DNA from: an uncultured Christensenellaceae bacterium
GTDB lineage: Bacteria > Bacillota > Clostridia > Christensenellales > UBA3700
Assembly (NCBI GenBank): GCA_944380355.1
Contig: CALWHJ010000001.1
Span: forward strand, 124,001 to 188,000
DNA length: 64,000 nt
Reading direction: 5' to 3'
How positions within the stretch are numbered: the stretch's first letter is position 1; every line of letters starts with the position of its first letter. This document shows positions 1 to 64,000 of this stretch, piece by piece. A program made the position numbers and the translations under genes. Under the pieces are notes generated by a model. The model had not been told where the DNA came from. It saw only the letters and a program-made list of their open reading frames with translations, and did no database searches.

Positions 1-88
1 AATACTTGCCGTATTACGATGACGACGAAACGAAAAGGGCGCAAAAGACACTCTTACAGACAGCCCGCATCCCCTTCGAGGCGGTACA
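1..88 (+). repeat. Right half of a structured palindromic repeat element (5' part cut by window edge)
   Basis: The segment begins with the core hairpin AATAC-TTGCC-GTATT followed by ACGATGACGACGAA, and ends with ACAGCCCGCATCCCCTTCG plus AGGCGGTACA. Both blocks recur, in the same order and spacing class, at 25,590-25,681. At 25,519-25,681 the complete element is visible as a long nested palindrome, so this copy is its right half and the left arm lies outside the window. The element ends 15 nt before the typA start codon and touches its ribosome site. It could be a non-coding mobile repeat or a transcribed structured leader; the sequence does not decide. Confidence 0.7.
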
Positions 89-103
89 GAAAGAAAGGAC
101 CAA

Positions 104-1927
104 ATGAAAAGACAAGACGTAAGAAACATAGCTATTATCGCACACGTTGACCACGGCAAAACTACCCTCGTAGACCAACTTCTCCGCCAAAACGGAATTT
201 TCAGAACAAACGAAGCGGTAGTTGACAGAGTTATGGACAACGGCGATATCGAAAGAGAAAGAGGCATTACCATACTTGCAAAAAATACCGCAGTGCACTA
301 CAAAGGCACTAAAATCAATATTATCGACACCCCCGGACACGCGGACTTCGGCGGCGAGGTAGAACGTATTCTTTCGATGGTCGACGGCGTACTTCTGCTT
401 GTTGACGCGGTAGAAGGCTGTATGCCTCAGACGAGATACGTGCTCAAAAAGGCTTTGGGGCTCAACAAAAAAGCCGTAGTCGTAATCAACAAGGTAGACA
501 GAGGCGGCGACCCTAATCAGGTAATTGACCAGCTTATAGATTTGTTTATCGAGCTCGGCGCAAACGATGACCAGCTGGATTTCGTAACCGTTATGGCAAG
601 CGCAAAACAAGGTTGGGCAAGTCTTAAGGTGGGAGAAGTCGGCAAGGATATGACTCCCCTTCTCGACACCATACTCGAACAAATTCCCTGTCCCGAGGGC
701 GACCCCGACGACGGATTGCAAGCAATAATGTGCAATATCGACTATGACGAATATATCGGCAGAATAGGTATAGGAAGAATTGTCAGAGGAACTATTCGAA
801 GCGGTCAGCAAGCTATAATCTGCCATACCGACGGAAAAACGGAACAAGCCAAGATAACAAAACTCTATCAATTCGAAGGTCTTAAGCGCGTAGAGTGCGA
901 GCAAGGAAGTATCGGCGACATAGTAGCTATAAGCGGCGTAGACGACCTCAACATAGGCGAAACGATTTGCGACCTCAACAAAGTCGAGGCTTTGCCTTTC
1001 GTCAAGATAGACGAGCCTACCCTCTCGATGCTCTTTATGGTCAATGACTCTCCTTTTGCCGGAAAGGAAGGCAAATACGTTACGTCCAGACACCTAAGAG
1101 CAAGACTCTTCAAAGAAGTACAGACCAACGTATCAATGAGAGTGGAAGAAACGGATTCTGCGGACTGCTTCAAGGTCTACGGAAGAGGCGAATTGCATCT
1201 TTCCATTCTTATCGAAACAATGAGAAGAGAGGGCTACGAATTTCAGGTATCCCGTCCTAAGGTTATCTTCAAGACGATAGACGGCGTAAAGTGCGAGCCT
1301 GTCGAAGAACTCGTAGTTGACGTACCCGAAGATTACGTAGGCGTAGTAATGAACAAGATAGGCGCAAGAAAAGGCGACCTCAAAAATATGACTCCCGACG
1401 GAAGAGGCGGAACAAAACTCGAATTCGATATTCCCGCCAGATGCCTTATAGGTTACAGAAGCGAGATGCTCACCGACACGAGAGGTTTCGGCGTAATGAC
1501 TCACGTATTCAAAGGCTACGAGCCTTACAAGGGCGATATCCAGGAGCGCAACCGCGGCTCGCTGGTCGCGTGGGAAGACGGCACAACGACTTCTTACGGA
1601 CTATTCAACGCACAGGAACGTGCTACCCTCTTTGTGGGCGCAGGCGTCAACGTATACCAAGGTATGATTGTCGGCGTAAACTCGCGTGAAGACGACCTCG
1701 TAGTCAACGTGTGCAAGAAAAAGCAGCTCACCAACAACCGTGCAAGCGGCAGCGAAGACGCTCTCAAACTCATACCGCCCACAATACTTTCTCTCGAACA
1801 ATGCCTCGAGTTTATCGCCGACGACGAACTTGTCGAAGTAACGCCCAAGAGTATAAGACTGAGAAAAACAATCCTTTCCAAAGAACAGCGTGCAAAACTC
1901 GCCGCTAAGGAAAAGAAAAATTCATAA
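104..1927 (+). CDS. typA: Ribosome-associated GTPase TypA/BipA
   Basis: This is a translational GTPase of the EF-G superfamily that binds the ribosome and supports 50S assembly and stress growth. At 607 residues it has normal family length. The N-terminal G domain shows the P-loop [10 protein letters not shown] (about residues 13-22), the switch II motif [12 protein letters not shown] (about 76) and NKVD (about 128). Domains II, III and V follow, then the TypA-specific C-terminal domain, recognisable by [18 protein letters not shown] and the GxRKGDL region. The ATG is preceded by AGAAAGGA. A U-tailed hairpin follows at 1945-1978, so it is probably monocistronic downstream. Its upstream leader is the repeat element described at 1-88. 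Identity is very secure. Confidence 0.97.
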
Positions 1928-1944
1928 CTAAAAAATAAAATATA

Positions 1945-1978
1945 AAGAGACCGTCCTTAAGAGCGGTCTCTTGTTTAT
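1945..1978. terminator. Bidirectional rho-independent terminator between typA and the hydrolase gene
   Basis: AAGAGACCG and CGGTCTCTT form a 9-bp stem (1945-1953 with 1964-1972) followed by TGTTTATT on the plus strand. On the minus strand it is followed by a T-rich tract. It lies between convergent typA and the gene ending at 1991. Confidence 0.8.
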
Positions 1979-1990
1979 TGATTTGATTGA

Positions 1991-3046
1991 TTACTTCTTT
2001 CTTTGGGCAAAAAGCCACTCTTGCCAATTTTCGTTTTTATAAAACTTTTTCATAATGGAATGTCCTCCATTTTCATATTTTGATAATCTTATATTTCCGC
2101 CGATTTCCTTAATTTTTTCGTACAAATACAAGTCATCGTCAATAGACACAATTTTATCGTCCGTTGCATGCGCCGCCCAAATATTTGCATCAGCAAAGTT
2201 TTTTAATTCAAAATAATCCGAATACGCATGCGGCATATTCCCCATCAGCGGCATAGCCGCAGCATAATAATAGGGATTTTCATAAATGGAATACCATACG
2301 CACTCACCGCCGAATGATATGCCTGTAATATAAATCCTGTCTTTATCTACATTGTAGATTTTTCCAAGGGATTCTATAAGATTCTTCAGCGATTTGACGT
2401 AATTGATTATGTCTTTTACGTCATTGCGCAAAGAACCGCTAAATTGCGGTAATAATATGTGACAATCGTTTTTGACCTTTATTCCTACTGTCAAATATTC
2501 AGCCAACTGTTTTATATTATCTTCGCCAAACGAACCTGCCCCGTGCAAATATAATAAAAGAGGTCTTTTATCTTCAGACTTTGCCTTTGAAAATCTACAA
2601 CGTATTGTTAGCTTTTGTTCTGCATCATAATAGTCTAATTTTTCATATTTCGGTATAAACGATTTCCTAAATACAATCGTATTTTGCTTGTGTCTTGTTT
2701 TTATTTCATCTGCCTTTTTAGCATATACAGACATTGATTTATCTAATCTAGAAAACAATTTCCTAAATTTATTTAATCCGTATTTTCCTTTCTCTTCTGA
2801 TTTACCGTCACTCAAATTAACTTGATACAAAATACCTTTTTCGTCAACAAAACTTGAATAGAAACTCTTTAGTAATCCGCAATCGGTATTTCCCTCGCAA
2901 TAAATATCAAAACATTCTTTTCTAATCAACTCCAAAACTTTATCTTTCTGACCGTTAGAAAACTTTATCAAAGAGCAATTCGTACCTTTTTCGCAAATAA
3001 AATCTTTAAAAAGCTCACTGTCATTTATTATATTATAAAAATTCAT
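1991..3046 (-). CDS. Alpha/beta hydrolase, prolyl-oligopeptidase/esterase-like, AT-rich
   Basis: The C-terminal two thirds is an alpha/beta hydrolase. LLLYLHGAGSFGEDN supplies the oxyanion-hole HG motif. GISFGGE is the nucleophile elbow (GxSxG). HATDDKIV and GGHSIM supply the Asp and His of a catalytic triad. The layout resembles feruloyl/acetyl esterase or PHB-depolymerase-like enzymes annotated as predicted peptidases. There is no signal peptide, so it is probably cytoplasmic. The first 100 residues match nothing I recognise. The start is uncertain: an in-frame TTG at 3085 would add 13 residues, but neither start has a good ribosome site. The gene is visibly richer in A and T than its neighbours and sits next to a tRNA operon, which hints at acquisition by transfer. 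Substrate unknown. Confidence 0.75.
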   Translation of the reverse strand: MNFYNIINDSELFKDFICEKGTNCSLIKFSNGQKDKVLELIRKECFDIYCEGNTDCGLLKSFYSSFVDEKGILYQVNLSDGKSEEKGKYGLNKFRKLFSRLDKSMSVYAKKADEIKTRHKQNTIVFRKSFIPKYEKLDYYDAEQKLTIRCRFSKAKSEDKRPLLLYLHGAGSFGEDNIKQLAEYLTVGIKVKNDCHILLPQFSGSLRNDVKDIINYVKSLKNLIESLGKIYNVDKDRIYITGISFGGECVWYSIYENPYYYAAAMPLMGNMPHAYSDYFELKNFADANIWAAHATDDKIVSIDDDLYLYEKIKEIGGNIRLSKYENGGHSIMKKFYKNENWQEWLFAQRKK

Positions 3047-3184
3047 AATTTTGTTTTGTATATGTCCCCAAAAACTTAATTTCAATTATTATATCATTTT
3101 TTATATATAATTTCAAGAGCGTAAATAATTCTATAAACTTTTGCATATATGCAGGGATAGCAAAGGAATGTCAATTTTAAAAAA

Positions 3185-3220
3185 TATAAAAAAGACCGTA
3201 CTTTTTGTACGGTCTTTTTT
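3185..3220 (-). terminator. Terminator of the tRNA operon
   Basis: AAAGACCGTAC pairs perfectly with GTACGGTCTTT (3191-3201 with 3207-3217) around a TTTTT loop. On the minus strand the stem is followed by a T-rich run, directly after the last tRNA (Lys-CTT). Confidence 0.9.
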
Positions 3221-3221
3221 C

Positions 3222-3297
3222 TGGTGCACCTTCAGAGACTCGAACTCTGGACCCAATGATTAAGAGTCATTTGCTCTACCAACTGAGCTAAAGGTGC
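3222..3297 (-). tRNA. tRNA-Lys(CTT)
   Basis: Acceptor GCACCTT pairs with AAGGTGC. The anticodon stem AATGA/TCATT encloses loop CTCTTAA, giving anticodon CTT. CCA is encoded (3222-3224). Last gene of the tRNA operon, directly before its terminator. Confidence 0.95.
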
Positions 3298-3301
3298 ATA
3301 C

Positions 3302-3376
<75 letters not shown>

Positions 3377-3399
3377 ATATTCAGTATCTTTCTTGTATG

Positions 3400-3483
3400 T
3401 GGTGCGGATGAAGAGACTCGAACTCCCATGTCGAAGACACTAGATCCTAAGTCTAGCGCGTCTGCCAATTCCGCCACATCCGC
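3400..3483 (-). tRNA. tRNA-Leu(TAG)
   Basis: A class II tRNA with a long variable arm. Acceptor GCGGATG pairs with CATCCGC. Anticodon stem CTAGA/TCTAG encloses loop CTTAGGA, anticodon TAG. CCA is encoded. Confidence 0.95.
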
Positions 3484-3496
3484 ATCTTCAGATGCT

Positions 3497-3572
3497 TGGT
3501 GACCCATCCGGGATTTGAACCCGGGACACCATGATTAAAAGTCATGTGCTCTACCGACTGAGCTAATGGGTC
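3497..3572 (-). tRNA. tRNA-Lys(TTT)
   Basis: Acceptor GACCCAT pairs with ATGGGTC. Anticodon stem CATGA/TCATG encloses loop CTTTTAA, anticodon TTT. CCA is encoded. About 100 nt without a recognisable gene separate it from the next upstream tRNA. Confidence 0.95.
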
Positions 3573-3673
3573 AAACCTTTGTTATCATATATCATTATCG
3601 CTGAAAATGCAAGCGTTTTGATATATTTTATAAAATTTTTAACTCATTACGCCAGCCGATGAGTAATGATAAA

Positions 3674-3749
3674 TGGCTGGGGTGGAAGGATTTGAACCCT
3701 CAAGTGCTGGAGTCAGAGTCCAGTGCCTTAACCATTTGGCGACACCCCA
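3674..3749 (-). tRNA. tRNA-Gln(CTG)
   Basis: Acceptor TGGGGTG pairs with CACCCCA. Anticodon stem CTGGA/TCCAG encloses loop CTCTGAC, anticodon CTG. CCA is encoded. It is closely similar to its neighbour tRNA-Gln(TTG), consistent with tandem duplication and anticodon change. Confidence 0.95.
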
Positions 3750-3764
3750 ATGATTATTTTTTTG

Positions 3765-3839
3765 TGGCAGGGGTAGCAGGATTTGAACCTACGAATACCA
3801 GAGTCAAAGTCTGGTGCCTTACCGCTTGGCGATACCCCT
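3765..3839 (-). tRNA. tRNA-Gln(TTG)
   Basis: Acceptor AGGGGTA pairs with TACCCCT. Anticodon stem CCAGA/TCTGG encloses loop CTTTGAC, anticodon TTG. CCA is encoded. Confidence 0.95.
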
Positions 3840-3847
3840 ATAATAGG

Positions 3848-3925
3848 TGGGGTGAGTAAAGGGAGTCGAACCCTTGGCCTCAAGAGCCACAATCTTGCGC
3901 TCTAGCCAACTGAGCTATACCCACC
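3848..3925 (-). tRNA. tRNA-His(GTG)
   Basis: Acceptor GTGGGTA pairs with TACTCAC, with a G at position -1 and C as discriminator, the identity pair of bacterial tRNA-His. Anticodon stem CAAGA/TCTTG encloses loop TTGTGGC, anticodon GTG. CCA is encoded. Confidence 0.95.
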
Positions 3926-3930
3926 ACCTG

Positions 3931-4007
<77 letters not shown>

Positions 4008-4012
4008 ACAAG

Positions 4013-4086
4013 TGGAGCGAGTGATGGGAATCGAACCCACACGACCAGCTTGGAAGGCTGGGATTCTACCATTGAACTACACTCGC
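4013..4086 (-). tRNA. tRNA-Gly(TCC)
   Basis: Acceptor GCGAGTG pairs with CACTCGC. Anticodon stem CCAGC/GCTGG encloses loop CTTCCAA, anticodon TCC. CCA is encoded. First gene of the operon after the promoter at 4128-4156. Confidence 0.95.
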
Positions 4087-4127
4087 ATAAGGACACCTAG
4101 AAAAACTCTACATCTAAATGCCTACAA

Positions 4128-4156
4128 ATTTTACCATAGTATATTTGTGATGTCAA
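4128..4156 (-). promoter_or_regulatory. Promoter of the nine-tRNA operon
   Basis: On the minus strand a consensus -35 TTGACA (4151-4156) is 17 bp from a -10 TAAAAT (4128-4133). It lies about 40 bp upstream of tRNA-Gly(TCC). No other gene start is near. Confidence 0.85.
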
Positions 4157-4288
4157 CAAATTTTAGATATTTGCTAAAAAAATTTGCTTGTATGCCGATA
4201 TTATTTTTAGCTGTTTTAGCAAGGTTATACCTCTATGCCTAAGTAAAATCCGATACTGTTCAGCTAATGCCGCGCATAAGCGGACAAA

Positions 4289-4960
4289 TCATAGCAACAG
4301 GTTTTTGAAAAATTCTTTTTTCTCTTTGCTTATTCTGAAGGAATCTCGTATTTTACCCGCAGTCATCTTTTTTACTGTCTCAGACAGCTCCAAAGTCTTT
4401 ATTGCGGATACGGCTTTTTCCTCGTATTTTACCGCCAAAACCTGCAATAGCCACGCCAGTGCCATATCGACGTAATACTTTCCCTGTCTTACGCTTTTAA
4501 GCACGCCTGAGAGCGTTTCTTCGTCCTTGTCTAGATAATTTACCATCAAGGCGACTATCCCCCATCTTGCGCGCCATTCGTCAGAAGAGCGGGCATACTC
4601 CGAGCATTTTTCAAAGTACTCTTCGTCCTTTCTTTTTACCGCACAACAAGCGCCGTCGCAGAGAGACCAGTCGTCTATCTTGCCGACGTAATCTTCCAAC
4701 AGCCCGTAAAAATCATGACTTTTACTCTTTAATGCAAGAATGTATCCCTGCACTGCTACTTGCTCGTAACAAGTTGTCTTCCACGCAAAAAATTCTTTGA
4801 CGTCGCAATTGTTTGCCACTGTCTTTGCTTCTTTTTTCAACAGCGGCATACGCACCCCGTTGAATACGTAGGATGTCCTTATGAGTTTTGATTGAAATAC
4901 TCTGTATTTTTCTTCCGCGTTACGGTTTATAAAAGATTGAAAATTCTCTAATGTATACAT
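4289..4960 (-). CDS. AlkD-like DNA alkylation repair protein (HEAT-like repeats)
   Basis: Members of this family are all-helical HEAT-like DNA glycosylases that remove bulky or cationic alkylated bases such as 7-methylguanine and 3-methyladenine without base flipping. The 223-residue protein has the family length. IDDWSLCDGAC fits the W-x-x-x-D segment that carries the key Trp and Asp of AlkD, and DEWRARWGIVALM and VDMALAWLLQ are typical helices of the repeat array. It starts one base after the stop codon of the transglutaminase lipoprotein and has no clear ribosome site, so translation is probably coupled. The two genes share no obvious function. No U-tailed terminator is evident after it. 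Confidence 0.85.
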   Translation of the reverse strand: MYTLENFQSFINRNAEEKYRVFQSKLIRTSYVFNGVRMPLLKKEAKTVANNCDVKEFFAWKTTCYEQVAVQGYILALKSKSHDFYGLLEDYVGKIDDWSLCDGACCAVKRKDEEYFEKCSEYARSSDEWRARWGIVALMVNYLDKDEETLSGVLKSVRQGKYYVDMALAWLLQVLAVKYEEKAVSAIKTLELSETVKKMTAGKIRDSFRISKEKKEFFKNLLL

Positions 4961-4961
4961 A

Positions 4962-7583
4962 TTATTTTTTAGTCATTTTCAAAGTAGCGTTGATTCCGTC
5001 ATAGGTCTCGACCGCGTAAGAATATGCGTTGGCTGTACCGGAATTAAGAGCGGAAACATACTTCGTAAGATTTGTTATGCTGCCCCCCACGTCAATCAAA
5101 AGGTATCTGCCCGATATCATAACGTCGGCATATTTCTGCGCATAATACTCTGCGAGCAACTTCAACTCGTCCGCGTTGTCTATCACGTAATCGTTGAGTT
5201 TTCCGCCGTATTCGAAGAATGTATTTGCATAAACGTTGTAGTCTTCTCCGGCATAATATCCTGTATACAAGCCGGTATATTGCTCATAATGTTTACCGCC
5301 GTTGAGATTACCGCTTGTTGATTCGCTCATAAAGAGATACTGATGTCTTAACACTTCGTAACCCGAATTGCTGTTGGGATAACGCTTTACCGCCCACGTA
5401 GGGTCGACTACATACCACGCACCGCCCGCACAAACCTTATTCCAAGCGTGCTGACCGCTGCCGCTCTTGCCTTTTATCTTATAGCAAGGTATACCCTCTA
5501 TACCGCAAAGCAAACTCATAGCCTTTGCATAGCCGTTGCACACGGCAACGCCGTCTATAAACGCACCTTCGAGATAGAGTGAACGGCACGAATAGAATTT
5601 ATCGTATTCGGGGCTTGTCGAGCTTACGCTGGCAAGGTCTTTTTCGAGCTGATAATCGTATATCACGTTGGCGGCTAGCCAGTCGCTTATAGCGTGTATC
5701 TTTTCGTAATCCGTCATACCGTCGTCAATAATTTGTCTGAGCACGCTCTTTGCTCTCTCGTAAATCTCGTATGCCGAGGTTCCTTCGACGGGTACAGGGC
5801 AAACTCCCCTTTCTACTGCGATATAGAGTTCTTCACTGTAATATACCGTGGCTTTGGTGTCTGCCGCGTTGATGGCAAAGCCTTCGTAATCCGAACCTCT
5901 GCCTACGCTGCTGTAATGCACGTCGGAAATATTTTTTCTTATATCAGAGGTGCGTATCTCCTCGTCGGGCACGCAGGTAGAATCAATATCGCCGCATATT
6001 ACATACTCACCGTTATTCTCTCCTCTGAATACTACGAAAGAGCCTTTTATCGCTTCGTTGAGCTGTAGCGCGAGCGAATCAATCTTACTATCCAAGCCCG
6101 TCTGCGTTGCTACGAATCCCGGGTAAAGATATACTCTAACCTCGTTGTCATAAGTAGCTGTATCCGTCTTGAGAATATCCGTTTTGTCGAGAGAATCGTA
6201 ATATATCAACATATAGTAAACCAAATCTCTAAGCTCGTCCTCGTCGGATATGTAAAAATTGTTTTTATTACCCATAAAGTCAAAACTCTTGTCATAAGAC
6301 AGATACGAAGCTACGGTTTCGTCGCTGATATTAATGTCGAAAGTACAGCTACTTGTACTCTGATAACCTTTGCCGTCGTATTCTGCGACAACGCTTACCG
6401 TGTCGCCGTAGTTCAATTTTCCCGTAGCGTCAAACGAACAGCCGTCAAACAGTTCGGAATTTGTATATGAATAATAATTCTTTCCGTTGATTTTGACTAT
6501 ATAGTTGGAAGGCGTATCGTTGATTGACCACTTAACTTTTATCTCGGGATAATCGCTGTCGCAATCTATCTTCAAATCGTAGGGATACTTATCTCTTCCG
6601 GTAGCAAGCGTAACTACGTTAACGTAGAATACCGTCTTTCCCCACGAAGTGTATATCTCCACGAGATGCACTCCCGTATAGCGGTTGAAGAACGAATAGG
6701 AAAATTTAATCTTTGACGAAGACTGATATACGGTATAATAAATCTGACTAAGCTCTTTGCCGTCCACGCAAATCTTTTTCAAAGAAAGCGAGCTGAGTTC
6801 GGCAGGTTTGTCATTAAAAAACAATGCTATTTCTCTAGACAGGTATTTGAGGTCGGCAGAAGTAGTGTCATAGGTGAAAGTATCGTCCTCGAGTCCTTCT
6901 ACTCTCAAAGGATAATCGTTGCAAATCTGCACATAGGTACTGTCGGTTTTCCCGTCAGCATAGAACCACTTGATTTGCGTCCTGAATCCTGTGGAAAATC
7001 TGTCGAAATATGACTTGTCGAGGACAAGGGTATTGTCTTTTTCATTGTACGAATACATACCGCTCGGTAAGAGTCCTAAAGCTTCGACTTTTACAACGCC
7101 GTCGTCCTCAGTCAAAGGCAGCACGAGAGAATCGTCTCCCTTGCGATAGTAATATACAGGCAAGAGTCTGTTGACAACTTTGCTGTACGTCTGAGGAAGC
7201 TGTTCGTTGCCGTCGGTTACTCCCGTAGGCGGAATAATTCCATCGCCTATCGCAAATGTAATGCTGGTAGAATACGTCTTGTCCTTGACGTAAGCTGTAA
7301 CAGTCGCAGTATAAATATCGCTTTTGAGATTGGTAAGGGTAAAGAAATTGCGTTGAATGATACTTTCGGTAGTAAAAAAAGAAGTACCGTCAGAGCGCAA
7401 AATGGCAAGCGAATATCCGCTAGCGTTTTTGCACGACCAACTGAGCACGCTCGTGTCGGGGTCAAACTCGACAAAAACTTCGGGCTGCTCGGTTGAAGTC
7501 GTATCTTCTTTTTGGCAAGCCGCAAAGGCAAAACACAACACGAGCAAAAGTATTAAAGTAAAAAGAATTCTTTTCTTCACCAT
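4962..7583 (-). CDS. Secreted lipoprotein with C-terminal transglutaminase-like domain
   Basis: A type II signal peptide ends in the lipobox FAAC (Cys about residue 22), so the 873-residue protein should be anchored outside the membrane. The middle consists of beta-rich repeats resembling Ig/FN3-like modules, seen for example around ATVTAYVKDKTYST and DTVSVVAEYDGKGYQST. From about residue 620 lies a transglutaminase-like cysteine protease fold: GVAVCNGYAKAMSLLC carries the catalytic Cys (about 680), GQHAWNKV the His (about 709) and YVVDPTW the Asp (about 726). Such proteins may act on peptides or cell-wall material, but the substrate is unknown. A consensus-like promoter lies upstream (7612-7640), with ribosome site GGCGGG before ATG. 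It is cotranscribed with the AlkD-like gene. Confidence 0.85.
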   Translation of the reverse strand: MVKKRILFTLILLLVLCFAFAACQKEDTTSTEQPEVFVEFDPDTSVLSWSCKNASGYSLAILRSDGTSFFTTESIIQRNFFTLTNLKSDIYTATVTAYVKDKTYSTSITFAIGDGIIPPTGVTDGNEQLPQTYSKVVNRLLPVYYYRKGDDSLVLPLTEDDGVVKVEALGLLPSGMYSYNEKDNTLVLDKSYFDRFSTGFRTQIKWFYADGKTDSTYVQICNDYPLRVEGLEDDTFTYDTTSADLKYLSREIALFFNDKPAELSSLSLKKICVDGKELSQIYYTVYQSSSKIKFSYSFFNRYTGVHLVEIYTSWGKTVFYVNVVTLATGRDKYPYDLKIDCDSDYPEIKVKWSINDTPSNYIVKINGKNYYSYTNSELFDGCSFDATGKLNYGDTVSVVAEYDGKGYQSTSSCTFDINISDETVASYLSYDKSFDFMGNKNNFYISDEDELRDLVYYMLIYYDSLDKTDILKTDTATYDNEVRVYLYPGFVATQTGLDSKIDSLALQLNEAIKGSFVVFRGENNGEYVICGDIDSTCVPDEEIRTSDIRKNISDVHYSSVGRGSDYEGFAINAADTKATVYYSEELYIAVERGVCPVPVEGTSAYEIYERAKSVLRQIIDDGMTDYEKIHAISDWLAANVIYDYQLEKDLASVSSTSPEYDKFYSCRSLYLEGAFIDGVAVCNGYAKAMSLLCGIEGIPCYKIKGKSGSGQHAWNKVCAGGAWYVVDPTWAVKRYPNSNSGYEVLRHQYLFMSESTSGNLNGGKHYEQYTGLYTGYYAGEDYNVYANTFFEYGGKLNDYVIDNADELKLLAEYYAQKYADVMISGRYLLIDVGGSITNLTKYVSALNSGTANAYSYAVETYDGINATLKMTKK

Positions 7584-7611
7584 AAATTCCCGCCTAATTC
7601 GCTTAATATAA

Positions 7612-7640
7612 ATTATAACATAAGTCTTTTAAGATTTCAA
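7612..7640 (-). promoter_or_regulatory. Promoter of the transglutaminase lipoprotein gene
   Basis: Minus strand -35 TTGAAA (7635-7640), 17-bp spacer, -10 TATAAT (7612-7617), about 30 bp upstream of the ATG. Confidence 0.75.
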
Positions 7641-7644
7641 TATG

Positions 7645-7680
7645 GAAAAGGTATAAACTTGTGTGTTTATACCTTTTCAT
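7645..7680 (-). terminator. Terminator downstream of the antiporter gene
   Basis: AAAAGGTATAAAC pairs perfectly with GTTTATACCTTTT, giving a 13-bp stem with a U tail. It separates the antiporter stop at 7713 from the promoter at 7612-7640. Confidence 0.85.
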
Positions 7681-7712
7681 TTATATCTTACGTTTTTGTG
7701 TTTTCAAGAAGT

Positions 7713-9218
7713 TTATTTTTCGGAATTGTCGCCTTCCGTAAGGTCGTTTCCCCCTGCTTCGTCAGCACTTTGTGAAGCCTGTACGGCTGAGTTTGCTTCA
7801 ACCGACATTTCAGTCTGCTCTTGACTTATTTGCGCGTTTTTGACGTCCTCTTCGCTTATGCTGTCTATTGCCGGCCCCTGACCTATAAGTTCCATATTTT
7901 CACGCGCCATCTCAGGCATTTCCACGTGAGGATATTTCTTGTACAAAAGTTTGAGAAACAAAGGAGTCAGTATCGAAGAGATGATTATAAGCAATATAAT
8001 CGCAGGATAGTACTCCTCAGAGATAAGCCCCATACTCTTACCTGTGTTGGCGACTATCAGGCAGACTTCACCTCTGACCATCATACCTATGCCGACTTTG
8101 CAGCTGTCGGGCCAATTATATTTACATATCTTCGCGCCCGTTCCGCAACCTACAAACTTAGCAGCCATACCGAATATTACGAATGCGATGCAGAAGAGTA
8201 CGATATATACGACGTTGCCGCCCGTAAACATCTTGCCTATCTGATTGTAATCGAGCGATATTCCGATATTCGCAAAGAACATAGGAGAAAACATCATATA
8301 CGCACTCATATCTATTCTGCGCTCTACGTAGTGGCTTTCTTTCATATTAGCGAACATCATACCTGCCATAAACGAACCTGTGATTGCCGCTACGCCGAAA
8401 AGCGATTCTGCGATAGCCGCGTACAGGAAGCAGATTGCCAAAGAGAAAATCGAAAGTCTTCTCGTATGAGGGAATCTGTCGCTCATCTTCTTGAACGCAA
8501 AGTGTACCAAGAAACCTACGCCGATAGCAACCGCAAAGAAGAGGATTACGTTGAGCGTTGTAACTAGTGCGGAGTTGGGATTTTCGGTAAAGAGACCGAT
8601 AAACGCTCTTCCGATGCTGAAACTCGTAGTATTAGCCGTAAATATTGCGAGAATAATAATACCTATTATATCGTCGAGTATAGCCGCCGTAACGATTGAC
8701 GCACCGACTTTTCCGTGCAAAACGTTGAGTTCCTTGAGCACCGCAACCGTGATACCTACAGACGTAGCAGTCAGAATGACGCCGAAGTAAAGTCTTTGTT
8801 TGATAATGCTTGCATCGGGACTGAACATTCTGTCAGGCAAAATAAACGATACCAAAAATCCTGCGATAAAAGGCACTATTACGCCCAACGAAGTGATTAC
8901 AACCGAAGCTATGCCGTTCTTCTTGATTTCTCTGAGGTTTGTCTCCATACCCGCAGAAAACATAATCAGATTTACGCCTATTGTAGCCAGCGTACTTATA
9001 ACCACGCTCTGACTGTCGACCAAAAAGAGTTCGGAATTCGCTTTGGAAAGCAAAAGATTGATGATACCAATAAGCACACCTGCAAGAAGTGCGCCCAGTA
9101 CCTGAGGAAGTCCGAGCTTTTTGAGAATAATACCAAAAAATTTGGTAGTTAGCAAAACAATGGCTATTTCAAAGAAAATCCAAGTATTGTTATGGACGAT
9201 TTCAATTAAAGTTTCCAT
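7713..9218 (-). CDS. Cation:proton antiporter, CPA2/Kef type
   Basis: This is a polytopic inner-membrane protein of about 12 helices, predicted to exchange Na+ or K+ for H+. Recognisable segments are the first helices (FFGIILKKLGLPQVLGALLAG), GVNLIMFSAGMETNL, and AAILDDIIGIIILAIF with the Asp pair expected at the ion-binding site of the family. The 501-residue product ends in an acidic, glutamine- and serine-rich cytoplasmic tail without an RCK/TrkA-N domain, so it is shorter than KefB/C. The start is the ATG at 9218, seven bases after GGAGG. An upstream in-frame start at 9287 would add 23 residues lacking a ribosome site. The ion specificity cannot be read. Confidence 0.88.
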   Translation of the reverse strand: METLIEIVHNNTWIFFEIAIVLLTTKFFGIILKKLGLPQVLGALLAGVLIGIINLLLSKANSELFLVDSQSVVISTLATIGVNLIMFSAGMETNLREIKKNGIASVVITSLGVIVPFIAGFLVSFILPDRMFSPDASIIKQRLYFGVILTATSVGITVAVLKELNVLHGKVGASIVTAAILDDIIGIIILAIFTANTTSFSIGRAFIGLFTENPNSALVTTLNVILFFAVAIGVGFLVHFAFKKMSDRFPHTRRLSIFSLAICFLYAAIAESLFGVAAITGSFMAGMMFANMKESHYVERRIDMSAYMMFSPMFFANIGISLDYNQIGKMFTGGNVVYIVLFCIAFVIFGMAAKFVGCGTGAKICKYNWPDSCKVGIGMMVRGEVCLIVANTGKSMGLISEEYYPAIILLIIISSILTPLFLKLLYKKYPHVEMPEMARENMELIGQGPAIDSISEEDVKNAQISQEQTEMSVEANSAVQASQSADEAGGNDLTEGDNSEK

Positions 9219-9254
9219 ATACATACCTCCAAATTTTTTCCCTTTCAAGTCAAC

Positions 9255-9284
9255 ATTATATGCCCCGTTCCAAGTATAAGTCAA
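9255..9284 (-). promoter_or_regulatory. Promoter of the antiporter gene
   Basis: Minus strand -35 TTGACT (9279-9284), 18-bp spacer, -10 TATAAT (9255-9260). A second GTTGACTT lies just downstream of the -10 and may be a regulatory repeat. Confidence 0.7.
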
Positions 9285-9287
9285 CAT

Positions 9288-9653
9288 ATTTTTTCAAAAA
9301 AAATCGACACAGCGTAAATTTTACGTTATGGCATATATTATTTATAATATATATTTTTGAATTTTGAAAATTTTAATTAATCGCGTTTTAAATACTTTCT
9401 AAAATTTCACAAAAAACTTTTGCCGTACCGTATAACAACCTTGATACCGACGGCAAAAAATCGAACGCATAAATTTAAATTTATATTTACAAGAGTGCGA
9501 AAATACGCTTTATTTGCAAGACGCAAACGATAAACGCGATAAATGTATTTAAATCAAATACGTACTTTTATAAGAACGCATCTTTAGGTAAGTACACATT
9601 GCCATAGACAATTGTATCGCAAGAAAAAAAAGTCTCTGAGAAGCTGTTTGGAC
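9288..9653. other. AT-rich spacer without a recognisable gene
   Basis: No convincing coding frame. The only clear structure is an inverted repeat TTTTGCCGT/ACGGCAAAA (about 9419-9456), 9 bp with a loop of roughly 20 bp, with no clean U tail. A small RNA cannot be excluded. Confidence 0.4.
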
Positions 9654-9683
9654 AAAAAAAGAGCGACCTAAAACAGGACGCTC
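9654..9683 (-). terminator. Terminator of the YdbC/PC4-like gene
   Basis: GAGCG-T-CCT pairs with AGG-T-CGCTC (one T-T mismatch) and is followed on the minus strand by seven T residues. Confidence 0.75.
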
Positions 9684-9723
9684 CAATGATTTGTGCGCTT
9701 AACGAAAAAACTGCTCTGATTGA

Positions 9724-9945
9724 TTAAAGGTCCATCGAATTGAGCAAATCTCTCAAATTGACGATTTCTTCCTTGCTCAAAGTAACGCCCTTACCCATCT
9801 TTTCACCGTCGGGAGACCATTCTCTGATATCGTACTTAGCTTCTTTCTGATTCCAGCTTATGAGTTTAATCTCCTTTTTCCAGCCCTTGCTTGACTCGGA
9901 AAGACTGCCGTATGTCTTAACAATGTCGAATTTGAATTCTGCCAT
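9724..9945 (-). CDS. YdbC/PC4-like single-stranded nucleic-acid-binding protein
   Basis: The 73-residue protein matches the bacterial YdbC family, homologues of the eukaryotic coactivator PC4. Typical residues are the N-terminal MAEFKF, SKGWKKEIKLISWN, KYDIREWSP and GKGVTLSKEE. Family members form dimers that bind single-stranded DNA, and possibly RNA, with low sequence specificity. It is a full-length single-gene unit: promoter at 9984-10012, ribosome site AGGAGG before ATG, terminator at 9654-9683. Role in this organism is inferred only from the family. Confidence 0.88.
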   Translation of the reverse strand: MAEFKFDIVKTYGSLSESSKGWKKEIKLISWNQKEAKYDIREWSPDGEKMGKGVTLSKEEIVNLRDLLNSMDL

Positions 9946-9983
9946 TTTGTTCCTCCTGCGAACAATTTTTTCTAACTGAGTTA

Positions 9984-10012
9984 ATTATAACATAATATTT
10001 TTTCAAATTCAA
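9984..10012 (-). promoter_or_regulatory. Promoter of the YdbC/PC4-like gene
   Basis: Minus strand -35 TTGAAT (10007-10012), 17-bp spacer, -10 TATAAT (9984-9989). Confidence 0.75.
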
Positions 10013-10109
10013 TACTTTTTTTAATATTTTAATAATTATTTTTTAATTATTATAATTATTAAATATCATTATATATAAGTATTATACTTTTTTTAGGCGC
10101 ACAGGCGCG

Positions 10110-13100
10110 TTATTTTTGCGCGCCGACTGCTTGCTCTTCGGATTTTTGAGGTTTGAATACGGGCTTCATTCTGAATTCGTATACAATATCTGCCGTCGAG
10201 TTGTGTCTGTACTCAGCTCTCGTGTCGGGTCCGCAGCTGTTGCTTCCCACACCTCTCACGAAGCCGTCTATTCTAACCACGCTCTTGTCGCTCTCTGACA
10301 GCTCGAAATCGTGCTTAGCTTGAGCTATAGCTTTATCGGTATAGCGGTTTGCGTTGAAGTTGAAAGCTTCCGAGATTGCCACAAACTCAAGTCCGTCCCC
10401 CTCTTTATCTGTTATTTTTGCCCATCTTACGTCACAGCGGTTGCCGTTGTCCTGAGGTTTGATATAATGCTCGAACATACCGTCCGTATCCGTCTTATAA
10501 ATGCCCATAATCGCGTGAGCGGACATATCCGAATAGTTTTCCTTATCTCCCCTTCCGTAATACTCTATACGGTTGAATTGCGCGGGCAATTCGAGATTGA
10601 GTCCGAATTTGGGAATATCTACCGCCTTTATCTTTTCAAGGCAGGGCTTAACGTCTATTTCGCCGTTGTCGTATACTCTGTATTCTGTATATACGTTGAA
10701 CAGGTGCTTTGAGTTGCCGACAAGCTTCTCTTCCGTGCTAATCAAAGCGCAGTTTGAATTTTTCTTGTATTCGAAGCTGACGAGTTCGGTCTTTATATCG
10801 TCAAGTCCGAGCTTTTTCCAGCCCTTGACCACATACATATAGTTGTCAATAGGCGCTCTGTATACGTTGGGCACGAATACCTGTGCGCTCTTATCCGTAC
10901 TCAGGAATTCTCTCTCACCCACTACGTAACTGCTTATTTTGCCTTTTTGCATATCGAAGATAACTTTGGCTTTGTTGGTAATGACCTTCAAAAATCCGTT
11001 TTCTTCCAGACAGACTATATCCTTACCTTCGGGTTTTTCGCCTTTCTTTATAAATTTGCAAAGAGAAATCTGCTCTTTTGCTATAACCTTTTTGCTCTTC
11101 TTATCCGTGTAAACAAAGTTGATATAACAGTCTTTGGTAGTATCGAGCGCAGGATGTTTTATAGTCACTTCACAGCTGTCCATAGGAAGAATTTCATTCT
11201 CTATCTTACCTTCCGTGATTATTTCTCCGCTTCTCACATACTGCCACTTTATATCGAGATATGAAGTGGACAAAAATCTGTTGGTGTTGCGCAAAAGATA
11301 CTTGTTGTTTGAGATATAATCTGCTCTTACGGGACGGTATACCGCCTGCATATTGTATGCGCTGGGAGAGGGAGTGCGGTCGGGATATACCAGACCGTCC
11401 ACGCAGAAGTTGGAATCGTGCGCGTATTCGCCGTTATCCCCTCCGTAAAGATATCCTTTCTTTGTCTTTACGGCGTGGTCAGCCCACTCCCATATACATC
11501 CGCCCAAAGCGGTGGGAGTTTTGTCAAAAAGCTTCATATACAAGTCAAGCGAGCCGGGACCTACACCCATAGAATGAGCGTATTCGCACTGGAAGTAAGG
11601 CGCACGGTAAAATTTCTTGGGAGCCTTACCCTCGACGTACTTCTCGTAAAATTCTGTCGAAGCGTACATTTGCGACACTACGTCGTAATTAAATCTCGGT
11701 CCTCTGCAAACACCCTCATAGTGTATAGGCGTACCCTTGTCAAGCTCTTTAAGACGCGCATAGCAGTAGTCCTGATTCTTCCAACCTCCCGACTCGTTGC
11801 CGAGCGACCACATAGTTACGCAGGCATTGTTCTTGTCGCGCATATACATTCTGTAAACTCTGTCCCAGAAATGATTGCGCCACTTTTTATTGTTGGATAT
11901 CAGATTGGGTCTGGGAAGCGGGAAATACGTCGCATAACAGCCGTGAGTTTCAATATCCGCTTCGTCGATAATATAAAGTCCGAGATGGTTGGCAATCTTG
12001 ATAAAAACGGGGTCGGGAGGATAGTGCGAGGTACGCACTGCGTTTACGTTAAGCTGCTTCATAAGCTTGGCTTCGTCAAGAAGTTCTTCCGCCGTAACCG
12101 TATAGCCGTTGCTCTCGTGCGTATCGTGATGGTTTACGCCCTTTATCTTGATAGGCTTGTCATTGAAAAGGAAAACGCAGTTTTTGATGGCAATCTCTTT
12201 TATACCGACTTCCTGTCTGATACTCTGCACGATTTTGCCGTCTTTTACAATTTCTATATAAGCGGTGTATAAATTGGGTATCTCTGCACTCCACAGTTTT
12301 GGCTGAGAAAGAGTAAATTCAGTTTTATCTCCCTCCTTGATACCGATCTGCTTTTTGCCGTCATACAGCGTAACGCATAATTTTGCACCGTCGCTCAGCA
12401 CGCTTTCGGCGTCTACGCTAACACTGTAATTCTCTTTATCCTTACGTTTTACGCTTACGCGGTAATCCCATACGTAATCTTCATTGTACGATGTAACGTA
12501 AACGTCTCTGAATATGCCGTTGTTTCTGAACATATCCTGACATTCGAGATAAGTACCGTTGCACCATTTGTAGACAAGCACGACTATTTCGTTTTTACCG
12601 TCTTCGGCAAGGTACTCTGTAATATCGAATTCGTGAGTATTGTGACTTCCCTCTCCATAACCTACATAATAACCGTTGACGTAAAGCTGAACGCAAGAAC
12701 TTACTCCCAGAAAAGTTATGATATTGCGAGCAGATTTTTTGAGAGTAAAGGTTTTGCGGTACACTCCTACGCTGTTGTGTACTTCGACGGTTTTCTGTCC
12801 GTTGTCCGTCCTGAAATTTTTGCCGTAAATTCCAGTATCCGCAGGCACGTAAGGACGGGTATTGAGGTCAAACATATATCTGGTATTGATATAAAAAGGC
12901 TTTTCGTATCCCTGAAATTGCCAGCATCCGGGGACTTTAACACTGTCGAATTTAACCGACTCGGTATCAAGCTCGAGCGGCATATCGCTTATTTTCTCAT
13001 AAAAAGCAAAATCCCATTTTCCGTTGAGAACTTTGAGCAGAGAAGACTCGTATCTTTCGTCGAGGTATGTAGTCTTATCCAAAGAAGCTCTGTCTTTGAA

Positions 13101-13187
13101 AGGAACGAAATAAGACCTAGGGGGCAAAGCGTTGTCTTCGTAACAATTAAAATCGTTGAAAAAATCGTTGGAAAGATTGTAAATCAT
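10110..13187 (-). CDS. lacZ: Beta-galactosidase, glycoside hydrolase family 2 (LacZ type)
   Basis: At 1025 residues this has LacZ length and the five-domain GH2 order: N-terminal sugar-binding domain, Ig-like domain, TIM barrel, second Ig-like domain and C-terminal Bgal_small domain. The acid/base Glu lies in MWSLGNESGG (about residue 464) and the nucleophile Glu in FQCEYAHSMG (about 534). HHDTHESNG and RTSHYPPDP are further active-site motifs. Between GIYGKN and VYRKTF there is an insertion of roughly 15-20 residues compared with a typical LacZ. No signal peptide, so cytoplasmic. It has its own promoter (13214-13242) and stands alone, without permease or regulator beside it. Activity on other beta-galactosides is possible. 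Confidence 0.93.
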   Translation of the reverse strand: MIYNLSNDFFNDFNCYEDNALPPRSYFVPFKDRASLDKTTYLDERYESSLLKVLNGKWDFAFYEKISDMPLELDTESVKFDSVKVPGCWQFQGYEKPFYINTRYMFDLNTRPYVPADTGIYGKNFRTDNGQKTVEVHNSVGVYRKTFTLKKSARNIITFLGVSSCVQLYVNGYYVGYGEGSHNTHEFDITEYLAEDGKNEIVVLVYKWCNGTYLECQDMFRNNGIFRDVYVTSYNEDYVWDYRVSVKRKDKENYSVSVDAESVLSDGAKLCVTLYDGKKQIGIKEGDKTEFTLSQPKLWSAEIPNLYTAYIEIVKDGKIVQSIRQEVGIKEIAIKNCVFLFNDKPIKIKGVNHHDTHESNGYTVTAEELLDEAKLMKQLNVNAVRTSHYPPDPVFIKIANHLGLYIIDEADIETHGCYATYFPLPRPNLISNNKKWRNHFWDRVYRMYMRDKNNACVTMWSLGNESGGWKNQDYCYARLKELDKGTPIHYEGVCRGPRFNYDVVSQMYASTEFYEKYVEGKAPKKFYRAPYFQCEYAHSMGVGPGSLDLYMKLFDKTPTALGGCIWEWADHAVKTKKGYLYGGDNGEYAHDSNFCVDGLVYPDRTPSPSAYNMQAVYRPVRADYISNNKYLLRNTNRFLSTSYLDIKWQYVRSGEIITEGKIENEILPMDSCEVTIKHPALDTTKDCYINFVYTDKKSKKVIAKEQISLCKFIKKGEKPEGKDIVCLEENGFLKVITNKAKVIFDMQKGKISSYVVGEREFLSTDKSAQVFVPNVYRAPIDNYMYVVKGWKKLGLDDIKTELVSFEYKKNSNCALISTEEKLVGNSKHLFNVYTEYRVYDNGEIDVKPCLEKIKAVDIPKFGLNLELPAQFNRIEYYGRGDKENYSDMSAHAIMGIYKTDTDGMFEHYIKPQDNGNRCDVRWAKITDKEGDGLEFVAISEAFNFNANRYTDKAIAQAKHDFELSESDKSVVRIDGFVRGVGSNSCGPDTRAEYRHNSTADIVYEFRMKPVFKPQKSEEQAVGAQK

Positions 13188-13213
13188 ATTTTTCTCCCAA
13201 AAGGTTTTTTATT

Positions 13214-13242
13214 ATTATAACATTAATAATATAAGTAAGCAA
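13214..13242 (-). promoter_or_regulatory. Promoter of the beta-galactosidase gene
   Basis: Minus strand -35 TTGCTT (13237-13242), 17-bp spacer, -10 TATAAT (13214-13219); ribosome site GGGAG before the ATG at 13187. Confidence 0.7.
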
Positions 13243-13279
13243 TATCAAAATTCAATTTATTCCGCCGATTTGACGATTT

Positions 13280-13657
13280 TTATCTCCAGACGGCGCAGAA
13301 AGGGAAAAAAGCCAGACGGCATATTTTAAACCACTGTCCCGCCAAAGGAAAGCCTACCAGCGTAGCGCAGGACACCAGCGCATTGACAAGGCACAGCGTG
13401 CCTATTATCCACCCGAAAGTCAAGAGCCACAAAAACGTCGCTATCGGACGGTTAAAAATAAGTACCACGTCTTTTCCGAAAGGCTTATAAGTCAGCCAAC
13501 CTATTCTGAAGCATTGCAAAGACAGCGGAAAGCCTATCACCGAAAACATAAGCGCAAGCCCTATGACAAGCCAAATACCCGCAATAAAAATACCTCCGAA
13601 TACTCTCCAGTAAAAATTGCCCGCTATCCTCAGCGATTTTTTGATAAGCCACGTCAT
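13280..13657 (-). CDS. YccF-like inner membrane protein
   Basis: The 125-residue protein is an integral membrane protein with two internal repeats of the YccF domain: IGFPLSLQCFRIGWLTYKPF and VGFPLAGQWFKICRLAFFPF, each following long hydrophobic helices. The family has no established biochemical role. The gene lacks an obvious ribosome site, and its relation to the downstream beta-galactosidase is unclear: a promoter sits between them, so separate expression is likely. Confidence 0.8.
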   Translation of the reverse strand: MTWLIKKSLRIAGNFYWRVFGGIFIAGIWLVIGLALMFSVIGFPLSLQCFRIGWLTYKPFGKDVVLIFNRPIATFLWLLTFGWIIGTLCLVNALVSCATLVGFPLAGQWFKICRLAFFPFCAVWR

Positions 13658-13805
13658 AAGAATAGTATGCGATAAGATAGTTTTTTTATATGCGCATACT
13701 TCCCGGGCTAACGGTTTTTAAGAATACTTTGACCGTGCAAAAAGATTAAGACTATAAATCTGAATTGCATCCGATTAAGCTAATAATGCTTAAATTTTAC
13801 CTTAT

Positions 13806-13833
13806 AAAAAAGACTTGCCGCGGCAAGTCTTTA
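13806..13833 (-). terminator. Terminator after the C_GCAxxG_C_C gene
   Basis: A perfect 24-base palindrome (AAAGACTTGCCG with CGGCAAGTCTTT) followed on the minus strand by TTT, 20 bp after the stop at 13854. Confidence 0.8.
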
Positions 13834-13853
13834 AGATAATTGAATTGGTTTTC

Positions 13854-14306
13854 TCAGATTTTAAGGTAATCCGTCAGTATGTCCACGCTGTCGGTGACGA
13901 ATTTTACGCAAGGTCTTACCTTGTAATACTCGTCGTCCCTTATCTGAGGCTCGTAGTCTGATGTCAGATTTTTGACGTTTTTCAAAAGCTGAGCACAATT
14001 TTCGCTGCCGTTTCGCTCTTGAAAGAGTTTTACAAGTTCCTGAATTTGTCGGTATATGTTTGCTTTGTCCTTGTGAGGGTCGGCGTCGTGCGGGCAATAT
14101 AATCCCAACACTATTGCGAATGCGCTCACTGCTCCGCAAATATTTCTCGTCCTACCGAAACCGCCTCCGAAACCTACCGATACGGCAAGCAGTTTTTCTC
14201 TGTCAAGCCCAAGTATGTCTTCAAACGCAAGTACTACCGACTGACAACAATTGTAACCCTTTTTAAAATTGTCGTAAGCGAGTCTTATTCTCTCTGCCTT
14301 ATCCAT
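13854..14306 (-). CDS. C_GCAxxG_C_C family redox protein
   Basis: The 150-residue protein carries the defining cysteines of this small family: GYNCCQSVV near residue 18, RNICGAVSAFA near residue 57 (the GCAxxG-like segment, here CGAVSA) and a late RPCVKFV near residue 132. The glycine-rich GFGGGFGRTRN precedes the second motif. Members are thought to bind a redox-active disulfide or metal cluster, and some sit near oxidoreductases, but no function is proven. Ribosome site AGAGGTG precedes the ATG, and a terminator follows. Monocistronic. Confidence 0.85.
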   Translation of the reverse strand: MDKAERIRLAYDNFKKGYNCCQSVVLAFEDILGLDREKLLAVSVGFGGGFGRTRNICGAVSAFAIVLGLYCPHDADPHKDKANIYRQIQELVKLFQERNGSENCAQLLKNVKNLTSDYEPQIRDDEYYKVRPCVKFVTDSVDILTDYLKI

Positions 14307-14430
14307 AAAATCACCTCTATGTCAGTATATCACCGCTCAAAGTCTTTGTCTACCTAATACGTCGATATGGACTAAATCAAAGTATCCTAAAATCAACGGC
14401 TTATACAATAATTTATACAATAATTCAAAC

Positions 14431-14462
14431 AAAAAAATATATGCCGTCTCTCGACGGCATAT
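14431..14462 (-). terminator. Terminator of the arginine-HU operon
   Basis: ATATGCCGTC pairs with GACGGCATAT (14439-14448 with 14453-14462), followed on the minus strand by seven T residues. No clear terminator was seen between here and the promoter at 23,484-23,512. Confidence 0.85.
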
Positions 14463-14485
14463 AAATTCAATTTTAAAGTCTTGCC

Positions 14486-14755
14486 TTACAAGCTGTCCTT
14501 GTTAGACTTCGATGCCTTAAAGTTGATAACTTTAGACTCGGGAATGTCAATCTTTGCACCGGTAGCGGGGTTGATACCCTGACGAGCGGCACGCGTCTTA
14601 ACTTCGAAAGTACCGAATCCAAGCAAAGCAACTTTGTCGCCTGCTTTCATAGCATCCATAATTGCTTCAATCATAGCGTCGCAGCACTTTGCAGCGTCTG
14701 CTTTGGAGCAGCCGGACTTTTCAGCCATAGCATCAATGAGTTGTGTTTTGTTCAT
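14486..14755 (-). CDS. hup: DNA-binding protein HU
   Basis: A 89-residue histone-like protein that dimerises and bends DNA. It has typical features: MNKTQLIDAMAEKSG at the start, GDKVALLGFGTFEVK in the beta body and RQGINPATGAKIDIPESK in the DNA-binding arm with the intercalating proline (NPATG). Its ATG overlaps the TGA stop of the GNAT gene (ATGA), and ribosome site AAGGAGAG lies in that gene's last codons, so translation is coupled. It thus forms the last gene of the arginine operon, an unusual place for HU. An internal promoter within the GNAT gene is possible but not evident. Confidence 0.95.
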   Translation of the reverse strand: MNKTQLIDAMAEKSGCSKADAAKCCDAMIEAIMDAMKAGDKVALLGFGTFEVKTRAARQGINPATGAKIDIPESKVINFKASKSNKDSL

Positions 14756-15483
14756 AATTTTCTCTCCTTATCTCGTATATAAAATATACGTTTTTTATCA
14801 CAATGAATACCGTAGTAACCTTCAGCCAACATTCTTCTTTGAGTAGCTATGTCCGAATTGCTGACTTCCCGCTCTACATCTACGATTATATCATATTTTG
14901 AGGGGCTTTGCAATATCAATTTTGAAAAATTTTCCATATTTTGTAAATTTGTATTTTCTGCCCTTCTCAACAGGTATCCGAAATCGTACACTCCGCCCAT
15001 AGAATATAGGCCTCTCAGCTCAAATCCGCGCGAAAAAAAGGTGTTCATACTCGCCGCATTGCAAATCTGTACGACACCGCAGATATTTATGTTTTTTCGG
15101 CTTGCTTCGACACATATTTTGTCCATAAGAAAACCGGCAATCCCCTGACCTCTGTAATCCTCGTCAACCATAAGTCCGGAGCTTTCGTATGCCCTGTCAA
15201 GACCTATATCGCAGCTAGAGTTGATTATGTCGGCAATCTGCTTTGCGTACTCCTCGTCGTAGTCTATGGCAAAAGTAGCAATTAGTTTCTGACCGTCAAA
15301 AAGCCCGAGAAAATATCCCTTGTCGAGCACTTCGGCAAGTTCACTGTCCTTATAAGGATAAAAGAACTCTATCCTGTCGAGTTTTTCTCTCTGTCTGTCG
15401 AGAAAATCCTTGACAAGTGTAAAGTCCTCTTTTTCCATTTGATAAAGATTGTAATTCTTAAATGTGCTTTGCTTTGAGTACAT
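14752..15483 (-). CDS. GNAT-family N-acetyltransferase
   Basis: An acetyl-CoA-dependent acyltransferase of about 243 residues. The acetyl-CoA site motif is visible as SGLMVDEDYRGQGIAGFLMD (about residues 102-121), with the R/Q-x-x-G-x-G/A pattern. The N-terminus YNLYQMEKEDF looks like the first strand of the fold, which supports the ATG at 15,483 although it overlaps the end of argF by 26 nt; an internal ATG at 15,438 would remove that strand. A C-terminal extension of about 60 residues is unassigned. Its place in the arginine operon invites the idea of an acetyl-transfer role there, but ArgJ already supplies N-acetylglutamate and the family is very broad. Substrate unknown. Confidence 0.8.
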   Translation of the reverse strand: MYSKQSTFKNYNLYQMEKEDFTLVKDFLDRQREKLDRIEFFYPYKDSELAEVLDKGYFLGLFDGQKLIATFAIDYDEEYAKQIADIINSSCDIGLDRAYESSGLMVDEDYRGQGIAGFLMDKICVEASRKNINICGVVQICNAASMNTFFSRGFELRGLYSMGGVYDFGYLLRRAENTNLQNMENFSKLILQSPSKYDIIVDVEREVSNSDIATQRRMLAEGYYGIHCDKKRIFYIRDKERKL

Positions 15484-16390
15484 CTTTGTCCGCCATAAGC
15501 TTAACCATTACGGCTTTTTGAGCGTGCAAACGGTTTTCCGCTTCGTCGAAAATTTCGGGGTGAGCTTCTATCACTTCGACAGTAATCTCCTCGCCTCTGT
15601 GCGCGGGCAGACAATGCAATACCATAGCGTCTTTCTTTGCTACGCTCATAGTCTCGGCATTTACCTGATAGCCCTTGAACGCTTGCTTTCTCTTCTCAGC
15701 TTCGCCTTCCTGACCCATAGATGCCCATACGTCGGTATATATGACGTCTGCGTCCTTGCAGGCTTTCATTACGTCGGGAGTAATAGTAAACTTATCGCCG
15801 TATTTCTCTGCAAATTTCATTACGGTTGCGTCGGGTCTGTAATCGTAGGGACAAGCGATAGCAACCTGCATACCGACTTTAAGACAGCCTACGATAAGCG
15901 AGTTTGCCATATTGTTGCCGTCGCCTACGAAAGTGAGCTTGAGATTGTCGAATTCTCCCTTATATTCCCTTATGGTCATAAGGTCGGCAAGTACCTGACA
16001 AGGATGCGCAAAATCGGTAAGTCCGTTGATGATAGGAATAGAGCCGTATTTTGCCAAATCTTCGACTTCCTGCTGGGCAAAAGTACGAATCATAATGCCG
16101 TCAAGATATCTCGAAAGCACCCTTGCCGTATCTTCGATAGGCTCTCCTCTGCCTATCTGCAAATCTCTGGGGCTGAGGAAAAGTGCCTGTCCTCCGAGCT
16201 GATACATTCCCGTCTCGAAAGAAACTCTCGTACGCGTAGAGGATTTCTGGAAAATCATACCCAGACTTTTTCCCTCGAGATACTTGTGCTCTATGCCGTT
16301 TTTCTTCTCGTATTTAAGTTGGTCGGCAAGATTGAGAATATCGAGGATTTCGCTTTCTTTTAGGTCAAGTAATTTAAGTAAATGTTTCAT
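15458..16390 (-). CDS. argF: Ornithine carbamoyltransferase
   Basis: This enzyme condenses carbamoyl phosphate with ornithine to citrulline, the sixth step of arginine synthesis. At 310 residues it has the usual length. The carbamoyl-phosphate loop SSTRTRVSFE (about residue 50), the HPCQ motif and the ornithine loop HCLPAHRGEE are all intact. Start at ATG 16,390 after GGAGAACGAT. It follows argD by 17 bp in the arg operon. Arrangement with biosynthetic genes favours an anabolic over a catabolic (arcB) role. Confidence 0.96.
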   Translation of the reverse strand: MKHLLKLLDLKESEILDILNLADQLKYEKKNGIEHKYLEGKSLGMIFQKSSTRTRVSFETGMYQLGGQALFLSPRDLQIGRGEPIEDTARVLSRYLDGIMIRTFAQQEVEDLAKYGSIPIINGLTDFAHPCQVLADLMTIREYKGEFDNLKLTFVGDGNNMANSLIVGCLKVGMQVAIACPYDYRPDATVMKFAEKYGDKFTITPDVMKACKDADVIYTDVWASMGQEGEAEKRKQAFKGYQVNAETMSVAKKDAMVLHCLPAHRGEEITVEVIEAHPEIFDEAENRLHAQKAVMVKLMADKDVLKAKHI

Positions 16391-16407
16391 ATCGTTCTCC
16401 GTTTTGA

Positions 16408-17574
16408 TTATGCGAGCAAGGTCGAGAGAATACTCATAGCCTTGTCAATATCGTTGTATGTAATAGTAAGAGGGGGCAAAAGTCTTACTTTATCCTTTGC
16501 GGTAAGCATAATTATCCCTTTTTTAATTCCCTCTTTCACGACGTCGGACGCAGTCTTTGATTTTAGCTTGAGACCTATCATAAGCCCCAGACCGCTGACG
16601 CTTTCCACTTCGGGAAGCTGTGCGAGTTTTTCTCTGAAGTAGTTTGCCTTTTCCTCTACCTCTTTCAAAAACTCGTCATTCATCGCATCTACGACGTAAT
16701 TTGCACCCGCGCATACGATAGGGTTACCTCCGAACGTTGTACCGTGCATAGAATACCCGAGTACTCCCGAACACTTCTCGTCAGCGAGTACCGCGCCTAT
16801 AGGCAAACCGCCGCCCAGACCTTTTGCAAGAGTTGTGACGTCGGGCTTTATTCCGTAATGCATACTTGCGAGAAGCTTACCCGTTCTGCCCATACCCGTT
16901 TGCACTTCGTCTACTATGAGCAACAAGTCTTTTTCGTCGCAAAGCGCTCTGAGTTGTTCTACGAATTGTTTGTCAAGCGCGATTACTCCGCCCTCGCCTT
17001 GTACCATCTCTGCCATTATCGCGCATACGCTGTCGTCCAAAAGAGCTTTTACGCTGTCGATATCGTTTGCCTTCGCGTGCAAAAATCCTTCGGTAAAGGG
17101 AAAGAAGTAATTATGGAAAACTTCCTGTCCCGTAGCGGCAAGCGTAGTAACCGTCCTGCCGTGGAAGGAGTTGACGAGAGTAATTATTTTATCTCTTCCG
17201 TTGCCGTATTTGTCAAAAGAATACTTACGTGCTATCTTTATCGCGCCTTCGTTTGCCTCTGCACCCGAGTTGCAGAAAAATACCTTGTCGTATCCCGTAC
17301 GCTTGCACAGTTTTTCCGCAAGTATCGCGCAAGGCTGCGAATAATACAGATTGCTAGTGTGATTGAGCTTGCATACCTGCTGCGTAACGCTGTCCACCCA
17401 GCCCATATCGCAAAAGCCCAGGCTGTTTACGCCTATACCCGACGAGAGGTCGAGATATTCCTTGCCGTCTACGTCATAGCAGTAACAACCCATTCCCTCT
17501 ACGATTTCGAGGTCATAACGGTTGTAACTGTTCATAACGTATTTTTTATCTATATCCTTTACGCTCTTTGCCAT
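16408..17574 (-). CDS. argD: Acetylornithine aminotransferase
   Basis: A PLP-dependent class III aminotransferase that turns N-acetylglutamate semialdehyde and glutamate into N-acetylornithine. At 388 residues it has the family length. The PLP lysine lies in TTLAKGLGGGLPIGA, with CNSGAEANEGAIK and the LLIVDEVQTGMGRTG strand carrying the Asp that contacts the pyridine nitrogen. The ATG at 17,574 follows the argB stop by 7 bp, with GAGGTAACT as ribosome site. Fourth enzyme of the cyclic acetyl pathway. Confidence 0.96.
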   Translation of the reverse strand: MAKSVKDIDKKYVMNSYNRYDLEIVEGMGCYCYDVDGKEYLDLSSGIGVNSLGFCDMGWVDSVTQQVCKLNHTSNLYYSQPCAILAEKLCKRTGYDKVFFCNSGAEANEGAIKIARKYSFDKYGNGRDKIITLVNSFHGRTVTTLAATGQEVFHNYFFPFTEGFLHAKANDIDSVKALLDDSVCAIMAEMVQGEGGVIALDKQFVEQLRALCDEKDLLLIVDEVQTGMGRTGKLLASMHYGIKPDVTTLAKGLGGGLPIGAVLADEKCSGVLGYSMHGTTFGGNPIVCAGANYVVDAMNDEFLKEVEEKANYFREKLAQLPEVESVSGLGLMIGLKLKSKTASDVVKEGIKKGIIMLTAKDKVRLLPPLTITYNDIDKAMSILSTLLA

Positions 17575-17581
17575 AGTTACC

Positions 17582-18445
17582 TCATTTGATAAGAGTACCT
17601 ATACCCTTATCGGTAAGCATATCCATTATTATGGAATGTTTGATTCTGCCGTCGATGATTACCGCCTGCTGTACTCCTCTTCTTACAGCTTCTACCACGC
17701 AGTCTATTTTGGGAATCATACCGCCGCTGATTATGCCTTTCTTTTTAAGCTTAGGCACTTCGCTTACTTTGATTTCGCTGATAAGAGTGCTTTCGTCGTC
17801 CTTATCCATCAAAAGTCCTCTGATATCCGTCATCAGCACAAGGTTTTCTGCGTGCAAAGCAGCCGCTATCGAAGCTGCCGCCGTATCGGCGTTGATATTG
17901 TAAATCTTGCCGTCTTCTCCGCTCGCAACCGTTGCAATAACGGGTATATAATCGTTTTCGAGAGTTACGAGTATAGGGTCGACGTCGATGCTTACTATTT
18001 CTCCTACGTTGCCCAAATCGACTTCGCTCTCTTTCTTGCAAGCGGTGATTATGTTGCCGTCGATACCGCAAAAGCCTACCGACTTTCCGCCTACTTTGGA
18101 TATGAGTTTGACGAGGTCCTTGTTTACCTTGCCGGCAAGCACCATTTGCACGATTTCCGCGGTTTCGTCATCGGTATATCTCAATCCGTTGACGAATTTG
18201 CTCTCCTTGCCCACTCTCTTGAGCATATCGCTTATCTCAGGACCGCCGCCGTGTACAAGCACGACTTTTACGCCTACGAGGCTCAAAAGCACGATATCGT
18301 TCATTACCGCTTTTTTGAGTTCGTCGTTGAGCATAGCGTTTCCGCCGTATTTGACTACGATTATCTTATCGTTGTATTTCTGTATGTAAGGCAATGCTCC
18401 CGCGAGGAGTTCCGCCTCTTTTATGAGTTCTTGTTCGTCCAACAT
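17582..18445 (-). CDS. argB: Acetylglutamate kinase
   Basis: Phosphorylates N-acetylglutamate with ATP, usually the feedback-controlled step in organisms with ArgJ. At 287 residues it has family length. KYGGNAM (about residue 33) and VLVHGGGPEISDML (about 63) are the nucleotide and substrate loops, and INADTAAASIA is the conserved late motif. The C-terminal helix region GGMIPKIDC is normal. It lies between argJ and argD, with ribosome site AAAAGGAGATATA. Confidence 0.96.
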   Translation of the reverse strand: MLDEQELIKEAELLAGALPYIQKYNDKIIVVKYGGNAMLNDELKKAVMNDIVLLSLVGVKVVLVHGGGPEISDMLKRVGKESKFVNGLRYTDDETAEIVQMVLAGKVNKDLVKLISKVGGKSVGFCGIDGNIITACKKESEVDLGNVGEIVSIDVDPILVTLENDYIPVIATVASGEDGKIYNINADTAAASIAAALHAENLVLMTDIRGLLMDKDDESTLISEIKVSEVPKLKKKGIISGGMIPKIDCVVEAVRRGVQQAVIIDGRIKHSIIMDMLTDKGIGTLIK

Positions 18446-18463
18446 ATCCTATATCTCCTTTTA

Positions 18464-19684
18464 TCAAGTGCGGTACTCTGCGTTGATTTTGACGTATTCG
18501 TACGTCAAGTCGCAGCCCCAGCCCGTTGCTTTAGCTCGTCCCTCGTGACAGTCTATAAATATGGTTATCTCGTCCTCGAGCAAAATCGTATGCGCCGTAT
18601 CCTCGTCGAATTCCACTCCTACACCGTTGCGACATACAGCTATTTTACCAGCCTTAGAGATGAGGTCGACGTCTATCTTGTCAATGTCAAAATCTGCGTC
18701 GGTATAGCCTATCGCGCAAAGTATTCTGCCCCAGTTTGCGTCCGCGGCAAAAAGAGCCGCTTTTGTAAGCGACGAAGTTATTACGGATTTAGCAATCGCT
18801 CTCGCAATCTTAGCGGATTTTGCTCCCGCTACCTTACATTCGATAAGTTTGGTTGCCCCCTCTCCGTCCTTTGCAATGGCTCTCGAAAGAGTCTCGAGCA
18901 TCTTCTTAAGAACCTTACAGAACACGTTGAAGTTTTTACCCTTGTCGTCGATAAGCGCGTTACCTGCAAGACAGGACGACATTACGGTAAGCATATCGTT
19001 GGTCGACGTATCTCCGTCTACGCTTATCATATTGAAAGTATCTACTACGACTTTATGCAAAGCCTTGTCGAGCATCGCGCTTGTAATGTTTACGTCGGTA
19101 GTTACGAAACAAAGCATAGTAGCCATATTCGGATGAATCATTCCGCTGCCTTTTGCAATACCGCCTATATGGCATTCCTTGCCGTCCAACACAAAAGAGT
19201 ACGCATATTCTTTAACTACCGTATCGGTGGTCATAATAGCAAGTGCGGCGTTGGTACTTCCGCTTGTCGAAAGTCCGTCGACGAGTTGCTGCATACCGTT
19301 TTCGATAGGCGTTACGTCAAGAGGCTGTCCTATTACGCCCGTAGACGCTACTACTACGTCGCTTGCGGGTATTCCCGTATGTTTGCTTACGCTCTCGCAC
19401 ATAGCCTGTGCTTTTTGTTCGCCGTCGAAATTGCAGGTATTGGCATTGCCGCTGTTGCATACGATTGCCCTTGCCTTGCCGTCGGCTATATTGCGTTTTG
19501 TAACGGCTATAGGCGCGCCCTTGACTTTGTTTTGCGTATATACGCTAGCTACAGCGCAATCGGTATCGCTCATTATGAGCGCGAGGTCGCGTTTGTCCTT
19601 ATTCTTTCTTATACCGCAGTGTATGCCGTTGGCTTTAAATCCCTTAGCGGCGCACACTCCGCCTTTAATCTTTTTCATATTCAC
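18464..19684 (-). CDS. argJ: Bifunctional glutamate N-acetyltransferase / amino-acid N-acetyltransferase
   Basis: ArgJ moves the acetyl group from N-acetylornithine to glutamate and so closes the cyclic arginine pathway; bifunctional forms also use acetyl-CoA. The 406-residue precursor carries the self-cleavage site in MIHPNMATMLCF, where the Thr becomes the N-terminal nucleophile of the beta chain. GVCAAKGFKANGIHCG, CNSGNANTC and the late GRILCAIGYTDADF are family motifs. No argA is present in the cluster, as expected. The ATG follows the argC stop by one base, and GAGGTG overlaps that stop as ribosome site. Confidence 0.95.
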   Translation of the reverse strand: MNMKKIKGGVCAAKGFKANGIHCGIRKNKDKRDLALIMSDTDCAVASVYTQNKVKGAPIAVTKRNIADGKARAIVCNSGNANTCNFDGEQKAQAMCESVSKHTGIPASDVVVASTGVIGQPLDVTPIENGMQQLVDGLSTSGSTNAALAIMTTDTVVKEYAYSFVLDGKECHIGGIAKGSGMIHPNMATMLCFVTTDVNITSAMLDKALHKVVVDTFNMISVDGDTSTNDMLTVMSSCLAGNALIDDKGKNFNVFCKVLKKMLETLSRAIAKDGEGATKLIECKVAGAKSAKIARAIAKSVITSSLTKAALFAADANWGRILCAIGYTDADFDIDKIDVDLISKAGKIAVCRNGVGVEFDEDTAHTILLEDEITIFIDCHEGRAKATGWGCDLTYEYVKINAEYRT

Positions 19685-19685
19685 C

Positions 19686-20723
19686 TCAAAATGCGGGAGG
19701 GATATAGTCCAGTCCCGTATCCTCTTTTAGTCCGAACATAATATTCATATTCTGTATAGCCTGTCCTGCCGCGCCTTTGACCATATTGTCGATAACGCTT
19801 ACGATAACCGCTCTCTGAGTATGAGCGTCGTAATGCACGGATATATCGCAGTAGTTGGAATACTTTACGTTTCTAAGATTTGCCACGCTTCCCTCGTCGA
19901 GTACCCTGACGAATTTTTCTGCCATATAGAAGTCCTTGTATATTCCGAGGAGCTTCTCTGCCGTGACGGGAGAGGTCGTATTGAAATATATCGTGGACTC
20001 TATACCTCTGTTGAGAGGCAAAAGGTGAGGCACAAACGTAACCGCTACCTTTTTACCCGCAAGCTTTGAAAGCGTCTGCTCTATCTCGGGCGTATGTCTG
20101 TGATTTGCTACCTTATAAGGAGAGAAAGCCTCGTTGCAGTTGGGATAGTGAGCAGTATCGCTAAGACCTCTTCCCGAGCCCGTAACGCCTGACTTGGAGT
20201 CGATTATTATCGTATTGTCAGCGACAAGTCCCGCCTTTATCGCAGGAGCAAGTCCGAGTGCGATACTCGTAGGATAACATCCGGGGTTTCCTATAATAGG
20301 TTGAGCCTTATAACTGTTTCTCATCAATTCGGGAATACAGTATACCGCGTCTTTATGTAACTCTTCGTGCTCGTAAGTTTTGCCGTACCATTTGGTGTAT
20401 TCCTCTGCGCTGTCCAGTCTGAAGTCTGCTCCGAGGTCGATAAGCTTTACGCCCTTTTCTACGCACTTTGCCGCAAATTTTTCGCTCAAACCGTGAGGCA
20501 AAGAAGTAAACACTACGTCGCACTCGTCGATTATATCCTCGTTTTCGAGAGTATAGTCGCATATATCTTTGAGATTGGGGTATACATCGCTTATCTTCTT
20601 ACCCTCGTAACTTACAGACGAGAGCGCAGCAAGCTTTACCTGAGGATGCAAGAGCAAAAGTCTTACAAGCTCAACTCCTGCGTATCCCGTAGCTCCAATT
20701 ATTCCAACGTTAATCTTTTTCAT
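19686..20723 (-). CDS. argC: N-acetyl-gamma-glutamyl-phosphate reductase
   Basis: An NADPH-dependent reductase making N-acetylglutamate semialdehyde. The 345-residue protein begins with a Rossmann motif GATGYAGVELVRLL, and the catalytic Cys lies in GNPGCYPTS (about residue 149). HRHTPEIEQ carries the partner His. Its ATG lies within the last codons of argH (14-nt overlap), so the two are translationally coupled. AGGAAGAAA serves as ribosome site. Confidence 0.96.
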   Translation of the reverse strand: MKKINVGIIGATGYAGVELVRLLLLHPQVKLAALSSVSYEGKKISDVYPNLKDICDYTLENEDIIDECDVVFTSLPHGLSEKFAAKCVEKGVKLIDLGADFRLDSAEEYTKWYGKTYEHEELHKDAVYCIPELMRNSYKAQPIIGNPGCYPTSIALGLAPAIKAGLVADNTIIIDSKSGVTGSGRGLSDTAHYPNCNEAFSPYKVANHRHTPEIEQTLSKLAGKKVAVTFVPHLLPLNRGIESTIYFNTTSPVTAEKLLGIYKDFYMAEKFVRVLDEGSVANLRNVKYSNYCDISVHYDAHTQRAVIVSVIDNMVKGAAGQAIQNMNIMFGLKEDTGLDYIPPAF

Positions 20724-22104
20724 TTTCTTCCTTTAAGACGGTATCCTTTATTTTCTGTATGTGCTGTTTTACTCTCTCGGGTGCGGGACCGCCAATCGCA
20801 TTCCTGCCCTCGACACAAGTCTTTAAAGATATGGCTTCGTATACGTCGCTGTCGAAAAGAGGAGAGAGTTTTTTGTATTCCTCAATAGGCAGACTGTCAA
20901 GCACGGTATCTTTGTCTATGCACAGCGCGACAAGCGTGCCCGTAATCTTGTAAGCGTCTCTGAACGGCATACCCTTCTTGACGAGATAGTCGGCACAGTC
21001 GGTAGCATTAATAAATCCCCTTTTGCCTGCCTCCAACATCTTGTCCTTGTTGACCTTCATAGTATCGAGCATAGGCGCGAGAGTGGACAGACAAAGCTTT
21101 ATCGTATCTACGCTGTCGAAAATCGCTTCCTTGTCTTCCTGCATATCCTTGTTATATGCAAGCGGCAAACTCTTCATCATACTGAGCAGCGTTGTGAGAT
21201 TGCCTATCGTCCTGCCCGTCTTTCCGCGAATAAGCTCGCAGATATCGGGATTTTTCTTTTGAGGCATAATGCTGGAGCCTGTGGAGTAAGCGTCGTCGAG
21301 TTCGATAAATTTGAATTCCCAACTGCACCACAGCACTACCTCTTCGCTGAGTCGCGACATGTGTACCATACATATAGCGATAGCGCCTGCAAGCTCCATA
21401 CAGTAATCTCTGTCGCTGACGCCGTCAAGACTGTTGAGCATAGCGTTGTCAAAGCCCAGATACTCCGCCGTATAGTCCCTGTCGATAGGATAGGTCGTCG
21501 TAGCAAGCGCACCGCTTCCCAAAGGACATTCGTTCATAAGCGAAAAACAGTTGAAAAATCTCACCATATCGCGTTTGAACATTTCTACGTAAGCCATAAG
21601 ATGATGCGCAAAAGTAATAGGTTGCGCCCTCTGCAAATGCGTATATCCCGGCATTACCGTATGAAGATTTTCCTCTGCCTTTTCCACAAGCACCGCTATG
21701 AGTTTTTTGATAAGACCTATTATTGTGTCTATTTCTCCTTTGAGATACATTCTCAAATCAACGGCTACCTGGTCGTTTCGGCTTCTGGCAGTGTGCAGAC
21801 GTTTGCCCACGTCACCCAATCTCTCGGTCAGCTCTGCTTCTATAAACATATGAATATCTTCAGCATCAGGAGCGAATTGCACCTTTCCGTTTTCAATATC
21901 GTCGAGAATACGGGTAAGCTCCTTTGCAATAGCCTTGCTGTCTTCGAGCGGAATTATCCCTTGCTTGCCCAGCATATTGACGTGCACTATGCTTCCTATA
22001 ATATCGTCCTTGTACATTCGGCTATCAAAAGATATGGACGAGTTGAAGTCATTGACCTTGCTGTCCAATTCTTTTTTAAATCTGCCTTGCCACATTTTTG
22101 CCAT
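20710..22104 (-). CDS. argH: Argininosuccinate lyase
   Basis: Cleaves argininosuccinate to arginine and fumarate, the last step. The 464-residue protein has the fumarase/aspartase fold, with the signature GSSIMPQKKNPD holding the catalytic Ser, and TARSRNDQVA and MPGYTHLQRAQP as the other active-site stretches. The start chosen is ATG 22,104, after AAAAAGGAAAAAG; an in-frame TTG at 22,125 has no ribosome site. An upstream stem-loop separates it from argG. Confidence 0.95.
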   Translation of the reverse strand: MAKMWQGRFKKELDSKVNDFNSSISFDSRMYKDDIIGSIVHVNMLGKQGIIPLEDSKAIAKELTRILDDIENGKVQFAPDAEDIHMFIEAELTERLGDVGKRLHTARSRNDQVAVDLRMYLKGEIDTIIGLIKKLIAVLVEKAEENLHTVMPGYTHLQRAQPITFAHHLMAYVEMFKRDMVRFFNCFSLMNECPLGSGALATTTYPIDRDYTAEYLGFDNAMLNSLDGVSDRDYCMELAGAIAICMVHMSRLSEEVVLWCSWEFKFIELDDAYSTGSSIMPQKKNPDICELIRGKTGRTIGNLTTLLSMMKSLPLAYNKDMQEDKEAIFDSVDTIKLCLSTLAPMLDTMKVNKDKMLEAGKRGFINATDCADYLVKKGMPFRDAYKITGTLVALCIDKDTVLDSLPIEEYKKLSPLFDSDVYEAISLKTCVEGRNAIGGPAPERVKQHIQKIKDTVLKEENEKD

Positions 22105-22127
22105 AATCGCTTTTTCCTTTTTCAAGG

Positions 22128-22163
22128 CTTAAAGATAGTTATCGCCCGACAACTATCTTTAAG
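22128..22163 (-). other. Perfect stem-loop in the argG-argH gap
   Basis: CTTAAAGATAGTT and AACTATCTTTAAG form a 13-bp perfect stem with a 10-base loop (22,128-22,140 with 22,151-22,163). On the minus strand it is not followed by a T run, so it is unlikely to be a simple terminator. It may act as an mRNA processing or stabilising element between the first and second cistrons. Confidence 0.6.
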
Positions 22164-22221
22164 TACCTTTCACGTTGATTTTCAATCTTCCGACTAAAAA
22201 GACTAATTCGTATATCGGAGA

Positions 22222-23445
22222 TTATTTTTTATTCTTGTTCTTAGCTTCCATCATCGCTTTAACCTTGATAGGCAAACCGAAGAGGTTGATGAAGCCCTGA
22301 GAATCCATTTGATTGTATACGTCGTCCTCAGCAAAAGTCGCTATATCCTCGTCATAGAGCGAATAAGGACTAGTTACGCCCGCATTGATGATATTACCCT
22401 TGTAAAGTTTGAGTTTTACATCACCGGTTACGTTTTGCTGAGTGCTGTCAACGAATGCGCTGAGCGCCTCTCTCAAAGGAGTAAACCATTGACCGTTGTA
22501 AACGAGATCGGCAAACTTGATAGCTACCTGCTGCTTGTAGTGAGCGGTTTCCTTGTCAAGACAGAGCGTCTCGAGCACTTCGTGAGCGTGATAGAGGATT
22601 GCTCCGCCGGGAGTCTCGTATACGCCGCGGCTCTTCATACCTACGAGTCTGTTTTCAACAATATCCGCAAGTCCTATGCCGTTTGCGCCGCCAAGCTCGT
22701 TTAGTTTGCGCACGATATCGCTTCCCTTCATCTTCTTGCCGTCAACCGCTACGGGAACGCCCTTCTCGAAAGATATAGTAACGTATGTAGCCTTGTCGGG
22801 AGCTTTCTCGGGAGTTACGCCCATCTCAAGAATCTTGTCGTACTGAGGCTCGTTTGCGGGGTCCTCGAGGTCAAGACCTTCGTGAGATAAGTGCCATATG
22901 TTTTTATCTTTGCTATAGTTGGTTTCTCTGTTGATTTTAAGAGGGATATTGTGAGCCTCTGCGTAATCTATCTCTTCGTCACGGGATTTGATATTCCAAA
23001 TTCTCCAGGGAGCGATAATCTTCATATTAGGAGCAAACGCCTTGATAGTAAGCTCGAATCTTACCTGGTCGTTACCTTTACCGGTACAGCCGTGACAAAT
23101 AGCGTCAGCACCTTCCTTGAGAGCGATCTCCACAATTCTCTTTGCTATGATAGGACGTGCAAAAGACGTGCCGAGCATATATCTGTTTTCGTAAATTGCG
23201 CCTGCCTTAACGGTAGGGAAAACGTAATCGTCTACGAATTCGTCAGTCAAGTCTTCGATATAAAGCTTGCTTGCGCCGGTTTTGATAGCCTTTTCTTCGA
23301 GGCCGTCAAGCTCGGTACCCTGACCTACGTCGCCGCTTACTGCGATAACTTCGCAATTGTCGTAATTTTCTTTAAGCCAAGGTATAATGATAGAGGTGTC
23401 GAGACCACCGCTGTATGCCAAAACTACCTTTTTGATTTCACCCAT
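22222..23445 (-). CDS. argG: Argininosuccinate synthase
   Basis: ATP-dependent joining of citrulline and aspartate. The 407-residue protein starts with the N-type ATP pyrophosphatase loop [10 protein letters not shown] (about residue 10), followed by [15 protein letters not shown] and the late [11 protein letters not shown]. First gene of the arginine operon: a sigma-A promoter lies 40-70 bp upstream and several ARG-box-like sites stand behind it. Ribosome site AAGGAGA. Full length, intact. Confidence 0.96.
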
Positions 23446-23483
23446 TTGAGTAATCTCCTTTTGTTTAAACTTATTACATACAT

Positions 23484-23512
23484 ATAATACAACGCTAAGG
23501 AAAATAATGCAA
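23484..23512 (-). promoter_or_regulatory. Promoter of the arg operon
   Basis: Minus strand -35 TTGCAT (23,507-23,512), 17-bp spacer, -10 TATTAT (23,484-23,489). The start codon of argG is about 40 bp downstream of the -10. Confidence 0.8.
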
Positions 23513-23519
23513 GTGTTTT

Positions 23520-23639
23520 TACATAAATATTCACAAATTTTGTTGATTTTTTTGTTTTATGAATAAAAATGCAAGGTTTGTATGTATATTTATGCGTTTA
23601 TTCTGTATATTTATACAAATATGCACTAATATTTGCATA
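23520..23639. promoter_or_regulatory. Cluster of ARG-box-like operators upstream of argG
   Basis: Several AT-rich imperfect palindromes of 18-20 bp resemble the ArgR/AhrC operator: TACATAAATATTCACAAA (23,520-23,537), TATGAATAAAAATGCAAG (23,558-23,575), TATGTATATTTATGCGTT (23,581-23,598), TCTGTATATTTATACAAA (23,602-23,619) and TATGCACTAATATTTGCATA (23,620-23,639). The second differs at only two positions from the Bacillus argC operator as I recall it. The start-to-start distances of the four distal sites are 23, 21 and 18 bp, close to two helical turns. The first abuts the -35. No argR gene is in the window. Confidence 0.65.
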
Positions 23640-23646
23640 ACATTGT

Positions 23647-23686
23647 AAAAATATAAATACGGCGATACAAATTACCGCCGTATTAA
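23647..23686 (-). terminator. Probable terminator of the lipase-like lipoprotein gene
   Basis: AATACGGCG pairs with CGCCGTATT around an 11-nt loop and is followed on the minus strand by TTATATTTTT. It insulates the arg operator region from the upstream gene. Confidence 0.6.
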
Positions 23687-23735
23687 CGTATTTTATGCGC
23701 GTGCCTTAACTGAAAAACTTAAGACCGTCAAAGCA

Positions 23736-24863
23736 TTAGTATTGGATTTTGCTTCTGTCTACAAACTCGAGAGAATCGTTGGCAACGTCGAGTTTGGATT
23801 TAACCTGATAGTAGCACTTGCCTCTTAAAGCTTTGATTTCGTCGTCGCTTGCCGCAGCCGTAGGAGCTATGTCTCCGTTTTGGTCGGTAAGCTTGATATT
23901 TTCGACAAGCGAAATAAGCAGCCAGTCTCTGGTAATGTTATGTACAGCGGTGCTGTGAATTTTCAAAAGTCCGTTACACTTGACGAATGCGCAGTTTTCA
24001 GAGAGTTTCTCAAAGTCAGCGTCCGTGCCGTCGTAATCGTAATAATCGTATGCGATAATCATACCGCCGTAGATATCTACCGCCGCGTCGTTTTTATCTA
24101 CAATATATTCAATGCAATCTGCCATTAAGGTTTTAGGCTCGCGGTTATTGAAAGGCTCGTTTGTATAAGCAATACCGCCCTCGGCAATATTTTTCCAACC
24201 GCTAATCAGCGCGGGAGAGCCTAAATAAGGGTCGGCAAGCGTAAGTCTTGTAGGAATTATATTGGAATTGGAGATAACCCCGTCTTCCTTAAATTTAGTA
24301 AGTTGATATGTCGTAGCTACCGCAACTTGCGCGCCGTAACTGTGTCCCATCAATTTTACTTGTTGCTGATAGTCCTCTCCGAGCACAAGAGCAAGCTCTT
24401 GAGCAAATCTTACGCTGAGTGCGTAACCTCCGTCAAATTCTACCCATATATACTTGAAAAGTGCCGTCAAAGATGACGCGTAATCGAACCAACCGAGACA
24501 AGCCACGTTATAGCCTTGCTCTTTGAGCAAAGACGCGTAATCCACTTTCTGCACGTCGCAATTTGACAAAGTATCGGCGTGCGTAACCAAATCTTCTACA
24601 AGTCCGTTGGAAGAATTACTCTTGCTAGGCTCCCAACCGTGAGCGTATACGAAAGTGGGCTTTGAGGGATCAAAATACTTTAAAGCCATATTTTCGCTGC
24701 TTCTTACGTATTCACCGTCAGCGTACCAGTAAACGCCGTAGTCAGTAGTAACGTCATAGGACAACGTAATATCGTCACTCTTGTAACCGTCGGTACAAGC
24801 AGAAAACGCGACAACGCCTACGATTGACGAAATAAGCAAAATCGCAATCAGTAATTTTTTCAT
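23736..24863 (-). CDS. Secreted lipoprotein with lipase-like alpha/beta hydrolase fold
   Basis: A type II signal peptide ends with the lipobox FSAC (Cys about residue 23), so the 375-residue enzyme is expected at the outer face of the membrane. TFVYAHGWEPSKS resembles the oxyanion strand of pancreatic-lipase-like enzymes, and LMGHSYGAQVA is the GxSxG nucleophile elbow (Ser about residue 170). LTLADPYLG offers the Asp, and IHSTAVHN the His. Substrate unknown: an ester or amide hydrolase acting on lipid or peptide is likely. Own promoter at 24,908-24,936 and terminator at 23,647-23,686. Confidence 0.8.
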   Translation of the reverse strand: MKKLLIAILLISSIVGVVAFSACTDGYKSDDITLSYDVTTDYGVYWYADGEYVRSSENMALKYFDPSKPTFVYAHGWEPSKSNSSNGLVEDLVTHADTLSNCDVQKVDYASLLKEQGYNVACLGWFDYASSLTALFKYIWVEFDGGYALSVRFAQELALVLGEDYQQQVKLMGHSYGAQVAVATTYQLTKFKEDGVISNSNIIPTRLTLADPYLGSPALISGWKNIAEGGIAYTNEPFNNREPKTLMADCIEYIVDKNDAAVDIYGGMIIAYDYYDYDGTDADFEKLSENCAFVKCNGLLKIHSTAVHNITRDWLLISLVENIKLTDQNGDIAPTAAASDDEIKALRGKCYYQVKSKLDVANDSLEFVDRSKIQY

Positions 24864-24907
24864 AAATTCTCCTCTATATTTTAAAAACTTTTTATCAATA
24901 TAAATAT

Positions 24908-24936
24908 ATTTTAATACATTATCACACTACAGTCAA
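24908..24936 (-). promoter_or_regulatory. Promoter of the lipase-like lipoprotein gene
   Basis: Minus strand -35 TTGACT (24,931-24,936), 17-bp spacer, -10 TAAAAT (24,908-24,913). Confidence 0.7.
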
Positions 24937-25108
24937 TAAAGACATAAAAATCTCTGCAAAAATAAGGTAGCTGATATTAAATTAATACGGTTTTATTACG
25001 TAAGATATTTAATTTTTGCAATTATTCTGACAAAGTCGCAATTTTAAAAATAAACAGTATCCGTCACGTTACATAGGCAAGCCCGACAGAGAATAACTAC
25101 CCCAAATC

Positions 25109-25314
25109 CGTACCGACGAGTAGCGGGTGTGAACTAGGCTGTAAGCCGTGAATTTTGCGATGCTTTGTTGTACCGCTAAAGAGCGGTGCGGATAAGATTT
25201 GAGATGTGCATCTTACGGCTGTTATTTTGTTGAGGCACTTGACAATACGGCAAGTATTGCCGTCGCACCTCGCCGCATAACAGCCGCAATCTGCTACTCT
25301 CAAATTGCGAGCCC
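25109..25314. repeat. Structured repeat, decayed copy with an inverted core
   Basis: It starts with the left end GTACCGACGAGTAGCGGGTG and GAACTAGGCTGTAA (25,109-25,145), close to the left ends at 25,438 and 25,519. Within it lies a palindrome: ATTTGAGA at 25,198 pairs with TCTCAAAT ending at 25,314, and CGGCTGTTAT pairs with ATAACAGCCG. The centre CAATACGGCAAGTATTG is the reverse complement of the core hairpin of the other copies. A small hairpin ACCGCT-AAAG-AGCGGT sits at 25,171-25,186. It looks like a mosaic or degraded element. No coding function is supported. Confidence 0.6.
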
Positions 25315-25333
25315 CGTATTACGGCTTATCCTT

Positions 25334-25408
25334 ACCGCTTTTTATCGGCAATGCGAAAGGAAGAAGTAATACTTGCCGTATTACGATGACGCCGAATTGA
25401 AAAGCGGA
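25334..25408. repeat. Structured repeat, core and middle stem
   Basis: CCGCTTTT-TAT-CGGC (25,335-25,349) pairs with GCCG-AATTG-AAAAGCGG (25,391-25,407). Between them is the conserved core GAAGTAATACTTGCCGTATT, continuing ACGATGACGCCGAA, nearly identical to the core at window positions 1-30. The middle stem sequence is unlike that of the copy at 25,519-25,681 yet still pairs, so pairing rather than sequence is kept. Confidence 0.65.
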
Positions 25409-25437
25409 AACGCAGAATTGACATATATATAAACTCA

Positions 25438-25500
25438 GTACCGCCGAGAAGGGGTGCGAACTAGGCTGTAAACAGTGGATTTTGCGTTTTATATTTAAGT
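25438..25500. repeat. Structured repeat, left end only
   Basis: GTACCGCCGAGAAGGGGTGC followed by GAACTAGGCTGTAAAC matches the left end of the complete copy that begins 81 bp further on. No matching right end follows before that copy, so this is a truncated unit. Confidence 0.6.
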
Positions 25501-25518
25501 AAAGCAATAACAAAACTT

Positions 25519-25681
25519 GTGCCGCCGAGAAGGGGGGCGGGCTAGGCTGTAAACAACAGATTTTCCGATAATTTGCTTTGAGAAGGACGAAGTAATACTG
25601 GATGTATTATGAGGACGCCGAAACGCAAATTACGGAAAAGATGCGTTTAGAGACAGCCCGCATCCCCTTCGAGGCGGCACA
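25519..25681. repeat. Structured repeat, complete copy (about 163 bp)
   Basis: Three nested stems are visible. The outer arms are GTGCCGCC-GAGAAGGGG-GGCGGGCTAGGCTGT (25,519-25,551) and ACAGCCCGCATCCCCTTCG-AGGCGGCAC (25,653-25,680). The middle arms are TTTTCCGATAATTTGC (25,561-25,576) and GCAAATTACGGAAAA (25,625-25,639). The apical hairpin is AATAC-TGGAT-GTATT within GAAGGACGAAGTAATACTGG. The right end touches the terminator of the next gene. Flanking target duplication is not evident. It may be a non-autonomous mobile repeat, or a DNA/RNA structure with a regulatory role. Confidence 0.75.
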
Positions 25682-25720
25682 AAAAAAGAGAGGTCCGAAG
25701 ACCTCTCTCTGTTTTTTTTG
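25682..25720 (-). terminator. Terminator of the 963-residue lipoprotein gene
   Basis: AGAGAGGTC and GACCTCTCT form a 9-bp stem with a CGAA loop (25,687-25,708), with a poly-T tail in both directions. It is immediately next to the right end of the complete structured repeat. Confidence 0.9.
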
Positions 25721-25734
25721 TTCAGTAGTCTTTA

Positions 25735-28626
25735 TCAGACTATTTCGAATTTAACGAGTGCGCCGTCAGCAACCGCAGCGTTTGCACAGTTGCAATTGTA
25801 TTCTGCACTGCCGTCTACTTCGATAGTTACGTTTGCTATATCGAATTGAGAGATAGCATTGATAACAACTTCTGCAGTACCGCCTACAGCTTTGTTGCCG
25901 TTAGCAACAACGCTCATTACTCTGATGTTTACAAATGCGTTGAGACTGGTGGAAGTCATCGTGATGGTTCCCTTTACATTTACGTTGGATACGGAACCGT
26001 TGCCGAGATTCTTGCCTACTGCACCTGCTACATAGTAATCTGCGCCGGTCTTTGCGGAGATAACTGCGTTTACGTTACCGCTCAAGGTGAGGTTCTTGAT
26101 TTCGCCTCTGTTAACTGCGAAGAATGCTACGCTGTTGTCGCTCATACCTTCAACGGTATAGTTGGAGATTTCATAACCTGCACCGTCGAGTACACCTGCA
26201 AAGGAAGTAACGGGAGCGATGGTTGCGCCGTCCATATCGATGTTGTCGGTAAGAACGAAGTTAACACCTGCAAAGTTGTTGCCTGCAGCGGACTTGCTAG
26301 CCAAATCTTTGATTTGGTCAGAGGTGAATACCTCATACTTGCCGCCGAATTCGAAGCCGTCGATAGCAGCTACGCCGCTTACGTTAACAGTGAGGTAAGC
26401 CTCAGTGTCGCCGATAGCAATGGTAACTACGTTTGCGCCTGCCTTCATATCAGCAAGGGTCTTGTAAGGAATGGTAACTTTCTTGGTTGCTACGTTGTAA
26501 GTAGCGTTCTCAGCGTCTACGGTAACCTGAGAAGCGTCGGTAACGCTGTCAACCTTAGAACCGGAGAGGCTGATAACAACGTCGTTCATTCTGTCTGCGC
26601 CTGCCTTGTCGTAAGCGATATCGGACTTATCGAGAACGAGGCTTCCGTCATAAACGATTTGAACGTCGAATTCGATTGTACCGTACTCGGTAGGATACTG
26701 GAGAGTAACGGTTTCGTTGATTTCGCTGTTCTGAGTGAATACGGTAAGGATACCGTTTTCTATTCTGTAAAGCTTGCCTTCGTAAGGAAGTACGTCAGCC
26801 ATGGATACGGTGGTATCGAAGTAATACATACCCTTGAGGTCGTATGCCTTAGCTTTTACATCGGGAAGCTGAGTTTCAAGAGCAGTAAGCTCGAATACAT
26901 TGCCATCGTACACGTCGGTAACTACGGTAGGCTCGCCTGCACTGTAGAGTACGATTTCGCCGTCAACGATATCTACGGTCTTGCCGATGTTGGCAATGCT
27001 GCCGATAGAGATAGCGAAAGTGAGGTCTACGTCATAGTAGAAGCCGCCTTCGAAATAAATTGCACCGGATACTGCTACGTCTTCGATATTTTCAGCACCT
27101 ACGAGGTTATCGGTAGAAGCAAATCCGTACAAACCGTTGAAGTTGCCGAGTTCTGCCATAATGCCGAGTTTAGCAACGCCTGCGAGAATATCGAGCGACA
27201 AGGTATTTTTGATACCGAGTTTAACTTTTGCACTGCCTTCTACGTCGATGTTGACGTTCTTGAGACCGGAGCCTTCGATTTCTTCAGCATAGGTGGATAC
27301 ACCGTCAACCTTATCGTATGTAGCACCTACCATATAGTTGAATTCGGAGTTAGCTTTGATACCGAGTCTGCCTGCGAAGCTGAATTTGAAAGTGAGGTCA
27401 CACTGATAGGTTACGGAAACTGCGCCGCCGCCTACGGGAATGCTCCACGTAAACATAGGAACGTCAACGCCGCCTTCAGCGTTAGCTTCGTCCTGCATCT
27501 TAACGGTCTTTTCGATAAGTTCCGTCAAGTTGGTAACGCTGGAATAGCTGTAACCAGTCTTGATATCGACGGTGGTGTCGATAACGTTGTATACGTTAGC
27601 GATAACGCCGCAATCTACCGCATTGCCTTCCATATCTGCATTGATAATAGCGTCAGCGGTGATAAGAGCGTTTACGGTAACGATAAGATCGGTAGTCGCA
27701 GAATCAACTTTAACTACGCCGGGGATAGTCATCGTAATAGCTACTTTAACAGAGCCGTCTTCAAGTCTTTCGGGTTTGATGTCAAAAGTAGGAGCCGAAC
27801 CGAATACGGATACGGAAGCCATAGCGAGAGTGCTGTTTTGGAGTTCCTCCTCGATTGCCTCCTCGTCAAATTCTACCTTGCTGTCCTTGTCAAGCTCTTC
27901 GGTAGCGGATACGGAAAATTCTTCATAAACTTCGTTGATTTGAGGTTTTACGTAATTGATGAACGTAACTGCATTCATATCGGTCTTGCTTGCGCTTTCG
28001 ATTTTGTAAGCCTCTACAAGTCCGTTTTCCTCATCCTCGACCATAATTATGTCGCCTGCGTTTACGTCGACGCCGCTGGTCTGGATTTTAAGGTTTCCGT
28101 AGATTTCCTGTTCCTTACCCTCTCTGAGGACGAGCTCTTCGCTTACTTTCTCAACCTGCTTGGAGTCGAAAGTAATAAGACCGTCCACGAATTTGATATT
28201 GCTCAAAGTATCCTGGGTAATCGTAAATACAATGCTCTTAACCTTGCTATCGTAACCGCTGAAAGACAAAGATTTGTCAATGGTAATTTTGTAGATAGCA
28301 CCCATCGTGTAATAACCGTTGGGGGGGTAAACCGTAAATACGTTTTTACCGTCAGCATTGTTAGCCTTGGAAACAGTAACGTCTACCTTTTGATTGCTGA
28401 CTACTGCAATTACCGAAACCTTATCGCTTATATCGGTAACACCCTCGTCTGCAACTACGGTAAACATAATGCTCTTTTCTGCATTATTCAAAGTGGCAGT
28501 TGCACCTTGTTGGTCGCCGTCAACGGAAGTAGAGTTGTTTTTATTAACACAACCCGCTGCCATTGCCATAACCATAGCGACGATAAGAATAACGCCTACA
28601 AAGATAAGCATTTTATTCTTTCTCAT
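25735..28626 (-). CDS. Large surface lipoprotein of unknown function
   Basis: A signal peptide ends with the lipobox MAAGC (Cys about residue 26), followed by a Ser/Asn/Asp linker, so the 963-residue protein should be displayed on the cell surface. The sequence is beta-rich, rich in Val, Thr, Asp and Ala, and very poor in Trp and Cys after the lipid anchor. Residues about 770-930 contain GLUG-like or right-handed beta-helix repeats (FVLTDNIDMDG, FAGVLDGAGYEISNYTVEG, GEIKNLTLSGNV, GSVSNVNVKGTI), a pattern shared with secreted adhesins and polysaccharide-binding proteins. No catalytic motif recognised. A run of seven C on the coding strand encodes Pro-Pro at about residue 100. Ribosome site GGGAGG. 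Confidence 0.8.
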   Translation of the reverse strand: MRKNKMLIFVGVILIVAMVMAMAAGCVNKNNSTSVDGDQQGATATLNNAEKSIMFTVVADEGVTDISDKVSVIAVVSNQKVDVTVSKANNADGKNVFTVYPPNGYYTMGAIYKITIDKSLSFSGYDSKVKSIVFTITQDTLSNIKFVDGLITFDSKQVEKVSEELVLREGKEQEIYGNLKIQTSGVDVNAGDIIMVEDEENGLVEAYKIESASKTDMNAVTFINYVKPQINEVYEEFSVSATEELDKDSKVEFDEEAIEEELQNSTLAMASVSVFGSAPTFDIKPERLEDGSVKVAITMTIPGVVKVDSATTDLIVTVNALITADAIINADMEGNAVDCGVIANVYNVIDTTVDIKTGYSYSSVTNLTELIEKTVKMQDEANAEGGVDVPMFTWSIPVGGGAVSVTYQCDLTFKFSFAGRLGIKANSEFNYMVGATYDKVDGVSTYAEEIEGSGLKNVNIDVEGSAKVKLGIKNTLSLDILAGVAKLGIMAELGNFNGLYGFASTDNLVGAENIEDVAVSGAIYFEGGFYYDVDLTFAISIGSIANIGKTVDIVDGEIVLYSAGEPTVVTDVYDGNVFELTALETQLPDVKAKAYDLKGMYYFDTTVSMADVLPYEGKLYRIENGILTVFTQNSEINETVTLQYPTEYGTIEFDVQIVYDGSLVLDKSDIAYDKAGADRMNDVVISLSGSKVDSVTDASQVTVDAENATYNVATKKVTIPYKTLADMKAGANVVTIAIGDTEAYLTVNVSGVAAIDGFEFGGKYEVFTSDQIKDLASKSAAGNNFAGVNFVLTDNIDMDGATIAPVTSFAGVLDGAGYEISNYTVEGMSDNSVAFFAVNRGEIKNLTLSGNVNAVISAKTGADYYVAGAVGKNLGNGSVSNVNVKGTITMTSTSLNAFVNIRVMSVVANGNKAVGGTAEVVINAISQFDIANVTIEVDGSAEYNCNCANAAVADGALVKFEIV

Positions 28627-28649
28627 AAAAAATTCCTCCCTCTTAAAAT

Positions 28650-28667
28650 TTTAGTATAGATACTAAA
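28650..28667. promoter_or_regulatory. Short palindrome upstream of the large lipoprotein gene
   Basis: TTTAGTA-TAGA-TACTAAA, seven base pairs with a 4-base spacer, about 10 bp upstream of the ribosome site on the minus strand. Could be an operator or a 5' leader hairpin. Confidence 0.35.
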
Positions 28668-28711
28668 TGCAAGTATATTCTATAATATTCTAAGAGGGAA
28701 TTCAATAGATT

Positions 28712-28756
28712 GTTGAAAAGTTTTATTAAAAGTTTATTAAAAGTTTGTGAAAATTT
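28712..28756. repeat. Phased 11-bp A-tract repeats
   Basis: TATTAAAAGTT occurs twice in perfect tandem (28,724-28,745), flanked by degenerate units TTGAAAAGTTT and TGTGAAAATTT. Runs of A every 11 bp are expected to bend DNA. Located between glmM and the large lipoprotein gene. Confidence 0.5.
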
Positions 28757-28769
28757 TTTAATATAGCAG

Positions 28770-30062
28770 TTATAATTCTAGATTTTCCACTAACTTCGTT
28801 AAGTTATTAACAATTTCTTTAATTCTATTTTCATCTTTGTATTCGAGAGTAATTCTCAGCTTATTTTCCGTACCCGAAGGTCTGACGAGAATTCTGCCCT
28901 CGTCTTTAAACTCTTTTTTGATATCTTCGATTGCTTTTTTAAGCAATTCGCTTTTTGCTGTTTTCTCCTTGTCGGACACCTTGATTGACTTGGTAATCTG
29001 AGGTACCGTAACGGCTTTAGCCAACGCGGATAAAGGTTTTTTGCTTTCGCTGACTATTTTTGAAAGCACTACCGCCGTCTGCACGCCGTCACCCGTAGTA
29101 CTCTCTGAAAGTATGAGAGTATGTCCCGAGCCTTCTCCGCCGAGGATACCTCCTTTTGCCAAAAGGTTGCGCAAAACGTACTTATCTCCGACGTCCGCTC
29201 TGTCAAAACATATGCCGCAAGCCTCGATTTCGCGCTGAATTCCGATATTCGTCATAAGCGTGCCCGTAATAATATTGCCCTGCAAAAGTCCTTTTGATTT
29301 AAGATACTTTCCTATAACGAGTAAATTTTTGTCACCGTCGACTATTTCGCCTTTTTCGTCAAGCGCGATAAGTCTGTCCCCGTCCCCGTCAAAACTGAAT
29401 GTCAAATCAAACTCTTTTGCTTTTTCCGAAAGAAGCTCTGCGTATACCGCACCGCAGTTATCGTTGATAACCGAGCCGTCAAGGCTGTCGTTGACAACGG
29501 TTACCTCTGCGCCGAGTTTACGGAAAACCTCGGGAGCGATACGCGACGTCGCACCGTTGGAGCAGTCAAGCAAAATCTTAACGCCATTGAGATTTACGCC
29601 CTTATCTGCAAGAAAAGCTACATACTCTGCTTCGCCGTTGTCATAAGCTATTTTAGCACCGCCCTTGCGCATATAAAGCTTTCCGGATATTCTGTCCTCT
29701 ATTTCTCTCTCCAGGCTTTCGCTAATCTTGTGTCCTTCTCCGTCAAACACCTTTATTCCGTTGTATTCGGGAGGATTGTGGGAAGCACTTATCACCACGC
29801 CGTAGTCGCAAGCGTGTTTTATTGCAAGATAAGCGACTCCCGCCGTAGGCATCAGCCCCAAATCGAGAATTTCGCCGCCCGCGTCGATAAAACCTTTGCA
29901 AAACGCATTCGACAAGTCTTCTCCCGAGATACGCGTATCCCTTCCTATTACGGCACGGCACTTCTCCTTAAGCCCGCCCAAAGCGTTGCCTGCTTTATAG
30001 GCAAAGTCCTCGCTGAGTTCCTCGTATGCTATACCTCTTATTCCGTCTGTTCCGAATTTCAT
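28770..30062 (-). CDS. glmM: Phosphoglucosamine mutase
   Basis: Interconverts glucosamine-6-phosphate and glucosamine-1-phosphate for UDP-GlcNAc and cell-wall synthesis. The N-terminus MKFGTDGIRG is typical. The phosphoserine loop is VVISASHNPPEYNG (Ser about residue 99), the metal loop FSFDGDGDRLI and the phosphate-binding loop RPSGTENKLRI are intact. At 430 residues it is slightly short of the usual 445-450. The ATG at 30,062 is chosen over a GTG two codons upstream because it gives the conserved N-terminus. It follows the GlmU-type acetyltransferase gene by 7 bp, so the operon joins consecutive steps of one pathway. Confidence 0.95.
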   Translation of the reverse strand: MKFGTDGIRGIAYEELSEDFAYKAGNALGGLKEKCRAVIGRDTRISGEDLSNAFCKGFIDAGGEILDLGLMPTAGVAYLAIKHACDYGVVISASHNPPEYNGIKVFDGEGHKISESLEREIEDRISGKLYMRKGGAKIAYDNGEAEYVAFLADKGVNLNGVKILLDCSNGATSRIAPEVFRKLGAEVTVVNDSLDGSVINDNCGAVYAELLSEKAKEFDLTFSFDGDGDRLIALDEKGEIVDGDKNLLVIGKYLKSKGLLQGNIITGTLMTNIGIQREIEACGICFDRADVGDKYVLRNLLAKGGILGGEGSGHTLILSESTTGDGVQTAVVLSKIVSESKKPLSALAKAVTVPQITKSIKVSDKEKTAKSELLKKAIEDIKKEFKDEGRILVRPSGTENKLRITLEYKDENRIKEIVNNLTKLVENLEL

Positions 30063-30069
30063 AGGCACC

Positions 30070-30675
30070 TCAATATCTGGAAGTTTTGGATTCTTTTACA
30101 ATCTGACGCGACCTGCCTATAACAAAGCTGTCGTTGGGAGTTTCGTCCGTAACGGTAGTACCTGCAGCAATATAGCTGTTTGCTCTCAAAGTAACGGGGG
30201 CGATAATATTGCAGTTGGAGCCTATAAAGCAGTTATCCTCAACGGTGCTTCTGTGTTTTTTCTTACCGTCGTAGTTGACGAATATAACGCCGCAACCTAC
30301 GTTACACCTTTCTCCTATGGTCACATCCCCCACATAAGCTAGATGCGAAGCCTTGGTATAATCTCCTATCACGGAATTTTTTATTTCGACAAAATCGCCT
30401 ATACGGCAATGATTGCCTATGCACGCACCTTTACGCAGATATGCGAAAGGACCTACGGTAGTATTATCGCCAACGCGCGCTTCCTCCATTACCGCCGCAG
30501 TAACTTTGGCGTTTTCACCTATGATACTGTCCGTAATAATGCAATTGGGCATAATGACGGTACCTTTACCGATGACCGTATTGCCGATGATATTGTTGTT
30601 GGGATAAATGACGACGTCCTCGGCTATCTGTGCCTCAGGCGATATATAAGTCGTATTCTTATCAATTAAAATCAT
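30070..30675 (-). CDS. Free-standing GlmU-type acetyltransferase (left-handed beta-helix) without uridylyltransferase domain
   Basis: The 201-residue protein consists of hexapeptide repeats (IGKGTVIMPN, IIGENAKVT, ARVGDNTTVG, GERCNVGCGV), forming a left-handed beta helix. The sequence follows the C-terminal half of GlmU: GPFAYLRKG, KASHLAYVGD with the catalytic His, VNYDGKKKHR and IAPVTLRANSYIAAGTTVT. The N-terminal nucleotidyltransferase of GlmU (LxAGxGTRM) is absent. It should acetylate glucosamine-1-phosphate, the product of the next gene. The start ATG 30,675 has ribosome site AAAGGAGG; a TTG six codons upstream includes that site. A separate UTP:GlcNAc-1-P uridylyltransferase would have to be encoded elsewhere. 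Confidence 0.88.
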   Translation of the reverse strand: MILIDKNTTYISPEAQIAEDVVIYPNNNIIGNTVIGKGTVIMPNCIITDSIIGENAKVTAAVMEEARVGDNTTVGPFAYLRKGACIGNHCRIGDFVEIKNSVIGDYTKASHLAYVGDVTIGERCNVGCGVIFVNYDGKKKHRSTVEDNCFIGSNCNIIAPVTLRANSYIAAGTTVTDETPNDSFVIGRSRQIVKESKTSRY

Positions 30676-30693
30676 AATGCCTCCTTTTATCAA

Positions 30694-30969
30694 TAAGCAC
30701 TACATTTTATGCCTAAAATAAAAATGCAGTTACATAGTCTTAAATTATTTGTGTGTAATATAAAAATTTATATACTCAGCATTAATTTTATTATAATTAA
30801 ATATTTTTATTTAAGTCAATATATTAAAAAATAATGTGATATATTATAATTAATATCTTTTATTTTATCCTACTTAATATTGAAAATTTCCAAGCTTTTT
30901 TACAACAAATCACACAAACTTCTTATTATTGACTAAGCTTCGGAGTGCATTTTACAACATATTATCCAA
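30694..30969. other. AT-rich spacer without a gene
   Basis: No open frame of note. It must contain the promoter of the acetyltransferase-glmM pair (a TAAAAT about 30 bp before the ribosome site is a candidate -10), but no convincing -35 was found. Confidence 0.4.
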
Positions 30970-31006
30970 TAAAAAAAAGAGAGAAAATCGCATTTTCTCT
31001 CTCTGT
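30970..31006 (-). terminator. Terminator of the aroF-flavin reductase operon
   Basis: AGAGAGAAAAT pairs with ATTTTCTCTCT (30,978-30,988 with 30,992-31,002) and is followed on the minus strand by eight T residues. Confidence 0.85.
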
Positions 31007-31027
31007 ATTTTGATATATCCACAAATG

Positions 31028-31531
31028 TCAATCGTTGTTTACCAAAATTTTTTCTATTTCAGCTACATACACTTCGTGATAATCGTTGTCGGGATAGCAC
31101 TGAGGTATAATCTTTTTATCGTAAAAACCGTCGGGCGTCAATACCGAAGAATAGAGTTTTTTACATACAAAAGTCAATTCGGCTTCCTTGAATACGGGCG
31201 CATCGTAACCCGCCGTAAGCGTAAGATTTGCTTTTGCGATTTTATCTTCGTCCCTGCCTGACACCTTTCCCATATATGTGAGCATATCTCTGTATTCTTC
31301 CACAAAGAAACTGAGAGACAGCGTACTGCTTTTATCTATGAAAGTTTTCGTATAACGCTGAGGACGGATAAAAAGAAACACGACGTTTTTGTTCCATATT
31401 ACACCCATACCGCCCCAAGATGCGGTCATTGCGTTCGTTTTGCCGTCCGCGCTTGCCGCTACGAGCGTCCACTGCTTGCCTATTGCATCAAATACGTTTT
31501 GCTTTAACTGTTCTGCTTTTATCTCTTTCAT
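31028..31531 (-). CDS. Flavin reductase-like, FMN-binding split-barrel protein
   Basis: The 167-residue protein has the pattern of the flavin reductase family: WTLVAASADGKTNAMTASWG at the start (a loop binding the flavin phosphate), IRPQRYTKTFID and LSLSFF. Such proteins carry FMN and reduce flavins or small substrates with NAD(P)H. It follows the DAHP synthase gene by 7 bp and shares its terminator, so the two are cotranscribed, although no direct link to aromatic synthesis is known to me. Reduced flavin is needed by chorismate synthase, which would make a link plausible (inference). Confidence 0.85.
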   Translation of the reverse strand: MKEIKAEQLKQNVFDAIGKQWTLVAASADGKTNAMTASWGGMGVIWNKNVVFLFIRPQRYTKTFIDKSSTLSLSFFVEEYRDMLTYMGKVSGRDEDKIAKANLTLTAGYDAPVFKEAELTFVCKKLYSSVLTPDGFYDKKIIPQCYPDNDYHEVYVAEIEKILVNND

Positions 31532-31538
31532 ATATACC

Positions 31539-32567
31539 TCACAGTCTGTCTGCGATATCGTATATCAAACGCTCACTCTTTTCCCATCCCAGACAAGGGT
31601 CCGTAACTGACTTTCCGTATACGCTCTCGGTAATTTTTTGATTGCCGTCCTCTATGTAAGACTCTATGAGCATACCTTTGACTATGTTTTTGATAGTATC
31701 GCTGTAATGCATATTGTTGATTATCTCGTGAGCAATTCTTATCTGCTCGATATAGTTTTTGTTGGAATTAGAGTGGTTTGTATCAATAATGATAGCAGGG
31801 TTTTGCAAGCCCTGAGCCTCATACATACTGCTGAACTTGACTATATCCTCGTAGTGATAATTCTGATGATTGTTTCCGTATACGTCTACGCTTCCTCTCA
31901 AAATTGCGTGCGCATAAGGATTGCCCTTTGTCTTGACCTGATAGTCGAGATACTTGAATTCGTTGGGAATCTGCGCCGCATAAATGGAATTGAGCGTAAC
32001 GCTCATACTTCCGTTCATAGGGTTTTTGATACCTACGGGAACTTCTACACCGCTGGCTACGAGTCTGTGCTGCTGATTTTCAGACGACCTTGCACCTACT
32101 GCAACGTAAGTCAGCAAATCGTCGAGATAATGGTAATTGTCGGGATAAAGCATCTCGTCAGCCGCACTGAGTCCGCTTTCGCTTATCGCGCGGATATGCA
32201 TATCTCTTATTGCCATAATACCTGCCAAGATATCCGTAACGTTTTTGTGGGGGTCGGGGTTGTGGAGTATACCCTTGTATCCCTCGCCTCTCGTACGGGG
32301 CTTGTTGGTATAAATTCTGGGTACGATAAATATTTTATCCTTTACTTTGTCTGCTACCTTCGCAAGACGCGCAACGTAATCGCATACCGCTTCTTCGTTA
32401 TCTGCAGAGCAAGGTCCCATGATAAGCATCATTCTATTGTCCTTGCCGGCAATGATGTTGCGAGCGGTTTCGTCGCGTTCGTTTTTGAGTTTTTGATATT
32501 CGGGCTTGAGATGACTGATTTGTTTTACTTCCTCTTCGCTCAATATTTTCTTTACTTTATCAAACAT
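31539..32567 (-). CDS. aroF: 3-deoxy-7-phosphoheptulonate (DAHP) synthase, type I alpha
   Basis: Condenses phosphoenolpyruvate and erythrose-4-phosphate, the first step of the shikimate pathway. The 342-residue protein is of the AroF/G/H class. MLIMGPCSADNEEAV holds the metal-binding Cys, followed by RIYTNKPRTRGEGYKG, SDEMLYP-like AADEMLYPDNYHY and VEVPVGIKNP. The N-terminal extension contacted by feedback aromatic amino acids in this class is present. Promoter TTGGCT-17-TATAAT at 32,596-32,624. Which amino acid inhibits it cannot be read. Confidence 0.95.
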   Translation of the reverse strand: MFDKVKKILSEEEVKQISHLKPEYQKLKNERDETARNIIAGKDNRMMLIMGPCSADNEEAVCDYVARLAKVADKVKDKIFIVPRIYTNKPRTRGEGYKGILHNPDPHKNVTDILAGIMAIRDMHIRAISESGLSAADEMLYPDNYHYLDDLLTYVAVGARSSENQQHRLVASGVEVPVGIKNPMNGSMSVTLNSIYAAQIPNEFKYLDYQVKTKGNPYAHAILRGSVDVYGNNHQNYHYEDIVKFSSMYEAQGLQNPAIIIDTNHSNSNKNYIEQIRIAHEIINNMHYSDTIKNIVKGMLIESYIEDGNQKITESVYGKSVTDPCLGWEKSERLIYDIADRL

Positions 32568-32595
32568 TTTTTCACCTTTTATTCAAACTACATAC

Positions 32596-32624
32596 ATTAT
32601 AGTACAAAAGCACGGTTTAGCCAA
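32596..32624 (-). promoter_or_regulatory. Promoter of aroF
   Basis: Minus strand -35 TTGGCT (32,619-32,624), 17-bp spacer, -10 TATAAT (32,596-32,601). No leader peptide or T-box was seen. Confidence 0.7.
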
Positions 32625-32653
32625 CTGTTTTGATATCTCTGAGCAAAGATTTA

Positions 32654-32851
32654 TTATTCTGCGTCGTAGCCCTCGTCTTTTATCTTTGCTTTTATATCGT
32701 CCAAAGAAACTCTGCTTTCGTCAAACTGTATTTCTACGCTTTCGCTCAGACGGTCGGCTTTGACAAAGCTTACTCCGTCCATTGCGCCTAAACTCTTATT
32801 GACTCTGTTTTCGCAGTGCTCGCACATCATACCTTTTACTTTAATTTTCAT
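32654..32851 (-). CDS. copZ: Candidate internal start producing a free CopZ-like copper chaperone
   Basis: Within copA, in the same frame, the sequence AAAGGAG (32,858-32,864) stands six bases before an ATG at 32,851. From there 65 residues form one complete heavy-metal-associated domain: MKIKVKGMMCEHCENRV with the CxxC, then DGVSFVKADRLSESVEI and the final IKDEGYDAE. Length and start fit CopZ chaperones. The strength of this ribosome site and the position exactly at the domain border suggest either a former copA-copZ gene pair fused by loss of the stop codon, or dual expression as fusion and free chaperone. E. coli makes a comparable short product from copA by frameshifting. The existence of the short protein is inferred. 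Confidence 0.6.
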   Translation of the reverse strand: MKIKVKGMMCEHCENRVNKSLGAMDGVSFVKADRLSESVEIQFDESRVSLDDIKAKIKDEGYDAE

Positions 32852-35155
32852 ATTAATCTCCTTTATGCTTTCTTTTTCTTTTTCCGTATCGTTGTCTTCG
32901 CTGACATTTTCATAAGCCGCAGGACAGCTTGCTCCGCATACGTTTTCGCTGCCTTCTTGCTCCTTGAATTTATAAAAATTCAGCCTTAAAGCGTTGCTTA
33001 CCACAGATACGGACGACAAGCTCATTGCCGCTCCGCCTATCATAGGATTCATTATTATGCCCGTAAGCGGATAAAGCACTCCGCAAGCTACGGGTATTCC
33101 TATGATATTGTATATAAACGCCCAGAAAAGATTTTGCTTTACGTTGCGCATAGTCGCTTTGGCAAGTTGAATACTGCGCACTACTCCCAAGGGACTTCCG
33201 CCTACGATTACGACCTGCCCGCTCTCTATCGCTATGTCGCTGCCGCCTCCCATAGCTATACCCACGTCGGCTTTTGCAAGCGCGGGGGCGTCGTTTATTC
33301 CGTCGCCTACCATTGCAACCTTTGCTCCCTCGCTCATAAGCTTTTCAATAACCTGACTCTTGCCCTCGGGCAAAACGTCGGCGATAACTTCGTCTATCCC
33401 CGCGCTTTTAGCGATATTCTCAGCCGTAAGAGCATTGTCGCCGCTCAAAAGCACAACTCTTATGCCCGACTTCTTAAGACTTTCAACGGCGTGCGCAGCG
33501 TCTTCCTTGATTGCATCCGCTACCGCCAATACTCCTACTGCCTTTTTGTCAACGGCTATGATTATGACGCTTTTGCCCTGCTCGGCATACTCGCAGGCTT
33601 TTGCGCTGTAAGGCGTACTGTCGAAATCTTTAATTTTTTCCTGCATAAGTCGCGCGTTGCCCAGATATATCTCTTTGCCGTCTGCTACCGCGCTTACGCC
33701 CAGTCCCGACAAAGCCGTTACGCTTTCGACTTTTATTTGCGAAACGTCTTCCTCAATACCCTGCGCTACCGCCTGAGCAAGGGGATGCTCGCTCATAATC
33801 TCTACGGCTTTTGCCAAACCCAAAATCTTTTCTTTATTCTCAGGTACGTACACGTCAGTCAGTAAAGGTTTTCCTACCGTTATCGTACCCGTCTTGTCGA
33901 ATACGACGGTATTCACTCCGCTGAGTTTTTCCAGTCCCTCTGCGTTTTTGAACAAAACTCCGCTTTTCGCTCCCCTGCCTATACCCGTGATTATTGCCGT
34001 AGGCGTTGCCAAGCCCAAAGCACAGGGACAGGCTATAACCAATACGCCCACGAATACTTTTATTGCCATTGCGGAATTTTCTGCTATCGTCCATATTATC
34101 CCCGCAAGTACGGCAATTGCTATTACGGCAGGCACGAAAATACCCGAAACCTTATCCGCAATACGCGCTATAGGAGCCTTGGAATTTTGCGCGTCCTCGA
34201 CAAGTCTTATTATATTGGCAAGTTTTGTCTTTTCTCCTACGTTTTCCGCGATAAATTCTACCGTTGACGTGCCGTTGACGGTACCGCCGAATACGTAGTC
34301 ACCCTCATTTTTGTCGGCAGGAAGACTTTCGCCCGTAAGCATACTTTCGTTGACAGACGTATGTCCTTTTGAGATTTTGCCGTCGCAACAAAAACTTTCT
34401 CCCGCTTTTACGAGTATTATGTCTCCTTCAATCACTTCTTTGACGTCAATTTCTTTCCACTCTCCCTCGCGCCATACCCAGGCAGTATCAGGCGTAAGCA
34501 TGGTCAACTTTTTAATAGCCTCCCCGGTCTTTTTCAAAGACCTGCTCTCCAGCGATTTTCCAAGACATATTATCGCGATTATTACCGCCGCGCTTTCAAA
34601 ATACAACTCGTGGACTGCGTGAGCGTTTCCCAGACATATCAAAACGTAATTGTACATACTGTAAACAAATGCAGTAGTAGTACTTACCGCCACCAGAGAA
34701 TCCATATTAGGTTTGAGAGTAAAAAGATTTTTAAATCCTCTCGCATAAAATCCCCAGCCCAAAATCATTACTGGCACGCATAATACAATCTGCACCGCAC
34801 CGAATGCTATAGGATTTGTATCGGGAGATATGAATGACGGATACTTTACTCCCAGCATCGCAGCCATAGAAAACACCAACAGACAAAGTGCCAGCACAAG
34901 CATTGCTATGAGCTTCTTGTCCTGAGGCTTTTTCTCCTCCTGCTTTTCGACGACAGCCTTGTATCCCGCTTTTTCTACGGCGCGCACTATATCGTCTATA
35001 CTGACCTTATCCTTATCGTATTCTACTACGGCTTTTCCGCTTGCAAAATTTACGTTGCACGCGCTTACCCCGTCAAGTTTTTCTATAGCTTTTCTACAAG
35101 TTGCGGCACATACTACACACGTCATACCGCCTATGGAAAATGTAAACTTCTGCAT
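32654..35155 (-). CDS. copA: Copper-translocating P-type ATPase CopA with N- and C-terminal metal-binding domains
   Basis: A P1B-type ATPase that exports Cu(I). Domain order over 833 residues: N-terminal heavy-metal domain with MTCVVC (Cys 13 and 16), membrane helices, actuator loop with ESMLTGES, transmembrane IACPCALG (about 373), phosphorylation site DKTGTIT (about 422), SEHPLAQAV, hinge GDGINDAPAL (about 620), last helices, a Cys-containing linker (CGASCPAAYE) and a second heavy-metal domain with GMMCEHC from about residue 768. A C-terminal heavy-metal domain fused in frame is uncommon. The ATG at 35,155 has a ribosome site (GGAGAAAAGG); an upstream frame to 35,284 would add 43 atypical residues. 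A promoter overlapped downstream by a palindromic operator suggests copper control. Confidence 0.95.
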   Translation of the reverse strand: MQKFTFSIGGMTCVVCAATCRKAIEKLDGVSACNVNFASGKAVVEYDKDKVSIDDIVRAVEKAGYKAVVEKQEEKKPQDKKLIAMLVLALCLLVFSMAAMLGVKYPSFISPDTNPIAFGAVQIVLCVPVMILGWGFYARGFKNLFTLKPNMDSLVAVSTTTAFVYSMYNYVLICLGNAHAVHELYFESAAVIIAIICLGKSLESRSLKKTGEAIKKLTMLTPDTAWVWREGEWKEIDVKEVIEGDIILVKAGESFCCDGKISKGHTSVNESMLTGESLPADKNEGDYVFGGTVNGTSTVEFIAENVGEKTKLANIIRLVEDAQNSKAPIARIADKVSGIFVPAVIAIAVLAGIIWTIAENSAMAIKVFVGVLVIACPCALGLATPTAIITGIGRGAKSGVLFKNAEGLEKLSGVNTVVFDKTGTITVGKPLLTDVYVPENKEKILGLAKAVEIMSEHPLAQAVAQGIEEDVSQIKVESVTALSGLGVSAVADGKEIYLGNARLMQEKIKDFDSTPYSAKACEYAEQGKSVIIIAVDKKAVGVLAVADAIKEDAAHAVESLKKSGIRVVLLSGDNALTAENIAKSAGIDEVIADVLPEGKSQVIEKLMSEGAKVAMVGDGINDAPALAKADVGIAMGGGSDIAIESGQVVIVGGSPLGVVRSIQLAKATMRNVKQNLFWAFIYNIIGIPVACGVLYPLTGIIMNPMIGGAAMSLSSVSVVSNALRLNFYKFKEQEGSENVCGASCPAAYENVSEDNDTEKEKESIKEINMKIKVKGMMCEHCENRVNKSLGAMDGVSFVKADRLSESVEIQFDESRVSLDDIKAKIKDEGYDAE

Positions 35156-35191
35156 ATCCTTTTCTCCGAAATTCCTATATGAAATTTTAAT

Positions 35192-35210
35192 CCCTACTAT
35201 TTTACTAGGG
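35192..35210. promoter_or_regulatory. Palindromic operator downstream of the copA promoter
   Basis: CCCTA-C-TATTTTA-C-TAGGG is an inverted repeat with two matching TA pairs inside. It lies between the -10 (35,225-35,230) and the start codon, a position for a repressor. The G/C-rich ends around an AT centre resemble operators of copper-responsive repressors such as CsoR or CopY, but no regulator gene is adjacent. Confidence 0.6.
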
Positions 35211-35224
35211 TATAGATTATTTAT

Positions 35225-35253
35225 ATAGTACAATATAAATTTTGCTTTGTCAA
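35225..35253 (-). promoter_or_regulatory. Promoter of copA
   Basis: Minus strand -35 TTGACA (35,248-35,253), 17-bp spacer, -10 TACTAT (35,225-35,230). Confidence 0.75.
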
Positions 35254-35369
35254 TATTATTGCGTGTCATTTTATAAATAAACACTACAAGATAATAAATA
35301 ACGGTATCGCCGACACGAAGAAGTTTAAAACCTCATTTAAACAAAATTCAAACCCGACCTTGCGTAAAA

Positions 35370-35401
35370 ACAAAAATACGCCCCGCTATAGCGGAGCGTA
35401 A
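35370..35401 (-). terminator. Terminator at the end of the glycoside/glucuronate locus
   Basis: TACGCTCCGC pairs with GCGGGGCGTA (one G-T pair; 35,377-35,386 with 35,391-35,400) and is followed on the minus strand by TTTTTGTTTTT. It is the first clear terminator after the head promoter near 52,640. Confidence 0.85.
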
Positions 35402-35432
35402 ATTGGATTTGTTATTCTTATTGCTTAACTTA

Positions 35433-36362
35433 TCAGTCGCCGTAGTCAAACTCTACTACCATCTCGGCAAAACCGATTACGTCAGCTTTAAGCACAAGGC
35501 TCTTGTCAACGTCGTTGTTCTGCGTGTAGTACGAAAGAATATCTTCGTTGTAGATTTCCAAAGAGTCAACCTGCTGATTCTTCTTGGTATAAAGTACAGT
35601 CAGGCGGTCGTTGTCCATAGAATATACCTGATTCCAGTCATAGCTTATGTCTTCGCCGAAACCTGTCCAGAATTTCTTTTCAGCCGCAGCATTGGCATCT
35701 CTGGTTACCACGTTGCCGTTGCTGTCGTATACGGCTCTGGTCTCTATTCTCATAAAACGGTTGGAGAGCTTGAAGCTGTCATTGAGATAGAATCTCATAC
35801 TGTCGCTTGCAGTAAGACCGTTGGCAAGAATATATTCGGAATTGATGTTGGCAAAGATGACCTCGATAGGATTGAATCCTTCGTTGAGCTGACTGTCTGC
35901 GGTAGGCTCTCCGTTGATGAGCTTGTATTCGAAAGTCTTATCTACGGTAAACTTTTCTCTATAGTTCTTTTTGTCGATATGCTTTACGTAATCTTCTCTC
36001 TTAACGTCCTTGAATACGGTAGTCTTTATCGTATAGTTTTGAGAATCTGTATACTCAACGTCGAAAGCCATAAAAGCAGTCATTTCTTCGTTATCGTCAG
36101 GCCAACCCTTAACGCTTGTCGAACCTCTGGTAATTTCTTTGGAATAGTAAGTGTATGCATATACAAAACTGGATTTCCAGCCGGTTGCAAACAATTTATC
36201 CATAAGAGTATTCAACGTTTCGGTATGTTCTGCGACTGCCGCATCGTTTTCTGCATAATACTCTTTTTCCTTTTCTTCAGCACTCTTGCAACCTACGAAA
36301 ACAGTCATAAGAATGCATACCGTCAACATAAGAGATACAATCAATATAAGTTTCTTCTTCAT
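35433..36362 (-). CDS. Lipoprotein of unknown function
   Basis: The signal peptide ends with lipobox VFVGC (Cys about residue 25). The mature part of about 285 residues is a soluble, acidic, Tyr- and Asp-rich beta-type sequence with no motif I recognise. The gene starts one base after the stop of the symporter gene (ribosome site AAAGGAGG) and ends at the terminator of the locus, so it is cotranscribed with the transporter. A role in sugar capture at the membrane is possible, but GPH symporters do not normally need a binding lipoprotein. Confidence 0.7.
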   Translation of the reverse strand: MKKKLILIVSLMLTVCILMTVFVGCKSAEEKEKEYYAENDAAVAEHTETLNTLMDKLFATGWKSSFVYAYTYYSKEITRGSTSVKGWPDDNEEMTAFMAFDVEYTDSQNYTIKTTVFKDVKREDYVKHIDKKNYREKFTVDKTFEYKLINGEPTADSQLNEGFNPIEVIFANINSEYILANGLTASDSMRFYLNDSFKLSNRFMRIETRAVYDSNGNVVTRDANAAAEKKFWTGFGEDISYDWNQVYSMDNDRLTVLYTKKNQQVDSLEIYNEDILSYYTQNNDVDKSLVLKADVIGFAEMVVEFDYGD

Positions 36363-36363
36363 A

Positions 36364-38187
36364 TTATTTGTCCTCCTTTACGTCTTCAGCTTTTTCGCTC
36401 TTGACAGTCTTGGGCTTTGCCGTTCTCTTAGGCTTAGCGGGAGCAATGGGAGTCTCTTCAACTACGCTCTCTTGCGCTTGCTCAGAGTTTTCGCTTGCCT
36501 GAGCCTTCTCGGCTTTAGCTTTTGTCGATTTTCTCTTGGGCTTAGCGGGAGCTTCGTCAGCTACGAGAAGGCTTTCTTTAACCTCAGTCGCAGTAGCCTC
36601 CTGCTGATTTTTAGCCATTTCGACTTCTTTTTCGATGTCATCTATCGCTACCTTTTCGGCAACTACGGAATAGACGTCGGTTTCACCCTCTACGGCAAGA
36701 CCTTCGAGTCTTTTTGCCTCTTCTAGACGCTTAACTGCAAGTCTGCCCTGTATCTCAGCCATCTTTTTACCGCTGAGCTTGTAGAACATAATAGGTATGA
36801 TAGATACCAGGTTAAGTATAGCAGGTATAATCGTATAGATTGCGAACAAACCGAACTTGGTGAAGTCAGACTGTACGGGCGTATGGTCGCTGAGGAAAGG
36901 AAGCGCCTGAGAGAAACCGAAGTAAACGAGCAAGTAGCTCATTACGTAATCCTTGAAACCTGAGGAAACTTTAGAACGCAAGCTCATAAGCGAGAAGGTA
37001 ATACCTTCGCATCTGTCACCCGTCTTGTCTTCCCAGTAGTCGAGCGTATCGGTAGCCATAAGGTGAGGTATTACGTTGAGGATACCTACAGGAATCATCG
37101 CCGCAAACATCAGTATAGCTACGAGCCACCACCACGTGCCGCCTATCAAGTAGATAAAGAATATGATGGCAAGACCTATGGAGTGCCAGATAGTAGCGAA
37201 TATAAACAGCTTTTTACTGTCCATCATCTTTCTGAGCTTAGGCGCAATCATCATACCTATCATCGACGCGATAGCACCGGGCAGAGCGAATATAATCTGC
37301 AAGGAACCGTTGTTGTATATGTAAGATACGACGTAAATAATCATTGCGGAAACAAAGTTTCTGAAGAACGTCAGCAAGTTTGAACATATCAACAACAGGA
37401 ACTGTTTGTTTTTGAACAGATATTTGAATCCTTCGAGAGTGCTGGGCGTACGGTCGGTAGGCTCGAGTCTTTCCTTGATGAACTTTGCACCGAGTAACAT
37501 AAACACAGGTCCGAGAACGCCGATAACGAGTGCCATCAACATATAAGAGTTGGGATAATCGTTTTTGGTAATGAGCAAGAACAACGTAATGAGTACAAGT
37601 GCCGACTGCTCGCCTATGCTTCCCAAAATACGGCTTATGGAAATGATCTTTGCTCTTTCGTCGGTATTAGGGGAAGCAACGGCAGGCAAACCTTGGAGAG
37701 GAATACCGACGATTGAACCCAAAGCACTGTAAAGAAGATATGTGATCCACATGAACGCTACCTTTGCGGTAGTTGAACCCATTGCCGAATAAATGCTGGG
37801 CATAAACATTATGATGGTCAAAACGCCCCAAGGTATAGCACCGAAGAACAAGAAAGGACGCATTTTACCCCACTTAGTTCTCGTCTTGTCGACGATAACG
37901 CCCATTGTAGGGTCATCGAGACCGTCGAAAATCTTGGAGACCAAGAACATTACGCCGACTTGCGTAGCAGGAATACTTACGCAGACGGTGTAGAAAAACA
38001 GCAAGTAGCCTTGTACAAGACCGGTTACCGCACTGGAAGCAAACTGAGCGAGAGAAAAGAATACATAATCTCTCATTTTCAGATACTTCTTGTTGGCAAG
38101 ATCGTCGTCGGACATCCCGCCGGAGGGCTCTTCTTGAATAGGCATAGCCTCATCAACAAAGCCTTCTTGTTGAACATTTTCTTCCAC
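36364..38187 (-). CDS. GPH-family sugar:cation symporter with long basic C-terminal tail
   Basis: A membrane transporter of the glycoside-pentoside-hexuronide:cation family (MelB/GusB/UidB-like), 12 predicted helices. SKIFDGLDDPTMGVIVDKTRTKWGK is the loop 2-3 signature (residues about 88-112). It probably imports the glycoside or glucuronide degraded by neighbouring enzymes, with Na+ or H+. After the last helix (about residue 480) runs a cytoplasmic tail of more than 100 residues, ending in Lys/Ala/Pro-rich repeats such as KPKRKSTKAKAEKA and APAKPKRTAKPKTVK. This tail is not usual for the family. Start: GTG at 38,187 after GGGAGG; the N-terminus is acidic and cytoplasmic. Confidence 0.88.
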   Translation of the reverse strand: MEENVQQEGFVDEAMPIQEEPSGGMSDDDLANKKYLKMRDYVFFSLAQFASSAVTGLVQGYLLFFYTVCVSIPATQVGVMFLVSKIFDGLDDPTMGVIVDKTRTKWGKMRPFLFFGAIPWGVLTIIMFMPSIYSAMGSTTAKVAFMWITYLLYSALGSIVGIPLQGLPAVASPNTDERAKIISISRILGSIGEQSALVLITLFLLITKNDYPNSYMLMALVIGVLGPVFMLLGAKFIKERLEPTDRTPSTLEGFKYLFKNKQFLLLICSNLLTFFRNFVSAMIIYVVSYIYNNGSLQIIFALPGAIASMIGMMIAPKLRKMMDSKKLFIFATIWHSIGLAIIFFIYLIGGTWWWLVAILMFAAMIPVGILNVIPHLMATDTLDYWEDKTGDRCEGITFSLMSLRSKVSSGFKDYVMSYLLVYFGFSQALPFLSDHTPVQSDFTKFGLFAIYTIIPAILNLVSIIPIMFYKLSGKKMAEIQGRLAVKRLEEAKRLEGLAVEGETDVYSVVAEKVAIDDIEKEVEMAKNQQEATATEVKESLLVADEAPAKPKRKSTKAKAEKAQASENSEQAQESVVEETPIAPAKPKRTAKPKTVKSEKAEDVKEDK

Positions 38188-38392
38188 TCAAAACCTCCCC
38201 TTGCAATATAATTGCATTGATTAATTTGATTATTGATTATAGGTTTTTACCTACAAGTTTGACTTAAAATTTACCTTACCTCGTCCATTATAACAAAATA
38301 TAAATCTTTTATCAAACGATAGATTATCCTTTTGCGTAAAATATTATAATTATTATTTATATTAACAAACTGCCGAGGTTACGACGCGTGCT

Positions 38393-40327
38393 TTACTTTT
38401 TCGCAAGCGTCTTTCTGAAAAAGTTACCGTCGGGATAACTGAGCACAAACGCGCCCGTACTGCTCCACGCTTGAAGCATCGAACCGTCGGGATGTACGGG
38501 GCTGAAAAACTCGATAGGAGTGTAATTGCCCTTCTGAATGTTGTACTCAAACCATCTCGTAAGCGGATAGATGTAATCCATTCCGTGCATAAGTTTCGCA
38601 TAAGCGTAAACACAGGAAAGATAAGGCCAGTCTCCGCCGTTGTGATAATAATAAGGAAGCGAGGACTTCTGCACGATGTCTCTCGTGTTTTTGTAGAAAG
38701 GATATACGCTGAGCGTACCGAAATCGCCTGCGCCCTGCTCCTTGTTGTTTTTGCTTTCGAGGAGTCTTTCCATATTTTCGAGCACGCGCTTTGCTCTGTT
38801 GTCATCGGCGATGCCGAAGAGTACGGTGACTACGGTATCGATGGAAAGGTTGTCTTCCACAAACTTATCGCTCTTGTAGTTGACGTACCACCCCTTCTCC
38901 TCGTCCCAGAGCAAATCGTTGATGGATTTGACTACCTTTTCGTAATGCTGAGCGTACTCCTCTGCCTTCTGCGCATTGCCGAGGCAGTTCTTGTATATTT
39001 CGCTCATGGCGAAGAGTGCCCTCGCGTAGAGCGCTTCGTCATAGGTGCAGTAGATTGATCTGAACACGTTGTCGCACCAGTCGCGTCTGTTGTATTCGCC
39101 GCCCTTGACGAGAAGTCCCGTAGAATCGGTCTCCTTCATAAGTCTTTTGAGTACGAGATTGGCGCTGTCGATTACCTTGCCCGCTTTTACTTTTTCAGTG
39201 AGTACGGAATAGTCGCCGGTATGTACGAGATAGTCGTAGAGCATAAGCACGAAGAAGGAAGGCGAATCGTAGTGGTCGCCCCAGTAGTTCTTGAAGTTGA
39301 ACTTGACTGCGGAAGGACACTGACCTTTCTTGCTGATGCCGTTGGCGAGAGTAATGATTTCGTTGCGCACGAGTTCGGGCTTGACAGGCAGTACGCTGAG
39401 CACCGTCCAATAAGCGTCGCGGTAATACGTACGCGCAGGGAACTGATATACTATGCCTGCGAGGAATCCCTTGAATTTGCCGAGTTCCTTGTAGTTGGAC
39501 AAAGAAGTGTTGAGCAGGGACTTGTAGTAAGCGTTGAGGAACTTGTCTTCGAGTTTGTGAGGACAAGCGAGTTCGCTCGCATATTTGTCGCAGTCTTTGA
39601 GTGCGTTATCGAAGTTTTTGAGCGCTTCTCTGACGTCGCAGAAAGTAAAGTCGCTTCGCGTGCCTGCGCTCATTACGTATCTGAACACTCTCGTTTCACC
39701 CTTCTTGACTTCGCCGCCGTAAGAGAACTGATTGTAAAAACCTCTCTCGCTTTCGAGTCCTTCGAGAGGACAGTTGGAAGCCACGTCGATATAGAAGTCT
39801 CCCATAACGTCGCCCTTCATATAACTGAACTTTTCGCCGCTCTCCAAAGACTTTTTGTTCTTTTTGAGAAGTCCGCCGATAATCTTGGCTATATTGCCGG
39901 CAGACAGACGGTTGGCGAGAAGCTGCTGAACGTAGGAAGCGTAATCCACGCCGAAGTTGGTGACGTTGTCAAAATACAAGTCCTCTTTTGCGGTGATTTT
40001 GTTTTCTACGTAGATGCAGTTGTGAACGGTGTCGAGAAACTGAGTTATCTCAAAATCGGCGTTCATTTCGCAAAAAGACGTAATCTGCTTTTTGCCGAGC
40101 ATCTTGACCGTCTTGTCACTCATATAGCCGATAGGTTGATGATTGATTGAAAACAAGGGATAAAAGGCGGTAAAGACGGAATATTTGTTCATTACGGCGT
40201 ATTTGGAGATACCGCCTCTTCCGTCGAACTGCGCCGTGATAAGATTGTTGGCTACGTCGTAACAAACTTTTTTGTGAAACTTTTCAGATGCTACGATTTC
40301 ACCCTGTAAGCTGTACTTGACTGGCAT
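38393..40327 (-). CDS. Six-hairpin (alpha/alpha)6-barrel glycosidase-like protein
   Basis: The 644-residue protein has an N-terminal beta-sandwich (about 1-230) and a helical barrel like that of GH15/GH63/GH94/GH133-type enzymes. FPARTYYRDAYWTVLSVLP (about residue 297-315) carries an Asp in the position expected for a catalytic acid, GEYNRRDWCDNVF and YYYHNGGDWPYLS are other conserved-looking aromatic/acidic stretches, and the end HPDGSMLQAWSSTGAFVLSY resembles the C-terminus of amylo-glucosidase-like enzymes. No signal peptide: cytoplasmic. It is followed by the symporter gene and preceded by the Gfo/Idh block, so it should act on the imported sugar. I cannot assign a family number; specificity unknown. 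Confidence 0.7.
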   Translation of the reverse strand: MPVKYSLQGEIVASEKFHKKVCYDVANNLITAQFDGRGGISKYAVMNKYSVFTAFYPLFSINHQPIGYMSDKTVKMLGKKQITSFCEMNADFEITQFLDTVHNCIYVENKITAKEDLYFDNVTNFGVDYASYVQQLLANRLSAGNIAKIIGGLLKKNKKSLESGEKFSYMKGDVMGDFYIDVASNCPLEGLESERGFYNQFSYGGEVKKGETRVFRYVMSAGTRSDFTFCDVREALKNFDNALKDCDKYASELACPHKLEDKFLNAYYKSLLNTSLSNYKELGKFKGFLAGIVYQFPARTYYRDAYWTVLSVLPVKPELVRNEIITLANGISKKGQCPSAVKFNFKNYWGDHYDSPSFFVLMLYDYLVHTGDYSVLTEKVKAGKVIDSANLVLKRLMKETDSTGLLVKGGEYNRRDWCDNVFRSIYCTYDEALYARALFAMSEIYKNCLGNAQKAEEYAQHYEKVVKSINDLLWDEEKGWYVNYKSDKFVEDNLSIDTVVTVLFGIADDNRAKRVLENMERLLESKNNKEQGAGDFGTLSVYPFYKNTRDIVQKSSLPYYYHNGGDWPYLSCVYAYAKLMHGMDYIYPLTRWFEYNIQKGNYTPIEFFSPVHPDGSMLQAWSSTGAFVLSYPDGNFFRKTLAKK

Positions 40328-40456
40328 AATTACCTTCCTTAAATTTGATTATTGTTCGATATTATCGATTTATGAATATTGTGACTTCTGCGCTTTGTGC
40401 GAGAGTGTAAACACGCGCCGACGCACGCCGTCTTTGACGGCGCACGCCCTGCAAAT

Positions 40457-41647
40457 TTATTTCACTTCTTTTACGCTGTTCTTTTTCTCTTCTTCGATGC
40501 GCTTTTGAAGTTCTGCATAATAGAGATCTTCAAATCCTTTTTCGTCGGGAGAAACGGTTCTGCCCAACCATCCCGAGAGATGTATCGCATTGGAGAAAGT
40601 AAGTCCGTTGAGACCTTCTTCGTAGTTGCCGATGAGTTTGTCTTCGAGACCGAGCACTACTTTGGAGAAGTTGCGAATTACGTTGATGTGCTGACCTTTA
40701 TCGATGAGAAGTCCTTTGAGGATTTCGCCGAGAGTAAACTTGACGGTTATCTTCTTGTTTTTGGGCTTACCCATAAATACGGTGTTGGTCTTGGAGAATT
40801 CGGGCTCGGGCATTTCGAGTTTGGTAAATTCGAGTTTCATGCCGAAATCGCTGCCGCCCGAAATTACCATCTTACCGCCGTCGCCGGAGATTTCCAGTCT
40901 GTTGGTACCGGGAGCGTCGTGAGTGGACGTAATGAATACGCCCGTCGCACCGTTTTCGAAAGTACACATTGCGGTAACGTCGTTTTCGACGTTAATCTGT
41001 CTTCCGACCGTCTTTGCGACTGCGTTTACACTCGTAATCTTGCTGTTTGCGAGCCACGTGAAGAGGTCGAGTTGGTGAGGGTCCTGATTGATGAGAACGC
41101 CGCCGCCTTCGCCTGCCCAGGTGCCTCTCCATCCGCCCTGCGAATAGTATGCCTGAGGTCTGTACCAGTTGGTGATTATCCAAACGATTCTTTTGAGTTT
41201 GCCGAGTTCGCCCGCGTCGATAATGGCCTTTGCAGCCTTATAAATCTTGCTGGTTCTCTGGTTGTAGAGCAAACCGAATTTTACGTTGGGTCTTTCCTTT
41301 TTAGCGTATTCTGCCACTTCTCTTACCGCTTTGGTATATACGCCTGCGGGCTTGTCGCTCAAAGTATTGATATTGAGTTCGAGCGCGCGCTTTGCGATTA
41401 CGGGGTGAGCGTAGTGAGGCGTATCAATGATTACGGCGTCGATGAGTCCGCTCGTGAGCATATCTTCGTAGTTGTCGAATACCTTGACCTTATCGCCGAA
41501 TTTGTTTTTCGCCCATTCTCTTCTGTCTGCCGCGATATCGCATACTGCGGCGAGAGTAGCGTTTTTGTCCATACCCGCAAACAGTTTGCTTGCGTAGCCG
41601 CTACCCTGTTTGCCTATACCTACTATTCCGTATCTGACCTTTTGCAT
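40457..41647 (-). CDS. Gfo/Idh/MocA-family oxidoreductase (copy 1)
   Basis: An NAD(P)-dependent sugar dehydrogenase of 396 residues: Rossmann start MQKVRYGIVGIGKQGSG, then TLSDKPAG at the site of the family EKP motif (here DKP) with the conserved Lys, and GEGGGVLINQDPHQLDLFTW with the late catalytic His. It is clearly paralogous to copy 2 (42,658-43,818), sharing WYR-Q-YY, GGWR, GEGGG and PGTNRLEI. ATG 41,647 follows AAGGAGG; upstream codons in the same frame are basic and atypical. It begins inside the stop region of the TIM-barrel gene, so the two are coupled. Such dehydrogenases often oxidise C3 of a glycoside. Confidence 0.9.
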   Translation of the reverse strand: MQKVRYGIVGIGKQGSGYASKLFAGMDKNATLAAVCDIAADRREWAKNKFGDKVKVFDNYEDMLTSGLIDAVIIDTPHYAHPVIAKRALELNINTLSDKPAGVYTKAVREVAEYAKKERPNVKFGLLYNQRTSKIYKAAKAIIDAGELGKLKRIVWIITNWYRPQAYYSQGGWRGTWAGEGGGVLINQDPHQLDLFTWLANSKITSVNAVAKTVGRQINVENDVTAMCTFENGATGVFITSTHDAPGTNRLEISGDGGKMVISGGSDFGMKLEFTKLEMPEPEFSKTNTVFMGKPKNKKITVKFTLGEILKGLLIDKGQHINVIRNFSKVVLGLEDKLIGNYEEGLNGLTFSNAIHLSGWLGRTVSPDEKGFEDLYYAELQKRIEEEKKNSVKEVK

Positions 41648-41648
41648 A

Positions 41649-42623
41649 TTAAGCCTCCTTCTTTGCTTTCTTGGAATCTTTGAGCGCCTCTTCTGCGTTG
41701 GCAATCATTTGTTTGAGCGCTTCGTACTGCCAATCCATCATCTGGCGTCTGGAAACGGGCTGAGTATGACCTATACCCTTTGCCTCGTCTATTCTGTGGA
41801 AAATCTTTCTCCACTTGTCGATATGTTCGAACTTGATGCCGAAGAACAGCCAGCCTATGCGGTGGAAAAGTTTCTTATTGTCGGCATACTTGCCCGTATG
41901 AGGCTCCATGGTCATGAAACCGTCGTAGCCTCTCTTGACGAGGTCGTTGACAACGTTTTGATAGTCGCCTATGCCAAGACCGAGGGGTACCTCAACCTTT
42001 TCGGGAGAACAGTCTTTGACGTGATAGTATACGGTTACGTCTTTGAGCATCTCGTATGCGGAAGGCACGTCCACTCCGCACTGTACGTAGTTGGAAGCGT
42101 CAAAGCAAAGTTGGAACTGAGGGTCGTTGATTTCCTTGTAGAGTTGGAGAACTCTCTCGGGAACGTCCGCCCAGATTCTCTTCTCGTTTTCGTGGAGAAG
42201 CACCACGTCCGTACCCTTGACTTTTTCGAGGAAGCCTCTTATTCTCTTGACCACTACGGGGAAATCCAAATCGTACTTACCGCTCAGACCTCTGAACGAA
42301 AACATACGTATGTATTTGCAGCCCATCAGCTGACAAATCTTGACGAGTTCTTCGAGTTTTTTGAGTTGGGACTCGTAAGCCTTGTCGTCGTAAAGACCTA
42401 TCTTACCGATAGGCGAGCCTATCGAAGAAAACTTCACGCCGTACTCGTCGAGCATGGGCTTGACATCCTTTTCAAACTCTTCGAGCGTGTAGTCGGCAAT
42501 ATTTTTGCCGTTTATTTTTCTGGGACAGAGATAACTTTCTCCGTACGCCTTGACGGTTTCGAGCTGAGTCTTCAAATCTCCGCTGACTTCGTCATAAAAT
42601 CCTGAAATTTTGATATTAGCCAT
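41649..42623 (-). CDS. Xylose-isomerase-like TIM-barrel protein (sugar isomerase/epimerase family)
   Basis: A 324-residue AP-endonuclease-2-like TIM barrel. Metal-site residues expected in the family are visible: VLLHENEKRIW (Glu), LCFDASNYVQCG (Asp), YYHVKDCSPEKV (His, Lys, Asp) and GFMTMEPHTG (Glu). Family members isomerise, epimerise or eliminate sugars and inositols. It sits between two Gfo/Idh/MocA genes. The same pairing of an oxidoreductase and this fold occurs in enzymes that cleave glycosides through 3-keto intermediates (for example DgpA with DgpC), so a lyase role is possible. Ribosome site GGGAGGAT. Confidence 0.85.
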   Translation of the reverse strand: MANIKISGFYDEVSGDLKTQLETVKAYGESYLCPRKINGKNIADYTLEEFEKDVKPMLDEYGVKFSSIGSPIGKIGLYDDKAYESQLKKLEELVKICQLMGCKYIRMFSFRGLSGKYDLDFPVVVKRIRGFLEKVKGTDVVLLHENEKRIWADVPERVLQLYKEINDPQFQLCFDASNYVQCGVDVPSAYEMLKDVTVYYHVKDCSPEKVEVPLGLGIGDYQNVVNDLVKRGYDGFMTMEPHTGKYADNKKLFHRIGWLFFGIKFEHIDKWRKIFHRIDEAKGIGHTQPVSRRQMMDWQYEALKQMIANAEEALKDSKKAKKEA

Positions 42624-42657
42624 AATATCCTCCCGATATTTTTATGTATTATTCGCT

Positions 42658-43818
42658 TTAAGCGTTTGTGTTCTCTTTTTTGATTGCCGACTTTTCCTCG
42701 GCTATTTTTTTGTTGAGTGCTTTGACGTATTCTTGCGTATCGACGGGGACTTTTACTTGAGCACCTTTCCACGCCGACATATTGATTGCGTTGATAATAG
42801 TCAATCCGTTTATTCCGTCGTTTACGTCGGCTATAAGACGAGACTTGTCCCTCGTAGCGATAACTTCGACAAAATTGTTGAGCACTCGTGCCTGCTGACC
42901 GTTGATACCGTCGTATATGAGTCGGAAAAGTCCGTAGGAATAAGTATACTTCTTGCGCTTTTTATCTTCTCTGTTGCCGTAGTCTCTCTTTGCACGCGCG
43001 TTGACCGTGGGCTCGGGATATTTGTTGAGATAATATATCATCTTGTGCTTGTCTATGACTATCTTACCGTTTTCGCCCGCGATCTCCAATCTGTTGGTGC
43101 CCGGCAATTCGTGCGTACTCGCCGTGAATACGCCCTCGAATCCTTCGTAACTCATTATTGCCGTAACATCGTTTTCCGTAGTGATGTCTCTGCCCACCGT
43201 CTTGCATACCGCATAGATTTGCGAAGGCATTCCTAAGAGCCACTGCCATATATCGAGTTGATGTACGCATTGATTGATGAGCGTGCCGCCGCCTTCGCCC
43301 GACCAGCTGGCTCTCCATCCGCCCATGTTGTAATAGTACTGCGAACGGTACCAGTCCGTAACAATGAAATTTACTCTCTTTACGGGGCCTATCTTTCCCT
43401 CGTCTATAAGCTGCTTTGCTTTTGCATACATTCTGTTGGTGCGCTGATTGAGCATCATCGCGCCTATAAGGTCAGGTTTTTTTACAAGTATTTCCCGCAG
43501 GCTTTCCGCCTCTTTGACGGTTACGCTGACAGGCTTTTCTATAAGAAAATCCATATCCCTGTTTGCGCAGTCCTTCGCTATCTCGATATGAGAGTAATGA
43601 GGCGTCGCGATGATTACGCCGTCGGGCTTTTCATTATCGAGCATCTCAATTCTGTCGGTATAGCCTTTTACTTTATACTTGACGCAAAACGCGTCGAGCA
43701 CGCTTTTGTCCGTATCGCACACGGCGACAAGCATAGCATGTTTTACTACGCCTTTGAGAATATTGCGGGCGTGCCTTCCGCCCATTCTGCCTATACCGAT
43801 TACCGCAAGTCTTTTCAT
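42658..43818 (-). CDS. Gfo/Idh/MocA-family oxidoreductase (copy 2)
   Basis: The 386-residue protein has the Rossmann start MKRLAVIGIGRMGGRHA, the canonical EKP segment FLIEKPVSVT and GEGGGTLINQCVHQLDIWQW. It differs from copy 1 in the motif before the catalytic His (INQCVHQLD against INQDPHQLD). The true start is the ATG at 43,818 (GGAGAAAT before it); the frame is open for another 57 codons upstream, but these are Arg-rich and non-conserved in character. Gaps of about 35 bp on both sides. Predicted role: oxidation or reduction of a sugar ring carbon with NAD(P). Confidence 0.9.
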   Translation of the reverse strand: MKRLAVIGIGRMGGRHARNILKGVVKHAMLVAVCDTDKSVLDAFCVKYKVKGYTDRIEMLDNEKPDGVIIATPHYSHIEIAKDCANRDMDFLIEKPVSVTVKEAESLREILVKKPDLIGAMMLNQRTNRMYAKAKQLIDEGKIGPVKRVNFIVTDWYRSQYYYNMGGWRASWSGEGGGTLINQCVHQLDIWQWLLGMPSQIYAVCKTVGRDITTENDVTAIMSYEGFEGVFTASTHELPGTNRLEIAGENGKIVIDKHKMIYYLNKYPEPTVNARAKRDYGNREDKKRKKYTYSYGLFRLIYDGINGQQARVLNNFVEVIATRDKSRLIADVNDGINGLTIINAINMSAWKGAQVKVPVDTQEYVKALNKKIAEEKSAIKKENTNA

Positions 43819-43853
43819 ATTTCTCCGACTGTGATTGTTGTTTGAGTTGATTG

Positions 43854-44480
43854 TTACGCTTCGACGTATTTTCTCACGTCGAGAGGTCTGTTGGTAGTGA
43901 TGTTGCCGTCTATCTTCTTGGCGTACTTTTTCATTACCTCTTCGTCGTCTATCGTAAATACGCTGAGTTTCAAGTCGTACTTCCTGCACTCTTCGAGAAA
44001 CTCGTCGTCAATCTTGGTATACTTTATATTCAAACCCGCAAAGTGAGGATTGGAAAAACTGTCGAGAAGTTCTTTGAGCGCCTTGACGTTTTTGGTGACG
44101 TATTTCAATCCCATACGGTTGAACCAGACTTGTCCGCAGTCCACGTACTGGCTGTCGCTGAGTCTCGCTTCGCCCGTGAAAATCAGATATTCCTCGACGC
44201 CTATCTCCTTCGCAAGGGCGATTACGTCACGTATGATGCCCGTCTGTTTGAGGTCGCAGTTTATCTTGATTTTCTTCTTTTTGACGACTTCGAAAGCGTA
44301 TTTCAATGTGAGTTTTTTCTTATATCCGAAAGGCGAAGGCAGATGCGAAAGATAGAGTAAATCTCCCTTCTTCCATATATCCACTTCGATGGCGTCGGCT
44401 TTGTATTTGTCGATATTGTCGAAATACGCCTGAGTATTTCGACCGGTATTCATCGCTCCGCCGTGTGCAGTAATCATCAT
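43854..44480 (-). CDS. Divergent glycerophosphodiester-phosphodiesterase-like protein
   Basis: The 208-residue TIM-barrel-type protein follows GDPD layout: ITAHGGAMNTGRNT at the start, AIEVDIWKKGDLLYLSHLP and, near the end, GNITTNRPLDV. But catalytic signatures differ: the usual HRG is HGG, the ENT motif is RNT (loss of a metal-ligand Glu) and the HDP motif is SHLP. EVD and two His remain. It may therefore have another substrate or be non-hydrolytic. The ATG overlaps the stop of the PHP gene (ATGA) and has AAGGAG upstream, so the two are coupled. A family with a phosphodiester substrate seems out of place in a sugar locus. Confidence 0.75.
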   Translation of the reverse strand: MMITAHGGAMNTGRNTQAYFDNIDKYKADAIEVDIWKKGDLLYLSHLPSPFGYKKKLTLKYAFEVVKKKKIKINCDLKQTGIIRDVIALAKEIGVEEYLIFTGEARLSDSQYVDCGQVWFNRMGLKYVTKNVKALKELLDSFSNPHFAGLNIKYTKIDDEFLEECRKYDLKLSVFTIDDEEVMKKYAKKIDGNITTNRPLDVRKYVEA

Positions 44481-45967
44481 ATCTTTTTCTCCTTGACGTA
44501 TACGGGACTCGTGAGAAGCACGTCCGCGTACTTGCCCTCGGTAATTCCCGTACCTTCTATTCGCATATATCCTTCTTTTGCGAGATAAATCTCTTCTTCT
44601 ATCGTCTTGCCTTCCGTATACGCGAAGTGGTAATCCTCGCACGCGCTACCAGTAACGGTAAAACTCTCCGCCTTACTGTCAAAGGGATAATCGGGGGCTT
44701 TTGCGCACGATATCTTTATCGTATATCTGCCGGGAGAAACAGTATCTCCGATACCGTAGGAGTGTTCTCCGTCGCTCAGCGAAATATCCGCTTCCCAGCC
44801 CATTGTGATATAAGTTCTGCCGCACTCCACTGCCTGCAAAACGGCGTCGGGCGTAAGTCTGCCGTCGATTCCGAGATACGTGTACGCATACGAAGGACCA
44901 CCCTCGTCGGGAGAATGCCAGTCGTAGCCGTAAAGCGCCGCGAGCCTGTATCCTTTGTCAAGCAGGGAAATCCACTCCCTTTTTGCCCACAAATCCGCGG
45001 GCGATACGTTGGGGTCGTAGTGCGACCACACTTCGTAAGAAGTGAGATAGTCCCAGTTGGTGATATGGAAGTCGTTGTGACAGCCCGCGCACAGCGGCCA
45101 GCCTATTCTCTTGGGGTGAGCGAGCGTGACTATATCCCCGCTCTGTCTCGCCTTTACTATCATGGCGTTGATGTTTTCGGGACGGATATCCAGCCAGTTG
45201 ACGGGACTGTTGCCGCCGATGACTGTCAAATGTCCCCAAAACGTCGTCCATTCTATTCCGCGCGCCACGGTAAGATTGTACTTCTTGCCCCACTCCTCGA
45301 CTGCCTGCACGTTGCTGATTGTGTTGTGGTCGGTAAGGCATATGGCCTTGTATCCTCTCTTGACGGCGTTTTGCACGAGTTCCTTGGGAATCATATCCCC
45401 GTCCGACGCCACCGTATGACAGTGCATTTCTACTCTCTGCCAGGTACGTTTGCCGTCGCAGGCATCGTTGACCGCGCAAAGTTCGCCGTCGTATTTCTCA
45501 ACGGGGAAATTACCTTTTTCGGTATATCCGTCGACCGTAACGTCGATGTCGATATAGTCTGTTACGATGCTGTTGATGCTTGCGGTAAGCGTCCACTTGC
45601 CTGCGCGCACTCTTGTCTTTATAAAGCCGTTGGAAGAATACTCTTCGCTGATAACATGCACTTGATCCGGCTTATGTCTGTGCTCGGTACCGAGTTGTTT
45701 TTCTCCGTCGTCGAGCGACCATGCGATATGATTGGCAAGAGGAAAATTCCTCCTTATCTCCTCATACGAAAATTCCCTGTAAGGCGCGTCCTTTTCGAGA
45801 CACTCTCTCACAAGCGCCGCGCACTTCTTCTCGTCGTATTCGTACTTGGGCGAATAAAACGTCGCGACGGTGATATATTCGAGTCCTTCGGGTACGTCGA
45901 AACTCACTCTTATATGGCTTCTCAGATCCTCGGGCAAAACTTTGATTTTCGTATGAAAAATCTGCAT
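44477..45967 (-). CDS. PHP-domain metallohydrolase, CehA/McbA-like
   Basis: The 496-residue protein has a PHP fold from about residue 180: VEMHCHTVASDGD (two metal His and Asp), AICLTDHNTIS (Asp-His), RGIEWTTFWGHL (Glu, His) and later GYDWHSPDEGG. This is the pattern of CehA/McbA-like metallohydrolases, some of which cleave esters or phosphoesters. The N-terminal 180 residues form a beta-rich domain of unknown type, and the C-terminal 100 residues look like a beta-sandwich. No signal peptide. It starts one base after the upstream gene stop (AAGGAAAT ribosome site). The natural substrate cannot be stated. Confidence 0.85.
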   Translation of the reverse strand: MQIFHTKIKVLPEDLRSHIRVSFDVPEGLEYITVATFYSPKYEYDEKKCAALVRECLEKDAPYREFSYEEIRRNFPLANHIAWSLDDGEKQLGTEHRHKPDQVHVISEEYSSNGFIKTRVRAGKWTLTASINSIVTDYIDIDVTVDGYTEKGNFPVEKYDGELCAVNDACDGKRTWQRVEMHCHTVASDGDMIPKELVQNAVKRGYKAICLTDHNTISNVQAVEEWGKKYNLTVARGIEWTTFWGHLTVIGGNSPVNWLDIRPENINAMIVKARQSGDIVTLAHPKRIGWPLCAGCHNDFHITNWDYLTSYEVWSHYDPNVSPADLWAKREWISLLDKGYRLAALYGYDWHSPDEGGPSYAYTYLGIDGRLTPDAVLQAVECGRTYITMGWEADISLSDGEHSYGIGDTVSPGRYTIKISCAKAPDYPFDSKAESFTVTGSACEDYHFAYTEGKTIEEEIYLAKEGYMRIEGTGITEGKYADVLLTSPVYVKEKKI

Positions 45968-45968
45968 A

Positions 45969-47258
45969 TTATTTCCTTATGTCGGGTATCTCGCTCATTT
46001 CGACGAGTCTGCCGCCCTCGTGTCTGGACAGTTCCGCCGCCGTAACGATTCTGTGACTTTCAATGGTATCCTTGATCCAAGTATACTGCATGGCAGGATC
46101 CTGATTGTTTGTGAGCATACCTACGGTAGCCTTGACGATACCCTGGTCGCCGCCGTAATGTCCCTTGATAACGGGGATAATATTGACGACAATCTTCTTG
46201 GGCTTCTGACCGAAGAGTTGAAGTTTGATTACGCTGCCTCTGTCATCGGCGATGAGAATACCTTTGCTGCCTCTTATCTCAGTATGTCTGTGGTCTTTCT
46301 CGTTGAAAGCGTTGGCGGTGAGGACAATCTTGGTACCGTTTTCCATGAGCATATTGACGGTCTGGCAGTCAGCCACGTCGTTGTCGCATGCGAATACGCA
46401 TCTCGCCCACTGCTTTGCTCTCGCGTCGGTTTTGAGCGCGTTGAGCACGTCCTTCTTCTTTGAAGAAGTACAGAAAGCGTATGTACCCCAAAGGAATTTT
46501 TTCTTACCTCTGCCGATAGCTTTCTTTCTTCCGAGATACTGATGCTCGACCTCGAAGTTACAGGTCATTCTGTGGGGGCAATCAAAGCAGTTGTCGGTCG
46601 CACCCTCGGGTCTGTGTTCGTGGTTAAAGAAAGTCAGCCCGCCGTAAGAATTGAGGCTCTTGCACTTACTGCCCGTAAACCAGTACATAAGGTCCATATC
46701 GTGACAGCACTTTGCAAGAAGCATAGGAGAGGTTTCTTCTTCGCTTCTCCAGTTTCCTCTGACATAGCTGTGACAGAAGTGCCAGTAAGATATGTTTTCG
46801 TCGTGCTTGATAAGCTCGATTTCGCCCAGTACGCCCGTATCTATCATTTCTTTAATCTTTCTGTAATAGTTGGCATATCTCAATACGTGGCAAACAAGTA
46901 CTTTTCTTCCCTGTTTTCTCGCGTACTCCTCGATGTCTAGACATTCTTCGATATTAGGGCTCAAAGGTTTTTCGACGAGGATATCGTATCCCAGTTCCAA
47001 AGCCTTCATTGCGTGCTTGTAGTGGTCTCTGTCCTGAGTAGCTATAAGCATACAATCTGCGACTTTTCCGAGAGCGAAAAAGTCGTTTTCGTCCGTAAAG
47101 CACTTATCTTCGGGCACTTTCCAAAGGTCTTTCACTTTATCGATTTTCGCCTGATATTTATCGCAAATCGCCACGATTTGCACGTCGCCTCTCTTGGCAA
47201 AATGAGTGCCGTAGTTTTTGCCTCTGCTGCCAAGTCCCAGCACTGCTATTTTCAACAT
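45969..47258 (-). CDS. Gfo/Idh/MocA-family oxidoreductase (copy 3) with a cysteine cluster
   Basis: A 429-residue dehydrogenase with Rossmann motif VLGLGSRGKNYG, DILVEKPLSPN (EKP Lys) and SPMLLAKCCHDMDLMYW with the catalytic His. It is only distantly related to copies 1 and 2. After about residue 215 it carries an unusual Cys-rich insertion: NCFDCPHRMTCNFE, with three Cys in CxxC-x4-C spacing, and CVFACDNDVADC further on. These could bind zinc or an iron-sulfur cluster. Ribosome site GAGGGATTT. Placed between uxuB and the PHP gene. Confidence 0.88.
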   Translation of the reverse strand: MLKIAVLGLGSRGKNYGTHFAKRGDVQIVAICDKYQAKIDKVKDLWKVPEDKCFTDENDFFALGKVADCMLIATQDRDHYKHAMKALELGYDILVEKPLSPNIEECLDIEEYARKQGRKVLVCHVLRYANYYRKIKEMIDTGVLGEIELIKHDENISYWHFCHSYVRGNWRSEEETSPMLLAKCCHDMDLMYWFTGSKCKSLNSYGGLTFFNHEHRPEGATDNCFDCPHRMTCNFEVEHQYLGRKKAIGRGKKKFLWGTYAFCTSSKKKDVLNALKTDARAKQWARCVFACDNDVADCQTVNMLMENGTKIVLTANAFNEKDHRHTEIRGSKGILIADDRGSVIKLQLFGQKPKKIVVNIIPVIKGHYGGDQGIVKATVGMLTNNQDPAMQYTWIKDTIESHRIVTAAELSRHEGGRLVEMSEIPDIRK

Positions 47259-47357
47259 AAATCCCTCTTTGTCTTTCTTGTAGTAATATTAAATAACGCC
47301 GTCAAATCATTCTTCGACGGTATGTCCTCTGACATTTGTCCGAGAAACTGTCGCTTA

Positions 47358-48182
47358 TTATACTCCGGAATATGCGGAGAAACCGCCGTCGATAGGCACT
47401 ACGATACCCGTAACGAATCCCGACGCGTCATTGTCGGAAAGCCACATTACGGTACCGAGGAGTTCTTCGGGTTCGCCGAATCTTCTCATAGGCGTGCCTG
47501 CGAGTATCTTGTTTGTTCTTGCGGTAGGATTGCCCTCAGCGTCGAAAAGCAAAGCTCTGTTCTGATTGGTTACGAAGAAACCGGGAGCGATTGCGTTGAC
47601 TCTGATGCCTTCCTGTGCAAAGTGAACTGCAAGCCACTGAGTAAAGTTGGATACGCTTGCCTTTGCGCCCGAATATGCGGGAATTTTGGTCAAAGGTCTG
47701 AATGCGTTCATACTCGAGATATTGAGAATGATTCCTCCTCTGCCCACCATATCCTTTGCAAAAACCTGAGTGGTCAGGAAAGTTGCAAGGAAGTTGAGTT
47801 TGAATACGAAGTCTACGCCGTTTTCGTCGAGGTCGAAGAAAGATATCTTCGCTTCGTCGTCCACGTCGGCAGCATTGAAGTATTCGCTCGTAGTCGTACC
47901 CTTTGGATGATTGCCGCCCGCACCGTTGACGAGAATATCGCACTTGCCGAGCTCTTTGTTGATTTTTTCTTTTGCCTCTTCCATAGTTTTCTTTTCGAGA
48001 CAATTTACTGCATAAGCCTTTGCAATACCACCGTCATTGACGATTTCGTCTACGACTTTCTGCGCGCTCTCGAGCTTCAAATCGAGAACAGCTACCTTTG
48101 CTCCTTTCTTTGCGTATGCCTTTGCAATCGTACTGCAAAGTACGCCGCCTGCACCTGTAATTACTACTACTTTATCTTTCAT
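47358..48182 (-). CDS. uxuB: SDR-family fructuronate reductase / D-mannonate oxidoreductase
   Basis: A 274-residue short-chain dehydrogenase: cofactor loop VVITGAGGVLCSTIA, NGAGGNHPKG (a family-specific variant of NNAG), catalytic Ser in NISSMNAF, YSGAKAS with Tyr-x-x-x-Lys, and the FNAADVDDEAKISFFDLDENG insertion. This sequence type is found next to uxuA in many Bacillota and is taken to reduce D-fructuronate to D-mannonate with NAD(P)H. It replaces the long-chain UxuB of Proteobacteria. Ribosome site AGAGGAAGT. Reaction inferred from family and neighbours. Confidence 0.88.
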   Translation of the reverse strand: MKDKVVVITGAGGVLCSTIAKAYAKKGAKVAVLDLKLESAQKVVDEIVNDGGIAKAYAVNCLEKKTMEEAKEKINKELGKCDILVNGAGGNHPKGTTTSEYFNAADVDDEAKISFFDLDENGVDFVFKLNFLATFLTTQVFAKDMVGRGGIILNISSMNAFRPLTKIPAYSGAKASVSNFTQWLAVHFAQEGIRVNAIAPGFFVTNQNRALLFDAEGNPTARTNKILAGTPMRRFGEPEELLGTVMWLSDNDASGFVTGIVVPIDGGFSAYSGV

Positions 48183-48352
48183 AATTTACTCACTTCCTCA
48201 CTATTATTTTATTAATATTTAAATTCTGTTATTTATCAATACTATATTAGTAGATAACGAAAACTTTGTCTACAAAATAAGCGTCCTCACTGCAAAATCC
48301 AAAAACAGGATTTTATTTCGCATTTTATTCCGCTTATTCCGCGGCAGACGGA

Positions 48353-49399
48353 TTATTTATCCGCCTTTTCTACCGCTTCGATTATTCCTTGCAGATACAT
48401 TGCGCCGAGAGCTCTGTCGTAGAGACCGTAACCGCCTCTGCCCGTTTCTCCCCAAATCATTCTTCCGTGGTCGGGTCTTACGTAACCGTCAAAACCGTCC
48501 TCGTGAAGAGCCTTGATGATAGCGTACATATCGAGACTTCCTTCGCTGGAGAGATGACCGCTTTCCTCAAAGCAGTGGTCGCCCGTAATCTTTATGTTTC
48601 TCAGATGTACGAAAGGCATTCTGCCCTTGCAGGTATGTATCATATGCACGAGGTCGTTGGTCGTAGCTACGCCCAAAGAGCCTGTACAGAAAGTAATGCC
48701 GTTGGCAGGACTGTCCACTATCTTCAAAAATCTCTTGAGATTTTCCTCGTTGGTAATTACTCTGGGAAGTCCGAAAATGCCCCAAGGGGGGTCATCGGGG
48801 TGAATAGCCATTTTGATACCGCTCTCCTCGGCTACGGGAATAACTTCTTTGAGGAATACCGTCATATTCTCCCACAGTTTTTCCTCGTCGACAGCCTTGT
48901 ACTGATTGAGCAAATCCTTGAGTCCTTCTTTCGTGTAGCTCGCATCCCAACCGGGAAGAGACAATTCACTCGTCAAAGGATTGAGATTGAGTACTGTCTG
49001 GTGGTCGTATGCCAAAGCGTTTGAGCCGTCCTTGAGGGGAAGAGCGAGATTGCTTCTCAGCCAGTCGAAAACGGGCATAAAGTTATAGCAAATACATTTT
49101 ACTCCCGCCTTGCCGAGACGTCTTACGTTTTCCTTGTAGTTTTCTATAAGTCCGGGGGCGTTGGCGTTGCCGAGTTTTATATCCTCGTGTACGGGTACGC
49201 TTTCGACAACTTCGAAAGTCAAGCCCTTAGCTTCGATTTTCTTTTTCATAGCGAGTATGGATTCGTTGCTCCAGACTTCGCCCACGGGGGTGTCGTAAAT
49301 CGCCGATACTATACCCTGAATACAAGGCACCTGTCTTATGTAATCGAGCGTAACCTTGTCATCGTCTCCGTACCAGCGGAAAGTCATTTTGAAACTCAT
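48353..49399 (-). CDS. uxuA: Mannonate dehydratase
   Basis: Dehydrates D-mannonate to 2-keto-3-deoxygluconate. The 348-residue TIM-barrel protein has MTFRWYGDDDKVTL at the start, the metal-site segment MAIHPDDPPWGIFGLPR, TFCTGSLGV with the catalytic Cys, VHLRNIK and the C-terminal YVRPDHGRMIWGE. All are diagnostic of UxuA. GGAGGAATAAT precedes the ATG. It follows uxaC by one base. Confidence 0.96.
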   Translation of the reverse strand: MSFKMTFRWYGDDDKVTLDYIRQVPCIQGIVSAIYDTPVGEVWSNESILAMKKKIEAKGLTFEVVESVPVHEDIKLGNANAPGLIENYKENVRRLGKAGVKCICYNFMPVFDWLRSNLALPLKDGSNALAYDHQTVLNLNPLTSELSLPGWDASYTKEGLKDLLNQYKAVDEEKLWENMTVFLKEVIPVAEESGIKMAIHPDDPPWGIFGLPRVITNEENLKRFLKIVDSPANGITFCTGSLGVATTNDLVHMIHTCKGRMPFVHLRNIKITGDHCFEESGHLSSEGSLDMYAIIKALHEDGFDGYVRPDHGRMIWGETGRGGYGLYDRALGAMYLQGIIEAVEKADK

Positions 49400-49400
49400 A

Positions 49401-50912
49401 TTATTCCTCCACTATATTTTTTGCATTCTGATAGCAAAGTGCCTTTGCTACGTTGATAGCGTACTTGTCTTCGCCGTCTTTCATAAGACCGCCCAAAAAG
49501 TCGCATACGATTTGTCTGTAATAGTCGTGTCTTGTATAGGACAGGAAGCTTCTGCTGTCCGTAAGCATACCTACCAGCGAGCCTACGTGAGACAATTCCG
49601 AGAGAATTTCGAGCGTCTCGTACATACCTCTCTTGTGGTCGCAGAACCACCAGCTTATACCGAGCACTACGTTTCTGAACGCTCCGCACATCGTAACCAA
49701 AGGATAGTACATTGTGGGATTGAGCGTATAGATTATTGTCTTGGGCAAAGCGTTCTGGCTGTTAAGATTGTCGATATATCTTTTTATACGAGCCACGTCG
49801 AAAGCGTCGCCTACGCAATCGAAGCCCGCGTCTCTTCCGCACTGAGCGAACATCGCGCTGTTGGAGTTTCTCGTAACGGCAAGATGCAACTGCATAACCA
49901 TATTGCGTTTTGCGTACTCTTTTCCGAAGAAGTTGTACAGATATCCCCAAAAACCGTCGTAATCCTTATCGTCGACTTCTTTGCCTTTAAGCAGATTTTT
50001 AAAGGTTTTGTCTGCGTCTTTGAAGTCTGCTATACTCTCGGGGAAGCCCTGTACGCCTACGTCGGAGAACTTACATCCGAGGGATACGAAGTAGTCCATT
50101 CTCTTTTCTACTGCTTCTTCGAGGTCGGCAAGGTCTTTTATCTTTACGCCCGCCGCGCTGCCCAGCTTGGATATGTAATCGGCGTAGTTTTTGTCCTTTG
50201 CGAGTACGATATTGTCTACTCTGAAAGAAGGAACTACCTTTGCCTTGATACCCTCGTCCTTTGCGATGAGTTCGTGATATTCGAGAGAGTCGCAGGGGTC
50301 GTCCGTCGTGGCTATGTATTCCACGTTTGCCATCGCGATGAGTTTTCTCGGATAGAGTTGTTTGTCCGCGATAACCTTGTTTGCTTTATCCCAGATCTCC
50401 TTGGCGTTGTCCTCGTTGAGAGGCAGTGTGATACCGAAGAAAAATCCGAGTTCGAGCGCTACCCAATCCTTGATAGGATTGCCGTAAGCTTCGCCTACCG
50501 CCTTGGCAAAACGCATGAACTTGTCGTACATGTCGGCGTCGCCCGTGATATACTTTTCGTCGATGCCGTACGCTCTCATTAGACGCCACTTATAGTGGTC
50601 GCCCGCAAGCCACATTTCTCCTATGTCGCTAAAAGGCTTGTCCTCGTAAATCTCCTTGGGAGAGAGATGACAGTGATAGTCTATGATTGGCAAATCCTTG
50701 ACCTCGTCATAGAGTTTGCGCGCGTACTTGCTTTTGAGTACGTCCACCAACGCGGTGCAATCCGCTTTGACGTCCTTGACTTTTTTAGTCTGCGCCGTCT
50801 TCTTTGCCGCGGTAGCCGCCTTGGCAGCCTTAGCAGCGAGTTTCTTGGTCGAAGCCGTCTTTGCTCCTGTGCTCTTTACGCTTGCAGTCTTTTTATCTTT
50901 GGACTCTGCCAC
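49401..50912 (-). CDS. uxaC: Glucuronate isomerase with Lys/Ala-rich N-terminal extension
   Basis: Converts D-glucuronate to D-fructuronate (or galacturonate to tagaturonate). The catalytic body starts near residue 55: LPIIDYHCHLSPKEI with the metal His pair, then KDWVALELGFFFGI and the late WWFCDHKRGM and GMLTDSRSFLSYTRHDYYR. In front of it lie about 45 residues rich in Lys, Ala and Thr (TKKLAAKAAKAATAAKKTAQ), absent from ordinary UxaC, which has about 465 residues. The start chosen is GTG 50,912, with GGAGGAG eight bases upstream; it overlaps the end of kdgK by 20 nt. A TTG at 50,930 is the alternative. The tail resembles histone H1-like DNA-binding tails. Confidence 0.93.
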   Translation of the reverse strand: MAESKDKKTASVKSTGAKTASTKKLAAKAAKAATAAKKTAQTKKVKDVKADCTALVDVLKSKYARKLYDEVKDLPIIDYHCHLSPKEIYEDKPFSDIGEMWLAGDHYKWRLMRAYGIDEKYITGDADMYDKFMRFAKAVGEAYGNPIKDWVALELGFFFGITLPLNEDNAKEIWDKANKVIADKQLYPRKLIAMANVEYIATTDDPCDSLEYHELIAKDEGIKAKVVPSFRVDNIVLAKDKNYADYISKLGSAAGVKIKDLADLEEAVEKRMDYFVSLGCKFSDVGVQGFPESIADFKDADKTFKNLLKGKEVDDKDYDGFWGYLYNFFGKEYAKRNMVMQLHLAVTRNSNSAMFAQCGRDAGFDCVGDAFDVARIKRYIDNLNSQNALPKTIIYTLNPTMYYPLVTMCGAFRNVVLGISWWFCDHKRGMYETLEILSELSHVGSLVGMLTDSRSFLSYTRHDYYRQIVCDFLGGLMKDGEDKYAINVAKALCYQNAKNIVEE

Positions 50913-51918
50913 TTCCGTCTCCTCCGGCAAGTTTATTTACTTCGTCAACGCTGATTACGTTGAAGTCGCCCTCAACAGTGTGCTTGAGACAAGATGCAGC
51001 CACAGCGAATTCGATAGCGTTTTGCGCGCCGAGATTGTTGTGCAAGCCGTATATAAGACCTGCGCCGAAACTGTCTCCGCCTCCTACTCTGTCAACGATG
51101 TCTATCATATATTTTTTGGATTTGTATACGCCGTCTTTGTCTATAAGAATTGCCGACCAGCCGTTACGCGATGCGGATACGGACTCTCTCAAAGTAAACG
51201 CAACGTATTTTACTGCGGGGAACTTTTTCATAAGCTGTCTTCCGATACTCTCGTAACCATCTACGGAAAGTACTCCCGCGTTTATATCGGTATTCTGTGC
51301 CTCGATACCGAATACGTCCTTGCTGTCCTCCTCGTTGGAGATAAGCACGTCGACGTACTTGACGAGCTTGGACATTACCTTGTTGGCTTTTTCCTTGCTC
51401 CAAAGTTTTTTGCGGTAATTGAGGTCGCAAGAAACGGTGATATTCTTTTTCTTTGCGGCTTTCAAAATCATTTCGGTGATTTCCGCAAGACTGTCGCTGA
51501 CGGCGGGGGTAATGCCCGTCCAATGCAACCATTCTACTCCGTCGAAAATTTTATCCACGTCGAAGTCCTTTTTGTCTGCGGTAGCTATACTGCTTCCTGC
51601 GCGGTCGTAAATGACGTTGCTGCCTCTTTGCGAACAGCCTTTTTCGCAGAAGTAGATACCTATTCTGTCGCCGCCTCTTGCTATGTAACTCGTATCGACG
51701 CCCCATCCTCTCAGCTCTTTGATGCACTTGTCGCCGAGAGCGTTTTTGGGAAGCTTGCTTACAAACGCTACGTCTTCGCCGAATTGCGCGAGCGATACTG
51801 CTACGTTAGCTTCGCCGCCGCCGAATACTATTTCAAAACTGTCCGCCTGCATAAAACGCTTGTAACCTACGGGTTGCAAACGCATCATTATTTCGCCTAA
51901 CGTGATAATCTTAGCCAT
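50893..51918 (-). CDS. kdgK: 2-keto-3-deoxygluconate kinase
   Basis: A PfkB/ribokinase-family kinase that makes KDPG from 2-keto-3-deoxygluconate. In 341 residues it shows GEIMMRLQP, FGGGEANVAVSLAQFG (substrate loop), SCDLNYRKKLW and the C-terminal GGGDSFGAGLIYG with the catalytic Asp. Its ATG shares one base with the kdgA stop (TAATG), so the two are translationally coupled. Its 3' end carries the ribosome site of uxaC. Confidence 0.94.
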   Translation of the reverse strand: MAKIITLGEIMMRLQPVGYKRFMQADSFEIVFGGGEANVAVSLAQFGEDVAFVSKLPKNALGDKCIKELRGWGVDTSYIARGGDRIGIYFCEKGCSQRGSNVIYDRAGSSIATADKKDFDVDKIFDGVEWLHWTGITPAVSDSLAEITEMILKAAKKKNITVSCDLNYRKKLWSKEKANKVMSKLVKYVDVLISNEEDSKDVFGIEAQNTDINAGVLSVDGYESIGRQLMKKFPAVKYVAFTLRESVSASRNGWSAILIDKDGVYKSKKYMIDIVDRVGGGDSFGAGLIYGLHNNLGAQNAIEFAVAASCLKHTVEGDFNVISVDEVNKLAGGDGSGRVQR

Positions 51919-52568
51919 TATTTTCTGCCTCCGATTACGGACTGAACCTTGTCAACGAAAGCCTTGCATACGGCAGTAACCTTATCGTAATCTCCGGTCT
52001 TTGCGTCCTTAGTGAGGAAAGAGCCTGCTCCGACAGCAAATGCGCCTGCCTTAAACCACTCTTCGACATTCTCCGCGCTTACGCCGCCCGTAGGCATAAT
52101 GTTTGCGTGAGGGAAAGGTCCCTTGAGTGCTTTGAGTCCCGCGGGTTTAGCAATGTCTCCGGGGAAGAGTTTGAGCACGTCGACACCGTATTCCATAGCC
52201 GTCTGCGCTTCGGTAGGGGTCATTACTCCCGTCATTACGGGGATGCCGTAACGGTTGCACATTTTTACCGTTTCGATATTGAGCGAAGGACTTACGACAA
52301 ATTTTGCTCCCGCAAGAATAGCAATTCTGGCAGTCTCAGGGTCGAGCACGGTGCCAGCGCCGATTACCATATCGCTGCCCTTGTATTTTTCAGTAAGACT
52401 TTTTATAAGCGAATCCGCTCCCGGTACGGTAAAAGTTACTTCGATTATCTTGATACCGCCCTTGTAACAAGCGTCTACCGTCTTTACGGCGGTGTCGAGA
52501 CTGTCGCCTCTGATGACGGCTACGACTCCCAGCTTTTCGATTGTTTCATAAATACGATACTTTTCCAT
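51918..52568 (-). CDS. kdgA: KDPG aldolase (bifunctional KDPG/KHG aldolase)
   Basis: Splits 2-keto-3-deoxy-6-phosphogluconate into pyruvate and glyceraldehyde-3-phosphate. The 216-residue class I aldolase has VVAVIRGD at the start, IIEVTFTVPGAD with the catalytic Glu, GAGTVLDPETA, AGAKFVVSPSLN with the Schiff-base Lys (about residue 95-130) and MPTGGVSAEN. The ATG at 52,568 follows GGAGATAT; the frame extends 10 codons upstream without a site. First gene of the locus. Confidence 0.95.
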   Translation of the reverse strand: MEKYRIYETIEKLGVVAVIRGDSLDTAVKTVDACYKGGIKIIEVTFTVPGADSLIKSLTEKYKGSDMVIGAGTVLDPETARIAILAGAKFVVSPSLNIETVKMCNRYGIPVMTGVMTPTEAQTAMEYGVDVLKLFPGDIAKPAGLKALKGPFPHANIMPTGGVSAENVEEWFKAGAFAVGAGSFLTKDAKTGDYDKVTAVCKAFVDKVQSVIGGRK

Positions 52569-52620
52569 ATATCTCCTCTGTGTCCTAACGGACAGCATAA
52601 AATTTCACACACTTTCGCAG

Positions 52621-52649
52621 TCTATAATTATTATAATATGGTCGTTCAA
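52621..52649 (-). promoter_or_regulatory. Head promoter of the glucuronate locus
   Basis: Minus strand -35 TTGAAC (52,644-52,649), 17-bp spacer, -10 TATAGA (52,621-52,626), about 55 bp upstream of kdgA. It shares a 180-bp gap with the divergent araC-type promoter, as expected for coregulation. Confidence 0.6.
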
Positions 52650-52680
52650 AAAAAACAATACTATTTTTGCATCAAAATTA

Positions 52681-52709
52681 TGGACAAAATAGGTTTGATG
52701 GTTTATAAT
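52681..52709 (+). promoter_or_regulatory. Promoter of the AraC-type regulator
   Basis: -35 TGGACA (52,681-52,686), 17-bp spacer, -10 TATAAT (52,704-52,709); ribosome site GGAGG at 52,741. Confidence 0.75.
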
Positions 52710-52751
52710 ATACCTATCATCGACACAAAAGCGCAAAGGCGGAGGTTTATT

Positions 52752-53513
52752 ATGCCGTTTATCAATTACATAGGCAAGAATATGAAGACGTACGACGTCA
52801 AACAACACAAGCACAATTTCTGGGAGATTATATACTGCACCAACGGTTCGGGCAGAATTACATTCGAGAACGGAAAACCTCTCGACTATACTCAAAACGA
52901 GGTCGTCGTCATACCCCCCAACACTCTGCACAGCAATTCTTCACAGAGCGGTTTTAAGAATATACATATGACCGTAGCGGGTTGGACGCCCAACTTCAAA
53001 GGCGCGGTAGTCATCAAGGATAACCAGCAAAAAGACTTGTACACTACGATGAATATGTGTTTCCGTCACTTCTCTCAGACGAAGTCTTGTTCGTCCAACA
53101 TTATAATGTCTTTTACAGACCTTATACTCGGCTTTATAATGCAATTTGACGGTACGCTTCAGACCAGCCACCATATCGAAACGATTGCCAACGCAATTAT
53201 CGAAAACTATGCCGACCCTAACTTCAACATAGATTCCGTCTACGGTGAATTCGATTTGTCAAAGGATTACATAAGAAGACAGTTTATCAAGGAGAAAGGC
53301 ATCTCTCCTCTGCAATTTCTCAACAATACTCGTATCAACTGTGCACAGAAGCTTTTGCTGTCGCGCAACATTAACAATCTTAAAATTTACGAGATTGCGG
53401 AAAGATGCGGTTTTAACGACCAACTCTATTTCTCGAGAGTATTCAAGAAAATTGTAGGCGTAAGCCCCAAAGAGTATATAGGAGAGCCTACCAACGACCA
53501 ATACAACAGCTGA
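52752..53513 (+). CDS. AraC-family transcriptional regulator
   Basis: The 253-residue protein joins an N-terminal cupin-like sensor (KQHKHNFWEIIYCTNGSG, VVVIPPNTLHSN) to two C-terminal helix-turn-helix motifs: IDSVYGEFDLSKDYIRRQFIK and IYEIAERCGFNDQLYFSRVF, ending in the family motif VGVSPKEYI. The start is ATG 52,752 behind GGAGG; a longer frame upstream antisense to kdgA is not coding. It is transcribed away from kdgA, which suggests it senses a uronate or glycoside and activates the locus. Target sites cannot be named. Confidence 0.92.
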   Translation: MPFINYIGKNMKTYDVKQHKHNFWEIIYCTNGSGRITFENGKPLDYTQNEVVVIPPNTLHSNSSQSGFKNIHMTVAGWTPNFKGAVVIKDNQQKDLYTTMNMCFRHFSQTKSCSSNIIMSFTDLILGFIMQFDGTLQTSHHIETIANAIIENYADPNFNIDSVYGEFDLSKDYIRRQFIKEKGISPLQFLNNTRINCAQKLLLSRNINNLKIYEIAERCGFNDQLYFSRVFKKIVGVSPKEYIGEPTNDQYNS

Positions 53514-53872
53514 TTCAAAGTCAATTTGTATGGACGATAAAGTTCTTGTTTACAGAGCGTTTACGCCCTTTGCAAAAACGCGACAGCTTTAGAATCTTCG
53601 GAATAAAGCTTATTATTATTTATCAGTATGATAAAATACAATATGATAAAAATTATAAAAGACGGAAAAATTTCCGTCTTTTCGTTTTGGTGGGTGAATT
53701 ATTTTTTTGCAATTTTATAAAGCCGTTTGCGCTATGACTGTCCTAAAGATTATTACCGCTCCGAAACTCTCGCGCGCCGGATAAACTTTCCGAGCACAAA
53801 ATCCGCATACACATAATCCAAGCGCAAAAACGCAGAATTATTTTACAGAAACAATCACAAGCGCGTTATCCT
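53514..53872. other. Spacer holding the regulator's terminator
   Basis: Apart from the hairpin at 53,657-53,682 I see no gene, promoter or repeat. The rest is of ordinary composition. Confidence 0.4.
53655..53690 (+). terminator. Terminator of the AraC-type regulator gene
   Basis: AAAAGACGGAAA pairs with TTTCCGTCTTTT (53,657-53,668 with 53,671-53,682) and is followed by CGTTTT. It lies about 140 bp after the stop. Confidence 0.75.
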
Positions 53873-56794
53873 TTACAACTCGAAGTAAAGAGTCTTTACT
53901 TCGTATGCGGTAAGCTTAAGATTGAGTTTGTCGAGTTTTACGCTGTTGTCTTCAAGCATATCCGTCTCGAATACCGCTTTGTATCCGAATTGAGGCGTAA
54001 GCGAAACTTTCGCATCCTTGCCGTATCTTTCCAAAAGTCTTACGACTATTCCCTTGCCGTTTTCTGATACTTTAACCGTTTCGACGATAACGTCTCCGTT
54101 GACTTGAATAATACTGTTGCTTTCTCCGCTCTCACCTATTATCAAGGGATTGTTGTAACAATATCCTCTCTTTACGACGTCGCTATCCTGCCAGCTGCCT
54201 TCGTGAGGATAGAAGGCGTATGCAAAAGTATGACGACACATATCGCACTCGGGGTCGGGATATTTAGGAGAACGCAAGAGATTAAGAGAGATTATTCCCT
54301 CTTTTACTCTGTATCCGTACTTACAATCGTTGATTACCGCAACGCCGTAGCCGTCCTTATCCACGTTGACGAACTTGTGCGCGCAAATCTCGAATTGCGC
54401 TCTTCTGACGGGCGTATCGTCGAGAGTGCTTCTGTCAACGTTGCCGAACTGAATGTCGCAGTTTACGGTATCTCCGTATACCGCAGGCGCAAAATCCGCT
54501 CTGAGCATTTTATAACTTTCTCTCCACTCCGCTTCCGTCTCGAAGTTGACGAGTTTATCGCCCTGAGTAAGTATTACTTTCTGCTTGAGAAGGCTCTTTC
54601 CGTATTTATACAGACTCTCTCTTACCGCCTGTACACCGTCTACGTATGAGTTGACGGACAAAAGCTTGAAATATCCTTTTTTCATTTTGGGATAATCTAT
54701 ATTGATATCCCACGCATTGTAGTGCATTTTAGGGTCGCTGTATACGGTCAGCTTGTTGAGATAACCGTTGCAAAGCTCCTTGTTGCACTTTTTGTCGAAA
54801 AGCGAATTGATACTGCCGTCGGGTGCAAAAGTGATTTTTATCACATTGTTTTCAAGCACGTTGTCTTCTGCGGTAAGTTTTCCTTTTACCTCTGCCTTTT
54901 TGAGAGGTGCGACGGAATAAGCCTTTACATCCGCTTCGTACCACTCGTCGCCTTCCTTGACGTACTCTTTTCTGTCAAATCCCGCAGGATTTACCGCGCA
55001 CAATTTTTTGTCTTTAGACAAAAGGGCTATGAGTTCGTCACGCATCTTTGTCACTTGTGAGTACAGCTCGGCGTATCTTTCAAGGCTTTCGTCATATACG
55101 CGCTTTATAGACGAGCCGGGTATGATATCGTGGAATTGATACAAAAGCACCTCTTTCCATATATCTTCGAGCTTGCCGTAATCGTATTTTTTGCCGTTTG
55201 CTTTTGCTACCGCGCACAGCCATTCGACGTTGTGAAGTTCCCTCTCCATAAGTCTGTTGTACTTTTTATTTCTCGCCTGAGAAGTATAAGTACCCTGATG
55301 CTTTTCGAGATAGAGTTCGCCGTCGTATACGGGAATTACATCCCTGCTTTCTTTGTCTATATCTTCGAAGAACTCGACTGCGGGACGTCTGACAACCTTG
55401 TCAAGTCCACTGCAGTTCTTTTCCCTCTCCGTAAACTCAATATGAGCTTCGCCGGGACCGCCGCCGCCGTCACCGATGCCGTACACGAGCAACGCCTTGT
55501 CTATCTGGTCCTTATGAGGATTGCCGTTGTCCGATTTTACGATTGCCACAGGAGAAGCCGACGAATTGTATGTACCCTGAGGTGGCATATGCGACAGCAC
55601 CTCGGAGCCGTCTATACCCTTCCAAATAAAGGTCTTGTAAGGGAATTTGTTTTGCATATTCCACGTGAGTTTTATCGTCATAAAGTATTCTCTGCCGCAC
55701 TTTTTGATAATCTGCGGCAAAGACGCGGGATAACCGAATACGTCGGGAAGCCATACCACTTTGCAATGTTTGCCGAATTCGTCCTTAAAGAATTTTTCTC
55801 CGTAAAGGAATTGTCTTATGATTGACTCGCCGCAAGGAATGTTACAATCGTTTTCCGTCCACATTCCTCCCTGCACTTCGACGTTGCCTTTGGCAATCTG
55901 CTTTTTGAATCTGTCGTAAAGTTCGGGAGCTTCTTCCTTTACCCATTGGAAAAGCTGAGCTTGTGACGCGCCGAATTTGTATCCGGGATACTTTTCTATG
56001 TTATACAGCGCATTGGCAAAAGTACGCACGCCTTTGCGTTTTGTTTCTCTTATAGGCCACAGCCACGCAAGGTCGATATGCGCGTGTCCTATCGCGGTAT
56101 ATTCCGTACACTTGTCGGTCATAGGCACGGCAAGCGTAGCCGCAAGTACGGCGTGTGCGTCCTTGACGTTTTTGAGCGACAGCAAATAACTCGAATTGAG
56201 TGCTTTGTTGATTTCCTTGCAACGCTCTTTAGTGAGATGCTTGTTTTTGCCGTAAGTCAAAAGCAACATCGTCAAAGTGAGATAATCGTAATAATATTTG
56301 AGTGCGTCGTCATTGCATATAGCTATATCCTTACGCACGAGCTTTGCCTTTTTACCCTTGTTGAAACCGCAGTCCACAAGCAGATTAACTTCTTCTCCGC
56401 CCTCTGCTTTTGCAAACAGTTCCACGACCTGTTTGCCTTTGAGCGCCTGCACGATATCCACGGTATCCAGCACGCGGGTTATGCCCTGAGTAATCTTATC
56501 GTCTATATAAACCGCGCCTTCTCCGCTTACGTTAATAAGCGCGACTACGTGTTTGCCGGCGCAATTCTCGGGTACTTTACCGTTGAATTTGAACCAAGCG
56601 CAATCGAACTTCTCTCCCCATACGGCACCTTTTCTGACAGGCACAAAAGTTGCCTTGTCCAAATCCTCCTTGCGGATAGGTTCTTTACTGAGCGCACCCT
56701 CGCAACTCAATTTACCGACCACCTTGTAGATTCTGTTGCTAATCTCCAGAAGTCTTGAAAGATGATGCGGGTACAATGCAATTTTTTCTATCAT
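53873..56794 (-). CDS. Alpha-mannosidase, glycoside hydrolase family 38
   Basis: The 973-residue protein has the GH38 plan. N-terminal accessory domain to about 235; catalytic domain with IGHAHIDLAWLWPIRETKRK (metal His and Asp, about 243), VQGGMWTENDCN, and VVWLPDVFGYPASLP with the nucleophile Asp (about 350); GIGDGGGGPGEAH; then helical and beta-sandwich domains. Zinc-dependent, retaining. No signal peptide, so cytoplasmic. It has its own promoter (56,888-56,917) upstream of the locus and probably removes alpha-mannose from imported oligosaccharide. Specificity within GH38 unknown. Confidence 0.93.
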   Translation of the reverse strand: MIEKIALYPHHLSRLLEISNRIYKVVGKLSCEGALSKEPIRKEDLDKATFVPVRKGAVWGEKFDCAWFKFNGKVPENCAGKHVVALINVSGEGAVYIDDKITQGITRVLDTVDIVQALKGKQVVELFAKAEGGEEVNLLVDCGFNKGKKAKLVRKDIAICNDDALKYYYDYLTLTMLLLTYGKNKHLTKERCKEINKALNSSYLLSLKNVKDAHAVLAATLAVPMTDKCTEYTAIGHAHIDLAWLWPIRETKRKGVRTFANALYNIEKYPGYKFGASQAQLFQWVKEEAPELYDRFKKQIAKGNVEVQGGMWTENDCNIPCGESIIRQFLYGEKFFKDEFGKHCKVVWLPDVFGYPASLPQIIKKCGREYFMTIKLTWNMQNKFPYKTFIWKGIDGSEVLSHMPPQGTYNSSASPVAIVKSDNGNPHKDQIDKALLVYGIGDGGGGPGEAHIEFTEREKNCSGLDKVVRRPAVEFFEDIDKESRDVIPVYDGELYLEKHQGTYTSQARNKKYNRLMERELHNVEWLCAVAKANGKKYDYGKLEDIWKEVLLYQFHDIIPGSSIKRVYDESLERYAELYSQVTKMRDELIALLSKDKKLCAVNPAGFDRKEYVKEGDEWYEADVKAYSVAPLKKAEVKGKLTAEDNVLENNVIKITFAPDGSINSLFDKKCNKELCNGYLNKLTVYSDPKMHYNAWDINIDYPKMKKGYFKLLSVNSYVDGVQAVRESLYKYGKSLLKQKVILTQGDKLVNFETEAEWRESYKMLRADFAPAVYGDTVNCDIQFGNVDRSTLDDTPVRRAQFEICAHKFVNVDKDGYGVAVINDCKYGYRVKEGIISLNLLRSPKYPDPECDMCRHTFAYAFYPHEGSWQDSDVVKRGYCYNNPLIIGESGESNSIIQVNGDVIVETVKVSENGKGIVVRLLERYGKDAKVSLTPQFGYKAVFETDMLEDNSVKLDKLNLKLTAYEVKTLYFEL

Positions 56795-56887
56795 AATTAT
56801 CCTCTCGTTTTACTCTCTTGTTTTACTCTTTTGCGATAACTTTTACATACGTCAACCGCCCTCGCGCTCGCGTATATTACAATTGAT

Positions 56888-56917
56888 ATTATAAACTAAA
56901 TCAAATAGTATTGTCAA
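56888..56917 (-). promoter_or_regulatory. Promoter of the GH38 alpha-mannosidase gene
   Basis: Minus strand -35 TTGACA (56,912-56,917), 18-bp spacer, -10 TATAAT (56,888-56,893). Confidence 0.75.
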
Positions 56918-57053
56918 TGCGCTTTTTCAAATACCTTGAAAATTTCACCCGATTTTCTAACCGTTTTGTCCATATAATTTTTATATCGTACTATAAATCC
57001 GGCGCGAATGCAAAAAGCGCGACAATCGCGGGGGATTTTTTACAAAATATACC

Positions 57054-57082
57054 TTGACACAGCGCATTTTTAAATATATACT
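57054..57082 (+). promoter_or_regulatory. Promoter of the lipoprotein gene at 57,117
   Basis: -35 TTGACA (57,054-57,059), 17-bp spacer, -10 TATACT (57,077-57,082). Confidence 0.85.
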
Positions 57083-57116
57083 TTAGATAACAAACCAACA
57101 TTTTGGGAGAAGAATT

Positions 57117-58130
57117 ATGAAGAAATCTTTAATCGTTTTTGCCGTTTTGGCAATAATTTTGACAAGCTGTCTGGCTTTTACGGCCTGCTCAGACCCTCTC
57201 AACGTAACAATCGTGCCCGTCGATTACTCGGCAGTACTCAATGACTACCTCAAATATCCCGACGAAGCAAACGTAACCAGTATGCAAGCCGTAGAGAGAA
57301 ACGTAGCAGATATTTATGCCGACGCTTCGCTTACCGACGCTGAAAAAGTCGCTCAGATTATGGACAGAGCTACTTACAACGAAATGGAGTGCGAATACTT
57401 CGCATATTTTGTGGATAAGGTAGGTACTACCAACCTCGGTAATAACTCCGGTACTCTCCTCTATCAAAGACTGAGAAGGCAGAGCGATACCCTCAAGGAC
57501 GACACTACCGTCAAACTGCCCGTCAACCACAACTTTGACGCTATAGCATCCTCTTCCGTTACGGCTGCCGACATCAGATACGTTAAGGACGGCAAATACT
57601 TCAGAATGGACTGCGGCTCAAGCGATATGACTTATGACAGCAAAACCGGTCTCGTCGTAGGAAGCAACTGGAAGAGACAAAGCCGCGGCAACTGGAACAA
57701 GACGGAAAATGCCGCTGACTCCAGAAGCTACGACGAAGCAAGAAAGATTGCTATCAATTGGAGCGCCGAAGGCATAGTCGATTCCGAAAACATTACTATT
57801 CAAAGCAAAGTAGACGAAAATACGGGTAAAGTTTATTACGAACTTTCCTTCTCTATCGACGTTGATGTCGCTAATGCTGACAGCACCACCATCGGCAGAC
57901 TAGAAAACGATAACGGCGGTAGCAATATGAAATTCGAATACTGCAAGTTCAAAGTTCAAATTTGGGACTGCGGTCTTGCAAAATACTATGAGATAGAGGA
58001 AAGCTGGAGCGGTACCATCGTAATGTACAGCGGCTCCGCTCAGTCTGTTACCAAAGTAGTATTCAGCTACTCCGAAGCAGATATGGACGACTCCGCAAGC
58101 CTTGCTATCCGCGACTCCATAGGAGTATAA
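57117..58130 (+). CDS. Lipoprotein of unknown function
   Basis: The signal peptide ends with the lipobox AFTAC (Cys about residue 24). The 337-residue product has an N-terminal helical part (VERNVADIYADASLTDAEKVAQIMDRA) and a beta-rich C-terminal half (KFEYCKFKVQIWDC, WSGTIVMYSGSAQSVTKVVFSY). I recognise no family. Like the lipoprotein at 35,433-36,362 it is acidic and rich in Asp and Tyr, but homology between them is not established. Monocistronic, with a consensus promoter, ribosome site GGGAGAAG and a terminator. Transcribed away from the alpha-mannosidase gene. Confidence 0.75.
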   Translation: MKKSLIVFAVLAIILTSCLAFTACSDPLNVTIVPVDYSAVLNDYLKYPDEANVTSMQAVERNVADIYADASLTDAEKVAQIMDRATYNEMECEYFAYFVDKVGTTNLGNNSGTLLYQRLRRQSDTLKDDTTVKLPVNHNFDAIASSSVTAADIRYVKDGKYFRMDCGSSDMTYDSKTGLVVGSNWKRQSRGNWNKTENAADSRSYDEARKIAINWSAEGIVDSENITIQSKVDENTGKVYYELSFSIDVDVANADSTTIGRLENDNGGSNMKFEYCKFKVQIWDCGLAKYYEIEESWSGTIVMYSGSAQSVTKVVFSYSEADMDDSASLAIRDSIGV

Positions 58131-58169
58131 TCCCCCTCATTCAAAACAACTCAAAAACTTAACAACTCA

Positions 58170-58200
58170 AAAAGCCGCTCTTTTTCGAGCGGCTTTTTTA
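58170..58200 (+). terminator. Terminator of the lipoprotein gene
   Basis: AAGCCGCTC pairs with GAGCGGCTT (58,172-58,180 with 58,187-58,195), followed by TTTTTA. Confidence 0.9.
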
Positions 58201-58350
58201 TTTCGTTTTTTTGCGTTTTGCGATTTTTATATTTAAGCTAAAAAACGGCTTCGATAAATAAATCTTTTTGAATTAATTTAAATGTATTTTTGAGTTAACT
58301 CAAATGTGTTTGGCTTTATTTATAGACTGCTTAACCAAGCTTATTCTTCC

Positions 58351-60267
58351 TTATTCTTCTCCGCCCAGCTTATCGAGCTGTTCGAGCCAAACCCTGGAAC
58401 TTGCGTCACTGGGCATTCTCCAATCTCCTCTGGGAGATAGCGTTACGCTTCCTACCTTAGGACCGTCAGGCACGCAAGACCTCTTGAATTGCTGTGAGAA
58501 AAATCTCTTATAGAAAGATTTGAGCCACTTGAGAATCGTTCCGTCTTCATACCTTCCGGCAAAAGCGTATTTTGCAAGTCTGTAAATTTTCAAAGGCTCG
58601 AACCCCCAACGTACGGCATAATAAATAAAGAAGTCGTGAAGTTCGTAAGGCCCTACTATATTTTCAGTACACTGAGATATCTCTCCGTCCTTAGTGGGCA
58701 ACAATTCGGGACTGACCGGAGTATCGAGTATGTCATACAAAGCCTTGCTTACCTTTTCTTCGCTTGCCGTATCGGCATAATACTTGACAAGATATCTTAC
58801 AAGCGTTTTGGGTATAGACGCATTCACTCCGTACATTGACATATGGTCGCCGTTGTAGGTCGCCCAACCGAGCGCAAGCTCCGACAAGTCGCCCGTACCT
58901 ATTACGAGTCCGCCCGACCGGTTTGCTATATCCATCAATACCTGTGTACGCTCTCTTGCCTGTGCGTTTTCAAAAGTTACGTCGTATTTGTCTTTTTGCT
59001 GTCCTATGTCTTCAAAGTGCTGTGTTACCGACTTTGCGATATTGACTTCCTTAAAATCTACTCCAAGTCCTTCTGCCAGTATTTGCGCGTTGGACTTGGT
59101 ACGCTTAGTCGTGCCGAAACAAGGGAGAGTTACGGCAAGCACGCTCTTTCTGTCAAGCCCCGCCATATCAGCGGCTTTAACCATTACCAAAAGCGCGAGT
59201 GCGCTGTCCAAACCGCCTGACAACCCTACTACGAGTTTCTTGCTTCCCGTATGCTTTATTCTCTTCAAAAGACCTTTTGCCTGCATAGTCAGTATGAGTT
59301 CGCATCTTTCCTTTCTCTCTTCCTCTCCGTAAGGCACGAAAGGCATATCGGAAACTTTACGCGTGAGTTTGCACTCCTCGGGTTTTTGGTCAAAGTATAT
59401 TACAGCGTCCTGTTGACAGGAATATGCAGTATTGTTGCGACGCACTTCGTATGCGCACTTCTTGACGTCGATTTCGCTGATTGCCACCCCGTCTGCAAAA
59501 GGTTTGCTTTCGGCAAGTATCGAGCCGCTTTCCGCAATGAGGTTATGCCCCGCAAAAACCACGTCCGTAGTGGATTCTCCTTCGCCCGCGTCTGCATAGA
59601 CGTAACCGCAATTGAGTCTTCCCGAAAGCGATTGTACCAACAGACGGCGGTATGCGCTCTTGCCTACCACTTCGTCGCTTGCAGAAAGATTGAGTATTAT
59701 TCTTGCGCCCTTAGATACAAGGTCGCACGCGGGAGGATTAGCCACCCACATATCTTCGCATATCTCTACGCCGAAAGAATAGTCCTTGTCATAAGTATTT
59801 ACGAATACGGCTTGTCCGAAAGGACAATTTCTTCCAGCAACAGTTATTTCCGAATTTACAATACCCTCTCCTGACGTGAAGTGCCTTGCCTCGTAAAACT
59901 CACCGTAGTTGGGTATATTTATCTTGGGTACTACTCCGAGAATTTCTCCTTTGTATGCCACTATAGCACAATTGAAAAGTTTTCCGAATTTTACCAAAGG
60001 CGCGCCGATTGCAAATACGATATCGTCGTTTTTCGTGTGCTGAAGCACGTAAGCCACAGCTTCGTCGGTACTTGCCAAAAGCCTGTCCTGTAACAGCAAA
60101 TCTCCCACGGTATAGCCCGTAATGCAAAGCTCGGGGAATACTGCAAGTTTAACTCCCGCCTTGACCGCACTCTTGACGCTGTCAACGGTTTTTTTAGCAT
60201 TCGCAAGCGTATCACCTACCGTAATTTCAGGCGTTATTGCCGCGCATTTTATAAATCCGTCCTTCAT
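58351..60267 (-). CDS. nadE: Glutamine-hydrolysing NAD+ synthetase
   Basis: Makes NAD+ from nicotinate adenine dinucleotide, ATP and glutamine. Two domains in 638 residues: an N-terminal nitrilase-type amidase with Glu in VFPELCITGY, Lys in VVPKINIPNYGEFYE and Cys in GVEICEDMWV, and a C-terminal synthetase with the pyrophosphatase loop VVGLSGGLDSALAL (about residue 340) and GTGDLSELALGWATYNGDHM. Full length. The ATG at 60,267 has GGAG seven bases upstream; a GTG-like extension to 60,288 was not used. A perfect palindrome lies between promoter region and ribosome site (60,281-60,295). Confidence 0.95.
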   Translation of the reverse strand: MKDGFIKCAAITPEITVGDTLANAKKTVDSVKSAVKAGVKLAVFPELCITGYTVGDLLLQDRLLASTDEAVAYVLQHTKNDDIVFAIGAPLVKFGKLFNCAIVAYKGEILGVVPKINIPNYGEFYEARHFTSGEGIVNSEITVAGRNCPFGQAVFVNTYDKDYSFGVEICEDMWVANPPACDLVSKGARIILNLSASDEVVGKSAYRRLLVQSLSGRLNCGYVYADAGEGESTTDVVFAGHNLIAESGSILAESKPFADGVAISEIDVKKCAYEVRRNNTAYSCQQDAVIYFDQKPEECKLTRKVSDMPFVPYGEEERKERCELILTMQAKGLLKRIKHTGSKKLVVGLSGGLDSALALLVMVKAADMAGLDRKSVLAVTLPCFGTTKRTKSNAQILAEGLGVDFKEVNIAKSVTQHFEDIGQQKDKYDVTFENAQARERTQVLMDIANRSGGLVIGTGDLSELALGWATYNGDHMSMYGVNASIPKTLVRYLVKYYADTASEEKVSKALYDILDTPVSPELLPTKDGEISQCTENIVGPYELHDFFIYYAVRWGFEPLKIYRLAKYAFAGRYEDGTILKWLKSFYKRFFSQQFKRSCVPDGPKVGSVTLSPRGDWRMPSDASSRVWLEQLDKLGGEE

Positions 60268-60280
60268 ATTTAACTCCGTC

Positions 60281-60295
60281 CGACACATTGTGTCG
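60281..60295. promoter_or_regulatory. Palindrome in the nadE leader
   Basis: CGACACA-T-TGTGTCG is a perfect 7-bp inverted repeat, located just before the nadE ribosome site. GACAC half-sites recall operators of NAD-pathway repressors such as NiaR, from memory and unproven. It could also be a small mRNA hairpin. Confidence 0.5.
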
Positions 60296-60326
60296 CAAAA
60301 AAATATACTAAATTATGCTCATTCAA

Positions 60327-60355
60327 TTGCATATTCATAAGTATAAATATATAAT
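60327..60355 (+). promoter_or_regulatory. Promoter of the ABC exporter operon
   Basis: -35 TTGCAT (60,327-60,332), 17-bp spacer, -10 TATAAT (60,350-60,355). It is divergent from nadE. Confidence 0.75.
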
Positions 60356-60402
60356 ATTTTATAATAATTCTACTCGATAGTCAATTAAGGATAGCCAAAT
60401 TT

Positions 60403-62151
60403 ATGTCAAATCTCTACAAATATTTGAAAAAATATAAAAAACAATTTATACTCGGCCCGACCTTCAAACTCTTCGAAGCAATCTTTGAGTTAATCGTCCC
60501 CGTCGTTATGGCTAAAATTATCGACGTTGGCATTGCCGAGCAGGACACCAAATATATACTTGTTATGGGCGGCGTACTCGTACTTCTTGCAGTTGTAGGT
60601 CTTGCATCCGCGCTCGTATGCCAATATCTCGCCACCGTTTGTTCACAAGGTTTCGGCACAGAGGTAAGGAGCGTACTTTTCGACCATATCAACTCTCTGT
60701 CAATGAACGAGATGGACAAATTCGGCGTCTCGTCTATGGTTACGCGTTTTAACAGTGACATAAATCAAATGCAACTCGGCGTAGCAATGCTCATACGTCT
60801 TGCTATACGCGCGCCTTTCCTCGTTATAGGTGCGACGGTTTCGGCAATAATCCTCAAGCCTTCGATAAGCTGGATATTCCTTGTTACCGCGCCTTTGGTA
60901 GCAATCGTACTCTACTTTATTATGTCGAAGACTATCCCCGTATATACGAAAAATCAGGCAAAACTCGATAAGATAACTTCCATTGCCCGCGAAAACTTCA
61001 GCGGTATGAGAGTTGTAAGAGCCTTTACGGAACAAGAACGCGAACAGGAACGTTTTGAAAAATCCACCGAACAGTACGCAAGAAGCGTAATAGCAATCGG
61101 CAAAGTTTCTGCTCTGCTCAATCCTTTGACTTTCTTGATAATCAATCTCGCTATGGTAGCAATACTCTATTTCGGCGGAAACAAAATCAACGTAAAGTCT
61201 ATGACGCAAGGCGAACTTATAGCTTTTATCAACTATATGACGCAGATATCTCTCGCACTTGTAGTCGTCGCTAATATGGTAGTACTGTTTTCCAAATCGT
61301 ATGCTTCGGCAAAGCGTGTAAGCGAATTGCTTGCGACGGAGCCTGCGGTAACAGACGAAGGCAACTCCGAAGTAACTCCCGTCGAAGGTGCGCCCGCAAT
61401 ATCGTTCAACAACGTATCGTTCAGATACAACAACGGCGGCTTAGCGCTCAAAAATCTTTCCGTAGACGTAATGCGCGGACAGACGGTCGGCATCATAGGC
61501 GGTACGGGTAGCGGTAAATCTACAATCATAAATCTTCTTCCCCGCTTCTACGATATATCCGAAGGGGAACTCAAAATCGACGGCGTGGATATCAAAAAAT
61601 ATCCATTCAAACAATTGAGAGGTAAGATAGGTTTGGTACCTCAGCAGTCTTTGTTGTTCGCGGGTACGATAAGAAGTAATATGCTGTGGCAAAAGCCCGA
61701 CGCTACTGACGAGGAAATCGAAGAAGCTTTGAAAATCGCACAGGCTTACGACTTCGTAATGCAGAAAAAAGACCGTCTTGACTGCGTAGTGCAACAAAAA
61801 GGCAAAAACTTTTCGGGAGGTCAGCGTCAACGTCTTTGCATAGCCCGCGCTTTGGTAGGCAAACCCGAGATACTGATACTTGACGACAGTATGAGCGCGC
61901 TGGACTTTGCGACTGACCTTGCTTTAAGGCGCGCAATCAACAAATCTCTTCCCGCTGACACCACAAAAATAATCATTTCTCAACGCGCTACTTCGATAAA
62001 AAGCGCAGACATTATAATCGTAATGGACAAGGGTGAACCGGTAGGTATCGGCAAACACGCCCAACTTCTCAAGTCGTGCGAAGTATACCGCGAGATATTC
62101 GAATCGCAGCAAAAAGCTCCCCACGAAAAGGAGGTAAAAAATGAAAAGTAA
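60403..62151 (+). CDS. Heterodimeric ABC exporter subunit with degenerate ATP site
   Basis: A fused membrane/ATPase half-transporter of 582 residues. Six helices in the first 300 residues; Walker A GGTGSGKST (about 366), signature FSGGQ (about 469) and Walker B ILILDDSMSALD (about 489), where the catalytic Glu is Asp. The H-loop reads SQRATSI, with Gln instead of His. These changes are normal for one partner of heterodimeric exporters such as BmrCD and TM287/288. It probably exports a drug, lipid or peptide. Ribosome site AAGGA; its end overlaps the next gene by 11 nt. Confidence 0.92.
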   Translation: MSNLYKYLKKYKKQFILGPTFKLFEAIFELIVPVVMAKIIDVGIAEQDTKYILVMGGVLVLLAVVGLASALVCQYLATVCSQGFGTEVRSVLFDHINSLSMNEMDKFGVSSMVTRFNSDINQMQLGVAMLIRLAIRAPFLVIGATVSAIILKPSISWIFLVTAPLVAIVLYFIMSKTIPVYTKNQAKLDKITSIARENFSGMRVVRAFTEQEREQERFEKSTEQYARSVIAIGKVSALLNPLTFLIINLAMVAILYFGGNKINVKSMTQGELIAFINYMTQISLALVVVANMVVLFSKSYASAKRVSELLATEPAVTDEGNSEVTPVEGAPAISFNNVSFRYNNGGLALKNLSVDVMRGQTVGIIGGTGSGKSTIINLLPRFYDISEGELKIDGVDIKKYPFKQLRGKIGLVPQQSLLFAGTIRSNMLWQKPDATDEEIEEALKIAQAYDFVMQKKDRLDCVVQQKGKNFSGGQRQRLCIARALVGKPEILILDDSMSALDFATDLALRRAINKSLPADTTKIIISQRATSIKSADIIIVMDKGEPVGIGKHAQLLKSCEVYREIFESQQKAPHEKEVKNEK

Positions 62152-63886
62152 AAACACTTTGACCAGACTTGTTTCTTATACCAAGCCCTACGCTTTTCTG
62201 TTGTTTATCGCCCTTTTGAGCGCAGTCGTATCCGTTGCGGTAACTCTGCTTATCCCCGTCCTCACGGGTGACGCAATCGACTATATGGTCGAAGGTGACG
62301 TAGACTTCGAAAGCGTATTCAAATACATCTATATTCTGCTCGCTCTAATAGCCGCCGGCACTCTGTTTCAATGGCTTTTGACTGCTTGTACCAACTCCCT
62401 CACTTTCCGCACTGTCAGGGATTTGAGAAACCAACTCTTCGAGCATATCAACAAGCTCCCTCTCAAGTACCTTGACTGTCAACAACAAGGAGATATCACC
62501 GCGCGCATATCCAGCGATATGGACCAAGTAAGCGAAGGACTGTTGCAAGGCTTTACTCAGTTATTCAGCGGAGTGCTTACTATCGTAGCTACGATAGGCA
62601 TACTCTTCTATCTCAACTGGATAATCGCTCTCGTAGTGCTTGTACTTACCCCTCTTTCGCTTTTCGTAGCTTCGTTTATTACAAAAAGGTCGCACTCGAC
62701 CTTTGCCGCACAAGCCGTAAAAAGAGGTGAAGTAAGCGGTTACGTCGAAGAGATTTTCGCAGGTCACAAACTCGTACAGGCTTTTTCTCAGGAAGTCAGC
62801 CAGAAAAAAATATTCGACGTACACAATCAGGAACTTTACAAGACGGGCTTCAAATCCCAATTCTACGGCGCGCTCGTCAATCCTTGCACTCGTTTTGTCA
62901 ATAACCTCGTATACGCCAGCGTAGGCGTTGTAGGCGCGCTCATTGCTCTTTGGTCCGACGCTCCTATGTCGCTTTCGGCAGGACTTTTGTTTACCTGTCT
63001 TATGTACGCCAACCAGTATACCAAACCTTTTAACGAAATTACGGGCGTCATAACCGAAATACAGTCGGCTACTGCCGCTGCAAAGAGAATATTCAAAGTA
63101 CTCGACGAGCCTCAGGAAGAGAGCGACGAAAACAACGAAGTGCTCACAGATTGCGACGGAAGTCTCAAAATCGACGACGTTTACTTCAGCTATATTGCCG
63201 ACAGACCTCTGATTCAAGGGCTTAATCTCGACGTAAAACAAGGTCAGCGCATAGCTATCGTAGGACCTACGGGCTGCGGAAAAACTACCCTCATCAACCT
63301 TTTGATGAGATTCTACGACGTCAATCAGGGAAGCATATCGATGTCGGGCAAGGACATTCGCACTATTACGAGAAAGAGCCTTAGGGATAACTACGGTATG
63401 GTGCTTCAGGACAGCTGGTTGTTTGAAGGAACTATAAAAGAAAATATCGCTTACGGCAAATGCGACGCAAGCGACGAAGAGATAATCAACGCCGCAAAAC
63501 TTGCCAACGCACACGACTTTATCGACAAGTTCCCCGATAAGTACGATACTATGCTTACGGAAAACGGCGATAACCTTTCGCAAGGTCAAAAACAGCTTTT
63601 GTGCATAGCACGAATAATGCTCACTCATCCTCCTATGCTCATACTCGACGAAGCAACCTCGTCCATAGACACCCGTACGGAGATGAAAATTCAAGACGCT
63701 TTCTACAACCTTATGCAAGGCAGAACGTCCTTTATCGTAGCGCACAGACTTTCGACCATAAGAGAATGCGACGTTATTCTCGTAATGAAAGACGGCAATA
63801 TTATCGAACAGGGCAACCATAACGAACTTCTCGCAAAAAGAGGATTTTACTATACGCTGTACAACAGCCAATTCGAAAACAGCTGA
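62141..63886 (+). CDS. Heterodimeric ABC exporter subunit with canonical ATP site residues
   Basis: The partner half-transporter of 581 residues: six helices, Walker A GPTGCGKTT (about 374), signature LSQGQ (about 479, changed from LSGGQ), Walker B MLILDEATSSID (about 498) with the catalytic Glu, and H-loop AHRLSTI. Its degenerate signature would face the degenerate Walker motifs of the first subunit, leaving one working ATP site in the pair. Start ATG 62,141, ribosome site AAAAGGAGG, overlapping the upstream gene. Substrate unknown; no regulator adjacent in the window. Confidence 0.92.
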   Translation: MKSKNTLTRLVSYTKPYAFLLFIALLSAVVSVAVTLLIPVLTGDAIDYMVEGDVDFESVFKYIYILLALIAAGTLFQWLLTACTNSLTFRTVRDLRNQLFEHINKLPLKYLDCQQQGDITARISSDMDQVSEGLLQGFTQLFSGVLTIVATIGILFYLNWIIALVVLVLTPLSLFVASFITKRSHSTFAAQAVKRGEVSGYVEEIFAGHKLVQAFSQEVSQKKIFDVHNQELYKTGFKSQFYGALVNPCTRFVNNLVYASVGVVGALIALWSDAPMSLSAGLLFTCLMYANQYTKPFNEITGVITEIQSATAAAKRIFKVLDEPQEESDENNEVLTDCDGSLKIDDVYFSYIADRPLIQGLNLDVKQGQRIAIVGPTGCGKTTLINLLMRFYDVNQGSISMSGKDIRTITRKSLRDNYGMVLQDSWLFEGTIKENIAYGKCDASDEEIINAAKLANAHDFIDKFPDKYDTMLTENGDNLSQGQKQLLCIARIMLTHPPMLILDEATSSIDTRTEMKIQDAFYNLMQGRTSFIVAHRLSTIRECDVILVMKDGNIIEQGNHNELLAKRGFYYTLYNSQFENS

Positions 63887-63920
63887 CAAAACGCCTAACT
63901 TTGCAATTTGCATAAATCTA

Positions 63921-63949
63921 TTGATTTTTGCAAGGAAGTTATGTATAAT
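63921..63949 (+). promoter_or_regulatory. Promoter of the gene starting at the right edge
   Basis: -35 TTGATT (63,921-63,926), 17-bp spacer, -10 TATAAT (63,944-63,949). Confidence 0.65.
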
Positions 63950-63996
63950 TATTATAATTTAACAAAAACGATACCACGATACTAAGAAGGTAAAAA

Positions 63997-64000
63997 ATGA
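63997..64000 (+). CDS. Start of a further gene, cut by the window edge
   Basis: ATG at 63,997 preceded by AAGAAGG at a suitable distance and by the promoter at 63,921-63,949. Only the first codon is in view, so nothing can be said of the product. Confidence 0.4.

Follow-up and report, generated by a model that had tools for sequence, protein, structure and literature searches.

A MITE-like family of palindromic repeats in Christensenellales, seemingly constrained in structure and polar in placement

The repeat array and its fold

The window, that is, the whole stretch of 64,000 nt that was analysed, comes from an uncultured Christensenellaceae bacterium (genome G000) and contains, between positions 25105 and 25690, a series of long palindromic units. 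The most prominent of these is a complete hairpin element (25519..25680, + strand) that consists of an outer stem, a middle stem bounded by TTTT and AAAA, and a conserved apical core. Together with a few nucleotides of flank, this sequence forms a single long hairpin (-87.6 kcal/mol; z = -11.8 relative to dinucleotide shuffles), in agreement with the original prediction of a complete folding unit of ~163 bp; it scores 165.7 bits with the narrower (R1) and 128.9 bits with the broader (R2) of the two covariance models described below, the copy belonging to both training sets. The apical core (25583..25625, +), a hairpin GTAATAC/GTATTAT with tandem G.A internal loops, is the most conserved part of the element: its columns are invariant or nearly so among 24 full copies, and pairs 68-100 and 71-97 covary.

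Upstream of the complete element lie two older units that lack the 3' arm. The nearer one (25438..25517, +, direct repeat D1) consists only of the outer 5' arm followed by an AT-rich linker, so that the left end predicted at 25,438 is a genuine repeat which extends no further than arm and linker; similar units are found upstream of full copies elsewhere. The farther one (25110..25436, +) retains the 5' arm and the core (25357-25403) and hosts a complete element of a second subfamily inserted in inverted orientation (about 25168..25351, - strand, core GCGACGGCAATACTTGCCGTATTGTCAAGTGC), which has its own hairpin fold and matches R2 at 34.9 bits (25170-25327, -). Because of this nested insert, the middle-stem pairing CCGCTTTT/AAAAGCGG that had been offered as an example of covariation is not a clean one. 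The insert recurs in sibling arrays of G000 and of its sister species, and further copies are present at C1:226696, C4:101598 and C1:261385. Between the 3' end of the complete element and the stop codon of a minus-strand gene for 963 amino acids (ORF 25735-28626, -), there is a terminator-like hairpin with T-runs on both sides (25681..25734, -, inverted repeat I5), and a similar hairpin is found at the element-free orthologous locus of the sister genome G015.

The copy noticed earlier at 1-88 is also real: positions 1..87 (+; 67.5 bits with R1) are the 3' part of a full copy, C1:123926-124087, that is cut by the window edge. It lies directly upstream of a gene (ATG at ~105) which, judging by eye from the protein sequence, we take to encode a typA/bipA-like GTPase. 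The recurrence of ends and cores across the window is thus confirmed. Scans against Rfam returned no match to the element, only tRNAs being found in the window at the gathering threshold, and a single snoRNA match in a permissive scan was dismissed as chance; the view that this is no named repeat or RNA class therefore stands. A cluster of nine tRNA genes occupies positions 3225-4086 (-).

The architecture common to the copies combines parts that are free to vary in sequence with parts that are fixed. The outer arms, ~40 nt long, are unconstrained in sequence and yet paired; the middle stem is closed by the joint GATTTT..AAAAGRC, which contains tandem G.A mismatches; and the apical core reads C-GMA-GGYAATA..TATTRTC-AA-G in most subfamilies and GAMGAAGTAATAC..GTATTACGATGACGA in the subfamily of the window, with internal loops rich in G.A. 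Covariation is strong in the arms, and the inner loops are fixed. Among the 24 full copies, 33 of the 46 pairs have changed on both sides, 94.2% of the pairing cells are compatible with pairing (78.9% in shuffles and 36-51% in slid registers), and the covariation score is 0.469 compared with 0.179 for shuffles and 0.04-0.09 when the register is slid by 1-3 columns; both controls are imperfect, since the alignment that was scored had also supplied the structure and consists of related copies, but the margin is still large. Thus, it is indeed pairing rather than sequence that is conserved.

Distribution and placement at gene edges

In G000, a BLAST search with the element yields 50 matching stretches, and the genome carries about 20 full-length copies of the ~162-nt repeat along with many fragments; copies at separate loci are 96-98% identical. 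Among relatives, plain BLAST detects the repeat only in two sister genomes, G010 and G015, and would have concealed the family, so that covariance models were needed. The model R1, built from the 24 full copies including that at 25519-25680, finds the repeat in 14 of the genus's 17 genomes; with a stricter cut-off, it matches 28 of the 46 family genomes, which belong to three genera. The broader model R2 matches 22 of 297 genomes of the order under strict filters that may miss weak copies; these include a genus of another family (f3 g66), with E-values down to 8.5e-24, and weaker matches in f29, f13 and others, where the inspected sequences show the common architecture. That 275 genomes give no match shows that R2 is not merely responding to long hairpins of any kind. 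Across genera and families the same length and architecture are kept: these are multicopy hairpins of 155-167 nt with terminal inverted repeats. There was no match in viral contigs, phages or plasmids, and a literature search, which was not exhaustive, found no description of such repeats in Christensenellales. The original prediction was to be abandoned if there were no further copies, no significant covariation or a clear identity to an insertion-sequence remnant; copies do exist, in this genome and in related ones, covariation is large, and nothing matched an insertion sequence. Several copies are located at contig ends (G000: C6:72, C15:2 and C9:66687; G023: C6:303; G024: C19:100), so the assemblies probably break at the repeats and the copy numbers are lower bounds.

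Placement was analysed for 74 full copies with flanks, a simple caller supplying the open reading frames. The neighbouring gene at the 3' end lies on the strand opposite to the element in 48 cases and shares its strand in 25. In the best sampled subfamily, that of G001/G012 (T2), 22 of 23 copies have their 3' end no more than 40 nt from a gene boundary (median 0), as against 1 of 22 for the 5' end (median about 210); other subfamilies follow this rule less strictly. With a same-strand gene, the 3' end is often separated from the start codon by 9-20 nt or followed closely by a promoter-like sequence.

This placement raises the question of whether the repeat could be a structured RNA or a cis-acting mRNA hairpin kept by the host, namely a 5'-UTR element, a 3'-end protector or a terminator at gene edges. 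Conserved loops and covariation are what such a function would produce, 3' ends immediately precede Shine-Dalgarno sites or coincide with stop codons, and placement is orthologous both ahead of typA, in three species, and between two sporulation-sigma-like genes. Nevertheless, we consider this explanation unlikely. In 48 of 73 copies the neighbouring gene is on the opposite strand, which makes the favoured strand antisense to it; the neighbours are diverse and the corresponding sites in sister species can be empty; copies at the same site show no pairing bias (see below); and the favoured strand is not followed by a U-run, its 3' flank being A-rich or mixed rather than T-rich, which is not the signature of an intrinsic terminator.

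Several observations on the surroundings of individual copies can be added. At L065 (6241-6588, -), a G000 frame appears to read ~25 codons into the hairpin, and the element-free G015 orthologue seems to stop at a normal stop codon. At L155 (about 270-480), a full copy adjoins a sequence that, by eye, resembles a cobalamin riboswitch. A second family of short dispersed palindromes, GAGATTTCTCCACT..GTCGAAATGACA along with TTCGACTTCGCTCAGAATGACA, crowds the intergenic regions of the G001 type (L164, L165, L169 and L173 in G001, among others) and looks REP-like. A promoter-like -10 box at the 5' end of the element, hinted at by some linkers, is not supported by column composition, and the small hairpins upstream of T2 copies, once taken for a separate module, now look like 5' remnants of another subfamily.

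Strand asymmetry and turnover

The mismatches that occur within the helices are distributed unequally between the strands. On the + strand, the G.T/A.C counts in three subfamilies are 40/13, 99/31 and 124/22 (263/66 in total, a tally over related copies that is uncorrected for phylogeny), whereas composition predicts a ratio of only 1.0-1.4; G.A likewise exceeds T.C. Furthermore, the RNA fold of the + strand is the more stable one in 33 of 36, 36 of 36 and 32 of 32 copies, respectively (101 of 104 overall). The excess of G.T over A.C on one strand implies that a single strand, RNA or ssDNA, bears the constraint, and thus points to the + strand acting in single-stranded form; the data fit RNA and ssDNA equally.

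A different picture emerges when copies at the same site in sister species are compared. In 14 such pairs (identity 0.91-0.97), the single changes comprise 21 G.T, 16 A.C and 19 others, with 4 compensatory pairs; the ratio of 21/16 differs from the 263/66 seen between copies (Fisher p = 0.003). The absence of G.T bias at resident sites suggests that the constraint acts on propagating copies rather than on resident ones. Hence, the selection on structure that was originally proposed appears to be correct insofar as copies covary with one another, and not to extend to a host function at each locus: structure seems to be selected in the spreading copies, which drift after arrival, although weak selection combined with a time lag would look similar in this comparison.

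The history of individual sites is compatible with turnover. G000 and G010 have nearly all sites in common; at the typA site, however, G010 possesses a new full copy beside the gene, and the arm and core of the G000 full copy persist in G010 as an internal unit without the 3' arm. Arrays in other genera are laid out likewise, the full copy bordering the gene and truncated units preceding it. In G015, the window locus and several further loci are free of the element, and element-free orthologues of other subfamily sites exist in G012, G004, G007, G008 and G003. When G001/G012 sites were checked in sister species, several had an element of a different subfamily at the edge in question, and others were empty. 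Orthologous sites without an element, the nested insertion and the serial replacement at one site together speak for mobility; the empty sites could instead be losses, and replacement could result from ectopic gene conversion without transposition. Comparison with element-free orthologues revealed no clean target-site duplication.

Two comparisons of sites show further peculiarities. At the L168 site of G001 and its counterparts L254 (G008) and L256 (G004), two subfamilies have the same outermost inverted repeat, GTTGGG..CCCAAC, as if these tips were part of the site and not of the element; simple replacement gives no account of them. Between L144 (G000:C7) and L159 (G010:C2), the element and the outer flanks are >93% identical, and the 75-95 nt just upstream of the orthologous element are unrelated and C/T-rich, like many 5' flanks of the G001/G012 subfamily.

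Could the covariation then be largely mutational, with template switching in quasi-palindromes copying one arm onto the other and the outcome spreading as copies recombine? Two subfamilies ending in the same letters at one site would be compatible with such a process, as would the chimeric copy at C1:35310, whose arms do not match, and the arrays that exchange units. However, template switching should erase mismatches, and yet internal loops, those with G.A among them, are retained from genus to genus; neither does it predict the asymmetry of G.T over A.C. We therefore regard it as quite improbable as the main source of covariation. The weakest of the alternatives, a repeat driven purely by recombination in which breaks at the apex are repaired from another copy without any transposition enzyme, would yield upstream units cut at or after the apex and devoid of the 3' arm, as well as replacement at existing sites. 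Upstream units are indeed cut at or after the apex, and the arm and core of the G000 typA copy recur in G010 as such a truncated internal unit. Arrival at new sites, fixed polarity and conserved loops are left unaccounted for, however, and this reading is very improbable. Template switching and ectopic recombination probably do contribute to arm identity and turnover; the conserved mismatches and the strand asymmetry are predicted by neither.

A possible mode of spread and the relation to known repeats

The best reading of these findings is that the family is a new, polar, structure-constrained, MITE-like one. We consider it probable that the repeats are small non-autonomous mobile elements of ~155-167 nt whose spread requires that one strand be folded into a long hairpin with fixed internal loops. 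The mode of movement that we infer would involve an enzyme supplied in trans that binds the folded RNA or ssDNA at the apical core and at the TTTT/AAAA-G.A joint; the copy would then be inserted so that its 3' end meets the edge of a gene. If the site were already occupied, the newcomer would settle on the side nearer the gene, the older copy would retain its 5' arm and core and lose its 3' arm, and resident copies would drift thereafter.

The search for such an enzyme covered RVT_1, Y1_Tnp, DDE_3 and DDE_Tnp_1. RVT_1 was not found in the draft genomes of the richest carriers (G000, G010 and G015) and is present in 17 of 45 genomes of the family; Y1_Tnp (PF01797) was not found in the drafts of G000 and G015 and is represented in that of G010 only by a fragment at a contig end; DDE_3 and DDE_Tnp_1 were not found in eight draft carrier genomes. 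Poly(A)-primed retrotransposition was considered and rejected: many of the A-rich 3' flanks stem from terminators or Shine-Dalgarno sites, the T2 subfamily has no such flanks, and RVT_1 was not detected in the three richest genomes. A bolder proposition, which we put forward only tentatively and as doubtful, is that the repeats represent a new class of bacterial mobile element, recognised by the shape of a folded single strand (RNA or ssDNA), inserted with fixed polarity at gene edges, displacing its predecessor and mobilised by an enzyme outside the tested transposase and reverse transcriptase families.

Bacteria commonly carry small palindromic repeats, and how these spread has mostly been deduced from sequence alone. 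Here, a single repeat family that keeps its shape in several families of one order allows the constraint on spreading copies to be separated from the drift of resident ones; the polarity of its insertion at gene ends is sharp and testable, and the genomes concerned did not yield the usual enzymes as far as tested. Should the proposed mechanism be correct, a new mobility enzyme that recognises shape could be sought in this natural system.

How, then, do these repeats relate to known systems? In the attC sites of integrons, structure is conserved over sequence and one strand is functional, and in both respects the repeats are similar. Their ends (GTACCG..CGGTAC, GTTCGGC..GCCGAAC, TGCCG..CGGCA), however, deviate from the attC core sites RYYYAAC..GTTRRRY, and conservation is found at the apex instead of the termini. 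With the REP/REPIN-RAYT systems they share the organisation as dispersed extragenic hairpins, but REPs are units of 20-40 bp (PMC3733652, PMC3116915), compared with ~162 nt here, and the Y1 transposase was not found in G000 or G015. The repeats resemble MITEs in being <200 bp long and multicopy, with terminal inverted repeats and empty orthologous sites. Like ERIC/RU-1, RUP and Correia/NEMIS elements (PMC2229807), they are shorter than 200 bp, have terminal inverted repeats and would form long hairpins as RNA. Many copies of the window subfamily end in TA/TA, and such ends are absent in the other subfamilies. The repeats differ from ERIC/RU-1 and other MITEs in keeping only the architecture and a short core across families of the order, and in that the tested transposase families were not found in their richest genomes. 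The closest likeness, going by description, is to YPAL/RU-2 of Yersinia, a long intergenic palindrome of nearly equal size (~168 bp) with filled and empty sites and with targets at or near dyad symmetry (PMC2229807); YPAL has target duplications of 3-26 bp, whereas none is clear here, and the portion of that account drawn upon describes for YPAL neither a strand-specific constraint nor a fixed polarity at gene edges. By size, folding and empty sites, the nearest kinds thus appear to be bacterial MITEs, above all YPAL/RU-2, without our claiming membership of any named family; from MITEs, the Christensenellales repeats differ in the breadth of their structure-only conservation, their strand-specific constraint and their fixed polarity at gene edges.
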